This document shows positions 1-64,000 of a stretch of 64,000 bases of DNA, piece by piece. Position 1 is the first letter of the stretch; each line of letters opens with the position of its first letter. The translations under genes were made by a program, and so were the position numbers. This DNA comes from Sanguinoderma infundibulare (taxonomy: Eukaryota > Basidiomycota > Agaricomycetes > Polyporales > Polyporaceae): the NCBI GenBank assembly GCA_032821775.1, contig JAVLRN010000015.1:186001-250000 (forward strand), read 5' to 3'. The notes under the pieces are model-generated. The model made no database searches and was not told where the DNA came from. It worked only from the letters and a program-made list of their open reading frames with translations.

Positions 1-45
1 TGCCTCGCGTTAGCTGCATTACGAGGAAGATCTAACCACTAGCAG

Positions 46-2777
46 ATTGCGGGCTTCGAAGAGCTCGTTCGCCCGTTCCCAAAAGCCAAACGTCCCGCAT
101 TCTTCAAGGCCTACCGCGTCCAGCAACAGTTCCCCTTCGCAGCGTTCGCAAAGGACCACCATACCTCCTTCCCCGACCTCGCTGTTTCGTTTCCCGGTTT
201 CGATATCGACTCTCTCCCCGACAAGCCCAAGTGGAACGACATCGCCGTGACGATGGAGGCGAAGGCTACCGAGGCGGAGGACCCGTTCGTCGGCAAGGTC
301 GGCCTGGAGTACGTCGAGACTCTGATCCAGATCGCTGTCAACGCACGATGCCTCATGCACGCGCACGGCTTCCTCTGCGTGTTCATCGTCGGGGTCTATG
401 GCCATACATTCCGGATTATTCGCTTTGACCACTCCTGCGCGGTGGCGTCCAAGAGCCTTTCGTTGAAGAAGGCGAGCCATCTCAAGCTCATCCAGCGTTT
501 CTTCTGGCGCTTGGTCAACCCTTGCGATGGCGGCCCTATTGTCGGCGCCGATCCTACCGTGCGCAAGCTCACTGCTGAGGATCGCCAGTGGTTGGATCCG
601 CGCCTCTCGCAGCTTGGCATCGACACCAAAGGCTTTGCATGGCATGAGGCACGCCGCGCTGAGATCCCTTGCGATGCAGCCTTGGGGACCTCTGAACCTA
701 CCGCTTTTATCTTACTGAAGCCTCTCGGCGTCAACGGACGCCTCTTCTCTCGTGCGACCACCGCCTGGCTCGGTCTTCGCGACACTCGTCGTGAAGTTGA
801 TGGCGGTCTAGAGGATACTGAAGACGCCGCGGCGCCGCTGCAGCTCACCGTCGTCAAGGAGGCATGGCGTCAGCTCGTCCGTCGACCAGAGAGCGATTTC
901 TACGCTAGACTGGGGGCTATCGACGAGGACAAGCGAGTTGGATTGCCGAAGATGGTGTGCGGCGGAGACCTGGGAGAATGGGAGGTGAAGCGGTGGGAAG
1001 CTGCGCTCTACGGCGAGACCGCACCTCAGGACACCGTCGATCACTGCTCTCGCCTGACTGCTGGCCGGACCAAATCCAAAACCCGAAACCGCGACGACCC
1101 ATCTCCCCCCTTGCTGTCTTCCGTCAACGTCCGAAACGCCCCTGAGCCGCGCCCAATGCATCAGACTTTCACTTGGAGGCAGCTCTATGGTGACAAGTTC
1201 TGGCACCGTGAACGTAGTCACATGCGAATCGCCGTGGACACCGTCGGGCGGCCGTTGACTAGCTTCACGTCCACGAAAGAGCTTGTTACGGCAATGCGTG
1301 ACGCCATCAAGGGTGAGTCAACCGTTCGTTCTGCGAGGCGAGTTCGAGGATGCTCATAATTGTTCGTTTAGGTCACAGAGTCGCAATGAGCGGAGGGGGA
1401 ATCCTGCATCGTGACGTCAGCCTAGGCAACATCCTCATCGTCGATGACAGGACAAACAACACGAGCTTCGGTGGCTTCCTCCACGACTTTGACTTCTCGA
1501 CGATGAGTTCCGAAGCCCCTGATGGGGACCTGAGCTCGCTGTGTGCCCAGGAACTGGAGAGGCTCCTTTTGGGCGAAGATGTAGGTGGTGATCTAAAAGA
1601 GCGCACAGTGAGTCGCTTCTTTAATATTCCTCTCTTTTCTTTGCTGATGTCAGTGCAGGGGACATACTACTTCATGGCGGTGTCGCTTCTCATGGTTCCT
1701 GTCCGTGGCAGCGTTATTCATAAGATCAGCCACGATCTGGAGTCCTTCTACTGGGTCCTCGTCTGGGTTGTTCTGCGACACACCAAGTACTCACATCCTG
1801 ACGGCGATGGCGCCTTCCTCAGCGTATTTCCTAAAGGCGACGACCGGAGATGTTCCCACGACAAGATGACGTGGCTCATGTTTGGATCAAAGGAGCTTAC
1901 AATTCCTGGCAACAAGCCCCTTACCGACCTCATGCTCAGGCTGTCCCAGATGATGGCGAACTCCTTGCCGGGTCTCGCCACCGACACTGTCGACTACGAC
2001 ATGATCCTGCAATGTTTCGAGGACGCGCTTGCCCCGGACCAGGAGTGGCCGAAGGACGACAAGGTCATCACATGCTCCCTCCCCGACATTCGTACGAACA
2101 GCGTCATGCCGGCTAACAACCGAATGGGACCGAAGATGTCTCGCCGTGCCCCTGCAGGCTCGAAGCGACAGCCGAACGACCCTATACCTGAATACGCCGA
2201 GAACGAGGAGGAGTTCGACTACGACGGAGGCCTCGTCTCTGCCGGCAACTCCAAGGCTGTCGCGCCTATCATGCCGACCTTTGACGAACAGGCGAACGAC
2301 GACGCCGCCGCCCCGGAGGCCGCTCCTGAACAGCGGTCGGAGCGTCGGATGGCAGACGCGGATATCCCCTCCCGACACCATGAGGCTGGCGACCCTCGCA
2401 TGGATTCCGAAGTGGGCAGCTCGACGGTGGCTGAGGGTGGCCCTGCTGCGGGCACTCGGTTGAGGACGAAGCAGTCAAGACGGGGTGCGGACGACGTCGC
2501 GGATGCCGTCGAGGCCGGGCCGTCCAAGCGTCAGAAGACAAACGGCAATCCTCGCTCACAAGACCATGGCGCCCACACCTTTGGCATGGACGTGGATGGC
2601 CCGACGGCAGCTGAGCCTGAGGGTGGGCCTTCTCGGGGGACTCGGGCGAGGACTCGGGGGAGCAGGGGAGCCAGTGGTCGTGCTACTGGCTCCAGGACTC
2701 AGGGTAGCGGACGTGAGGGCGGGTTAAAAGCGAGGCAGTCTCGGCCTGGTTCGCGTGCCGGGAGAAGTCGTGGATGA
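46..2777 (+). CDS. FunK1-type fungal protein kinase, 5' partial
   Basis: Three exons fit: 46-1312, 1372-1607 and 1659-2777 (873 codons visible). The first exon lies left of the window; position 45 ends a CAG acceptor and the two paralogues here splice at the same place. The kinase core is split across exons: a region with VEVK-like MEAKATE, then the catalytic loop ILHRDVSLGNILIVDD, the DFG-like segment FLHDFDFSTM, and GTYYFMAVSLL followed by SHDLESFYWVLVWVVLRHT, all diagnostic of the Pkinase_fungal (FunK1) family. The second intron (1608-1658, 51 bp) is a multiple of three without a stop, so retention would be silent to frame. A long low-complexity tail, acidic then Arg/Gly-rich, ends in AGRSRG. 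FunK1 kinases are expanded in multicellular fungi; substrates are unknown. It is the most diverged of the FunK1 genes here and I found no second copy in the window. Confidence 0.85.
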
Positions 2778-4171
2778 CATTGTTTGTTTGCAATGACTTA
2801 GATAGTGTTGTACCTTGTATTGTTGTGGTTCTGTAGTTTCCGGCGACCCGAATCAGTGCTTGGTATTGTTGCTCACTGCCGCATTGATCCAGAACTCGGA
2901 CTTGAACGACATTGCTTTGAACTGTTGATGGATACCCACTTGGGGCTTTGATCAACCTGCGTCGTTCGAGAGCGACCAAAGTACGCTCGACTACATCGAC
3001 CTGCCCTAAACTGGAAAGCGCCTATCCCCCAAAGCGTCGCGTGGTAGCCTTCGTCTCCACCGGTCACCTACCGTCCTCCTTGTGCTGCACCCCGCTCTGC
3101 TAGATATAGCTCATGAATGCATGAAGCATCACCCGCAAGCGCTGCCAACAGTCGCCACCAGGGTTGAGCAGAAAGGAGGCGTGCCCGGCGCCATGACGGC
3201 AGCGCTCAAAGCCATCGGCAAGGACAGGTTGTCCCCCGATCCAATCATACACTCTACGTATCACAAGAATTGGGTCGCCCGGCCGCACTCCATCCCGTCC
3301 GCCATTCCGTCTTTTCCTCTCCTTCCTTAATAAGTAGGAGTGTCCTGAGTAGTTCCCATGGTCGCAATCATCACGGGCACAGTCTAAATCCCGTTCAGGG
3401 CTGTGATAATAGCTACATCGCTTGATCATAACATCAGCGTTCATCGATCATCTGTCTTCTAAGCATCTGGGATGATCTCGGAATACCTCCAGGGATGAGT
3501 AGGCATGACTCTTGCTGGTCTTTTACTCATGGAACACAGCACACTATTGGGTCTTGATGTAGTCAGGACGGACGAGAAGTGAGATTGCCAAGTAAACACC
3601 TGGGGCCAACAGTTTGAACTGGTGGTTAAGAAATTTGAACTCCACTTCGGTTATTCTTGCCGTTTCGGCCCGTTGGGCGCTAGTTCGTCGCACATTCCAA
3701 CATTGCCCAGCGAGGTCAGTTCACGCCACACTCTAACCATCTTTCTCCTTTCACAAGCTTCCGACCAAGTGGTTCAAGTGGAAAAGGTATTGTGCATTAC
3801 CAGCGATTCGATCAAAGCTTTGGCAAACTGAATGACATATACAGAGTCCCTGTGTTGTCATAGTACGGCCACCGAACACACCCCCGCTCACACACAAGTT
3901 TTCATCGGCCACATCCGCCATGAAACAGTTGCAGAAGAACAACTGACACTGATCGGCTTATTGTGACAACATCCCTCAACGGCGCTGTTGGCCCACGCTC
4001 AGCCGGCCAAGGCACTCTGCATCCGGTAAGCGAAATCTGTTTACACGGAGCACTGGCTCTTTCCGTGCGCGGAATACTCAGTTGCCATGACTCCGACCCG
4101 TGTTGACTTTCCCAATCGATTAGCGCCGTTTCCCCCCATTATCATTCCCACCACCACCGATTCCTCAACAG
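2778..4171. other. Intergenic, mostly no gene seen
   Basis: No credible coding exon is visible. From about 3322 onward the sequence is the start of the inverted duplication and matches 52470 downwards on the opposite strand, so this stretch carries the shared upstream region of the FunK1 gene at 4.2 kb. Confidence 0.6.
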
Positions 4172-4178
4172 TATATGA
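4172..4178 (+). promoter_or_regulatory. TATA-like box of FunK1 gene
   Basis: TATATGA lies directly against a first ATG at 4175 and about 50 bp before the ATG at 4226. The paralogues have TATATA and TATAAAA in the same place, which suggests core promoter rather than coding sequence. Confidence 0.5.
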
Positions 4179-4225
4179 TGATTATCTCAACGGGAAGCAT
4201 CAAAGTTAGTCGCTTCTTCTCAGGT

Positions 4226-7200
4226 ATGGCTGGCGTTGACTCCACTCCTCTGGTCTTCAAGGTCGCTAACAATCCGGTCACGCTGCAAGACACCCTCCTC
4301 GGCGAACGTGAGGTGCTCGAAGGCTGGAAGCAAGAAATCAAGGGCAAGCTTATCCCCTCCAACGAAACTTGTCGCGAGTACTTGTCCAAGTATGTCCCTT
4401 CCCGGACCCAGTACACGTTCTCCCCGGCCACCGGCGACGAGTTCGCCAACTTCAAGCCGGTGAAGGGCGGGGAAGTCGCCAGCTTTCCTTCTTTCGTACG
4501 TGGTATATCTTTCGTATCGAGCATTTCTGCTCAACCACTTCCACTTGTAGATCGCTGGCCTTAACGCACTTGTCTCGTCCTTCCCTGCCGCAAAGCGGCT
4601 GTCGTTTTTTGACTGCCACACGAAGATGCAAACTTCCCCTCACCCCGTTGCAGTTTCCTTCCCTGGTCAGATACTCGACGAGAATACAGTCAGTTGGTTA
4701 AGTTTCTCGATGATCATTGATGTTAAGGCCGAGGAGATCGACGATCCGTTCCGCAACCGTGGGCTGAAGTATTGCAAGACACTCGTTCAGCTCGCTGTCA
4801 ATGGCCGAAACCTCTTGCACGCGCACGGCTTCCTTGCGTCCTTCGTCCTCGGTGTCTACGGAGACATCGTCCGCATCATCCGCTTCGACCACTCTGGCGG
4901 GGTCTTCTCACAGCCACTATCCCTCCACGATGTCGACCACCTTAAAATCCTCCAGGAGTTCTTCTGGCGATTTGCTAGCCCGACTGAAGGCGATTCTGTG
5001 GTCGGGTGCGATCCGACTCTTCGAAAACTGACGCCTGAAGATGAGGCGTGGCTCAAAGACCGACTGGAGTTGGCAGCGGTGGAGGTTCAAGGTCTCAAAC
5101 TATCCCAGGCCCGCCGGGCTGAAGTTTTCGATGATGACACGTTCGGGACCAACGGTACGCCGACTGCTTACATCCTACTCAAGGCACTGGACGTCAACGG
5201 CCGTCTCTTCTCTCGTGCAACCACTGTGTGGCTTGGCATTCGTGATACTCGTGTCCTCGTGAATGGCTACTTCATCGACCCCCCCATCGAGACCATCCCG
5301 CCTGCGCACCGCGAACTACGGATCATCAAGGACGCATGGCGCCAGCTTGTTCGACGTTCCGAGAAGGACTTCTACAACCGCATATCTAGAATACCATCGG
5401 AGAAGCGTGTCGGCCTGCCTAGTCTCGTTTGTGGGGGAGATTTGGGGGAGCGCGAAGTCCGTCGCTGGGAATCGCATCTCTACGGCGCTCCGACCCCGCA
5501 CACATCCCTCTCCCACCCAACGCGTCTGTCGACACCTAGTTCAGCCACCGCCTCATCTTCCCGATTGCCACCACCCTCCCTCTCCGCCTCATCTAACGCC
5601 CTCCCTGCTCATCGTCCTATGCAGCAAACGTTCACTTGGAGACAGTCGCGCGGCCCCGAGTTCTGGCATCATGAACGCAGTCACATGCGGTTCGTAGTCG
5701 ACAAAGTTGGACGACCGCTGAGCCAGTTCAGGAACACTCGAGAGATGGCGACTGCCGTGCAAGACGCGATTCGAGGTACGGGTGACATCGTCGCATTTCC
5801 TGCTTCTTCTGCTGAGTAGATAATGACCGTCTCCTGCTACAGGGCATCGCGTCGCAATGTGCCACGCAGGCATTCTCCATCGGGATGTGAGCATCAACAA
5901 CATTCTCATCGTCGACGATCCGAACGACCAAGCGTTCTTCGGCGGCTTCCTCCATGACTTCGACTACTCGTCCATGAGTCGCAAGCAACCGCCTGCGAGC
6001 CTCGCTTTTCTGTCCGTAGTAGCGTTGACCGAGCTCCTTCTTGGCGACGACTATGGGGGCGAGTTGAAGGAGAGAACGGTATGTCCCGTCCATGCCTCCT
6101 CTAGGATACCTACAAAGTGTTAATGTTACTGGTGGTATTTAGGGCACTTTCTACTTCATGGCCGCCAACCTTCTATCGGGAAGGGGGAAAACCCATGGCG
6201 TTCACCACGATCTCGAGGCTTGCTACTGGGTTATCTTATGGGTCGTCCTTCGACACACAAAGCACACCCACCCAGACGGCGCGGCCGCCTGTTCCACCGT
6301 CTTCAAGCTTGGCGCGCAGGCCTCCTATGGAGCCAAGCTGTTTTGGCTCGAGTCGCCCACGCGCACGGAGCTCAGGATCGAGAACAACGCCCCTTTGACC
6401 ATACTCCTGAAGGAGTACGGCGACCTCTGTACCGAAAAGGCCTATCGACCTGACAAGGATCCTCTCGACTACAATGAGGTCCTGGCGATCTTCGAGAAGG
6501 CCCTCAACTCGGACGAGTACAGGTCGAGGTGGCCGAAGAACGACGAGCCCGAGGAATATAAGCTGCCGGACACGCGGGTCAACGACGCGCTGACCACTGT
6601 GGAACGCGGCGCACAGAAGCGCCCCTCTGGCAAGCGGCAGCGTGGCGGGAAGATGAAGGCCCCCGCTCGCGAGCCCGACTCTGACCCGGAGACGGACATG
6701 GAGGACGAGAGCCGCGACTTCGAGCTCTACGACGACATCGGGAAGGATAACGGCCCCGCTCCTCCCATGCCGCGCGATGACGATGCCACGGAGTTTTACG
6801 TCCTCGCAGACTACGCCCATCTCATCGTCAAGGATCTCGAGCCCCTGCCCCGGAAGCTAGAGTCCTCGCCGGCCCAAGCCGAAGTCTCGTTCGTTGAACG
6901 CCACGAGGCCCAAGCGATCCTGGGCGTCTTGGGTGAAGACGAGGACGACGAGGACGACGATGGCGCGCCTGATAGCAGCCCCTTGCGACGGGCCAAGCGT
7001 CGGCGGACGAACGCGGGTGCGTCAGGTGCGCAACGCAGCACAGGTAGCGCTAACGCGCCTGTTCCGGTAGCTGGGCCGTCTCGACCCAGGCTCAATCGGG
7101 AGCTGACTTCGCTGGGTGCCCCGAGCGTCGACGTCGAGTCCTGGCGCGGGCCTGCGTGCAGCACTCGGTTTGGCGGCGTCGCGAGCGCATCTCGGCTGAA

Positions 7201-7327
7201 TCCCACTGGGAACGCCCGCAACTTGAGGGCGGTCCCGCAACCTACTGGTGTCGCAAGGCCAGCTCGAGAGCGTGTTCAGGCTCGCAGCCAACGCCCCAGC
7301 AAGGGGAAGGTGGTCAAGACGGCGTGA
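4226..7327 (+). CDS. FunK1-type fungal protein kinase, intact
   Basis: Four exons: (4175 or) 4226-4495, 4551-5775, 5843-6078, 6143-7327, giving 971 residues from ATG 4226 or 988 from ATG 4175. I prefer 4226 because a TATA-like box overlaps the upstream ATG. Visible kinase landmarks are the catalytic loop ILHRDVSINNILIVDD (about residues 505-520), FLHDFDYSSM, and GTFYFMAANLL with HHDLEACYWVILWVVLRHT (about 577-615). A tail of some 270 residues is rich in Asp/Glu and has a basic cluster RRAKRRRTN that could be a nuclear signal. Compared with the inverted copy at 48.4-51.5 kb, this gene lacks exactly 36 bp (12 codons after MQTSPHP), an in-frame deletion in exon 2; otherwise the exons have the same lengths. 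The role is presumed Ser/Thr protein kinase, substrate unknown. Confidence 0.9.
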
Positions 7328-7426
7328 CGGATGGACTCAGATGTCTGGCTTTGGAACATTCGTAGACTCTATAGCTGTATACTGTACAATACGGAGTATC
7401 TTGATGTTTGCTGATAATACGCCCTT

Positions 7427-7452
7427 GAGACTTCGACTTCGACTTCGACTTG
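7427..7452. repeat. Short GACTTC tandem repeat
   Basis: About four imperfect units of GACTTC downstream of the FunK1 stop; the inverted copy near 48280 keeps fewer units, so it varies between the duplicates. Confidence 0.5.
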
Positions 7453-7643
7453 AAGACTGAGTGGAGGTCGGACGGCCCGAGCAAATCAATTCAGAGGTAC
7501 AACAGCGTCCTCCCGATACATTGGCGTTTGATAAATAAAACATTAACTACGCACTTGGCACACATATGGAAAATAGTGATCTGATGTTTTATATGACATC
7601 CCCGAAAAGTGATCCTTCATAATGCCCCAGCAGACTTTGCGTC

Positions 7644-8597
7644 TTAGCGTCCTCTAGTGCGAGAGCGTATTATCTTGGGCCGCATGCCATGCTCAATGTG
7701 GTTCATGAAGAAGATCTTCCACGTATCGCGCAGGATCTCCTTCTTCAGCGCCCGCGCCGTCAGCGACCCGAACGGGACCGTCTGCACTGCGAGAGGAGGA
7801 CACTCGATCATCGCGGCTGCGGCTGTGCCGTGGCCCCCGCGCTCCATCTCGTCGGCCATGCCGTGGAGCTGTATGATGCTCTCAGGCCACGGGGCCTCCT
7901 TGCGCATCGAGTCTTCGACGGAGACGACGTAGGTGTCCTGAACGCGGAAGAACTTTCCGGGCTGGTCGTTGTGCTCGGCCGCACCGCGCGGCTCGAGGCG
8001 GACGTAGAGCAGGTGGGTGCGCGCGCGGGAGAGGTCGGTGGGCAGGCGGAGGGCCTGGATGGTGGCGGCCATGAGGGTCGAGTTGTGGAAGCGGACCCAC
8101 TTCTCGAGCCGCTGGTCAAGCTCATACATGGAGATGCCGTCGACGAGGACCATGCGGTCGAACATGCCGGAGAGCGTGGACTCGTGCTCTTTGAGGCGAG
8201 ACTCGAGCAGGCCGTTGTTCTGGCATATTGTTTTGTGGTTCTGGTGCACATTTTTAGTGAGAAAAAAATTCGAGGGATGCATGGACGAGAAGCTCGGAGC
8301 GAGTTGGACCTACCTTCCAGTCGGCCTTTTGGCACTCCTTCGAGCAATACGCCTGGGACTGCATTGTACGACTAGGTCAATGACTCCGGACAAGGATAGC
8401 AGAGCACATACTTACTCTGCACCTCGAACATGTAAACAACTGCTTCTCATCGCCGCTTATGTAGCAACCGTTGCACTACGGGTCGGACAGCGATTAGAAA
8501 TTTACCAAGAACATCCTATCGCTATGTTCACGTAGGAGATCTGGCTTTTCCCTACCTTCCGAGAAACATGTTTGGTTTTTCCTGTTCCGGGAGCCAT
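7644..8597 (-). CDS. MYND-type zinc-finger protein
   Basis: Four exons on the minus strand: 8597-8556, 8475-8416, 8358-8314 and 8240-7644, giving 247 residues. The spliced N-terminus holds a complete MYND finger with all eight ligands: C15, C18, C30, C33, C39, C43, H51 and C55 (CNGC, CSRC, YCSKEC, NHKTIC). The finger is scattered over three small exons and is visible only after splicing. The remaining 200 residues show no motif I recognise. MYND fingers bind proline-rich partners, so a regulatory or scaffolding role is plausible but unproven. A 5'-truncated copy of the last exon sits at 47766-48081 in the inverted block. The start MAPGTGKTKHVSRK opens in good context, and the first intron is 80 bp. 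Confidence 0.85.
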
Positions 8598-9663
8598 GAT
8601 GCAATGTTCTTGTGCACCCGTTCTGCAGAAACCAGAGTGGCGCTGGAGGTTCAAGAAGTTGTTGTGTGGGGAAAGGATGCGAAGCGCCCAGGCGTCGGGT
8701 AGTGCCATTTCCGGAATAGGACATGGTTCCCACGATTGTCGTCCACTGCCATCGCTCCTGAACTTACGGACTCCGTGGCGGTTTCTCATCTCATCCTCCG
8801 GTTGCTACTGCTAGGGTTTGGGGCGTTAAGATATTCAGTTGGGTTGTGGTTCTTGGGCTCTGTTTCATCCGGGCCGTTCCAGTCATCTAAAACTTGTCAA
8901 GGCGGTACGTCCTACCCCGATCATTAGGCCGGTTCACAGATCCTAACTATTGCAAGCAGCCGCAATAGAAATGTCCAAAGAAGCGTCTTGGCAGACGAAG
9001 GGCCGGACACGGCCTCCGTTTAGGTTCGTTCTTGACAAGTACTTGCAAGACGGCTCGGTCAAGGTGTGCCATATTTGTGCTGTGCCCGTGGTCTGATGCC
9101 GTACGTTTCAGGCTTCCTTCGTCCGACAAGTTTGAATACGATTGGCGAATGGGTTAGGTACGAAGACGCTGATGGTGCATCTCAGAAGGCTGCATGACAT
9201 CATTCCTGCCGTATGGGTTTCGGGAGACCGGGGATGAAGTTCTAGTGAGCGGCTCTTCTTGATGAATACATTCCTTCGGCGCTGACTCAATCTCTCCGAA
9301 CGTCCAGGACAGTGATGACTGGTTCTCTGGCAGTCTGCGTGCACGCTGTTCTTTGACAGCGCAGGATTTACTTTATTCATTGACTGCTGACGAACGCACG
9401 CTGCAGTGCTGCGCAAGGTCGAGTGGCTGACAACCCACTGTCGCTGGTTCCCCGACACACCCAGTAAAGGGCATTCCGGGCACGATCGGAGACCGTGTAC
9501 GATTGCAAGCGCAACACGAGAGCGTAAGGTCGCGTCTTGAGCTTAATCATTCCTCAAGCGGTCACCGGCTCTTTGTTTTTGAGCTCCCGAACTGAATAGC
9601 AGGAAGCACCACAGATGCTCGTGACATCGCTACGTGTTCGAGGATTCCGTATCCTGCCGAGAG
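8598..9663. other. Intergenic, no gene seen
   Basis: Shared upstream space between the divergent MYND gene and the oxidoreductase gene. Open frames here lack recognisable motifs and plausible splice structure. Confidence 0.5.
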
Positions 9664-9670
9664 GATATAA
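9664..9670 (+). promoter_or_regulatory. TATA box of oxidoreductase gene
   Basis: GATATAA about 67 bp before the ATG at 9737, a normal spacing for a basidiomycete core promoter. Confidence 0.5.
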
Positions 9671-9736
9671 GACGTCGCTTAGTCCCCTATCCTTCTCCAG
9701 CAAACATATCTTGCAGGAGACGACGACTACGGCACG

Positions 9737-11372
9737 ATGGCTCCAGTTAGGAATGCTCGCGTTATCTTCAACGAAGTCCCGGAAGGTAAGGTCCAAGAAT
9801 CGATTCCATGCCATGCCCATACTCACACTCGTTCCATGGATGTCCTAACGATGCAGACTATCCCATACCTGGGAAGACTGTCGTCTACGACGATTCCCAG
9901 ACTATCGATCTCGACAACGTGTCCCTCAATGGCGGCATCCTCGTCAAGGTCCTCGTACTCTCTGTAGACCCGAAAATGCGGCGGTTGATGCTCGGACCCG
10001 ACGTCGAGAACTTTCAGGTGAGGATCTCTGCTTCTTTTCATTACCAAGTGTCGATGGGCTTACTCGAATGTGCGCAAGCCTCCATTCAGGATCGGAGAGC
10101 CGTAAGTCGTAGATTTGCGTCATCGGATTTGATTTGACCTTTTTTCCGTCTGGCGACTAGTGTCGACAACCACGGAGTCGCCGTCGTCCTCCGCTCTGAG
10201 AACCCTGCGATCAAGAAGGGAGACCACGTTGTTGGACTCCACACCCAGTTTCGTACGTCTCTTGAACTCATCCGGAGGAGGGTGCTGTGTAGTGATGCCG
10301 GTATCATACAGCTTTCCAGGAATACGTCATTGTGCACGACTTCAGCACGGTTCGCGTTGTGGAGAACAAGGAGAATCTACCCTGGTCGTTGTACGTCGGA
10401 GTGCTGGGTATGCCTGGTGAGTTTTCCATGCAGTGATATATGCCACGATTTTTACCAACACAACAACAGGACAGACCGCATACTACGGCTGGTCGGAATT
10501 CGCGCATGCTAAGAAGGTATGATTCTGTTCGAGCCTAGATGACGCGCGGCTGACAGATGTTCCCCGGCTTGACCAGGGAGATGCTGTCTTCGTCAGCGCA
10601 GCGTCAGGTACGAGTCATTTGAATCCGAGCGTTTTTGTTTCCGGCCTCTCATACATGCCATGACGTACAGGTCCCGTTGGAGCGTAAGCCTATCCTAACC
10701 CGTCACCTTCATGATCAACAGGCTGATCTTACGCAGGACCGTTGTGCAACTCGCCAAAGCCGAGGGTCTCAAAGTGATAGCGTCTGCCGGCTCCGACGAG
10801 AAGGTGGCGTTCGTGAAGGACGTCGGGGCTGACGTCGCCTTCAACTACAAGACCACGAGCACTCGCGAGGTGCTCGAGAAGGAAGGACCCATCAACATGT
10901 GCGTCGCCTATCATTTACTAGCCCATGCCCGCTCATTCGGTCTGTAGTTACTGGGACAACGTGGGCGGCGAGACCCTCGAAGCAACGCTCGACTTTTCTG
11001 CGCGAGGTGCTCGAGTCATCGTGCGTGATGTTTGCATATCATCAGATACCGTCCACCCTCTCACCTTCCCGTCACAGTCGCGTCTAGGTTTGCGGCAACA
11101 TCTCGGCGTACAACACGAAAGAGCCGTACGGAGTCAAGAACCTCCAGCTGCTCATCTGGCGCGAGATCTCGTTGCATGGCTTCATTTTCGCCTCGCTTGC
11201 AGCAAAGTATGAGGAGGACTTCTTCAAGACGATTCCGAAGCGCATTGCGAGCGGAGCGATCAAGTACAAGGAACACATCACGCGCGGTCTCGAGAACGCT
11301 GGCCAGGCCATCCTGGACGTGCAGAGCGGAAACAACTTTGGAAAGAGCGTCATCGTTGTGGCCGATGAGTAA
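9737..11372 (+). CDS. MDR-family NADPH oxidoreductase (alkenal reductase type)
   Basis: Eleven exons join into an unbroken 346-residue frame: 9737-9785, 9857-10017, 10079-10101, 10161-10252, 10312-10416, 10470-10516, 10577-10607, 10671-10683, 10737-10898, 10948-11020, 11088-11372. It includes a 13-bp micro-exon. The order is that of the zinc-free medium-chain reductases (PTGR/leukotriene B4 dehydrogenase-like): N-terminal VLVLSVDPKMRR, GLHTQF..FQEYV, GVLGMPGQTAYYG, the nucleotide-binding turn AASGPVGATVVQLAK (about residues 167-181), IASAGSDEKVAFVKDVGAD, then YWDNVGGETLEATL and ENAGQAILDVQSGNNFGKSVI. Members reduce activated C=C bonds of enones or alkenals with NADPH in the cytosol. It lies in the segment absent from the inverted right arm, so it is single copy here. 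Splice sites were assigned by hand, but all eleven phases agree. Confidence 0.9.
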
Positions 11373-12257
11373 TAGTTGGGTGGGCAACTCGGACCGCGTG
11401 TGCGGTCGCCGCTTCGTGGGACGGATTGTAAATCCGTGCTGGTTACAAGGATACTGTTAGGGAAGTTGTGGATCCGGAGAATATTACGCCGCCCGGCGCG
11501 TGAAGGGAGAACCACAATTCTTCCGCGCACGCTGATGTGCGGTCGATTTCGAGACGGTCGATGTCCCACAGAAGACCCCTTCCCATGGTGATATCTCGGC
11601 TACTAGCCTCTGCGACATGCCGAAATCTTGAGGAACGCTAGTCTGTTGTCCTAGCCTTGTATTCGGAAGCGGCATGGCAGACAGATGCTCTGATCGTCTG
11701 AAAGGTTGGCCGCCCTTGCGGAGACAGATGATGCCCGTTCCATTCTGGGTGCGCCTGACTCACCATGAGAAGCTTGATAACACGAGGCACCTGTGAGGAA
11801 TATAGCCGAGGGGTCTTCAACAAGATACGACAAGACTCATTAAATCAGCTCACATCTTCAGCCGACCCCTCGTAGAAGGTGCGCCTCTTCTCTTGATTAT
11901 CGATTCCTGGCGGTTTGTTCTGTGGCCTGGTTCTGATCGTCCCTGATTCTGTTCGAAGCGGGCGAGGTGGGGATTGAGGGTCAACCTGAATGCGCTCCGA
12001 GTAGCAAATGACACTGAATAGTCCGTCACGTTGAAAACGGCTTCCCCAATAAATATTAGTACAAAATATTGAGAAGCGTAACATCGGAGCCGGGAACGGA
12101 ACAATGTAGTCGCTAGAAGTGGTTGAATGTCATAATGGGGTGAACGCTCTGTGCAGATAACAACGATGTTGGCCTACGATCGGAAGCGCGGGTCGTTCAG
12201 ATCCTATGGCAGTGGCATCAATAACTGACGGGGACAATAGACCGGAATCACAGACAC
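11373..12257. other. Intergenic, no gene seen
   Basis: Space between two convergent genes. No coding exon, RNA gene or repeat could be supported. Confidence 0.5.
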
Positions 12258-13952
12258 TTACACGCTGGCCGCGTCACGGTAGAACTTGATTTGCGCCTCT
12301 CTGTGACAAACCTGCTCCGTCCACTCAAACGACATCCACTGTATGAAAAGATCCGTCGGATACATGAATGCAATGGAACGGATTGACGGGGCAAGCATCG
12401 GGGCAAGCAATGCAGCGGCGTCCTTGAGGATGGCTCGAAACGCGATCTGGGATTGGAGGGGATAAATGCTGGTTAGATACTCGGGCCGTCGCGGGGCGCT
12501 CTTGAAGTCTAGATGCAACCAGAGGTCGCGAAGACGTGGGAGGCGTCCGAGTGCCCTGCCAAACGTTTCCTGCAATAGGATATCACCGTGAGCCGCGGAT
12601 GGCAAGCAGGATGGCGCACAAACAAACCAAGTTGATGTCCTCGTCGTCTGCGCTGGCTCGATAGCGGAATATCTTGAGGGAGACCAGTGTAGGAAAGGCA
12701 GTCGCAAGATAGTCCAACAGCTGTCCTTCCATACTGTCAGAGCGGAATTCGAGCTCCAGGTGCGTTAACACGAGGATGTGGCAACGGTTCAGGATGAGCA
12801 AGGCGTCAGAAGCTGACAGCGTGGCGTATTGCCACTGGCCGCCGTCCAAGGCGCGGTGATGCTTCCGCCAGCGGTGCTCGTAGTAGTGAGGCCAGTCGCC
12901 CAACGCGAGGGTGTGCAACGTGGTAGGAAGGCGGTCGAACAGCGTGTCTTCGGGGTCAGGATGGCTTAGGACGACGTGTTCCAGGTGTTGGGAAAGAGGC
13001 AACTTGATTGTCCCCCTCCGCCACAGTGGCTGTCGATGGCGGTGCAGGGGAAGGGCGAGCTGGAGCGCGAGGATCCGCAGCCTGCCCATGGCGCCGAGCA
13101 TCGAGGCCAGAGGGGACGGGTCTTCTGGACACTCCCCGACGAGCTTCAACTCGCGCAGCCGAGGCCAATCCACCTTGGAGAGCACATGGAGGGGAAGGCA
13201 CTCTACCGGTAAGACAAGCGTCTCTAACGAGTCGCGGAGAGCGACAAGCAAGAGAGAGATAGCCTCCCTCTCGGACGAGTAGGAGCGCGGGAGAGGCCGG
13301 TATGGCCTAAGGGTGTATACCACGGAAGTGATAGATGCGAAAGGCATAGGGTGATCCAGCTGCGAGGGAGGAGTAGTGGGGCAGATGACCAATCCATCGA
13401 TCACCAGATGGCGGAGTTGAGGAACGGAAACGATGGACGCAATGGCTTCCCAGGGAAGTCCGTGTCGTTTGATTTTCCCGAGAGACAACGTGATTGCGGA
13501 GAGGTTCGGCATGTGGACGAGAGCCTGGCGCAGAAGAGGGCTACTAAACACGCCACAAACGAGCGAATCGGTTGTGTATGTGAGCTTCGTGACAAATGAT
13601 GGGTCTACGTATTCATTTTCTCCGAAGAACGGCATATCAGGACAGAAGTCGTCCAGGATTATCGACCTGTTGACTAGATGTCAAGACCGTGTTACCGCGA
13701 AGGCACACTCGAAACATGGACGAACCGGATGAACGTCCACGTCGGCGCTGGGAGAAAATATTCCAGTTCAGTGGGGTAGAACATCTTCACTTTGCATCTT
13801 TTGAAAATGATTGGCATGCAAGACTGTCGAATCCATCGGCAAGTCCTTGACAGGGATTTCAGGTCCCGCGGAGGAATGCGTCCGAGGATATGGACCAGCA
13901 CATCGTCGTTCAAGCCAGACAGCCTGCCTCGGTTTAGTGAATCCTGCCACAT
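12258..13952 (-). CDS. F-box / leucine-rich repeat protein
   Basis: Three exons: 13952-13726, 13666-12628 and 12569-12258, giving 525 residues with consistent phases. The F-box is at residues about 12-45 (LNDDVLVHILGRIPPRDLKS followed by LSRTCRWIRQSC). The rest is irregular leucine-rich repeat sequence (e.g. LSAITLSL, LRHLVIDGL, LRELKLVGE, LTHLELEFRS), as in mushroom F-box proteins thought to act as SCF ubiquitin-ligase substrate receptors. This is the one F-box gene in the window without visible damage, and it served as the model for splice sites in the broken paralogues at 18.6-20.2, 30.1-32.8 and 55.0-55.9 kb. The stop at 12258 is followed by GTAAGT-like sequence, so one more small exon is possible. 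Confidence 0.85.
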
Positions 13953-14394
13953 GTGTCACTATGGGAGTAAATAACACCGACATCAAGTTGGAGACAATAC
14001 GGGCACGTTGGAAACGCCAAAGGGGACAACTTGGACGAGTTACACAAGCGGCACCCGAAGACCGGCCCTAAATACACAATCGCGAAGTTGACGCCGATCA
14101 GTTCCCCAGACGGAAAGTAATCAAGGGCGCACCACAGCCAATGCCAAATAATGCCAAACACACATCCTGGTGCTTACGGTACTTACTCAGTGGCCGCCAC
14201 CGTTGTGACGTTCCTGGTACGCCGCAAATTCCGGCCCTCCATAATGATCAGCACGAAGATCGATCCTCGTAAGCAAACAGACTAGGATGAAGACTCGATG
14301 AAAGGTCTACGCGGCATCATCACGATAAGCTATGATGCATCATGCATGTAGGCTCTTCCGCCCCATTATCCGGCCACACCTCCTGAAAAGAAAT
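13953..14394. other. Upstream region with a short repeat shared with 30 kb
   Basis: No gene seen. The segment at about 14247-14295 (GATCGATCCTCGTAAGCAAA and following bases) is repeated at about 30040-30085, upstream of the other complete-length F-box gene. Confidence 0.5.
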
Positions 14395-14720
14395 CTTACG
14401 AAATGTGTGCTTCTGTGCCAACCGAAGAGCGGTCAGCACAATCCCTCACATCACTTCTCAACCACCCGGAATTAAAAGCCTGGGCGGCGACTCGCACACC
14501 GAGTCACAATGGCTCGTTCAAGTTCGACGTCGCCCCCGAGTTGGGAATAGCTTGATAAGGACAAGAACCGTGCAGGCCTGGGCCACAGATATCGGAACGG
14601 AGCCGTAACGTATAAATGACACACGACGGTGCAGCGGCTTGAACTTGAGGACGGTGTGCGCCGTGACAAGGTTTAACGGCGACGACGGTGTTACTGCACC
14701 ACGGTTACAAGTGATCATAC
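14395..14720. repeat. Dispersed repeat, copy 1 of 3
   Basis: Shared with 35740-36230 (same orientation) and 53010-53455 (opposite). The common part includes TGTGCTTCTGTGCCAACCGA and TCACAATGGCTCGTTCAAGT. Reading frames differ between copies and no known protein is recognisable; it may be a decayed gene or a short transposable element. Confidence 0.75.
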
Positions 14721-15400
14721 GCATCGCCGCCGTCGTGACTGTACTCCGCGGAGTCTTCGCCCAGTTTGTGTCGACAGGCTGCCAGGTTTGCAGGTTCACG
14801 TAAGATGGTTGATTCTCCATGTTGGCCCAGGCTGGCCATGCGCCGCGGCGTGGTGGTTGAGAAATTTAAGCTCCGCTCTGCCAAGACTGCGCCGTGCCGT
14901 CGGGCGCTGAATATTCCAACTTGAACTTGACCACCAACACGCCTACGGTCGACACACAGTGAGCATCGAATCCCGGTCATATTTCATCCCTCAAAGTACA
15001 CATTCAAAGGTATGCTTCGGTACCTAGTGGTGTCTCATGAAAGAGCCTTGACTGGTGACCGGGTGAACTTAATATATGATGTATAGATCACCTCTCACGC
15101 GCGCCCTTCTATCGACCACATCAGCGTTGCCGCGCTACGTCCTGCCGGAACCAGACAAAAACGTTTTGGAAAGCTGATTGTGCTCAGGCACCCAGCGTCG
15201 CCGGTAGTTCAGAGAAGTTGTGGCGACTCTGGCACCCTACTATCACGCCGCAAACGGCTAAGCGAAATCGCGGCGCTGTCCTTCTCCGCCGACAGGATAC
15301 TCTGCACCCATAACCCAGCCGCGTGTTGACTTTCCAATTTCATTAGCGCCTGTTGCCCCGACGCCAACCACGATCTTCGATCTCAGGACCAGCTCAACAC

Positions 15401-15407
15401 TATAAAA
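15401..15407 (+). promoter_or_regulatory. TATA box of third FunK1 gene
   Basis: TATAAAA runs directly into the first ATG (15407) and lies about 50 bp before the ATG at 15455, the same arrangement as in the paralogues. Confidence 0.55.
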
Positions 15408-15454
15408 TGACCATCTCGCTCGGCTCACCGGGTCTCTCGTCCTGCTATTCAGGT

Positions 15455-17781
15455 ATGGCTTCCCAATCTTCCCCCAAGCGTCGCAAGGCTGAGCCGCTAC
15501 CGACCCTCGCCCAAGGCAGCAAGCAGTCTGGGCAGCTCGAGGGTTGGAAGCAGGAGCTCGAAGGCCATGTCCATGTCTTTCCTGGCGACATGCCGACTTT
15601 CCTCGACGTCATCGTTCCAAGCTGTGCCCCGAAGTTGCGCAGTAAGGCACCTTCAAGCACGTTCTCCGAATACAAACCGGTAAAGGGAAAGGAGGTCGGG
15701 AGCTACCCGGATTTGGTGCGTCGACTGCCTCTTGTGCGTAGTATACTACTGACCCTACCCTCTTTCACCAGGAGAAGGCCTTGAAGGCCACCGTGTCCAG
15801 CTTCCCCCCCGAGAAGAGCCTTCACTTTTTCCCCCAGCATAAAAAGCAGCTCTCCTTCCCTTTCCTCGACTACGTCGACAACCACTACAAGACTTACCCT
15901 GACTACGCCGTATCCTTCCCCGGCGAGACGCCGGAGGCGTTCAACTGGAACTCTACCTCCTTCTACATTGAGGTCAAGGCCGAGGAAAAGGGTGACCCCC
16001 TCACGTCGCGCTCTTTGGAACACAGCAAAACGCTCGTCCAACTCGCCGTCGGTGCTCGGGGCCTCATGGCTGTCCACGGCCACTCCGCTGTCTTCGCTGT
16101 TGGGATCTACGCCAATATTGCTCGCATCTTCCGCTTTGACCACGCCTGCGCTATCGCTTCTCCTCCCTTCTCCCTACAGGACCATCCCGAGTACCTTCAA
16201 CAGTTCTTCTGGAGGGTGGTCTACCCTCGCGACGGGCAAGCGCCCATCGTTGGTGCTGACCCGACTGTCCGCAAGTTGACTCCTGCGGAACAGGACTGGG
16301 TGGTCAAATCCCTGGAGGCCGCCGGCCATGCTGCCCCCCCTCAGCCGGCGGTATGTCGGCGTGTCGAGGTCTGTGGCACTGGTAGTGGCGGCGACGAGGT
16401 CTCCAAGGCGTACTTCGCATATTCCCTCATTGACGTCAACCCTCGGTTGATGTCTCGAGCGACCATCGTGTGGCGGGCGATCGAAGACCCTCGTGGAGTA
16501 ACGGACGACCTCCCAGAACTCCCAGAGGTCAACGACAAGATCACTGTGGTTGTGGTGAAGGACGCCTGGCGACAGGTCATTCGCACTTCGGAGCAGAAGT
16601 TTTTCGAAAGGATTGAGGAGACTATCCCCGAGAGCGAGCGCATCGGTCTTCCCTCCCGTGTTATTGGCTGTGATCTGGGCGATGCTGCTGTACGTCTGTG
16701 GCGCGAGACGAGCCAGCAGGAGCTCAACGAGGCCGTCGACGCCTGTCGCATCCCCCCTGGAGAGGGTTCATCAGACTCGTCGGGTTCGCATAGGTTTGTT
16801 CCTGGGCCATTCGCCGTGCATCCGCTTCCTCTACAGCAGACGTACACGTGGAGGATCATTAAAGGCTCCGACAAGTTCCAGTACGAGCGGAGTCACATGC
16901 GTTTTGTGACGAGCACCGTGGGCAAGCGCGTAACGGATTTCAAGAGCACTAAGCAGCTATGTCAGGCGTTCCGTGACGCTATTACCGGTGAGTTCGCTGT
17001 CTGCAAGCATCATGTCTGTCACTGATACGTGGGGTGCAATGTAGCTCACCAGGTTCTTTGGGAGAAAGCTAAGATCCTGCACCGCGACGTGAGCGTCGGG
17101 AACATATTGATCGTCGACGAGAAGGTGTCAGATGTGGGCTGCGTCGGGTTCCTGCACGACTTCGACTACAGCTCCATGGCGGATATTGCGGTCGATGGAG
17201 ACGAGGTGATAGCAATCAAGCTCCCTTTCGATGAGTTGAAGGAACGGACCGTGAGTCTTTGTTGTGCGCGTGCAACTGATGGAGTCACTGATCTTCCTGC
17301 TTAGGGCACGTACTACTTCATGGCCGTTGCACTGCTGGAGGATCCAGAGACTGCCATACACGACGTGCATCACGACCTGGAGTGCTTCCTCTGGGTCCTG
17401 ATTTGGATCATCCTGCGCCACACGCATCACACTCACGTGAAAGCCTCTAAAGCATGCCACGCAGTCTTTGGGTCCGCCGACGACGATTACCAAGCAGCAA
17501 CTAACAAGCGTGGATACCTGTGGGGCAAGCGCTTCGCAATTGGGGTCAAGGACAATGAGCCGCTGTCCCAGTTGATCGTCGACTTCAAGACTCTGGCCCG
17601 CCGGAGTCTTGGATACGACGAGGTTCTTGGGATACCGATGACCCATGCCGAAGTCCTCGCGATCTTCGACCAGGCACTCGCGCTGGACTGGCCCGAAAAC
17701 GACGGGCCTCTCCCCTTTGTCGCGCCTGATACCAGGTCCGGAGGCTCCGGCCGCACCACTCGCTCGAAGAAGCGCACATAG
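15455..17781 (+). CDS. FunK1-type fungal protein kinase with shortened tail
   Basis: Exons (15407 or) 15455-15715, 15772-16987, 17045-17250 and 17305-17781 give 719 residues (735 from the upstream ATG). Landmarks: YIEVKAEEKGD, KAKILHRDVSVGNILIVDE, FLHDFDYSSM, GTYYFMAVALL, HHDLECFLWVLIWIILRHT. It ends at a TAG right after TTRSKKRT. The paralogous fragment at 56.2-56.7 kb reads CAG there and continues for about 65 more residues of basic sequence ending NLRARKK. Downstream of 17781 this gene still shows the same tail sequence with another stop, so the shorter C-terminus arose by mutation. The kinase region itself is open and carries the expected motifs, so it may still be functional. Substrate unknown. 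Confidence 0.85.
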
Positions 17782-17997
17782 GAGGAGACGGTGGCCCAAC
17801 AACAGCCTGACGCCGAAGCCGAGGGTCAACCTCCGGCGGACGCTGTGCGACGCACTTGAGCCCGAAAGCGCGCCGAGGTCCAGCCTGACCCGCCTGTGAC
17901 TGGTCCTTCGCATCTGAGGCGTAGTTCAGACTTGGATCGCGTAATCGTTCTCTTTGCCTGGTAATGTATTACTGTGTAACGCTTGCATCTATCGCCA

Positions 17998-18340
17998 CTA
18001 GAGGCGCAATGTTTCATCATGGTCCCGAATCACAGCCCAAGGGCGCGGTGCAGGCGGGCTGGCACCCTGTCCCTCGATGAACTTGCGGAGGAACGTGAGC
18101 TCGATGTTGTCGGGCATGACGTAGGGCGGGCCCTGGATCTCCCCCTTCTGCATGAGCTCCCCGAGGTGCCACATGTCCTTGTCCTTGAGCTGCTGGAGCC
18201 ACTCGTGCAGTTCCATGTGGTCCTACCGCCGGCGCGCCTTGCGCCGATACATCTTTGTGAGCTTCAGCGGCGCGCGGTTGACCTCCCCGTCGAGCGTGCG
18301 GTACCAACCGCTACCATGGCAATTGAGGCGCACCGCGCGA
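17998..18340 (-). pseudogene. Fragment of an unrecognised gene
   Basis: A minus-strand frame (MELHEWLQQLKDK, then MPDNIELTFLRKFIEGQG) with an upstream piece NRAPLKLTKMYRRKARRR separated by a stop. A related stretch lies at about 45720-45830 (MPDNIELTFIRQFIERQG) and shorter traces at about 56870-56960. I do not recognise the family; three decayed copies suggest the tail of a gene caught in the duplications. Confidence 0.45.
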
Positions 18341-18599
18341 GCACGCCCGGCTAGATGCGGAGCTGGAGGAAACTGTGGCCCTCATTGTCGCGAGGGCCCA
18401 CAACGCCTTTCTGGCCCTGATTGCCCCTGGTCGGGTCTCCGAACGCTGGATGGAGCATGACTATGCAGCAACCTGCGGACCGCATAACGTTGTTTCTGTT
18501 ATCGCAAACACAGGACTACAGCATCAATCCGGACCTGGCTAAGAAACTGCCAACGCGTCAGCGGAAATGCAAACGCTGCACGGACGATCGCGAGCTCAC

Positions 18600-20229
18600 C
18601 TCAGCCGAGCACGAATCATCGCATTGAACATGAGCAATGGCGTCGGCATCGTTATCCTCGGTCCTGGGTATCGGACGGGCACGCCATATCGCCCCGCCAT
18701 TCTTCCACCGGACCATGCGCAGCAGACGAACGGACGGACTGAGCAGCGGCGCCAGGACAGCCGCGTGCGATTGAAGCATAGTGCTCGCCGCCTGGAGCTG
18801 CTCGTGGCTGCGCACAAACCCTGCCTTGCGGTTTCGGAAGCCAGATTGCGGCACGTCAGGGAGGTCGAGTGGATGGAGAGCGTGCGCAAACGCTTCAACG
18901 ACCGTAGCTCTTCGCCGATAAGGTCCTGTCAGCAGACGTCGAGCTTAGTACAGTGTTCAATGCTGAGTGAATCGTCGATTGTCAGGGTACTGACCGTGGG
19001 GACGTGGTCAACACCATCGGGCCTGAATTGGTGCAGCTCAAGGGTGAGCAAGTCGGGGAAGGTCACGCCAAGGTGCGGAAGGAGTGATTAGTCGGCGGCG
19101 TCGGGCCGATATTCGAGTTGGAGATGGTCTAGATAAGGAGTCCGACCACGGGAACGAATTTGTAACGTTTCCGAAGCAGACAATATGGGTGAATGCCACC
19201 GTGGACGTTCCACCCACCGGTGCACGCAGTGATGTCGGCAACATCGCAGCGACAACCGGCGCAAAGAAGAAGGGAGAAAGGCATACAGACGGTCATCAGG
19301 GAGGTGAAAAGACACGACGAGCTCTTCTAGATCCGGCCACGGACAGGCGGAGTCCAAGCCTGGCGGCCAGATGAGCTGACAGTAGACGCGACAAGGGAGG
19401 GCGAAGTTTAGACTGAGGATGCGGAGCTTTGGCATCCCGGATAGAAGTGCCATCACGAAGGGACTGGGTATGTCGTTCGGAAGTTGACCCTGCAGCACCA
19501 ACTCGCGCAAACAGGGCCAAGGGGCCGAAGCCAGCGACTTGATGGGTGCAGACATGCTCGGGAGATGGAGGGTTTCGAGGCTGTTGTGCAACTGCGCGAG
19601 TAAGTTAGCGAGAGCCTCCTTTGGCGGAAATTGGTGTGGCCCGTCCCAGCGAAATGCCAGCTGTCCATAGCGGAACGATTCGGGAGTGGAGACGGAAAGC
19701 GGAGCAGCATCGGCGATGAAACGCGAAGTGGGGCTGAAGAACTTATAAAGCAGTCGGAGGCTGAAGTGCCGGAGCCGTGGTGCGGGGAGAATGGCGGTCA
19801 GCGTGTCCCACCTCAGACTGTGGACCTTGTTGTAGGGCAAGTCGACATGGACGGAACGCAGACGCGGCATGGAATGCAAGATGGCATTCAGCACTTGTCT
19901 GTCCATGACGCCACCCAGCAGAGGGTCGTCAGAGTGATAGAGTGCGCCCGTTCGCATGCCGCTCCGGCCCGGGCAATCATCAACCAATGAGAGCGATCCG
20001 TCAGGGAAATGTTAGGCCAGCAGCGACGGTGCGACGATAGGCCACCTACTCGCAGTAAGGCCGCCAGCCGGCTGGAAAGAAGTTCGGGTCGATCGGGGTC
20101 TCTATATTGACAGTGCAGCTCTTAAACAGGGTCGGGATACACGTCCTTCTGAGAGACCAACAAGTCGATGCCAGCGAGCGTAGATCTCCCGGGCCCTCGA
20201 GCCGTAATAATTTGAAGATTTTGAGGAGC
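18600..20229 (-). pseudogene. F-box/LRR gene, broken by retrotransposon
   Basis: The gene reads on the minus strand. Its F-box start (MLNEDVLL) lies beyond the retrotransposon, at about 29668-29700, and continues at 20229 as LKIFKLL. The body at 19987-19091 has leucine-rich sequence (MDRQVLNAILHSMPRLRSV, LRHFSLRLLYKF, LRRLSLRCC). Further damage: an in-frame TAA at 19088-19090, after which the frame stays open into LGVTFPDLLTLELHQF, and a frameshift near 18870 before the C-terminal part (LAPLLSPSVRLLRMVRW). So this copy is dead independently of the insertion. The paralogous 5' part at 45.0-45.5 kb is uninterrupted at the insertion point. Confidence 0.8.
20225..20229. repeat. Target-site duplication, left
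   Basis: GGAGC immediately before the 5' LTR, repeated at 29668-29672 immediately after the 3' LTR. Confidence 0.95.
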
Positions 20230-20437
20230 TGTAAGGATCACATCCTTACTCGGCTCCGGACAGGATTACGTACACGCCCTATATATACCTCCCGCGCCCT
20301 GATATCGCTCCTTCAGTCCCTACTTACGCGATATCAGGTACGCATCCCGCATGTATTCTACTTCAGTCCCTACTTACGCGATATCAGATTCTGTTCACGT
20401 TCCTTGTCAGAGTGTTGGAGATTATCGTCTCCTTCCA
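20230..20437 (+). repeat. 5' LTR
   Basis: 208 bp, TGTAAGGATC...CTCCTTCCA. It has a TATATATA box at about 20280-20287 and an internal direct repeat of about 27 bp (CTTCAGTCCCTACTTACGCG and on) in two copies. It differs from the 3' LTR at three positions only, each a CpG transition. Confidence 0.97.
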
Positions 20438-20889
20438 CTTTTTTTTGAACCTCGAACAGGTCTGCGTCACCGTTCACACAGCGGCTCCCAGCCTGCCCCC
20501 TTCCCGGTCCAACGTCTTACTGGGATAGCCACTCTCGGCTATTGCAGATCCCTGGTCGTGTCACTCAGGGACGCTACGCCGCTTCAGGCGTGCTAACCGA
20601 CGACGCAAATCCCGAGGCCTTGGTGCCATCCCCCGTGGACAGTGAGTCCTCCTCGCTGTCGGTCGTTAGTTCCCTTTCCTCGGTCGTCTCCATCCCGGAC
20701 TCGACGCCTCCCTCCCCGGAACCCGCATATACCGACCCCGACACCGCATATACCCACCTAGACCGCGCATATACCGACCCCGCATCCCAGGCACGCGATC
20801 AGCGCGCATATAGTCACTCTCCCTGCCAATCCGACACCCCAGATTCCTCTTTATCGTCGATTGCATCGTTCCCCGAGATCGCACGCACC

Positions 20890-23367
20890 ATGTCTACCGG
20901 AGAAGCGACTGTTACCATGTGCTCAAAGGCCGCACCCGTCGTCAGTGAAGGTGCGCTCACTCCCGCCGTCATCAACGCTTGGGAGTCCGCCTGCCGGAAG
21001 TTCTTCCAAGACCGGGCGATTCCCCCCAAGACCCAGACATTTAAGTCCTCCATGGGCTTCGAGAACACGGTCCTCCGGATGTGGTTCGACATTTCTGCGT
21101 TCCGATTCGACGGCATGCCGTTCGACAACTTCACCGATGCAGTGCGCCAGCGATTCCTTACCTCTGGTTGGGCTGATGACGTGAAGAAACGCATCATCAA
21201 GACGGACCAACGTGAAGATCAGTCCTTCCTCGACTTCGCTATGGAGATGGACCGCATGAACTCCCTCCTCCTTCCCACGAGGGAATTCTTCGACGACGAC
21301 GGATTACGTCTCCTCCTCACCACAAATGTCTGCCCGAGCTTGGCCATTCTAATTGGCGATGACGCTATCCACGATGAACCCGACTTCATTAAATGGAAGT
21401 CTGCCGTTGCAAAGATCGACGAACGCTGCATGAAGCAGGCCTCGCAGAGCGTCACCACCATCAAGATGCAAGTCCGTGCGCTCCTCGGCACGAACAACGC
21501 CTGCCGCCTGCCGACTCAGACGTCGGGCGGGCGCTCCAGCTACCAAACGAAGCCCCTCCCGCCTCAGCTCACCCTCGATGAACGTCACATCCTCGAAAAC
21601 AACAAGGGCTGCTTCAAGTGTCGCCAGATCAATGTCTTCGACAAATGCACCCACACCTCCCGCAACTGCCCGAACGGGGTCCCAGATGGTACCAACTACG
21701 TCCCGTTGATGACCACATACCCGAAGCTCGCCCCCAACAAGGAGAACGCATGCCCTCCAGCTTGTGTCGCTGCCGTCGTCGAGGCTGAACCCATTGCTGA
21801 CTCTGACGTCGTCAATCACATTGTTGCATCAGTCAGCCATGCCAATTCCCCCTCTGCATACACCACTGGCATTCTCACTGGGTTGAGCAACTCCAAAAGC
21901 TCATATGTTCCTCCTCTCTTTGCTAGTCAAATGTTCCTTTCTGCATGCATCTCCCCATATCCCGATTCCCCTGTATACGACATGCTGATTGACGGTGGCA
22001 CTGGTCCAGTGCTGATTAGGCAGGATGTCACTATCGCGATGGGTGCCCGCCTCTGCAAGCTACCTAAAAAGCATCGTTTGGGAGACATGTGGGGCAATAA
22101 GGACGGAGGCTATGTCGAGAGTGACGAGATGGTGAAGTTCACGGCTACGTTACCTGATCTTTCCTGGACGTCCAGAGTATTGCATGCGCTTGTTGTCGAC
22201 GACCTCATCACCCCTGTAATTCTAGGCAAAAAATGGTTAGAATCGAACTGCATTGTTGAAGACCATGCTGCCCGCTCGCTCGTCGACAAATGCACTGGAT
22301 GCAACTTGCTCAGACCTCCTTCCCCTCCCTCTCCTCCCCTCCCTTCCCCCCATGTCTGCTGCCAGGCTGCACTTGAGGCTCGCACTGCTGAGTGCATGGA
22401 GAGATGTGCCAGCCAGTGCTGCTTCCTGCGCGAGCTTGTGCAGCGTACGGCAGAGCGACACATACATGCGGATGCTTCTGTCATGGATGGGTCTGTGCAC
22501 GCTGCTCATGCCGTTTGCACACGAGTAGAGTTCCTGGCAAGTGTGGAGGCCCTGGGACTCGAAAACGCGGCGATGAAAGCGAAGTATGCTGATCGCTTCC
22601 CTTCTGACATTCCCCACATTTCCCAGATGCCCACAGACGTATATCATCGCTTTGTGCTAAAGGACACCAACATGGTTATCACCTGACGCCAATACAACTG
22701 TCCAAAGAAGTACTGTGAGGTTTGGAAAACTCTCCTTGAGGAACACCTCACTGCTGGGAGACTTCAACCTTCTGACAGCCCATTTGCGTCTCCCGCCTTC
22801 CTCGTACCCAAAACTGATCCCACCGCAAAACTGCACTGGGTCAATGATTATCGTGTCCTCAATTCCAACACCGTCCCGGATATGTGCCTGCTGCCCAAGA
22901 TCAGTGACATCTTGTTAGACTGCGCCAAAGGCAAGATCTGGGGAAAGATTGACATGACTAACTCCTTCTTCCAAACACCAGTCCATCCGGACGATATCAA
23001 ATATACTGCTGTCACTATGCCTTTCGGCCTCTACAAATGGACTGTCATGCCTCAGGGATGTTGCAATGCACCCTCGACCCACCAGCGACGAATGAATGCA
23101 GCCCTGCATCCATACATCGGCAAATTCTGTCACGTCTACATCGACAACATCATCATCTGGTCTCAGTCTCTCGAACAGCATCGCCAGCACGTCGAACTGA
23201 TCCTACAAGCCCTATGAGATGCACACCTATATGCATCCGACAAGAAAACATTGCTCTTTCTACTCGAGGTCGATTTCCTCGGCCATCACATTTCACAATG
23301 GGGAATCGAACCCGATGGCAAAAAAGTAAGCAAAATCCTTGACTGGCCCGCTGATGCGCACCCGACG
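20890..23367 (+). pseudogene. Retrotransposon gag-protease-RT, with stops
   Basis: One frame is open from about 20545 to the insertion at 23368 apart from TGA at 22684 and 23215. I take ATG 20890 (MSTGEATV) as the likely start, though the frame is open upstream through a region of CGCATATACC repeats. A zinc-knuckle-like CFKC...HTSRNC is at about 21610-21670, with unusually long spacing. The aspartic protease site reads MLIDGGTGP where LIDSGAT-like is usual. The RT has FLVPKTDP, WVNDYRVLN, GKIDMTNSFFQTPVHP, MPFGLYKWTVMPQG. The catalytic box reads HVYIDNIIIWS in place of YIDD. The protein would be inactive. Confidence 0.9.
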
Positions 23368-24324
23368 CTTCTGTTTGCAGAAGTCGGTGCGACTACCCCT
23401 TTCAGACAGCGACCGCGACTTCGCACCATGCGACATCGCGGGAGTTCCCGAGTCGCCGATGGCATCGGTGGTCGCGTGACGCACCGACCCTTTGGCACGA
23501 GGCAAAGGCCTAAAACGTCGGTGATCTCCGTCGCCGGCGCGAAGCTCCCGATCGGCCCGAACTGGTGACCACAGCGACCCGGCCCGCCCATCTGCGCCTC
23601 GCGCGTGGCAGCATAGCAGCGGGCCACAAGTTAAGTCGTTCAGCATCTTTACAGTCACATCGCGTGACGGTCTGCGAGTCATCTCTCACTAGTTGGTCTT
23701 GGTGACAGGTATTGGTCACGACCCCCGACTGCGATCGCCGACGACCAGCGACATCGCGTGACCATGTGACGACAAGGCGAGCCGACCCCAAGTCGCACGA
23801 CCGGTCGTGGCCTTGTAATGGTCACTGATGTTCTGATGGGTTTCCGACATGGGTTGTCGCAGGCGCTCATCGCCGCGAGGCAGGCTAGACTATAGTTGTT
23901 GCGCGTAGTTACAGGCTCGATGTACTTAACCCAGTCGACGGCTGTTTGGGCACACAATCTTGGATCCCCCCCACCTTTCACCTCTCATTTCTCCGGCGAG
24001 CGACCGCAACTCGACATCGTCCTCCTCTGGGTATAGCTGGTGACTGCGATTGCGACTTGCGACAGCGACAGTGACCCCCGACTGTGACCTTGCGACGGCG
24101 ACTCATCACGCAACTTATACCACGACTTTCGTCCTCCAGCTTCGTTTGACTTTTCTCCCCTCTCCCCGGCACTTGTTGCGATCGCAACCAAAGGGAACTC
24201 GAGACCGTACTCGCCCTCCACACCGGCGACGTCGCTCCGACCTCGCCTCCCTCAGCCCTCGGTCGTCCTGACTGTCCACAGGCCCTGGGATAGTGTATCA
24301 CCGCCCCCCGATCGGCCTCCGACG
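23362..24324. mobile_element. 957-bp insertion in pol, unclassified
   Basis: RT sequence stops at HPT (about 23367) and resumes at MFLGLIRYIASFLPNL (24330 on). CCGACG occurs at both edges (23362-23367 and 24319-24324), a possible 6-bp target duplication. No terminal inverted repeats or coding frame are recognisable; the ends carry GCGA-rich sequence. Removing 957 bp leaves a one-base frame mismatch, so edges or a later indel are uncertain. Confidence 0.6.
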
Positions 24325-25100
24325 TTCGCATGTTCTTAGGTCTCATCCGCTACATAGCCTCCTTTCTTCCGAACCTCGCCGAATACACTCATATTTTGAA
24401 TATGCTGACAATGAAAGAGGCAGGGGAGTGGTGGCCAGGCTGGAATGATACTCATCAGGCAGCGTTTGACCACATCAAATGCCTGGTGTGCAGTCGAGAA
24501 TGCCTAACAGTCGTCAATCACAATGCCCTCCACGACAACGGCATTTTCGGCTCCTGCAATGCCAGTGATTTCTGCACAGGTGCCATTCTCTCTTTTGGAC
24601 CGACGCTCGAAACAGCATGACCTGTCGCCTTCGACTCCAATCCCCTCACTGGCGCTGAGCTCAATTATCCCATCCACGAGAAAGAACTACTTGCCATCGT
24701 CTGCGCTCTCGAAAAGTGGCATGTCGACCTTCTCGGAGTACCCTTCACAGTTTACACAGATCATCGCACCCTAGAGAATTTCGAGCAGCAGAAATCTCTC
24801 TCCTGATGACAACAGTGCTGGCAGGAATTCCTGGCACAATATGACTTCAAGATCAAGTACGTTCCGGGTGACACCAACATCGCTGCTGATGCGCTCTCCC
24901 GCACACCTTCCTCACATGACAGCATTGCTACTGTCATGTTCATCCGTGACGGTTCACATGCGTTGTGTGAATGCCCCAACTCCGTACCCGCTGTTGCGAC
25001 CATTCCAGCTTCACTGTGCGTTGCCTCGGACCTCCGGTGGCTGAATGCAATCCGTGAAGGATACAAGAAGGACAAATGCTCTGGAAAAACCTTCCCAGGC
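24325..25100 (+). pseudogene. Retrotransposon RT end and RNase H, with stops
   Basis: Continues pol with FLGLIRYIASFLPNLAEYT, then RNase H: FGSCNASDFCTGAILSFG, ELNYPIHEKELLAIVCALEKW, VYTDHRTLENF, YVPGDTNIAADALSR. TGA codons at 24618, 24804 and 24807 each stand where CGA (Arg) is expected. Coding ends at about 25100 (KTFPG), where the AT-rich insertion begins. Confidence 0.85.
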
Positions 25101-25229
25101 TAATTTGGTGGAAATACAACTAAAAAGTAGGAATTAGTTCTAAATAAGAAGCAATAGTGAGTTAGGGAACATTAGCCTAACTGCTCTCTAAGATTAGGGA
25201 GGTCCCCTTTTTTTTAATTTTTGCCTTAG

Positions 25230-25271
25230 AAGGATTAGGGATAAAGTAGCACTACTTTATCCCTAATCCTT
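25230..25271. repeat. Perfect 20-bp palindrome near left end of nested element
   Basis: Arms 25230-25249 and 25252-25271 are perfect reverse complements with a 2-bp spacer. In RNA or single-stranded DNA it would form a strong hairpin. Confidence 0.9.
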
Positions 25272-25399
25272 CCTAATGGTTGCTAATGCAGGACTACAGG
25301 TTCAGTTGCTGGCTGTCCAAAACTTGCGCACACCATGTAGAAGATAGACATGAAAAATGTATATTAAATGTAACTAATACATTGCTGTAGCTACAGAGA

Positions 25400-26600
25400 A
25401 GCCAGGTGAAGCATTGACTCCTCTAGATGTTATAATCCGAGAGAGTGCGACCACCCGAGAGTGAGAGTCCGAGAACAAGAGTGAACCACGACACCGCGGC
25501 CAACAAGCGTGGAGGATGCGCGTGTCCGGGCATGCTGCTACAGTACCCCGAGGTGATAGTCGCGCCCGGGAGAAGTCGAATGGTGGCGTACCAGATGCTG
25601 CCCTGGGTGGACGACGATGGCCGTGGGGGTGGGCACCATTGTCATCGCCGGTGGTCTTCACCTCGATGAGCATGTCCTCGAGGCTGCTGGCGGAGGCACG
25701 GGAATGTGAATGACTGCGGGAGGATCATCCGCGAGAGGTTGAGCGGCCCCGGCGGCGCGAACGATGATTATCGGGGTACGCATAACGAGGATCATCAGCG
25801 CGGGAGTGGGAGGGGTGCAGGTACTGCTGGTAATGGGGATGGAGAGCGGCGGCAGCGGTAGCGTGGACTGTGAGCTGAGGTGACTGGTAGGGGGTATGGC
25901 CATTTGAAAGGTACGCTGCATGAGGAGAGTGTGACGGCAGAAGTCAGCAAAATGATAGCATGTCAAAGACGACCGTGGTCGTTGGCCCACAACCACCTCC
26001 AAGCTTTGCAGAGGAACGCTCACCTCGACCATTCCCAAAGGGGAACGTACGATTTTCCGACTAGACGACTACGTACCGAAAGACTGTACCGCCTGGCGCG
26101 GCTACGGTCATCCTCATGGTCGCTGCGGGGCCGCTTGGCAGAAGGGGGTGCGCCTGGACCGGAAAGAGCCCCGTTGTAGCCCGCATCCATGCGTCCGGCA
26201 CAGGGACGCACACTATCAGACGTTGCGCTCGGCAGTGGGGGCAGGGGGATGGAGGGAAAGTGCTGAGAGGTGCTGAGCCTATGCGAGGAGGTACGGGAGA
26301 CATGGGCCCAGGCAGATGGGATCTGGGGGAGCTGGATGGCGAAGTGGACAGCATTGGGGACGTAGAAGGTGTTTTGCAAGGAGGGGATGGTACTCACCGG
26401 ACAAGGGGCCCTCCGCCCTCTGCAATGAGACGCGAGAATTGGGATCTGGTGTCGGATGCGCAGAGTTCGAGGGCGGCGAAGTAGTGGTCGAGCTTCAGCC
26501 AAGATTCCTGGAGCATATGAAGGCGCGCGGTGAGGGACACCTGGGGGGCGACCTGCGATGCCTCAGGCATGGTGAGGAGGGATGCGCTCAAGAGGAGAGA
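25400..26600 (-). pseudogene. Captured host-like coding sequence, minus strand
   Basis: Several minus-strand frames could be exons: MSASLLTMPEASQ with ARLHMLQESWLKLDHYFAAL (26591-26394), VPNAVHFAIQLPQ with KRPRSDHEDDRSRARR (to about 26020), then LHHYQQYLHPSHSRADDPR and a Pro/Arg-rich part to about 25374. Low-complexity Ser/Pro/Arg and a basic acidic cluster suggest a regulatory protein, but I recognise no domain and exon joins are not certain. Confidence 0.35.
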
Positions 26601-26617
26601 GACGACGTGGCGAGTGG

Positions 26618-26707
26618 GAGGAGAGGCCGAAGTCTTAGACGCTCAATTCGGTGGCACGCCACCTGTGGCACCACCGAATCGAGCGTCTAAGACTTCGGCC
26701 TCTCCTC
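26618..26707. repeat. 37-bp inverted repeat between divergent captured genes
   Basis: Arms 26618-26654 and 26671-26707 match with a single mismatch around a 16-bp loop. The flanks share a further CCCACTCGCC-like stretch, so the inverted repeat may once have been longer. Confidence 0.9.
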
Positions 26708-26910
26708 GTCTCTCTTCCCACTCGCCCCGTCGCCATCCTCGTCCGACCGTCTTCAAAAGCTCCTGCAGCCTGTCCTGTGTCGTCTCCCCGCTGCAGCTGC
26801 TCCCCTCTCACATCGTGTCAACTACCTTCCGCTTTCGACAGCACTCTCCAGGTGAGTTCGCGCGTTGTCAATGTGCTGCAGTGAGGACGGACTACTGATC
26901 GCGATCGGTC

Positions 26911-27576
26911 TTGTATCAGCCCAATGATGTTTACCCAGGCTTGTACCAGGTTCCCGAGGGCGCCGGGATGGTGGGTGGTCCTCTCCTTCATGCGCTCAGC
27001 ATTCCGTCGCACGACGCGAGCGTGATGTCCCCGCAAGGACTCATGTCGCCGTCCACCGCCATCGTTTCCAGCCTCGTGTCCCCAGCGGATTCGTACCCAC
27101 CAACGCTCTGCTCGCCCGCGTCCTCGCATAGTGGTCCTTTCACACCTGCCGACGTGCTCCGGATGATGCAGCTCTCCGTTCTGTAGGAGGACGTCTCGGA
27201 GGGCCACGAAGCCGACAACGAGGTGAGTGAGATGCCGTTCGTGTTCTGGCCTGCGGAGACCCTCTGGGCAAACATGGAGGGCCTCATGCCGGAAGACTTC
27301 AACCTCGGGTCGATCCCGCCCGTCGAGCTAGGCCGAGCGCAGTTCGAAGCGATGCCGCAGCCAAACGCCGTCGACACTGCAGTGTACGGCGAGTGGGGGC
27401 TCGTGCCGTTTGCCGACGAGGAGCCCACTTGCGCCGAGGAATACAACGCCGCGTGGCAGGAAGGTTACGTCCCGCCTGAAGAGTACAACTATGACGACGC
27501 GTCTGCAATGACACCATCCGCCTCGGGCCAGGACGGGTTCCAGGGGATGTATGCGCATGATCCTATGAACTGGTAA
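26911..27576 (+). pseudogene. Captured host-like coding sequence, plus strand
   Basis: A frame from about 26911 reads VYPGLYQVPEGAG, LMSPSTAIVSSLVSPADSYP, FTPADVLRMMQLSVL, is cut by TAG at about 27184, then resumes EDVSEGHEADNEVSEMPFVF through an acidic Tyr/Glu-rich region to a stop at 27576. It resembles the disordered activation region of a fungal transcription factor, but no DNA-binding domain is visible. The same frame on both sides of the TAG suggests one former gene with a point mutation or a missed intron. Confidence 0.4.
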
Positions 27577-28091
27577 CAACGCTGTTGGCTCACACGGGCG
27601 TGGGTCGATGCGACTGCTCAGACTCTTCAGGACACTGTATAAAATTTTATTGCATCACACACTCACCCAACTCCCCCCTCTTCCCCCACCTTCCATGTCT
27701 TCGCTCATTGCATGCTACGCCACCCTCACACCACCCCTCTCCTTTCCTCTGCGACATCCCCATTTCCTCTTGTTCTTCTTCTTGTGTCTTTACAATCTGT
27801 ATTGTCAGGCTGTAGTATGTACATGAAATATATAATGTTTGCATCCAAATGGATAAGCTGAGGCTGAGGGGTGATCAAACTTCCTCAAGTAGTGCAAAAG
27901 TAGTGCTGAGTACTACAACTACTGTTTCTGATAGTGCATATTATTATAATTGTAAAGATGTCCCTGCATGTTAGGACAATATTAGCACTAATTAGATCAA
28001 ATTAGACCCAATTAGATTGATAGTAGCTCCATTAGATCATATTTGTACTAAATGCATTGAATTAGCTTGGGATGTTTTTCCTGATGGGGCT

Positions 28092-29434
28092 TATTCCGCT
28101 GCACACATGACTCGATGGGACACTTCAGCTTCGACAAATCCTATGCTTTCCTCCGTGATGCATACTACTGGCCTCGGATGCGGAAGGAACTCGCCTGCAT
28201 GTACATTCCCTCCTGCAATGAATGTCAATGTAATAAAAGCCTCACCAAGAAGCCTGCAGGTCCCATGCATCCCCTTCCCACCCCAGATGCACGCACGAAG
28301 TCGATTGCAATCGACTTCATAGGCCCCTTACCTGACGACGACGGGTTCAACTGCATAGCGACTGTCACTGATCGCATCGGCACAGACTTATGCCTGATTC
28401 CTACACGAACTGATGTCACGGCAGAAGATTTCGCGGCTCAATTTTTTGACTACTGGTACTGCGAGAACGGTCTCCCGGCTGACATCGTATCTGACTGCAA
28501 CAAACTATTCGTCTCTGCCTTCTGGAGGGCACTCCACACACTTGCCGGTGTCAAACTCAAGATGTCCACCACATATCACCCCCAGATGGACAGAGCCTCT
28601 GAACACACTAACAAGACAGTCGTACAAGCTTTACACTACCACGTCGGCCGTGATCAACGGGGATGGGCTTGATCCCTTCCCCATGTTTGCTTCGCGATCA
28701 TGTCTGCCATCAACGATTCAACGGGCTTTTCTCACTTTCACCTCCACCTTGGTCGTCAACTGTGTGTCCTCCCTCCCCTCTTGGACGCAAATGTCGCTGA
28801 CACCCTCTGTGACTTCCCCAACACTGCACAATTGGCTGCAGATACCATTCGTTGCATGGACACCGATGTACTAGAAGCTCAAGACATCCTTCATGCTGCC
28901 AAGTTGGCACAGATGTCAGCCGCGAACCGTGGATGCTCTGAGGACCCTGCATACCATGTAGGCGACTCGGTAATGCTCTCAACCCTCCACTGACAACAGG
29001 CGTACATGCGACGTGGTGACAACCGAGTTGCCAAGTTTATCGTAAGATATGACGGTCCTTACAAAATTATCCGCGCATTCCCCGAAGCTTCTGTCTATAC
29101 CCTCGCTCTCCCCTCCTCCATGAACATATTCCCTACTTTCCATACCTCACTTCTAAAACCATTCCTCCCTAACAACAATTCCCTTTTCCCTTCTCGTGCA
29201 TTCAAACCCCCTCCTCCCATAATTACCGATGATGGTGTCGAGGAACAAGTTGTCGAGCGCATCATAGACCATCAGCGCCGCGGCCGTGGTTACCGCTTCC
29301 TTGTTCATTGGAAAGATTTCCCCGACTCACATGATTCCTGGCTCCCGGGTTCTGTTTGCCGTGATCTCGCTGCATTGGACACTTATGTACAACAAAATCC
29401 AGAACTCCTAGATGACTTTCCCCCCGTACTGTAA
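28092..29434 (+). pseudogene. Retrotransposon integrase and chromodomain, with stops
   Basis: One frame with TGA at 28670 and 28991. HDSMGHF and CNEC form the zinc-binding N-terminus. The DDE core is present as AIDFIGPLP, VSDCNKLF and RASEHTNK. The C-terminus has YMRRGDNRVAKFIVRYDGP, and a chromodomain at about residues 75-130 of the last piece (VERIIDHQRRGRGYRFLVHW, KDFPDSHDSWLPG). Several Arg codons read Cys or His, e.g. SDCN where SDRD is usual. The gene ends at 29434, about 25 bp before the 3' LTR. Confidence 0.9.
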
Positions 29435-29445
29435 TGTTTTTCTTC

Positions 29446-29459
29446 AGAGGGTGGAAGGG
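29446..29459 (+). other. Polypurine tract of retrotransposon
   Basis: AGAGGGTGGAAGGG ends exactly at the first base of the 3' LTR, the normal place for plus-strand priming. Confidence 0.85.
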
Positions 29460-29667
29460 TGTAAGGATCACATCCTTACTCGGCTCTGGACAGGATTACG
29501 TACACGCCCTATATATACCTCCCGCGCCCTGATATCGCTCCTTCAGTCCCTACTTACGCGATATCAGGTACGCATCCCGCATGTATTCTACTTCAGTCCC
29601 TACTTATGCGATATCAGATTCTGTTCACGTTCCTTGTCAGAGTGTTGGAGATTATCATCTCCTTCCA
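29460..29667 (+). repeat. 3' LTR
   Basis: 208 bp; differs from the 5' LTR by C/T, C/T and G/A changes, all at CpG sites and all in the deaminated state here. Confidence 0.97.
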
Positions 29668-29672
29668 GGAGC
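29668..29672. repeat. Target-site duplication, right
   Basis: GGAGC, second copy of the 5-bp duplication at 20225-20229. Confidence 0.95.
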
Positions 29673-29960
29673 ACGTCCTCATTCAACATGATCAACGAAC
29701 TTCTTTGAGTGAGAAAGTGTTTGTACTAATGGCAGAAAGGGTTGACTCACGATTCCAGAAGGTCACAGTCAGTATGGCGGTCGATGTGCAGCCGTTTGCA
29801 AAACGGGTCGCTCTGAGTCGCTGTTTTGCGCACGTACTCTGCAACGTTTCAATCTCCGACTGATGCCATCGACGAACTGCACTGTGGGGAATCGGTCGGA
29901 GCCGTCAGAGTCACATCGGGCGCTAACCCCCGCCAACCTCAAGATCAATTCCATCCATTC
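29668..29960 (-). pseudogene. 5' remainder of the retrotransposon-broken F-box gene
   Basis: Reverse strand reads MLNEDVL up to the insertion point and matches 45055-45120. Further out it matches 44600-44820 inverted, but about 235 bp present on the right (44820-45055) is missing here between two GGAATC motifs. Confidence 0.75.
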
Positions 29961-30581
29961 TCCGTTGAACGTTGAACGTTCAAACTTCCGAGCCACCGCT
30001 GGACAGTCGTCACATCAGCTTGTTCTTTGATTCAGCACAAAGATCGATCCTCGTAAGCAAACAGACTAGAATGAAGACTCAATGCTATCTCTCATAGCTT
30101 CTGCGACTTCCAGAACGTTGAATGCCATTTCTCGGTTGGACAACGACATGCACATTCAACTTCCAAGTTCTCGGAGTCATCAAGGTATGACACGAAGGAT
30201 GGCTCAGAACAGGTGTTGTATGTTACTCTTACATATCATGCTCGGAACTGACACAGCCCTAGCTTGCAGAAGCTCAACACCGATGTGCTCATCCAGATTT
30301 TCGAGGAGCTGCGGCCTGGCCATAGTCTCCGCCCGTTGTCAACAACCTGTCGGCAGCTGAGGTCGCTCACTGCGCCTGTACTATTCACTTGCTGCATTGT
30401 CAAAGTCTCGGCGCCGATACAGACTCGTACATTTCTTCCATCGTCCATATGGCCCTTTGTGAGGTACGTCCACCTCCGCCAGGCGCCGCATAAACATAAA
30501 CGCGAATGAGCCGCGTGTCCTAGGTCCTTGTATATAAAGGACACCTGTCCAGATATCCGCTCGATAGCTTTGCCTCAGCAT

Positions 30582-30589
30582 CGCCTTCG
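30582..30589. repeat. 8-bp target-site duplication, left
   Basis: CGCCTTCG, repeated at 31450-31457 on the other side of the 860-bp element. Confidence 0.85.
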
Positions 30590-31449
30590 TAGAGTCTACA
30601 CACACTTTTGCAAGTGCGCGGTTTATTAAACCGACGCAACTTGCAAGTGCGGGCGGAGAGATCCGGGGGGGTATGGGCGGTGATGCGGTAGCGGGAGAGA
30701 AGGGGCAACGGTCGCGCGGTGGTCGGACGCGCGCGATCGTCGGCTGGTCGTCCGCGCTCTGTTTGCGGTGGACGTCGTCCACCTTTGTTGCATAGATATA
30801 CAGAGCCCGCCCAGCAGCTCACGGGGAACCACGGACGGGCGAACTGAGGATGGTGGGCGGGCGGATGACCAACAGGGGGCGGGCGACACTGTATTAGGTA
30901 CTCGAACATGTCAAATTTACTGCGGATTGATATATCAGTGTTTCGCAAACACATGGATAGCTACACGAGGGACGGTCGCCAAGACCAACTCAGGTGCGTG
31001 GGCGGTCACTTGCATCAGCGCGGGCGCAGTCACTTGGACCAGCGCGGGCAGGCACATAAGCGCCTTAAGTAAGGGTTATAGGAATTTGCTTTCACTTTAG
31101 GTACAAGGAACCGATGGCGTAGTGGTAGAGTGGGTTCTTAGTAATTGTCTCGCGGTACTTGGTTTGGGTCCGCATTATGGTAGATTTTTGAAAATGATTA
31201 ATTAGCATTGACGGCAGTATACAAAGGTATTTACAGGATGAATTGATGACATAGCGTTGAATATGAACTTGAGGAGGGGCCGGAGGAGAGGGGACAGGGA
31301 GGGGACGAGGCCCGGCGGGCTACGCGACCATTGTCCCAGGTCTGCTGGGCGCCATCACCGCACTTGCAAGTGCGCGGATCTCTCCGCGCACTTGCAAGTG
31401 ACGCCGGTATAATAAACCGCGCACTTGCAAAAGTCTGTGTAGACGGCTC
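30590..31449. mobile_element. hAT-like non-autonomous DNA element
   Basis: 860 bp flanked by an 8-bp duplication, the hallmark length of hAT elements. Its ends are inverted: left TAGAGTCTACACACACTTTT and right (reverse strand) GAGCCGTCTACACAGACTTT, then both continue GCAAGTGCGCGGTTTATTA and, further in, ACTTGCAAGTGCG with GCGGAGAGATCCG. No transposase frame is visible. Inside near 31112 is a tRNA-like stretch. Confidence 0.8.
31112..31173 (+). other. tRNA-like / SINE-head-like sequence
   Basis: GATGGCGTAGTGGTAGAGTG fits a polymerase III A box (TGGCGTAGTGG) and GGTTTGGGTCC, about 40 bp on, fits a degenerate B box. It does not fold as a complete tRNA by eye, so I call it only tRNA-like. Confidence 0.35.
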
Positions 31450-31457
31450 CGCCTTCG
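31450..31457. repeat. 8-bp target-site duplication, right
   Basis: CGCCTTCG, matching 30582-30589. Confidence 0.85.
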
Positions 31458-31899
31458 ATATACGAGCGACCGTCTTCTCTGCGGCGTCATGGACGGCCCA
31501 TTTCTGAAACAAGCACTACGGGCGATGCTTCTCCTTCGCTCGGTGCGCATAGGATTCTCGCACAGAGAAGAGCACGGGCTCGGATGGGATGCAATTCATG
31601 CTATCCTTTCCACCCCTCAAATCTCCGAGTTCTCGATTGAGGTCATCCTGTTTTGTCCACGCGACTCTCTCGCCACGAATACGGCTCTCGACCACCTCGC
31701 TCGCCTGAGAACCTTCAACTACTTCCGACTCCCTTATCATCGCCAGCTGTACGCTCCGGAACAGCAGCAGAGTCTTTCCATCGTTGTCGGGAGTATGCAC
31801 CAATCCCTCGAGTCTCTGCGCCTTCCTAGCGATCTTGCACCCATCGCGACGCTTTCGTCCCTTCCGTGGTCCCGGTTGCGAGAGCTGAGATTGGACAGC

Positions 31900-34378
31900 G
31901 ATTTCCCGACCAGCTTCCAAGTCCCACTCATATCCGTGATTTCCGGAATGCCAGAGCTGTGCGTTCTTTCCCTCCTCTTTGCCTTGCCTCGAGGCGTGGA
32001 TCGGCAGCCCCTCTGGCCGGCTGGCTACGTCGCGACCTTTCCGATGCCGAATCTCGCAGACCTCACCGTGTCCTATCCGCACCCCGAAGACCAACTATAT
32101 TCTCGGCTACCCAGTTCTCTTCACCGTCTGTCTCTCCGATGTTGTCCTTCCCACTGCCTGCATCTCTGGGAGCCAGAGATGTGTGTGGAGTGGCACTCTC
32201 CGATTCCCCTTGCCTCTGAGATGCTTGCTATCCTGTACAACATCGATGCCCCCCTCCTCCGTGATGTCAAGTTGGAGTATGTCGCCAATCACGCAGACGG
32301 CGATCTCTTACGGCGTGTAGCCGCGGCCTTCCCTCGGCTGACCTCCCTCGAGGTTCATCGCTTCCAGGAGCAGGGGACTCCTGATGTTTCGATTGTACGT
32401 CACTCCATTTTCCGCGGAACCAGCTTGACGAACTCACTTGCGTGCTATGAAGATTAGCATTGCTCTCGCGTCACTTTGCGAGATCTGTACGATCAGCCTC
32501 CACCTGGATTTCGCAGGTACTCCAGAACGAACTCAGTGGACGCGCAGAGGCTTGGAGTTCTTGTCAGAGGAGGGCCTTTTAGCGCAAAGGAAGATGCTCA
32601 CCGTCAATGCAGAGGCATTTGCACAGGCTTTCCATCAATCAGAATACGATATCCGACTGCTGGAAAGAGTAGATTCTGGTGCTGAGTGGTCTTTGTTTCA
32701 TGTTTCCCCTGGAGGACTGGGACGACTTCCACGTATAAGCCTGGATGAAGACTATTGCGAGGTGTGTATGCAGGCACCTCAAGATGACAATGCCCTTACA
32801 GATTACCAGATGATCACAGTGCAGAGATTCTAGCCGATAACCATAGACACTGAGCTCTGCTCTGCAATGTCACGTAGGCTCAAAGCTCTGCAAGGTACAG
32901 CTGGAGTTGTAATGTGGCTGCCTGTCGGCCCCAAGTAGGACCTCGGGGCGGCCCGGCGGGCATCGCAGTCCTTCCCAACTGAACCCGCTATCCGAAGATA
33001 TGTCAGCTTGAGCATGGGCTACGAATATAAGGGTCATTACTCGCATGCATGCCTTGTTTCCACAGAGGAACGTCATCCTGCGCCGTACGACATTCGGTCT
33101 TCATGCTTGTGGGAAGAGACTGATCATGAAACGTACGTGTGCAAATGCACTCGAGGCACACGCGCTTCCTCCACAGCGCGGGGAAGTGGCTGCAACTAGC
33201 GTCCGGGTCGCGATTCAGCAGCGTCCGGGCCCCAAAGGGCAGAGTCGACGTTGGATGCGCCCAGTCGCGTGCCCTTTGAGATCGGGAGCGCGGAGATGAC
33301 GCTGTCGTCGAGCATACGGATAGGTTCTGAGAGGGGAAGAAGCATGTCCTTCGTCTCCATGTAATTATCCCATGACTGGATATGAGGGCCCCCTGACGTC
33401 GAACGGAGAGGAATGCTTACTCTCGGAATAGGAACGTAACGCTGGGATATCTGGATGACAGATGAATAAGCACAAGGATGCATGCGGAGATTCGCAGAGC
33501 AACGCACACTCATGAAGACTCCATTGGCTTCGAGGTACGGGAGCTCCATGAGGCTGTCGACGTCGAGCGTTTCGCCGTCGCCGCCTGTTTCGACCACGTG
33601 GAGGAGCTCCCCCGCATAACCTATCCTGGACATCCTGGCTCTCGGAGAGGATTGACAGTGGTGTCTATGTCCGCGATGACCATCGGGAATGTGAATACAT
33701 GCTATTTGTTGTAATTTCTTTCGAGTACGCACCCGAGTTCAACTACTATCGTACAAAACCATTCATAATCCAATTCAGTGTTACGTCTCGCGGCTGACAG
33801 TGTATCTCAAGACACTTTGTATCCCGCCACACGCGGCCCGCTACATTGGCAAAGCATAATCCTGGAAATCCGCCTCAAAACGCTCAGGCCACTGAGCCGC
33901 GAGTCGGATGTGGTGCATGTTGTTGTGTGCCCTGTGCATACCCACGAACACTGTTTGAAAGAAATTCTGTTTCGACATCAGTAGCTGTCGCCAACGTCAA
34001 CGGAATCGAGGAGCTCACTAGTCCTAGGACGCCTATCTCGTCTTCGAGCAGAGGGAAAATAAGTCCTTCGAGGAGACACTGGCCTAGGCCGTAGGAAACG
34101 ACCTTGTCCATATAGACGAATCTCTCCATCGGTCCGTAGACTGTGACCGGGGGCTGGTTTAAGCCTCCGCCAAACTCGAAAATGACCCTCGTCCTCCTCT
34201 CCCGGATCCACTCTCCCACACTGTAGGTCTTCCCTGAAATGGTCCCGCTTGGGCACGGCGACTTGGCTGTCGTACCCGAACATCTGGTGAATTCTCTAAA
34301 TGGACGGGTAAGGAATTTTCGAAATGCTACAACCTACCAAGCGAGATGATGAGCTAAAGCGCTTCAGTCAGGCTTGGA
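31900..34378. repeat. Inverted segmental duplication, block C left arm
   Basis: Recurs inverted at 53456-55915: the 3' half of the F-box gene, the P450 relic and the fragment upstream of it. Confidence 0.85.
32870..33640 (-). pseudogene. Cytochrome P450 C-terminal relic
   Basis: Minus-strand pieces follow the order of a P450 C-terminal half: GETLDVDSLMELPYLEANG (before helix K), ANLRMHPCAY where the helix-K ExxR motif is expected but Glu is lost, LPLSEPIRMLDDSVISALPI, SALWGPDAAESRPGRWLQPL (PERF region degraded), and MTFLCGNKACM in place of the heme loop FxxGxRxCxG. The conserved Cys remains, but the Arg and second Gly do not. The N-terminal half, including helix I, is not visible. The copy at 54188-54940 has the same lesions in ExxR and the heme loop, so decay began before the duplication. 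Confidence 0.75.
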
Positions 34379-35670
34379 CGGAAACCAACCTGAGTCGACA
34401 CGCATCTCTATACCGTCAGGGTGGCTATCGTCGACGAAGTTGAGATGCAAATAGGTTTTCATCTCGCGATCTGGGCGTTGTGTAGATTGTGTACGGCGGC
34501 CTTGGAAGGTCATGCTGTGCAACCAAACCGACCAAGTAGGGGCACAGCGCGATCGCGTTGGCAGTACGACGGGAATAATGTCCGACCATGCCGGCTCCTG
34601 TCCTCTAGGCCAGATATTGAATGCTAGCCACGAGTCGCTGGCGCGATCGGTTAGGAATGTCAGATGGCAGTAGTAATTGTGACACTCACCAAGGATATTG
34701 GCTGATAGAATCGGGATAGTACACTCTTGGCAGGCGGAGTGCGAAGTACATCGATAGTGTGCTTGTACCCTGTGACCTCTTGAGCACTGACAACGACAGT
34801 CATGATATTCATCTCCATACGTCCACCTGGTCTCCGAGGTCTCCAATCGGTCAGAAACATTCCATACTTGACTGTGGCGCACTCACATATCATCACTACC
34901 TGCATACTCACGGCATATGGTCAGAACAGGATCAGAACAAGTTCGAATGCGAAGACATGCCTGTGTCGATGATGAAAGCAAAGGTCGAAGGCTCTTTAGC
35001 CCCATACCTCCTGAAAAGACATATTACGAAATATCCTTATAGCATAATGATGGAAGTCGCCGTCGCAGCTACGTAGCCTTGATCTATATGGTATCATTCC
35101 ATATACGCCCTATGATGCAATTCCATTCACTGACCATATCCAAGTCCAGCTTCTTGAGCTTGGACCAGCTCGTGATCTCCACGAATCTCGCTCCACGCGA
35201 ACTAAGAATCCGAACACGTTAGCATAAGATTTTCCCGCTGTGTACGTAGTTGCCACGTACTCGTTCAAAGGCAGAGGCCCATCCTGGAGCTTCCAGCCGT
35301 AGGACGACGACTTGGTCTGCTCGAAGACCAGGGTCGGGCTGATTCGAAGGATGCGCGACCTCCATTACAGCAGGAAAGCAAGACAAAGAGCGGTCCGAGA
35401 GAGAAGGATGAAGCCTGCAGTATCTTCACAGGAGAATTCAGGGAGCGGGAGACTGGTCATGTCTCCGCCTCTTGGGTCTGGCTTCATGTCGTCTGTCGAC
35501 TGAATGGGCCCCTGGCACCTTATCAAGAAGATCGACCCCAAATCTCCGCGACGAACAATATGGTCGCTGTCTGGAGTTGATGATATCGATTCGGCCAGGG
35601 GAACATGCTCCAGCGGGCTTCGAAGGGCGCAGCCTTCTGGCTTGCGCGCTGAACAAGCCGATATGCTAGA
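33800..35670 (-). other. Unassigned, probably fragments of one or more decayed genes
   Basis: Minus-strand exon-like pieces: EWIRERRTRVIFEFGGGLNQ and VYGPMERFVYMDKVVSYG (about 34280-34010), MEMNIMTVVVSAQEVTGYKH, HLTFLTDRASDSWLAFN and EMKTYLHLNFVDDSHPDG (34860-34364), SYGWKLQDGPLPLNEYVATT (about 35300) and DHIVRRGDLGSIFLIRCQGP (about 35560). Splice-like joins exist, but I cannot assemble a full protein or name a family. The part up to 34378 is duplicated at 53.5 kb. Confidence 0.4.
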
Positions 35671-35739
35671 AGTGAGGTCAACTGACGAAATCGGTGCTCA
35701 CGACGCCCACACATCCACGACAGCCAGCTGTATCCGTGG

Positions 35740-36230
35740 TCAATTTAATTGATCAGCGCGCCTAACAACAGTTAAAGAACAGAAGATCCATCCAAAATCC
35801 GATGCTAAGAGCGATCAGCAACAGAAGGGCTTCTGCAGCCATCGATACAAGAGAGAAGGACCCCTTCACGTTGTGGTTCACCAGCATGAAAAGGGACGAT
35901 CAAGACATATCCGTGTATTGGGATCCGGACGTTCGGCCGCGGAACCCCTGGCACCACCCGCTCTGTGCTTCTGCGCCAACTGAAGAACGGTCGGCGACTC
36001 GCACACCGAGTCACAATGGCTCGTTCAAGTTCGACGTCCGCCCCGAGTTGGGAATAGCTTGACAAGGACAAGCACCGTGCAGGCCTGGGCCACAGATATC
36101 GGAACGGAGCCGTGGCGCATAACTGACACGACGGTGCAGCGGTTTGAACTTGAGGACGGTGTGGGCGGTGATAAGGTTTAACGGCAACGACGGTGTCACA
36201 GCACCACGGTGACGTAACCTCAAGCATCGC
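35740..36230. repeat. Dispersed repeat, copy 2 of 3
   Basis: Same family as 14395-14720 and 53010-53455. This copy and the third share the longer left part starting near TCAATTTAATTGATC. Confidence 0.75.
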
Positions 36231-36476
36231 GATTTGGGCGTGTCGACTGGCCAGTTGAGCTCTCTTCGAAGTTCGGGGCGTTGTCGAGAGTGAGCGGAGA
36301 CGAAAGTCTGATCGCGCCCGACGCCAGCCAGGTACAGCGCAAATAGATACACGATCCATAACCCAACGGACGACTCACAATACTGCATCTGCATCAGTCA
36401 CGACTCGCCATGTCCTACGCAACAATTCGGCAATCCCTCCCACCTCCGTTCAGTGCGACATCCCACACGTCAACAC

Positions 36477-38559
36477 TCAATCATCCTTCTTAGCCGAGCC
36501 CACGACCCCCTCCGCATTCCCGTTACTCGCATGCCTGAGCCCGCTCGCCCCTCGTGGCGGAGGCGGAGGTAGCGCCGGACCGACCGCCTGCTGCTGCGCA
36601 AACACGCTCCCGCCCCCTGGCCCGAACGCGCTCGCAGACCCCGGCGTCGGCGTCGGCGGGAAGTGCGAGTACAGATTCGGGGTGTTCGGCGCAGACGGCA
36701 CACCCGGCCCTGGAGCGTAGGGCGTGCCAGCCGTTGCCGCTGTCGGGAACGACGCGGATAGCAGGGAGGAACGCACGTGTGGCGAGGCGATCCCAAGACC
36801 ATACGACGGCGTTCGAGGTGTCATCCCCGACGCGGGGTTCGGAGTGGTGGGGTATGACGGTGGCTGCGGGCTCGCGAAAGTGCCGGTGAGGGGCGTGTTG
36901 GCGTAGCTACCGTATGGGGAGCCGCCCTCGACGACCCATCCGGTCCCCTGCCGATGGACCCTCTCCTTTCCTGGGCGCAAACGCAGGTCGCCGGGAGCGA
37001 ACCGTTTGCGGAGGTTCGCGCTGATGCTGGTCGACTCGGCGGCGACGATACCGTTCGTTTTCTCTGCGCCTGTTACTGCGTCGACCGCGTGCGTTCCGAT
37101 CTTGACTGCATAGCCCATGCAAACAAAAACGCCTCCGACTACCCCCACGACACTGACATAGACTACGTTTGAGTACGCCGCACGCATGTATTCAATGACA
37201 TCACGTACCGAATCAGGAACTGGACGACGCTAGTCGTACGCTGATGGATCGTCAGGTGAAGGGGTTCGAGGTCGAACTTGAAGAAGATTCCAGGGGTCCC
37301 ACGATGGTGGTCAAGCACCCGCGTGTAGTGTGTCACGCTGTATTGGTTTGTGTGAAGGGGCTTGGAGCGAGGCGCGATGTAGGTGGTCGGCACGACATGG
37401 AGGAAGTACTGGTACGCGACGAATGCTATATTAGCCTAGAGGTCAGAGCACTTTCCAGAGCGAACACGGTTTCCATGCGACGCACGGTCATAGGCCATCT
37501 CGAATGAGTTGTCGAGAGGCTGGGTGATATCCGGGAAATACGGTCCGAACGAAAACTCCGTGATGACGTGGGAGAGGTTCATCACTGGACACCTTTGTAA
37601 GTAAGTTTCGCCGACGGAAGCCCCGGACAGGAACTCACGCTGGTGGTCGACATGCTGGTGGCTCGCATACCCATGTCCGAGCGTGGTGACGTGCAGGTTC
37701 GCGGTGACCCTCTTTGCTGTGATCGTACCGAAGATGCGGCAAGCGCTTCCATCAGCCTGATAGTTGTAAGTCGGCTTGAAGTTTTGTGCTGTGCGAAGGA
37801 GGATGGTGTCGAAGAAGCCGCGGGAACGACGCGATTGCGCGACAGCCTGACGGACCGACAGTGCCGTAGCGTGCTCCTGCAAAGCGGTTGCCTGTCCTAT
37901 GTCGAACTTTGTGCCGTCTCGGCGGAAACCGTCGCTGAGGTATAATCTGTCACCGACGGCATCGCGGAGGTCGACGCTGAGGTCTACAATGGAACCAAGG
38001 TTAGATGCATGGTGTAGCAAAATCTCGCACGGAACACGCCTCAATAGGCCTCAATACACCTCCTCCCAGACGCACGGTTCTTCAAATTACAAGTGCTTGC
38101 CATGGAGTAATATGCACATGGATAGTCGCGCACACGAACACCGCAAATCACAGAGGGGTCCACAGAGATCCTTGAGCATGTTGCTCTCTGGAGAACAGTG
38201 CGCGCGCGGGGGGTGCAATTTGCTTTGGAGAGCACGAACGAATACTCACATTGACAAGGCATGTTCACCACCATGTCCACATTAATATCCAACCCACTCG
38301 ATCCGAAGTTGTCGACACCGAACTCGAAGTCTGGCCATCCCCAAATAAATTCGCCCAGATCATTGAGAATAAGCAGGAAAGCTAGCAGAGCGACGAAGAT
38401 GGTGAGAAAGCCGCGAGACTCTGACCGTGCCTTGTATGTCTCCGGGAGCTTGGGGAAGGCGTCGAACTGTGCGAGGGGCTGGGGGACGAGCTCGTCGAGT
38501 TTGCCGAGGAGCGAGGAGTCCGCGGGCTCGCTCGCAGTCTTTGTCGCCGTCGCCATCAT
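36477..38559 (-). CDS. ERV41: Erv41-like ER-Golgi vesicle protein
   Basis: Five exons: 38559-38250, 37983-37639, 37584-37486, 37425-37209 and 37152-36477, joined in consistent phase to 548 residues. Erv41/ERGIC2 features: cytosolic start, TM1 FLTIFVALLAFLLILNDLGE (about 50-70), a luminal domain starting FEFGVDNFGSSGLDINVDMV and including YLSVDLRDAVGDRLYL and MNLSHVITEFSFGPYFPDIT, then VAYQYFLHVVPTTYI, HTNQYSVTHYTRVL, GTPGIFFKFDLEPL and TM2 VVGVVGGVFVCMGYAV (about 325-341). The partner of Erv46 in COPII/COPI vesicles cycling between ER and Golgi. Unusual: after TM2 a cytosolic tail of about 205 residues, rich in Pro, Gly, Thr and Ser (repeated TPxxx, PPPPPP), where yeast Erv41 has a short tail. 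The first intron is 266 bp, long for this locus. Single copy and undamaged. Confidence 0.93.
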
Positions 38560-40773
38560 CTGGGCCGATGCGGTTCGAGTCGTCGGCGACGAGGCGGAGA
38601 ATAGGCAGCTGCCAGAGCGACCGGAGGGAGGGGGAGGAGGTGGTATAAAGCCAAGGGGGTCTGTCGGGTGTGCAGGCGCCGGTCGACGTGTTCGCTGTGG
38701 GCCCGTGACCGACCTTGACCGACGCTCTCGTCCTTCCCCCCATCATCCTCCCCTAATTTTCCGGCCGACGATCTGGCAGCGAGGTTCGCCCGAAATTCCA
38801 GGCGTACGGCTAGAGCGCTACACAACTTGCCCGGCTACGTTTCTTGGTTGCGACCAGATCCCACACGACTTAGAGGCAACCTCAGTCAGTTTCACTCGGT
38901 GGATGCAGCAAGTGCGGTAACCCGCATCCCTCAGGACGTGCGTTGGCAGTGATGTTCAGGTGGAGGGTTGCCGAAAGGGCGGAAGAGCATTCAGACCGCA
39001 CAGGAGGTGAGCACTATTGCTTGGCCTCGACTCCATGAGACGCGTTATTATGATGTTAATGCACAGTTTCCTCGGTGATACTCTCTTCCAACTTCCCTTA
39101 TTCCGCCTCATCCGTCTCCGGGTCGACATAGGACAGGGTTCTCGGGTTGTGGGCCACGCGATGCCCATGCTAGCAAAGCGTGATCGGCCTAGGTACGAGC
39201 ATTCCTTCCATGGGCCCGTCTCCCACTCGCCTGGTCGGTGTGGATGATCTTCGACGGATTCCTGATCTTTATTCCGAAGTCTGAAACTTGCTGTTTGAGG
39301 TCCTGCTCATTCTCGGTCACGGCTTCCACCTATCATGCACCACGATCCTGTTGACGAACGCCGGAAATATCTTTGGACGGAAGACTTACCTCCCCCTGCC
39401 GCTTACCCCCTCTGTACCTCGTCTCAACGGTGTCACCGACTTCGATCTCCTGACCTTCTTCGTCCTTCACCCCCTTCTGACAAGATTCTCGTCGAACATA
39501 GACGACCACCCAGTGTAATCAAAGAGACACCTACTGGCATGGCGAGCTGCTGGTCGAGTGGGGTGTACGGTGAGTGAGTTGTGGAAAGATGTCTGGAACG
39601 AAGGTGAAGCGCTATGTGCGTCACGTATATATGCACTGGCGAACTCCATTGTGTCATGGTCCAATTGCCCAATATATTGCTTTGCACCACATTGGTGAAG
39701 TCATTTACGCGGCTGTTAACCGCCGCAGAACATCTCGGCTACTCTCTTCTCCGATACTCCAAACGGTCTCCTCACATCCGGCAAGTATGACGGCATCGCT
39801 TTGCTTGTGGGGCTCGGTACTAACTTCCTTCCGATGTAGGTTTGCTGGTTGAAGCAAATCGCCGCCGCTTACCACGGGCTGCATCCGATAAACGAAGACG
39901 GAGGGGGCCAATGTGTCTTTATTCAGCTCCTATGAACAACTGGGTCCAGTGGTAATAAGCCGCTTGAACTCCTGGTTCCTCCTTGCTGCTACGGTACTAT
40001 GGCCGGCGAATATGGATTTTTCAATGTAAGCTGACGGCGTGCGACTCCCCGGTATTTCAGGTTTGTGGCCGCGGTGAAGGTCAGTTCAATACGGACACGC
40101 GCTCCGCTTTGCTTGCTCCTCCGCCGGACTCACTTCCTCCCCCACAATGCAGGACGGACATGCGCGCGAGCTCCCGCGAATGCTGGGCACCAACAAACAC
40201 ATTCCTCCCCGCGCTGCCCGCATCCGCTATCTCCTCAAACACCCTGAGCACGTCTAGAGCATCCGGATCCCGGGCTCGAGTTTGTCGATGTCGTCTGTGA
40301 CTCTATGGACTCTGGGGCGTGTGGGTTGCTACAAGGTACTAGTCGTGTATTGCCTGTATTATGATGGCATTGCAGTGATTAGGACAATGGGATATGCACC
40401 AGAAATAAATACCTATCGATCTAAGGAGAGTGATAACAATAATCTACACTACTTAAACAACAACCTGGAGTACCCCATCCCAATTGTCCATGCTCGATAC
40501 AAAAATAAACACTGCCCGTCGCACACACGACTCGTCCTCAGACTGGCACATGCTCCTCCCCATGTCACTCTACGGATCGGATCAGCTGACCCAGAACAGT
40601 CACGGCGGCTCGGTATATAAGCGCCCGGACTGCCTGTCGAGCCTCCGCCTACGTCGCGCATCCGGGTATCATGCAGGCAGTCAGATTTAAATAGTGGAAG
40701 GCTTGCGCACACGTCTTTGACGAGACGAAGCACTGCCGGAAGGCAGGGCACGACCAGGGGAGACGAATCAGAC
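38560..40773. other. Intergenic, no gene recognised
   Basis: 2.2 kb between the 5' end of the Erv41-like gene and the 3' end of the mannosyltransferase gene. Frames up to about 100 codons occur but show no motif or splice logic I can support. Confidence 0.5.
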
Positions 40774-42785
40774 CTATGGCTGCCTCATGATCTGGTTCCA
40801 CCTTCGCAAGCAGGACCAATTCGTGTGATCTGTTCGGCCCGCGACAGAGTCTCGGTCAGCTCAGCGTTGCTTACAGCAGCTCCACACCCGCGCTCGGAGT
40901 CCCAGACCGGCGACCGAAGCGAAGCAGGAGGGGTGGGTGAGAGAGGACGTACCGAAGTTACCTATGGACGAGCACGAGCAGTTCTTCTTCTTTCGCGTGG
41001 CGCGGAGGCGCGGACAGTGCATGAAGGGCGGGTGCTGATAGCCGATGTCGTCGAAGAAGTGGATCTGGTCTTTGCGCGCGAAGAGCGCTGCGCCGATGCT
41101 GTGGACGGGCGCGTCGCCCCATCGCTGTTGGTGGCAGCAGTTGCGAGGACGTGCGACGAGCGCGGGACAACGCAAGGTGACATGACGTGAGAGTAAATCA
41201 ATGAGTGTAGCCCACAGACGGACATGAGAAGGGAGGGGACGACGGACCTCGTAGTAGAACCCGCCCTTGGACTCGAGGTGCTCGAAGAACTTGCTGTACG
41301 CCTCGCCGCGCCAGAGCTCCATGTTCGCGATCTCGAAGTTGCTCCAGACTGCGTGACGGACGAGCGATGATCAGCCGGTCACCGCGCATACGGACGGGAG
41401 GGCGCACGACGTACAATGACACATGTTGTAAGTGTTGCCCCCGTCCTTGGAGACGAAACCCATGGAGTTGTTGGGGCTGATATGCTCGGGGTTCTTGTCG
41501 ACGAACTCTGCCATACCATCCCCCAGTTCAGCGAGGCGTAGCGCACAGCCGGTAAGAAGGCTACCTTTGACGGCATTCCACAATGTTGGAACCGTTTTCG
41601 GCCACTCTAACAGCGAGATGGTGAAGCCTTGGAACATGCACGGTGAGACCTGGAACACTGTCGGAACAGATTGGATGCTGACCGTATACTTTGTCGTTTT
41701 CTTCCATGAACAGGAATGGATCGTAGTCGATGTCGCAGAAGAAGTTCACGTTCGGTCTGCTACGAGGTCAGATCATGGCCTGCAATAAAGTTGTACGAAA
41801 ACGTACTCTACTCGCCAATACCACTTGTACTTCTGCACGAGGGGGTGCCGGTAGAAGAACTGCGTTTTGTCAGCCACGTCCAAGTATGGCCGACACAGAC
41901 GAGACACTTACGCCTGAATTAAAGCGGCACATATTACGGTAGCTGTCGGGAGCATCAGCCGTCTGTACGGTGGAACATGAACCTAGCGGTGGACTGACGA
42001 GACGCTCCCTGGAGCGGGCAAAGGTGAATATGAGGCCACGGGGATTGGGCGACGGCGAACTCACCTCCATACACGACATTGTCGTCCACCATCTTCTGTC
42101 TGCTTGCGGAAGCCTTCTCCTCGTCTATCCAATCTGGCTGGTACCAGTGTTCCTTCGGGATAAGCCCAAAGGAAACCGGCCCGGTAATAGCCCTGGTCAT
42201 GTTCCTGTCGTAAATTTTAATCAATGCCGATCACACAGAAGAGGCACGACTTACTCCTTGAACTCGTCTGTGAAGGGGACTTCGTTGAGGAACACCCAGG
42301 GATAGCCGAAGCGCTTGTTAAAGCGTTCTTCCAGCTGCTTGACGCTAGACAGAGCGTCGTGCAGCTCGGAATTTCGCACTAGCATGATGAGCGCGGCCTT
42401 CGCTCGACGTGTGCCGTTCGATCCCAAGTCTAGGTCGTCTTCTGCTAGGGTCGGAGAGGGGAGGGGTAGAGATGTGGCGGAAGTAACGGATGCTGTGGTA
42501 TTCGCGGATTCAAGGAAGGACTGGTTGCTTGATGACCATTGGAAGACACGGATAGTGAGATGCGTGTATTCCGGCCGTAGATATTGGAGAAAGGAGTGAA
42601 GAGTGAACTACATCGGAGAAAACGGAGTCGGAACGCATTGCACAAGGAGGGGGTGCCACAGTACTCACAAGGAACGCAGTGGCCGTCCCGAGCCATAGTA
42701 TCGTCCGGTTGATCCTGAGCGCTCGGTGCCGCACTGCCCGGACGTAAGATGATTCTCTGCAATAGAGGGGAAGCCAGGAAGACAT
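40774..42785 (-). CDS. GT15 (Kre2/Mnt1/Ktr) alpha-1,2-mannosyltransferase
   Basis: Eleven exons with matching phases give 430 residues, the usual length of the family: 42785-42669, 42607-42255, 42204-42065, 41982-41912, 41859-41807, 41756-41683, 41627-41565, 41507-41415, 41348-41248, 41124-40953, 40829-40774. Type II topology: a basic N-terminus, then the signal anchor TILWLGTATAFLFTLHSFL (about 28-47). Catalytic domain motifs: AKAALIMLVRNSEL, RFGYPWVFLNEVPFTDEFKE, SFGLIPKEHWYQPDWID, YRNMCRFNSGFFYRHPLV, YKWYWRVEPNVNFFCDIDYD, NSMGFVSKDGGNTYNMCHFW, FFDDIGYQHPPFMHCP, with WSCLRRW near the end. The enzyme adds mannose to O- and N-glycans in the Golgi lumen from GDP-mannose. The acceptor of intron 3 is the least certain; the one used adds a few residues (SCSTVQTADAPD) relative to the family. 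Confidence 0.95.
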
Positions 42786-43613
42786 TTCGATAACGCTCCA
42801 TGAAGCTGGAGAGCTGGGGTAATAGGGCAATTTTGGCGGGCTCATCGCCACATGCGTATCAGGCCCGCAGTTGCCCTCGCACTGAGACGCACTGCGACAT
42901 ACACGTTGCGCAGTCGGGCGGTCTACACGACGTTCGGAGGTGGAGTAGCGCCTCGATCTCGGCTGCCCCGATGATCCCCGTGTGATGACGATGTGCAACT
43001 GAATGAAACGGTCCGAGACGCGACCGAGACTTGAGGCCTACAGTCAGATAAGACAATCCAGAGAGGAACGGAACTGAGTACATTTCAGTAAGTATGAAGA
43101 CGTCGCACAATTGACGAGCACTTATCGCATTATCGCATTACGTTACTTGATCCAGTGGAGCCCTCGAAGGTCGCAGTTGCTGAACCGGGTTCGATTCACA
43201 GGTTGAAGGGAAAACTTGGGCGCCGGCATACTGCATGGGCCGACACTCGGAGATCTGTTCAATCAAAATTTTGGTGGTGTGAACCTCATCAATATCTATT
43301 TATGGATAAGCGGCACACCGCGCCGCAGCAGAACGGGCATATCCGCAGCGTCGTCCGGGTTATTTATAGACGAGAACCCACCAGTGGTTGCGACGGCGAT
43401 GCAGTTTCCTTACGACTGACAGATTGCGCGGGCCCCCTGGTGTATTTACGGTCTTGAGAGAGAGGGACGAACGAAGGGTTACTGAAGAGATGCGAACCGA
43501 TACGTCATTGGTGGGTCTTTACCGCCCGCGACTTCAGTTCCGGCGATATTCTAAATCTCCGAGGAGTGCTCTTCCGAGTCCACCGCGAGCGGCACAACCG
43601 CTAGGACAGTCCA
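42786..43613. other. Intergenic, no gene seen
   Basis: Upstream region of the mannosyltransferase gene. No repeat or coding exon supported. Confidence 0.5.
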
Positions 43614-44009
43614 ACAGACGTCGAACCCTGGGCCGCAGATCACATATACTGATTACTAGGGTGGAACAGCTTCTAGTGGAGATATTGAGGAGCTTCTCGG
43701 ACGGTACTGCGGGCGATTCCGCGCGGTCATCGCGAGGGTGTGGTGAGCGGTGGTGAGTCGATGTGCTGAACACTGCCCGTAAAAGATCGCCTGTTGTTGT
43801 GGCGGCGCTTCGGCATGTGGGATTGATCGCGCTCGTGAGTGATCTGTTCGAGGATGTTTCTTGGAGGCACGTACCTCGCGACGGCCCCAACAAACACGAG
43901 CCGATCGGTCATCTAGAGCAGAAAAAGCCACAGCGAGGCCCGACCTTAGCTCAACGGTCTGCCTCGAATTTCGACGAGATAAGCACAACGAGATAATGCG
44001 CTTCCGGTC
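43614..44009. repeat. 396-bp direct repeat, copy 1
   Basis: Almost identical to 52610-53005 in the same orientation, from ACAGACGTCGAACCC to CGCTTCCGGTC. The two copies bracket the inverted block at 44.6-52.5 kb. No recognisable protein is encoded. Confidence 0.9.
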
Positions 44010-44309
44010 ACTCCTGCTCGCCCCCTGGGTGACAGCGAATAGATTGTCCCGACCATCGCCATAAGTAGATGATTTCTAGAGAGAGAATCGCCCACACGAG
44101 GACCGGGCGGCCGTATGCAGCGTCTTGTGTTTCGTCTATATCCGCTGGGTCATCGCCGAGGCGGAGCGAAATGACTTGGAGAATAGGGTCGCAGCGAGGA
44201 AGATCCAGGTACCCACAGACAATATGGAGCTCGGGAGCTGAGAGAGGATTAACCGATATCATTGAGAAGGACGGAACAGAATGCAGGTATCAGCACACGT
44301 AACACATTG

Positions 44310-44783
44310 TAGGATGGAGGCAGAGGCAAAAGAGCTCAAGAGGCTCATGGATCAGGAAGTTGTCGAGGCGCATGTCCTCGTTGAGCACGTCGAAGTCGGA
44401 GATGCGGTCGACCACTCTGGCTGCCTCCTAGCACGACGCTATCAGCACTCTAGTGGAGGGCCACGCGTCGTCCAACTCGCGCCAAGTCGCCGAAGCGTTA
44501 GCGATGAGACGCACTAGAGCAAAACTCCGGGAAGGGTTCCTGCGAGAGGGGATCCATCGCTGCGGGCGTTGCGGATGGGGTCGTCGAACATCTTCTGCGC
44601 CTTGTGCGCGAGGTGGGTTTCGAATTCGGTGACGACTGCCCAACGGTGGCGAGGGTTAGGGCCCGACCTGACTCCGACGGCTCCGACCGATTCCACACAC
44701 TGCAGTTCCGTTGATGGCATCAGTCTGAGCTTTAAATGTTGGAGAATAAAAGCGTGTCTATCGTTTTGCAAACGGCTGCGCAT
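44310..44783 (-). pseudogene. Kinase-like gene relic
   Basis: Minus strand: HAFILQHLKLRLMPSTELQ, HRWAVVTEFETHLAHKAQ, NASATWRELDDAWPSTRVL, a stop, then VVDRISDFDVLNEDMRLDNF. The last segment fits an atypical catalytic loop (NEDxRxxN in place of HRDxKxxN) found in kinase-like proteins of mushroom genomes, an assignment from memory only. The frame is interrupted and the ATP-binding region is not evident. Confidence 0.45.
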
Positions 44784-45009
44784 CCACCGTAGTGACTGTG
44801 ACCTTCTGGAATCCGTCCCGCACGCAGCCTCCTGCTGGTATTCAAGCGCCGATGTACGCGCGACGTAGTACTATGTCCTGTCACTGCGTCCGTCCTATAC
44901 ATTGACAGCTCATTCGACCACCGTGTGCGTTGCCGTTCAATTTGTGCCAGTGTTCTTTTCGGCGATTTTACTAATACCGAGTTTAGAATCTACAATTATT
45001 CTAGGCCAA

Positions 45010-45500
45010 TGACACGGTATTCTTCTACAGACTCCAGTACCGGGATGTCTGCCTCGGAATCGTGAGTACGGACACGTTTCTCACTCAAAGAAGTTGGTTG
45101 CTTATGTTGAATGAGGACGTACTCCTCAAAATCTTCAAATTATTACCGCTCGAGAGCCTGGGAGATCTACGCAGGCTTGCTGGCATCGACTTGTTGGTCT
45201 CTCAGAAGGACGTGTATCCCGATTCTGTTCAAGAGCTGCACTGTCAATATAGAGACCCCGATCCACCCGAACTTCTTTCCCGTCGGCTGGCGGCCTTACT
45301 GCGAGTAGGTGGCCTATCGTCACATCGTCGCTGTTGGCCTAACATTTCCCTGACGGATCGCTCTCATTGGTTGATGTTGCCCGGGCCCGGGAGCGGCTTG
45401 CGAACAGGCGCACTCTACCACTCTGACGACCCTCTGCTGTGTGGCGTCGGTCTTGCTCTCTACCACGGCAGTATATACTTCCGTGCGGTCTTCGACGGCG
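45010..45500 (+). pseudogene. 5' fragment of an F-box gene, empty-site paralogue
   Basis: MLNEDVLLKIFKLLPLESLG at 45105 on matches the split F-box of the 18.6-29.7 kb gene and runs through the retrotransposon's target (GAGGACGTACTCCTCAAAATC) without interruption. A frameshift after LRRLAG moves the next block (TCWSLRRTCIPILFKSCTV) to another frame. Homology ends shortly after GALYHSDDPLLCGV, and no LRR body follows. A possible first exon starts at ATG 45010. Confidence 0.75.
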
Positions 45501-45779
45501 TAGGTCGTGCTCCGGCATAGTCACGCCTGTTGGCGAGGACAAGGCGAGGGTTATGCGCCTTGGCCAAAGGGATCATCTTACGAAATGCATCTAGATATTC
45601 GACGGTCAACTGAAGAGGAGCTCTGCAGCGGAGGAAAGCCAATGTACAGGTACCGCTGGTCCATGCGTACCCATGAAACAGAACGACCGTTGTATAGTCC
45701 GTGCTACTCCCTGGTACAGCAGAGCATGCCCGACAACATCGAGCTCACGTTCATCCGCCAGTTCATCGAGCGACAGGGT

Positions 45780-47765
45780 GCCGGCCCGCCTGAGCCACGC
45801 CCTCGGGCTGTGATTCGAGTTTGCGGGACCATGATGAAACATTGCGCCTGTAGTGGCGATAGATGCAAGCGTTACACAGTGATACATTATCAGGCAAAGA
45901 GAACGATCCGAACACGAGGGTCGACCAATACATATAGCCACGCGATCCAAGTCTGAACTATGCCTCAGATGTGAAGGACCAGTCACAGGCGGGTCAGGCT
46001 GGACCTTGGCACGCTTTCGGGCTCGAGTGCGTCGCACAGCGTCTGCCGGAGGGTGACCCTCGGCCTCGGCCTCAGGCTGTTATTGGGCCACCGTCTCCTC
46101 CTATGTGCGCTTCTTCGAGCGAGTGGTGCGGCCGGAGCCTCCAGTCCTGGTATCAGGCGCAACAAAGGGGAGAGGTCCGTCGTTCTCGGGCCAGTCCAGC
46201 GCGAGTGCCTTGTCGAAGATCGCGAGGACTTCGTCGTGGGTCATGGGCTTGGAGGGGAAGCGTCGAGTACCGATGTTGAAGTCGCCGAGGGTGGTGAAGT
46301 CTGCGAGCAACTGGGAGAGCGGGACGTTGTTCTTGACCTGAATGAAGAAGTCTCCGTTCAGGTATGCGCGCTTTGAAGATGCAGAGTTGGAATCCCTGGT
46401 GGATCCGAAGAGCGCGTCGCATGCTTGGATGCCGGCCTTGTGAGTATGTTCTGTATGGCGCAAGATGATCCAAAGGAGAACCCAGAGGAAGGACTCCAGG
46501 TCGTGATGCGCGTTGTGTATGGCAGTCTCTGGATCCTCCAGCAGTTCGACGGCCATGAAGTAGTACGTGTCCTAGGCAGGAAGCTCAGTGACTCCAACAT
46601 ATGCTGGGAGCATAAATCGACTTACGGTCCGTTGCTTCAACTCATCGAAAGGGAGTTCGATATCCGCCATGGAGCTGTAATCGAAGTCGTGCAGGAACCC
46701 GACACAGCCCGCACCCGACACCTTCTCGTCGACGATCAATATGTTCCCGACGCTCACGTCGCGGTGCAGGATCTTAGCTTTCTCCCAAAGCACCTGGTGT
46801 CCTACATTCCCCCCCGCGAATCAGTGACGGACATGATGCTTGCAGACAGCGAACTCACCGGCAATAGCGTCACGGAATGCCTGACAAAGCTGCTTAGTGC
46901 TCGTGAAATCCGTTACGCGCTTGCCCACCGTGCTCGTCACAAAACGCATGTGACTCCGCTCGTGCTGGAACTTGTCGGAGCCTTTAATGATCCTCCACGT
47001 GTAGGTCTGCTGTAGAGGAAGCGGATGCGCGGCGAATGGCCAGGGAACAAACCCATGCGAACCCGACGAGTCTGACGAATCCTCTCCAGGCGGGTTGCGA
47101 CAGGCGTCGATGGCCGCTTTGAGTTCCTGCTGACTCGTCTTGGGCCACAGACGTACAGCAGCCTCGCCGAGATCACAGCCAACAACACGGGTAGGAAGAC
47201 CGATGCGCTCGTTCTCGGGGATAGTCTTCTCAATCCTGTTGAAAAACTGCTGCTCCGAAGTGCCGATGACCTGTCGCCAGGCGTCCTTCACCACAAATGC
47301 AGTAATTTTGTCGTCGACTTCTGGGAGGTCTGGGAGGTCGTCCGTCACTCCGCGGAGGTCTTCGATGGCCCGCCAGACGATGGTCACACGAGACATCAAG
47401 CGTCCACCGGCAGCGCTGGGGGCCGGAGCACAATCAGCTTTCAAAAACGCTTTTGCCCGGTCCTGGCAGGACGTAGCGCGGTAACGCTGATGTGGCCGAT
47501 AGCAGGGCGCGCGTGGGAGGTGATCTGTATATCACATATTAAGTTCAGCCGGTCACCGGTCAAGGCTCTTTCATGAGTCACTACTGCGGAAGCATACCTT
47601 TGAATGTGTACTTTAAGGGATGAAATATGACCGGGATTCGACGCCCACTGCGTGTCGACCGTACGCGAGGTGGTGGTCAAGTTCAAGTTGGATTATTTAG
47701 CGCCAGACGGCCCGGCGCAGTCTCACCGGAGCGGAGCTTATGTAAGTTTCTTAACCACCAGCCGG
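45780..47765. repeat. Inverted segmental duplication, block B right arm
   Basis: Inverted copy of 14851-18140 missing about 15210-16440. It joins block A at 47763-47766 through the short homology ACCA. Confidence 0.85.
46101..47433 (-). pseudogene. FunK1 kinase, 5'-deleted copy
   Basis: Exon remnants: about 47433-46859, 46801-46626 and 46571-46101, paralogous to exons 2-4 of the gene at 15.5-17.8 kb. The N-terminal 300 or so residues and the promoter are deleted: sequence matching about 15210 joins directly to sequence matching about 16440. Catalytic loop AKILHRDVSVGNILIVDE and FLHDFDYSSM remain. Exon 3 is 30 bp shorter than its paralogue, and the conserved GTYYFM reads DTYYFM. The tail ends at the same TAG as in the paralogue. 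Confidence 0.85.
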
Positions 47766-48081
47766 CGAGTTCTTCCGCGTTCAGGACACCTACGTCGTCT
47801 CCGTCGAAGACTCCGAGATGCGCAAGGAGGCCCCGAGGCCAGAGAGCATCATGCAGCTCCACCGCATGGCCGACGAGATGGAGCGCGGGGGCCATGGCAC
47901 AGCCGCAGCCGCGATGATCGAGTGCCCTCCGCTCGCGGTGCAGACGGTCCCATTCGGGTCGCTGACGGCGCGGGCACTGAAAAAGGAGATCCTGCGCGAT
48001 ACGTGGAAGATCTTCTTCATGAACCACATTGAGCACGGCATGCGGCCCAAGGTAATACGGTCTCGCACTGGAGGACGCTAA
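47766..48081 (+). pseudogene. Truncated MYND-gene last exon
   Basis: Reads EFFRVQDTYVVSVEDSEMRK, then through GGHGTAAAAMIECPPLAVQT to NHIEHGMRPKVIRSRTGGR, matching the C-terminal half of the protein at 7644-8240. The zinc finger and earlier exons are absent. One extra codon (Glu, SEMRK versus SMRK) is present. Confidence 0.85.
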
Positions 48082-48396
48082 GACGCGAAGTCCGTTGGGG
48101 CATTATGAAGGATCACTTTGCGGGTATGTCATATAAAACATCATATCACTATTTTCCGTATGCATGCCAAGTGCATAGTTAATGTTTTATTTATCAAACG
48201 CCAATGTATCGGGATGACGCTGTTGCACGTCTCCATTGATTTGCTCGGGCCATCCGACCTCCACCTTTCGGTCTTCAAGTTGAAGTCTTAGTCGCAAGGG
48301 CGCATTATGAACAAACATCAAGGTACTCCGTATTGTACAGTATACAGCTATAGAAATTCTACGAATGTTCCAAAGCCAGACATCCGAGTCCATCCG

Positions 48397-51300
48397 TCAC
48401 GCCGTCTTGACCACCTTCCCCTTGCTGGGGCGTTGGCCGCGAGCCTGAACACGCTCTCGAGCTGGCCTTGCGACACCAGTGGGTTGCGGGACCGCCCTCA
48501 AGTTGCGGGCGTTCCCAGTGGGATTCAGCTGAGATGCGCTCGCGACGCCGCCAAACCGAGTGTTGCGCGCAGGTCCGCGCCAGGACTCGACGTCGACGCT
48601 CGGGGCACCCAGCGAAGTCAGCTCCCGATTGAGCCTGGGTCGAGACGGACCAGCTACCGGAGCAAGCGCGTTTTCGCTACCTGCGCTGCGTTGCGCACCT
48701 GATGCATCCGCGTTCGTCCGCCGACGCTTGGCCCGCCGCAAGGGGCTGCTATCAGGCGCGCCATCGTCATCCTCGTCGTCCTCGTCTTCACCCAAGACGC
48801 CCAGGATCGCTTGGACCTCGTGGCGTTCAACGAACGAGACGTCGGCTTGGGCCGGTGATGACTCTGGGCTGCGGGGCAGGGGCTCGAGATCCTTGACGAT
48901 GAGATGGGCGTAGTCGGCGGGGACGTAAAACTCCGTGGCATCGTCATCGCGCGGCATGGGAGGAGCGGGGCCGTTATCCTTCCCGATGTCGTCGTAGAGC
49001 TCGAAGTCGTGGCTTTCGTCCTCCATGTCCGTCTCCGGGTCAGAGTCGGGCTCGCGAGCGGGGGCCTTCATCTTCCCGCCACGCTGCCGCTTGCCAGAGG
49101 GGCGCTTCTGAGCGCCACGTTCCGCAGTGGTCAGCGCGTCGTTGATCCGCGTGTCTGGAAGCTGATATTCCGTGGATTCGTCGTCCTCCGGCCATCTCGA
49201 CCTGTACTCGTCCGAGTTGAGGGCCTTCTCGAAGACCGCCAGGACCTGATTGTAATCGAGAGGATCGTCGTCAGGTTCCACGGCCCTTTTGGCACAGAGG
49301 TCGCCGTACTCCTTCAGGAGCATGGTCAAAGGGACGTTGTTCTCGATCCTGAGCTTCTTGCGCTTGGACGAGGAGAGCCAAAACAACTTGGCTCCACCAG
49401 AGGCCTCTGCGCCAAGCTTGAAGACGGTGGAACAGGCGGCCGCGCCCTCTGGGTGGGTGTGCTTTGTGTGTCGAAGGACGACCCATAAGATAACCCAGTA
49501 GCAAGCCTCGAGATCGTGGTGAACGCCATGGATTGCCCCCTCTTCCGATAGCAGCTTGGCGGCCATGAAGTAGAAAGTGCCCTAAATACCACCAGTAACA
49601 TTAACACTTTGTAGGTATCCTAGAGGAGGCATGGACGGGACATACCGTTCTCTCCTTCAACTCGCCCCCATAGTCGTCACCAAGAAGGAGCTCGGTCAAC
49701 ACTGCTACTGACAGAAAATCGAGGCTTGCAGGGGGTTGCTTGCGACTCATGGACGAGTAGTCGAAGTCGTGGAGGAAGCCGCCGAAGAATGCTTGGTCGT
49801 CCGGATCGTCGACGATGAGAATGTTATTGATGCTCACGTCCCGATGGAGAATGCCTGCGTGACTCATTGCGACGCGATGCCCTGTAGTAGGAGACGGTCA
49901 TTATCTACTCAGCAGAAGAAGCAGGAAATGCGACGATGTCACTCGTACCTCGAATCGCGTCTCGCACGGCAGTCGCCATCTCCCGAGTGTTCCTGAACCG
50001 GTTCAGCGGTCGTCCAACTTTGTCGACTACGAACCGCATGTGACTGCGTTCACGATGCCAGAACTCGGGGCCGCGCGACTGTCTCCAAGTGAACGTTTGC
50101 TGCATAGGACGATGAGCAGGGAGGGTGTTAGATGTGGCGGAGAGGGAGGGCGGTGGCAATCGGGAAGATGAGGCGGTGGCTGAACTAGGTGTCGACAGAC
50201 GCGTTGGGTGGGACAGGGATGTGCGTGGGGTCGGAGCGCCGTAGAGATGCGATTCCCAGCGACGGACTTCGCGCTCCCCCAGGTCTCCCCCACAAACGAG
50301 ACTAGGCAGGCCGATACGCTTCTCCGATGGTATTCTAGATATGCGGTTGTAGAAGTCCTTCTCGGAACGTCGAACAAGCTGGCGCCATGCGTCCTTGATG
50401 ATCCGTAGTTCGCGGTGCGCAGGCGGGATGGTCCCGATGGGGGGGTCGATGAAGTAGCCATTCACGAGGACACGGGTATCACGAATGCCAAGCCACACAG
50501 TGGTTGCACGAGAGAAGAGACGGCCGTTGACGTCCAGTGCCTTGAGTAGGATGTAAGCAGTCGGCGTACCGTTGGTCCCGAACGTGTCATCGTCGAAAAC
50601 TTCAGCCCGGCGGGCCTGGGATAGTTTGAGACCTTGAACCTCCACCGCTGCCAACTCCAGTCGGTCTTTGAGCCACGCCTCATCTTCAGGCGTCAGTTTT
50701 CGAAGAGTCGGATCGCACCCGACCACAGAGTCGCCTTCAGTCGGGCTAGCAAATCGCCAGAAGAACTCCTGGAGGATTTGAAGGTGGTCGACATCGCGGA
50801 GGGATAGTGGCTGTGAGAAGACCGCGCCAGAGTGGTCGAAGCGGGTGATGCGGACGATGTCTCCGTAGACACCGAGGACGAAAGAAGCAAGGAAGCCGTG
50901 CGCGTGCAAGAGGTTTCGGCCATTGACAGCGAGCTGAACGAGCGTCTTGCAGTACTTCAGCCCACGGTCGCGGAACGGATCGTCGGTCTCCTCGGGCTTG
51001 AGTTCGATAATCATCGAGAAATTCAACCAGCTGAGTGTATTCTCGTCGAGTATCTGACCAGGGAAGGAAACTGCAACATCGGGATATGAGACGTGGTGGT
51101 TGGCGGCGAAGTCGGGGTGAGGGAAAGTTTGCATCTTCGTGTGGCAGTCAAAGAACGACAGCCGCTTTGCGGCAGGGAAGGAGGAGACAAGTGCGTTAAG
51201 GCCAGCGATCTACAAGTGGAAGTGGTTGAGCAGAAATGCTCGATACGAAAGATATACCACGTACGAAAGAAGGATAGCTGGCGACTTCCCCGCCCTTCAC

Positions 51301-51534
51301 CGGCTTGAAGTTGGCGAACTCGTTGCCAGTGGCCGGGGTGAACGCGCAATGGGTCCGGGAAGGGACATACTTGGACAAGTACTCGCGACAAGTGTCGTTG
51401 GAGGGGATAAGCTTGCCCTTGATTTCTTGCTTCCAGCCTTCGAGCACCTCACGTTCGCCGATGAGGGTGTCTTGCAGCGTGACCGGATTGTTAGCGACCT
51501 TGACGGCCAGAGGAGTGGAGTCAACGCCGCTCAT
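48397..51534 (-). CDS. FunK1-type fungal protein kinase, intact (inverted copy)
   Basis: Exons 51591(or 51534)-51265, 51209-49949, 49881-49646 and 49581-48397, giving 983 residues from ATG 51534 or 1002 from ATG 51591. It is a close paralogue of the gene at 4.2-7.3 kb with identical intron positions and exon 3 and 4 lengths. Exon 2 has 36 bp more, encoding DFAANHHVSYPD, present in the more distant FunK1 genes here as well, so the deletion is in the left copy. Landmarks: ILHRDVSINNILIVDD, FLHDFDYSSM, GTFYFMAAKLL, HHDLEACYWVILWVVLRHT, acidic stretch EDEDDEDDD and basic RRAKRRRTN. No disabling change was found. The right neighbour 5' region is conserved with its twin up to about 52470. Confidence 0.9.
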
Positions 51535-51591
51535 ACCTGAGGTGCTAGAGAAGAAGAAGCGACTGCTGATGCTTCCCGTTGAGATAGTCAT

Positions 51592-51597
51592 TATATA
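51592..51597 (-). promoter_or_regulatory. TATA box of inverted FunK1 copy
   Basis: TATATA directly before the upstream ATG (51591) and about 60 bp before ATG 51534. Confidence 0.5.
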
Positions 51598-52529
51598 CTG
51601 TTGAGGAGTCGGTGGTGGTTAGGAATGAACAATGGTGGGTTAACGGCGCTAATTGATTGGGAAAGTCAACACGGATCGGAGTCATGGGAGCGGAATATTC
51701 CGCACATGGAAAGAGCCAGTGCTCCGCGTAAACAGATTTCGTTTACCGGATGCAGCGTTTGTTGCAGGGTGCCTTGGCCGGCTGAGCTTGAATATCGCAG
51801 TAACCGTGACTCCGTGAGTCAACTGTGCCGTTGAGGGATGTTGTCACAATAAGCCGATTAGGATCAGCTGTTCTTTTGCAAGTGTGTATGGCGGGTGTGG
51901 CCGATGAAAAGGTGGGTGCGAGCAGGGGTGTGTTCGGTGGCCGTACTATGACAACGGCGGGACTCTGTATACGTCATTCAGTTTTGCCAAAACTTATATC
52001 GAGTGGCTAGTAATGCACAATACCTTGGCCGCTTGAACCACTTGGTCGGGAGCTTATGAATGGTTGGAGAGTGGCGCGAATCGTGCTGGCTGCGCAATGT
52101 TGGTATGTGCGGCGATCTAGCGCCCAACGGGCCGAAACGGCAAGCATAGCCGAAGCGGAGCTCAAATTTCTTAATCACACTGAGGCAGTTTACATAACTG
52201 GCATCCTCACTTATCGTCCCTCTGGACTACATCAAGATCTAATACTGTGCTGTATCATTTCTATGAGTAAAAGAGCAACAAGGGTCATCCTTACTCATCT
52301 CTGGAGGTATTCCGAGATCATCCCAGATGCTTGAGTAGGCTGATGATCGATGAACGCTGATGTTATGGTCGAGCGATGGAGCTATTACTACTGCCCCCGA
52401 CCGGATTTCGACTGTGCCCGTGGTGATTGCGACCATGGGAACTACTCAGGACACTCCTACTTATTAAGGGAGGAGACCGGTCTTTCCCGGTCCTGCTGGT
52501 GATGCCACTCCGAGAGGGTGACCGGGACC

Positions 52530-52590
52530 GCGACGGAGGACAGGACTGCTATCGGTCCTGTCCTCTGGCGGTCCTATAGCAGTCCTATCC
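52530..52590. repeat. Overlapping short inverted repeats
   Basis: AGGACAGGAC (52537-52546) pairs perfectly with 52555-52564, and GGACTGCTAT (52543-52552) with 52576-52585, so two alternative hairpins compete. It lies between the block A edge and the 396-bp direct repeat. Confidence 0.75.
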
Positions 52591-52609
52591 CGTCTTTCCA
52601 GCGGTCCGG

Positions 52610-53005
52610 ACAGACGTCGAACCCTGTGCCGCAGGCCACATATACTGACTGCTAGGGACGAATAGCTTCTGGTGGAAATCTTGAGAGGCTTCTCGGGCGG
52701 GACTGCGGGCGATTCCGCGCGGTCATCGCGAGGGTGTGGTGAGCGGTGGTGAGTCGATGTGCTGAACACTGCCCGTAAAAGATCGCTTGTCGTTGTGGCG
52801 GCGCTTCGGCATGTGGGATTGATCGCGCTCGTGAGTGATCCGTTCGAGGATGTTTCTTGGAGGCACGTACCTCGAGACGGCCCCAACAAACACGAGCCGA
52901 TCGGTCATCTAGAGCAGACAAAGCCACAGCGAGGCCCAACCTCAGCTCAACGGTCTGCCTCGAATTTCGACGAGATAAGCACAACGAGATAATGCGCTTC
53001 CGGTC
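52610..53005. repeat. 396-bp direct repeat, copy 2
   Basis: Same orientation and length as 43614-44009. Confidence 0.9.
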
Positions 53006-53009
53006 TCTC

Positions 53010-53455
53010 AGTCCTGAGACTGGACCCTGCAACACTAGTCATTTATGCTCCACGGCTCCGTTCCGATATCTGCGGCCCAGGCCTGCATGGTGCTTGTCCT
53101 TGTCAAGCTCTTCCCAACTCTGGGGGCGAGGTCAAACTTGAACGAGCCATTGTGACTCGGTGTGCGAGTCGCCGCCAAGGCTTTTAACTCCAGGTGGTTG
53201 AGAAGTGATGTGAGGGAGTGCGCTGACCGCTCTTCGGTTGGCACAGAAGCACAGAGCGGGCTGTGCCAGGGGTTCTGCGGCCGAACGTCCGAATCCAAAT
53301 GCACGGATATGCCTTGACCGTCCCTTTTCATGCTGGTGAACTACAACGTGAAGCATCCTTCTTCTTGTATCGATGGCTCTCAGCATCGGATTTTGGATGT
53401 AGCGTGCGTTCTTTAACTGTTGTTGGGCGCGCCGATCAATTAAATTGACCACGAG
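53010..53455. repeat. Dispersed repeat, copy 3 of 3
   Basis: Inverted relative to 14395-14720 and 35740-36230. Confidence 0.75.
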
Positions 53456-53545
53456 CCTGACTGAAGCGCTTTAGCTCACCACCTCACTTGCTAGGTTGTA
53501 GCATTTCGAAAATTCTCTTACCCGCCCATTTAGAGAATTCACCGG

Positions 53546-53990
53546 ATGTTCGGGTACGACAGCCAAGTCCCCGTGCCCAAACCCGACCATTTCAGGGAGA
53601 CCTACCGTGTCGGAGAGTGGATCCCGGAGAGGAAGACTCAGGTCATCTTCGAGTTTGGCGGAGGCTTAAACCAGCCCCAGTCTATGGACCGATGGAGAGA
53701 TTCGTATACATGGAGAAGGTCGTTTCCTACGGCGAAGGCCGGTTTCCCCTCGGAGGACTTATTTTCCCTCTGCTCGAAGACGAGATAGGCGTCTTAGGAC
53801 TAGTGAGTCCTCGATTCCATTGACGTTGGCGACAGTTACTGATGTCGAAACAGAATTTCTTTCAAACGATGTTCGTGGGCATGCACAAGGCACACAACGA
53901 CTCCATGCACCACATCAGACTCGCGGCTCAGTGGCCTGAGCGTTTTGAGGCGGATTTCCAGGATTATGCTTTGCCAATGTAGCGGGCCGC
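53546..53990 (+). pseudogene. Unassigned fragment, copy of 34.0-34.28 kb
   Basis: MFGYDSQVPVPKPDHFRETY, WIPERKTQVIFEFGGGLNQP then VYGPMERFVYMEKVVSYGEG in a shifted frame; next FFQTMFVGMHKAHNDSMHHI with a stop after QDYALPM. Family not recognised. Confidence 0.4.
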
Positions 53991-54187
53991 GTGGCGGGAT
54001 ACAAAGTATCTTGAGATACACTGTCAGCCGCGAGACGTAACACTGAATTGGATTATGAATGGTTTTGTACGATAGTAGTTGAACTCGGGCGCGTACTCGA
54101 AAGAAATTACAACAAATAGCATGTATTCACATTCCCGAGGGTCATCGCGGATATAGACACCACTGCCAATCCTCTCCGAGCATCAGG

Positions 54188-54941
54188 ATGTCCAGGATAG
54201 GTTATGCGGGGGAGCTCCTCCCCGCAGTCGAAACAGGCGGCGACGGCGAAATGCTCTACTTCGACAGCCTCATGGAACTCCCGTACCTCAAAGCCAACGC
54301 AGTCTTCATGAGCGTACGTTGCTCTGCGAATCTCCGCATGCATCCTTGTGCTTATACATTTGTCATTCGGATATCCCAGCGTTACGTTCCTATTCCGAGA
54401 GTAAGCATTCCTCTCCGTTCGACGTCGGGCCCTCATATCCAATTACAGGGAGACGAAGGGCATGCTTCTTCCCCTATCAGAACCTATCCGCATGTTCGGC
54501 GGCAGCGTCATCTCCGCGCTCCCGATCCCAAGGACACGCGCCTGGTTCCGAACATGGGCGCATCCAACGTCGACCCTGCCCTTTGGGGCCCGGACCCTAC
54601 TCAATGGCGACCCGAACGCTGGTTGCAGCCACTTCCCTGCGCTGTGGAGGAAGCGCGTGTGCCTCGAGTGCATTCGCACATGTATGTTTCATTTCTTCCC
54701 ACAAGCATGAAGACTGAACGTCGTACGGCGCAGGATGACGTTCCTCTGTGGAAACAAGGCATGCATGCGAGTAATGACCCTTATATTCATAGCCCATCCT
54801 CAAGTTGACATGTCTTCGGATAGCGGGTTCAGTTGGGAAGGACTGCGACTCCCGCAGGGCGGCCCCGAAGTCCCACTTGAGACCGACAGACAGTCACATT
54901 ACAACTCCAGCCGTACCTTGCAGAGCTTTGAGCCTACGTGA
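54188..54941 (+). pseudogene. Cytochrome P450 C-terminal relic, second copy
   Basis: MELPYLKANAVF, ANLRMHPCAY, DPALWGPDPTQWRPERWLQP (a better PERF motif than the other copy), VHSHM, and MTFLCGNKACM for the heme loop. It shares with 32870-33640 the lost ExxR Glu and the degraded heme loop. Confidence 0.75.
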
Positions 54942-55028
54942 CATGGCAGAGCGGAGCTCAGTGTCTATGGTTATCGGCTAGAATCTCTGCACTGTTATCA
55001 TCTGGTAATCTGTAAGGGCATTGTCATC

Positions 55029-55915
55029 CTAAGGTGCCTGCATACACACCTTGCAATAGTCTTCATCCAGGCTTATACGTGCAAGTCGTCCCAGTCCTCC
55101 AGGGGAAACATGAAACAAAGACCACTCAGCACCAGAATCTACTCTTTCCAGCAGTCGGATATCGTATTCTGATCGATGGAAAGCCTGTGCAAACGCCTCT
55201 GCGTTGACGGTGAGCATCTTCCTTTGCACTAAAAGGCCCTCCTCTGACAAGAACTCCAAGCCTCTGCGCGTCCACTGAGTTCATTCTGGAGTATCTGCGA
55301 AATCCAGGTGGAGGCTGATTGTACGTATTTCACAAAGTGACGCGAGCGGAGGAGCAATGTCGTTCTTCATAGCACGCAAGTGAGTTTGTCAAGCTGGTTC
55401 CGCGGAAAATGCAGTGACGTACAATCGAAACATCAGGAGTCCCCTGCTCCCGGAAGCGATGAACCTCGAGGGAGGTCAGCCGAGGGAAGGCCGCGGCTAC
55501 ACGTCGTAAGAGATCGCCGTCTGCGTGATCGGTGACGTACTCCAACTTGACATCACGGAGGAGGGGGGCATATATGTTGTACAGGATAGCAAGCATCTCA
55601 GAGGCAAGGGAAATCGGAGAGTGCCACTCCACACACATCTCTGGAAGCCAGAGATGCAGGCAGTGGGAAGGACAACATCGGAGAGACAGACGGTGAAGAG
55701 AACTGGGTAGCCGAGAATATAGTTGGTCTTCGGGGTGCGGATAGGACACGGTGAGGTCCGCGAGATTAGGCATCGGAAAGGTCGCGACGTAGCCAGCCGG
55801 CCAGAGGGGCTGCAGATCCACGCCTCGAGGCAAGGCACAGAGGAGGGAAAGAACGCGCAGCTCTGGCATTCCGGAAATCACGGATATGAGTGGGACTTGG
55901 AAGCTGGTCGGGAAG
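55029..55915 (-). pseudogene. F-box/LRR gene, 3' half only
   Basis: LRR body from MISGMPELRVLSLLCALPRG to FREQGTPDVSI, followed by the C-terminal exon (LEFLSEEGLLVQRKMLTVN, LLERVDSGAEWSLFHVSPGG). It corresponds to 31900-32770 of the gene interrupted by the hAT-like element. F-box and first LRRs are absent. Confidence 0.85.
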
Positions 55916-56180
55916 CATCAGTAAAGCCGGATTTGGCTTAACGGCTTAACGGCTTAACGGAAAATGGCCGTCCTCCCCCCCGGGTTTTGGTGGATATCCT
56001 GGGCAAACTTCTACCTCCAACGTGTCGAGGAGACATCTCTTTGTCCCTTGCCGTGTGCCAGTCAGAGTGCGGGGGAGCGGTGCTGGTGGAAGGGAGGTCG
56101 TCAGTGGCGGCACTTACGGGCGCTTCGAGACCTGCTTACGGCTTATCGGCTTATCGTGCTTAACGGCAGCGACCCGCGCT
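55916..56180. repeat. Junction segment with GGCTTAACGG repeats
   Basis: Three direct GGCTTAAC units at about 55928-55955, and related CGGCTTATCG units with a final GCTTAACGGC at about 56135-56166. It separates two duplicated blocks. It could be a small element with direct-repeat ends; classification unknown. Confidence 0.5.
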
Positions 56181-56727
56181 TTTCGGATACACCAGGGATT
56201 CGAACGCTGCATCTTCGAAGCGTTCCTACCTGAAAGGAGACTTCTTCATTCAGGTCAAGAACAACGCCCCGCTCTCCCAGTTGCTCGTAGACTTCACCGC
56301 CCTCGGCGACTTGAACATCGGTACCCGACGCATCCTCTCCAAGCCCATGACCCACGACGACGTGCTTGAGATCTTTGATAAGGCACTTGCACCCGACCAG
56401 GAGTGGCCGGAGAACGACGTACCTCTCCCCTTTGTCGCACCTGATACCAGGACCGGAGGCGCCCCCCGCCGCACCACTCGCTCGAAGAAGCGCAAACAGG
56501 AGGAGGCGGTGTCCCAACAACCACCTGAGGCCGATGCCGAGGATCAACCCCCGGCGGGCGCTGTGCGACGCACTCGAGCCCAAAAGCGCGCCAAGGTCCA
56601 GCCTGACCCGCCTGTGGCTGGTCTTTCAAATCTGAAGAGGGGCCGGAGTGCTGCGAACGCGCGGGTCCGGAACAAGAGCGTGCAACCTGGACCCAGCCCG
56701 TACAATCTCAGGGCGAGGAAGAAGTAG
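56181..56727 (+). pseudogene. FunK1 C-terminal fragment
   Basis: Reads through GDFFIQVKNNAPLSQLLVDF, PMTHDDVLEIFDKAL and RRTTRSKKRKQEEAVSQQPP to NLRARKK at the stop. This is the C-lobe end and full basic tail of the third FunK1 type (15.5-17.8 kb), with no kinase core. It shows the tail that the other two copies have lost to a TAG. Confidence 0.85.
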
Positions 56728-56984
56728 CACGCAACGTCGTCCGGACTTGGATCGCGTAGCTATATGTATTGGTCGACTCGGATCGTTCTCTTTACATGCT
56801 AATGTATCACTGTAATGCTTGCATCTACGGCCACTGCAGGCGCAATGTTTCATCATGATCGCGCGAACTCGAATCACAGCCCGACGGCGCGGCGCAGGCG
56901 GGCCGGCACCTGTCGCTCGATGTTGTCGGGCATGACGAGGGGCGTGCCCTGAATCTCCCCCTTCTGTGTGAGAACCTCGAGGTG

Positions 56985-58330
56985 CGACAAAGCCCTGTCC
57001 TCTACTGGGAAGGTGGAAAGCTCTTCCTCAGAGACAGGGACGTCTGTCACGGTATCGAAACCGAGAAGCGGCTGGAGTCATTCCTCCTGTTCATGGATGC
57101 CGACGGATTCTCCCGGATGCGCTATTTGCGCTTCCTCTTCCTCCGCATTGACAACGCTTCTGGACCATCCATCGAACGGCTCAAGTACATGTTCATGCGT
57201 CTCACCCCTGTTCCTCGGCTTGCGTTTTTACACTTCGTTGCCTTGGAAACCCTTCTTTCCGCACACCCGCCCTTGGCTGAAGCGATATCCTAGCTGACCA
57301 GCATCAAGGAGGTTCATTTCTTCGGCGTTGGAAAGTGCTCGCTGGAGATGCTCAAATCGATGTGCTCAACCCTCGAAGAAGCGCACTTCGATATGGCGAC
57401 CGGCCGCAGGAAGAACGCGAGCGACGGGGACATCATCCATCTGCTCCGTCAGTCCGCGCCTCGTCTCCGCGAACTGCATGTTTCCAACGGCCGTGACACC
57501 GCAGACCTACCTGAAGGACCCCAATATTCGCACATGCACTCCCTGAGCCTGTGGTTTCCACGCTCTCCCGTGACCTGGCACTACGTCCGTGCGTTCCCCA
57601 ACCTCAAGGAGCTGAAGATTGAGGCCTGGAAGGACAAAGTCACCACGTACGGGTTGTCGGGGTTCCGCAGGAGAAACGTCTCCGGGCTCCTTCAGCATGG
57701 TTCCTGGGAGTCGTTGGACGTGTTCGATGGAAGCGTCGCGACGCTGTGGAACCTCGGTCTGTCGTGCCCAATACACCGCCTTCGACTCGACGGCGACTGC
57801 GTGTTCACGCCAGAGATGGTCTGTGACGTCCTGTCGAGCGCACGTCCCATCGATCTGGCGGCCAGCTTCTACCAGTTCTCGTGCTTTCTCGATCTGGCGT
57901 TCACCGCAGGGTTGGTGCAGTCGTGCGCCCCCCAGCTCGAGCAGCTCCTGCTGACACTCGAGATGAACACCGACGAGTTCCAGGACCTCGGCGAAGACAT
58001 GAACCTGGAAAAGGTCCTGGTAAGAATCGTTATCCTCTAATCGAAGTCACCGATGCAGGACTGAAGCGTTGCAAGTACGCCATCGTGGACATGCTGCGCG
58101 CTTTCAGCGTCCTCAAACGCCTTTGTCTGTGTCTCGACTTTAGCCGGATGGGCTTGAACTCGCTCATGGGCGGCGGCGGCCTATTTTGCACGGAGGTTGA
58201 TGCCGAGAAAATGAACATGGATACCGTGTGCTCTGACCTGCGCTATGCGGTCCCTTCTTCGAATACGGTGGAGTTCACCCTGAAAGAGCACCGGACGCGA
58301 GGAACGGTGACGGTCGAGCTAAAAACGTAG
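56985..58330 (+). pseudogene. LRR/F-box-like gene without F-box, with stop
   Basis: Frame from about 56982 encodes MRYLRFLFLRIDNASGPSIE and FLHFVALETLLSAHPPL, stops at TAG 57291-57293, and continues in the same frame from LTSIKEVHFFGVGKCSL through LRELHVSNGRDTADLPEGPQ and LKELKIEAWKD to LEQLLLTLEMNTDEF (58010). The next block (LKRCKYAIVDMLRAFSVLKR, ending VELKT) is in another frame, and GT/AG sites nearby do not give a matching phase. It resembles the LRR part of mushroom F-box proteins. One stop plus a probable frameshift make it a likely pseudogene. Confidence 0.65.
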
Positions 58331-58645
58331 GGTGGAGAGGTCCCACTTGTGCCGACTCGGCGGTACCTCTGATCTGCAGTTGGTGTATACTAGCACGACA
58401 TACACATTACGATGGCACGCTGCATAGTACGCTGGACTCGATGTACAACCCAGCTTTTGGAACTAGGATTCCCTTCGGAAGACAGAGCTTTTCGTTGAGA
58501 ATGTTGAGGAGAACGTGGAAATGGCTGATTGTCTGTGAGTGTTCGATGAGTGCTCTCATGGTCGACTACTTGCGCACTTTCCGAGGAACAGGTGCGGTGT
58601 GCGACTTCAGGCCACCGCCAGGAGAAGGGGTCTTCTTTTGCGATT

Positions 58646-60070
58646 TTAACGATTAACCTGCACGAGGATGCCCCCCGCAGACCTGTGGTGGGTGTACTTC
58701 CCAGTCGCGTCATGTGCAAGCGTTTGCCCGCGGGTCGACGCGGCCGGGATGATTCTTACGCGAGCTACGAGTTCTACACCCAGGCGTGATTCCAGACGTA
58801 CCGCGAGTGTCTGAAGTGGGCGTTGGTGAAGTAGCCGTGGGGGGCCAACGTGCGGACCCACCTCGTCTCGAACAGGAGGACACTGCGCTCTCGAAGGCCC
58901 GACGTGCGGCACGGCGGCGTATACGGATCTGAAACAGTTGGCGAGCCGCTGGCGGACAAGGTTAACGAGGCGATAGATGATCAGGTGAGCCGTGTTCTGT
59001 CCAACGGTGTACTCGCTCTGTGCTGATCACTACGACCGAATAAAATTGACACCAATGCATGGAATAAATTAGGGACCCAGAAATCAAACATATCGTATGC
59101 ACACACGAGATCCACAGAACACTCGTGATCACAAGTAACGTCACCCACTACCCGGAAGCTACACCATGACCAAGTACCTCGCAATCCTTCAGATTATCTG
59201 CTTTAGGCAGTGACCAGTCACATAGCCCCCAGTGCGGATGACGAATGTTCGGCACCTGCAGTTCGGGGAAGAATCGCACTTTCCCGTCAATTCCGACGCT
59301 GCGCCGGATGGCGGTGATCCGGAGCCTGTCGAATTCGTTTTTGGCATATTCGCCGTATCTCTGGTTATCCCGTGTGGTGATAGTGAATACTCGTGAAGAT
59401 CCGCAAAGAGGGAGACATGAACGTACTTTTTTAGCGCCCTCCCATTGGAGATAAACAATCAGCTTGAGCACGTCGCTCACTCTCAAGTCCAGGGGGTGGA
59501 TTTTGTGTGCCTTGAGATCGAAAGGGCTGGGCCGCACGATTGAGTTGGGGTCCTCGTCTTCGAACTGCACGGTCGACAAGTGACTGGTTAGGTCCAGTTG
59601 AAAGCGTGCACTAGCGCAATCGTGACGTACCAGGCCTCTCGAGACGTACACGCGTTCCTTCGTGAGCAAAAGGTAGGGGTCATTGATAAGCCCGTTGGTG
59701 GCGACTTGTTGTCCGAAGATGAGCGTCTCGTCAATGTAGTTGCCTACCTTGTAGTCCTTGTCGGCGTCGCTGTAGTAGACACAGTGCGCCATGAGCATCG
59801 GCACGCCCTCCCCGCTGGCCGTGCCGTCTACGTCTTCGGCACACCGGATCTCCCATTTGTACCCGAGCTCCACGTCGAACGGGTACGGCAGCACCTTGTA
59901 CACCTCTTGGAATTCTCTTTCCTGCTTTATGGCTGGAATGGACTTATGAGCAATGTCCGCGGGAAGGCAGAGAGGTGGTGCGCACCTGCATACTCTAGGT
60001 CGTCGTTGCAATCCGGCGGAAAGACAAATGTTTCGACAGGAATAGGTTCAGGGAGAGATATGAGATACAT
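58646..60070 (-). CDS. Unrecognised multi-exon protein
   Basis: Exons 60070-59986, 59932-59427, 59360-59178 and about 59017-58646 join in phase to 381 residues, starting MYLISLPEPIPVETFVFPPD. The middle is soluble with conserved-looking segments (EVYKVLPYPFDVELGYKWEI, LLTKERVYVSRGLVRHDC, DLRVSDVLKLIVYLQWEGAK, RYGEYAKNEFDRLRITAIRR). Exon 4 gives SEYTVGQNTAHLIIYRLVNL. The end after about residue 290 looks low quality and a further intron is likely; another frame there reads WVRTLAPHGYFTNAHFRHSR. No signal peptide, TM segment or known motif is seen. Intron 3 is 160 bp. A GT microsatellite lies just upstream. Confidence 0.6.
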
Positions 60071-60107
60071 GAAGATTGGAGTCGAGGTGTGTAGAGAACT
60101 GGGCGAC

Positions 60108-60134
60108 GTGTGTGTGTGTGTGTGTGTGTGTGTG
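60108..60134. repeat. (GT)13 microsatellite
   Basis: 27 bp of uninterrupted GT, 38 bp upstream of the ATG of the minus-strand gene at 60070, so within its promoter or 5' UTR. Confidence 0.95.
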
Positions 60135-61737
60135 GAGGGGGTAGGGTGGGGTGGGGGGCGCAATGTCTGGTGAACAGTCTACTACAGGGCAGTGGGAGAG
60201 GCGATTTATACTCCATCCTATCCCGAGTTCCGGCTTGGTCGAGTGCTTTTTGACGCAAAGGGCTGAGCCACTTGCGCATTGTTTCCATGCGCATTGTGGC
60301 GCGAGCCACTGGATCACAGCCACTGTGTACCACTGTGTCAAAGGACAGTTGGTATTTATTGAATTAGTATGACTTGCGGGAAATGAGACCGCACAACGGG
60401 TGTCAGGTACAAGGAGGCACGGATCCTATTCAGCAAACAGCATGTGACAGAATAGTTTGAGAGACCACTCACGACCAATTAGACCCAGGTTTCCGATGTC
60501 GAGCCTAAGTCTAGGCTTTCAGAATTATCGAACACGGAGACAAACCGCAAACTAAGCCCAGATTCGTCACAGAACCAATCCTGAAATTGAGATCCAGGAC
60601 CAGTAGTCCAAAGTTTGTGGTACTAAACAGCGGCGACGACGGCTCAGGTTTGACATGCGGCTTGACATGCTTCAGCTCGTTGTGGCGTGGAGTACGTTGG
60701 CGGATAGAAGAAGGATGTGTCCCGACAGAGGAGGTCGCGCTGCTTGCGTTTACCTATTGCGGGACTCGTTGTGACCCACTTGGTTCCAAACGAACCGGAT
60801 CCGACGTTGTGAAGACCACGCACCTCGCTGCACTTCTTATTCCTGAGCCCTTCGGTATCTGTGCAGGTTTGAGACACCCCAAGGCCGTGAGCGGTGGAAT
60901 TCAAGAGCCTCGGCGAGGGGGGAAGGGGATGGCCTTGCTAGGTCACTGCCTTGTCTCCGTCATCTTCATACGACCGCGTACCAAAGTTCCAATGATGAGG
61001 TGGGAGTGGGCCCCCGCACTTGTCAGAGCTTTCCTGTAGGGTCGATAGAGTCCACGAAGAGGAGGTCGTGATGCACTACGGCACTGCCGATAGTGATTGC
61101 ATAAGATAACTCACCCTGTCGACTCACCCACTCACGCTCCTTGGACTTTCTCGTAACCAAATGGCGGTGAAGGATATGCTTCGCTGTAGGACACGGATGC
61201 CACCGGGCTTGTGTCGGGGTCGCAGTGTTTGATTCCATGACCGACCGATCCCGTCGGATAAAATCTGGTTCAGAAATTGCGAAGAACTGTGATTAAAGTC
61301 TCATTTACAATAATAAAATACTCATTTATTTCAGAAGAGTTTAGCAACGCTGTCGTATCCTACCGAGGAAGACATTCGATAGAAGGCTCACTGGCATGAT
61401 GGGCTGTCGAAGTCCTCGTCAATTCCGGACACGTGTAATACTGCATGGGGATCACTGGCAATTACTACTTACTTGCAGTATCTGTCGTCTCTTTTCTGGT
61501 AGAGTTGGAGCCATTGTAGCGACATTGGTGAGAGACAGCCATGCCAGGACCAGGTAGGGAAGTACTTCATTCAAGTAGACAGGAAAATTAGCGGCCAAAT
61601 TGCGGTTGTGATTACATAATGCCCGGGTGCAGTATTTCCAAAACAGGACAACAGGACGCTGCTTACCGTCGCATTGCTTTTCTCCCACCAACCACCATCG
61701 ACTTCGACAACGTCCGCTTCTACTCGACAAGGCCGGA
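60135..61737. other. Intergenic, no gene seen
   Basis: 1.6 kb between divergent genes. Frames present are short and without motifs. Confidence 0.5.
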
Positions 61738-63316
61738 ATGGGGTTCAGCAGCAAACCGTCCATCAAGCGGACGACGCCAGCGTAAGTTTCGATTCCCTGC
61801 AGGCGCGCATATGATGGCTGAAAACTTTATCGTTTCCGCTTCGTCGTCGGACTCGGACGCTGTACCATCCCTTCACGTTCTATTTGGTGGTTGCAGAGAC
61901 GTATTTGGACATATCTCAGGCGTACCTGTGGGATCGACGTTCGAGAACCGGTGAGTTCTTGTGTTGCGGCAGTGTGAGTTTCGATGGTGCTGTCGATCAT
62001 GCTCACTTCGATCCTGTGTAGACTCTTCCTGCACCACTCTTCCGTGCACTCCGGTATTATGGCGGGGATATACGGAACCAAGGATATGGGATGCTTCAGC
62101 ATCGTGCTTTCTGGGGGATACGAAGATGACAAGGATGAGGGCTATCGCTTGTGAGTGTGTCTCCATTGTCCCTACCGCATTCAAACCAATCGCCGTTCAT
62201 CCAGCAACTATACCGGTTGTGGAGGGCGCGATACCAAGAATGGCGAGAAGGTGCGTTCCCTTTTCATGCATCAATCCCGATCTCCTTATGGCTTCTTTCC
62301 CAGCCGCGAGAAGGGCCCCAAACGTGCGACCAGAAATGGGAGAACAGCCGAAACGCATCCCTTCGCGTGTCTGCCCACACCAAGAAGCCGGTGCGGGTCG
62401 TGCGGGGATACAAGTTGCACTCCGACTACGCACCCTGCGAAGGCTATCGCTACGATGGGCTGTATGTAGTCGACCAGGCGTTTATGGACACCGGAAAGAG
62501 CGGTTTCAAGGTCTGCAAGTTTATCCTCAGGGTACGTCCCAGCTCCCCCTTGTTGTCGCGTATTTTCCTCAACGGCCGTCTTAGCGCCTCCCCGACCAAC
62601 CGCCCATCCCTCGCCGGCAGGGCACGCTCCACCTTGACCTCTCGCGTTGGGAGGAGCCCCGACACTTTGGAGAGGAGCCCCGAAGCCCGACGTCATCCAA
62701 GTCCGCGAAACAGGAGAGGGTAGAGAAGGGGAAGGAAAGGGCGCACGGTAATGCCGTGGCCGGGCCAAGTCAGGTCCGGAAGCCGCCCCCCATGCGTGCC
62801 CCAGCGCCGATCCTCCCGACGACGAACATGACCTCTGTCCGCACGCGGCCCGGCTTTAATCGTGCACAGACGGCGACGAGCGCGCCCAGTGTGAACGTTG
62901 GCGACATACTTGCGGAGATGCGCGGATCAAAGCCTTCGCAGACGTCGATGTCGACTTCGGCAGGTCCGTCTCGACCTCTCGCCCCCCTTCCTTCAAACCC
63001 CACTACAGATCCCCGGAAACGTTTCCTGCCCTCCGTCGCAGCCCGGAGTGGCGCGCCGTCGGCCCAGGTGCAGAACACTCCCCCCGTTCGCCGGAAACGC
63101 TCGGTCAGTCCAGACGCTGACGGCCCCGAGTACCTCAAGCGTCCGAAGGCCGATCTGTCCTCTCCCAGGCTGGCAAGCAAGAAATCGATGCCACAGGCGT
63201 GTCCGGGCCCGCGCCAAGCACAGACGTCTTCCCCTGTCAAGCGGGAGCATGCTCTGGACGTCCTCCCAATCGACAACGCGTTCATCGACTTGACGCTCTC
63301 GGACGATGACGATTGA
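61738..63316 (+). CDS. SRA/YDG domain protein
   Basis: Six exons: 61738-61781, 61897-61950, 62022-62150, 62205-62250, 62304-62531 and 62585-63316, 410 residues with consistent phases. The SRA (SET and RING associated, YDG) domain fills residues about 15-170: DVFGHISGVPVGSTFENR, SIVLSGGYEDDKDEGYRF, YTGCGGRDTKNGEK, TKKPVRVVRGYKLHSDYAP and GYRYDGLYVVDQAF. SRA domains flip out and read modified cytosine, as in UHRF1 and plant SUVH proteins. The C-terminal 240 residues are basic and disordered, with RRKRSVSPDADGPEYLKRPK and an acidic end DLTLSDDDD. No RING, PHD, Tudor or SET domain is present. Such stand-alone SRA proteins are known in fungi; a role in reading DNA methylation is inferred. Confidence 0.92.
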
Positions 63317-63815
63317 GAGGTCCTGTTGTAGAACTTTACGGGTGACCGGTTCGCTCATTTCTCGCGACAATTATGGCTTACGATTCCAGCGCTCTATGTT
63401 GTACGATCTTTCTTACCACCATGGTTATTCGGTCAACTGGTGTCTATGTTAGTGTGCGTCTCGCTGGTGTACGAGTCTAGTGTATTATTACCATCGTGTC
63501 CCATTGCTCTGCAGTCAAACTTTTCATGCTATGTCGTTGTCCAAATCCTGACTTCATAAACGAGTTACGATGCCCTCTATTTCCTAAACCACCCTGTTCC
63601 ATTCATACGCCATGACTACATGAGTATATGTGACTACCATATTCGGCGGAGGATCTACCGGTTCCAGATATATATCGCCTATGCACGTCATCTTCAACGT
63701 TCACAGGGTGTTCTTCGTTCGTCAGAAACGTGTGCTACTACTATTATATGCAGCATGGTCTTCCAATGAAGTGCGTTATCATCTTAATTCATTACTACAT
63801 ACATCGCACAGCAGC
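63317..63815. other. Intergenic, no gene seen
   Basis: Convergent 3' ends; no coding or repeat signal supported. Confidence 0.5.
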
Positions 63816-64000
63816 TCAAAACTCCACGAAATTCAACAAACCGAGCAACACAAGGCACACAGAGTACGCAGACGTCATATACCCTACAACGTCGATGAGC
63901 GCAATGTTCAGACGGCAGCGAAGTTGTGCTCACCAGCGATCGTGAATGCGCCTGAGACGTCGCCGTAGAGGACCGAATAGAGCACGCCGAGCACGAGCGA
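63816..64000 (-). CDS. C-terminal end of a hydrophobic protein, partial
   Basis: Minus strand enters from the right edge: SLVLGVLYSVLYGDVSGAFT at 64000-63934, an intron 63933-63884, then YMTSAYSVCLVLLGLLNFVE to a stop at 63816. Phases agree. Two hydrophobic stretches suggest a membrane protein; the family cannot be told from 44 residues. Confidence 0.5.

Follow-up and report, generated by a model that had tools for sequence, protein, structure and literature searches.

The Plavaka family of transposons is related to CACTA. In the available sections of one account, Plavaka and PlavakaB DNA transposons are placed in the CMCT clade, and PlavakaB is characterized by target duplications of 2 or 3 bp and termini of the form CATCA..TGATG (PMC12730594). 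The same sections describe TET/JBP dioxygenase genes in Plavaka elements and mention no capture of other host fragments (PMC12730594). Models put forward for the capture of host DNA by transposons include gap filling with template switching, in the available portion of one report (PMC8277862), and the joint mobilisation of neighbouring insertions, in that of another (PMC8903248). The window analysed here is a stretch of 64,000 nucleotides from the fungus Sanguinoderma infundibulare, and the genome searched was the same assembly (48.9 Mb, 87 contigs). Very probably, one element within the window is a Pack-type DNA transposon, non-autonomous and able to capture genes, that depends for its movement on a Plavaka transposase supplied in trans, for example by a second element at C2:730758-742807.

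The Plavaka-type element occupies 25079..28086 on the plus strand (3008 bp), with its ends placed by aligned copies and their 2-bp duplications. The original prediction had put an insertion of about 3 kb at 25101..28090; the size holds, whereas the ends, once copies are compared, fall at 25079 and 28086. In all aligned copies the shared sequence begins with CTCTGG on the left and finishes with CCTGATG on the right, and the flanks differ. The terminal inverted repeats are imperfect and about 30 bp long, the left (25079..25110, plus strand) starting CTCTGGAAAAACC and the right (28055..28086, minus strand) having TGATG at the end. Broader ends bearing ATTAG-type subterminal repeats cover 25079..25393 and 27884..28086 (both plus strand) and are matched in 33/33 and 27/33 other complete copies, respectively. 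The motif ATTAG or CTAAT occurs nine times in the left 330 bp and seven times in the right 240 bp; the 2438-bp interior has none. The ends are plainly AT-rich and the interior GC-rich, as had been noted from the sequence at the outset, and the inverted subterminal motifs remarked upon then are the terminal inverted repeats. Inside the left end is a hairpin with perfect 21-nt arms (25229..25272) that recurs in other copies.

An exact 2-bp target duplication flanks 29 of 34 complete short copies, and a 3-bp duplication flanks 0/34. When the boundary is shifted by up to four bases on either side, only 0-7 of the 34 copies show a duplication at the 80 other offset pairs. The window copy is among the five with an inexact duplication, having TG at 25077..25078 and GG at 28087-28088. 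It sits in the pol region of a host LTR retrotransposon (20230..29667, plus strand), whose LTRs at 20230-20437 and 29460-29667, 208 bp each and 99% identical, enclose the element as the original prediction of nesting implied; GGAGC flanks the retrotransposon on both sides. Upstream of the element, Pfam finds RVT_1. The integrase expected beside it is represented by Integrase_H2C2, which starts just downstream, with an rve match below the cut-off. From this order of reverse transcriptase before integrase we take the host to be Ty3-like. A related retrotransposon, 75% identical across the left flank, is uninterrupted at the insertion site, and relative to it 108 bp of pol are absent between the flanks of the window copy. 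The inexact duplication of this copy is best explained by a deletion that came with or after insertion. The same retrotransposon contains at 23822-24304, within a longer insertion, a repeat with about 39 other genomic matches at 82-97% identity (40 of 100 candidates scored; matches up to about 400 bp), which looks like a solo LTR from another family.

Three other full-length copies of the element, all uninterrupted, are located at C10:1051979 (99%), C2:3255063 (96%) and C12:2345455 (93%). A fourth at C5:2801682 (L012, 99%) is broken by an insertion of about 1 kb; that insertion interrupts its HMG cargo, described below, and contains an 81% relative of the 23822-24304 repeat. The search for further copies of the ends, which had been proposed as a check, fixed both the boundaries and the 2-bp duplication. 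At up to three mismatches, the end patterns gave 70 left and 71 right genomic matches, and reversed control patterns gave none. Pairing of ends less than 20 kb apart yields 58 elements, of which 52 are short (2.7-5.1 kb) and 6 are long (10.9-16.3 kb). The family therefore has at least 52 short paired copies. At least two of the long pairs hold LTR-like matches about 10.7 kb apart, so these are probably short elements with nested retrotransposons. Statistics on short copies come from 34 of the 52 paired elements, the first chosen by similarity to the window and the next 20 taken in contig order; they fall into 22 interior clusters.

The superfamily, which the original prediction considered not evident, can be named from a larger relative. 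Among 40 stretches in the genome that match the Plavaka transposase family PF18759, one (C2:737507-738184; ORF E 4.5e-81) lies between matching ends in the 12,050-bp element at C2:730758-742807 (L049), the one transposase-bearing element with matching ends that was read. Another PF18759 stretch is found inside a 22.8-kb end pairing on C16. The window element resembles the 12-kb element over its left 79 bp (87%) and right 122 bp (80%), and the two share an inverted 262-bp piece of the gene termed REG (85%). The 2-bp duplications, exact in 29 of 34 copies, agree with PlavakaB, as does the right terminus, since all 14 copies compared end in CCTGATG. The left terminus is unlike the CATCA of PlavakaB, being CTCTGG in 14/14 paired copies compared and CTCTAG in the transposase-bearing element. 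Because of this mismatch, the family is named Plavaka-type, nearest to PlavakaB, rather than a strict PlavakaB member. One ORF of the 12-kb element (L049:8011-9198) carries, just downstream of the transposase domain, 293 bp of REG (donor 1983-2275) in sense and in an open frame. A transposase origin for this REG-like stretch was considered and set aside; the reverse direction, from host gene to Plavaka ORF, is likelier given the free-standing gene at L016.

No Pfam family was found in the seven interior ORFs of the window element. In other members, the 14 Pfam families detected among 115 ORFs of 20 clusters include no transposase. With donor genes elsewhere in the genome and a multi-copy family, these results bear out the earlier view of a gene-capturing non-autonomous element. 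Movement would be by cut and paste, with a Plavaka transposase acting in trans on the element ends. Host DNA may have been gained through template switching or gap repair, or through joint mobilisation of neighbouring insertions, and each capture could then have been amplified as its own subfamily.

The left cargo of the window element is a captured REG fragment (25485..26529, minus strand) from a donor on C3 (L016). It aligns in two stretches, at 90% (donor 2244-1789) and 89% (donor 1731-1272) DNA identity, separated by 132 bp in the window versus 57 bp in the donor that cannot be aligned. The 57 bp of the donor are probably an intron, introns being named here from reading frames and splice-like sites rather than from transcripts. 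Fragments of REG are present in 22 of 34 short elements, representing 11 clusters, and are always in the left arm on the minus strand. Within the pieces scanned, REG has no Pfam domain above the cut-off. Fourteen protein relatives were found among 7994 candidates scored, and the three that are named are hypothetical proteins of Trametes versicolor, Grifola frondosa and Infundibulicybe gibba; to call REG a "regulatory" protein is an impression only. In three elements (L042, L043 and L048, at C4:521953, C4:863849 and C6:339048), donor stretch 1308-1650 is fused to 3101-3825 at a single point of the element; this reads as an internal deletion within the captured gene, and the second stretch extends past the last long ORF of the donor. 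Elsewhere, REG-like fragments at 275612, 288116 and 300620 on C18 are spaced by exactly 12,504 bp, which suggests a tandem segmental array.

The right cargo (26811..27770, plus strand) is the captured 3' part of an HMG-box gene, 92.9% identical to its donor on C2 (L013). It comprises the end of one exon, an intron, the last exon and part of the 3' UTR; the HMG box (PF00505), which Pfam detects in the donor, is absent. HMG fragments occur in 7 of 34 short elements, all in the right arm on the plus strand. The search for donors in the same genome, carried out with DNA, thus recovered two different host genes, at 89-93% identity. Two divergent captured coding regions had been foreseen correctly, whereas the single regulatory-like source assumed for them gives way to L016 and L013. 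Both copies of the HMG cargo that were compared have an in-frame stop, and since stops interrupt both cargoes of the window copy, a full-length protein from either is not expected. Many of the differences from the donors are C-to-T or G-to-A, amounting to 49 of 93 changes in the REG cargo of the window copy and 44 of 59 in its HMG cargo (32 of the 44 at CpG), and to 93 of 105 in the HMG cargo of the minus-strand copy on C12 (70 at CpG). Judged by base changes, such an excess would fit methylated repeats if the donor retains the older state.

Other members carry other host genes. When 115 of the 199 ORFs of at least 115 aa from 20 clusters were scanned, seven host-domain matches exceeded the Pfam cut-off, in five clusters other than that of the window. 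They are Ldh_1_C of malate dehydrogenase (L036), Ribosomal_L1 and TBP in opposite arms of one element (L035), Tudor-knot (L041), Sugar_tr twice (L038 and L028) and Plug_translocon, the Sec61 plug, by a 15-residue match (L028). Matches below the cut-off were left uncounted: SRF-TF, which is MADS-like (L033, L044, L030), Histone (L032), Cpn60 (L028), OST3/6 (L039), RavA_C (L040) and SlmA-like (L035). Matches to TSKS, TM_ErbB1 and HeLo were traced to no member and are likely spurious.

All seven host-domain pieces and both window cargoes point outward from the middle of their elements. Since 81 of the 115 scanned ORFs are outward, seven out of seven corresponds to a p of about 0.09 on that baseline. 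In 21 of 22 clusters, GC skew changes from positive on the left of the centre to negative on its right. Matches of modules between clusters number 272 in the same arm on the same strand, 28 in the other arm and inverted, 1 in the other arm on the same strand and 0 in the same arm inverted. About four modules account for the 28, and the same pattern would arise if an entire interior were inverted. For three clusters with no recognised centre, the midpoint was used in the module, GC-skew and ORF-orientation counts, and the lone match in the other arm on the same strand is between two midpoint-centred elements. A codon-based strand test was first run with the donors in the training set and then repeated without them and with shuffles. 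In the repeat, 38/38 arms were outward-positive, as were 38/38 base-shuffled arms; the test was for that reason not used as proof of outward coding. Strong windows in this test, outward to inward, were 30:1 (left) and 41:2 (right) in real arms versus 5-14:0 and 9-15:0 in shuffled ones. Taken overall, the statistics on outward cargo orientation are suggestive, not conclusive. A layout may be proposed from them in which a palindrome in the middle separates host fragments that are without their 5' ends and point away from it on either side.

This palindrome, of about 150 bp (26592..26743), is common to many family members, and its arms in the window element are near-perfect inverted copies. At up to three mismatches, the arm motif has 81 genomic matches, 66 of them inside paired elements, and the reversed control has none; several of the 15 matches outside paired elements adjoin unpaired copies. 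It is present in 40 of 52 short elements at relative positions of 0.40-0.72 and missing at this threshold from the other 12. Among 160-bp folds of the interior, the most stable is central in all 22 clusters (0.44-0.60); in several its lead over the next best is small, and in L030 it does not coincide with the motif. Of 30 left arms examined, 13 have a leader reading CACC-(ATG or ACG)-CC.GAGGC, or nearly so, six of them with ATG. In the window element, the ATG of this CACC-ATG leader runs in frame into REG to form a short chimeric reading frame (26394..26570, minus strand; 58 aa, then a stop). In three elements (L040, L031 and L045), the palindrome matches better in reverse orientation. In L040, the one compared, a right-arm module recurs, inverted, in the left arms of L030, L033 and L044, within or next to the reading frame whose MADS-like match is below the cut-off.

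The palindrome may be a putative two-sided promoter with a leader, a tentative assignment that falls somewhat short of an even chance. It is slightly favoured over the idea that the palindrome is the scar of a head-to-head joining, in which two half-elements, each an end with its cargo, would have been united by a hairpin or template switch, leaving outward polarity as a by-product and no promoter. Near-perfect inverted arms, a central stablest fold in 22 of 22 clusters and modules that occur in either arm, inverted, are all what such a joining could leave behind. The similarity of the palindrome across many subfamilies speaks against it; this evidence is weak, as changes on both sides affect 7 of 41 consensus pairs among 15 aligned clusters (of 22) with a covariation term of 0. 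A bare scar would also have no need of the CACC leader. The scar is less likely than not, only a little behind the putative promoter. Taken further, the promoter reading would make the palindrome a putative portable two-sided promoter with a start-codon leader, and the element a double gene-trap cassette that keeps only outward host fragments lacking their own 5' ends, which would be transcribed into chimeric RNAs that terminate in captured 3' regions. This fuller scheme is possible but rather unlikely.

How the fragments were acquired bears on a further alternative, in which they would have been reverse-transcribed from transcripts. The HMG fragment lacks a 5' part and reaches the 3' UTR, and the REG piece of L042 extends to donor position 3825, past the last long ORF of the gene, both of which could be expected of an RNA intermediate. 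The HMG intron is kept, however, so the captured source was genomic DNA rather than a spliced message; the HMG fragment does not end in a poly-A tract on its 3' side, and REG matches run unbroken across the presumed intron of the donor in five elements (L017, L026, L027, L028 and L047). Capture through RNA is therefore quite improbable. Helitrons move by rolling circle and have neither terminal inverted repeats nor target duplications. Rolling-circle capture by an element with 5' TC and 3' CTRR-like ends could appeal to first bases that are readable as TC and an end readable as CTGA, and gene capture by fungal Helitrons is known from the available text of one report (PMC4289320). Such an origin is barely credible, since 29/34 copies have an exact 2-bp duplication, at one boundary only, the termini are inverted repeats, and matching ends elsewhere enclose a Plavaka transposase. 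The case of ordinary chromosomal sequence lying between a pair of unrelated solo fragments, which the original prediction had linked to ends that are not repeated elsewhere, is a negligible prospect, as the ends recur throughout the genome, all 3008 bp are found together elsewhere at 93-99% identity and in different surroundings, and nothing was found in favour of it.

With known donors and fixed ends, the Plavaka-type family indicates that Plavaka transposons can spawn a sizeable gene-fragment-shuffling family in a fungus. Its shared plan of a central palindrome and outward cargo makes the acquisition and orientation of host DNA by Pack-type elements testable. If the gene-trap scheme were true, the family would be a source of novel fusion genes, arising two at a time, or of small RNAs that target the donor genes, among which are several for core transcription and housekeeping proteins.

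Compared with Plavaka and PlavakaB, the family has in common the 2-bp duplications, the right terminus TGATG and a 12-kb PF18759 partner with matching ends in the same genome, whereas the window element differs by its CTCTGG left terminus, the lack of its own transposase and its host gene fragments. The available text on Pack-TYPE elements of plants (PMC8903248) and Pack-TIRs of animals (PMC8277862) describes non-autonomous elements with terminal inverted repeats, target duplications and one or more host gene fragments. The window element likewise has no transposase of its own, donors elsewhere, inverted repeats with duplications, and multiple copies; it differs from those descriptions in its fungal host, Plavaka-type ends, shared central palindrome and two-sided outward cargo. 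Transduplication in fungi by hAT and Tc1/mariner elements (PMC3538342; for hAT, PMC6710886) is similar in that DNA transposons amplify captured genes. In the portions of those reports available, each family has a histone H3-like gene or an ORF, whereas here many fragments share one frame. The Helitrons of Pleurotus ostreatus offer a parallel for gene capture in a basidiomycete, as far as the accessible text describes them (PMC4289320). Among the reports listed by a full-text literature search, which covered few subscription papers, none was seen on Plavaka elements that capture gene fragments or on the two-sided layout. Gene capture by transposons with terminal inverted repeats is known in plants, animals and fungi; the part that appears to be new is capture by Plavaka together with the two-sided layout.
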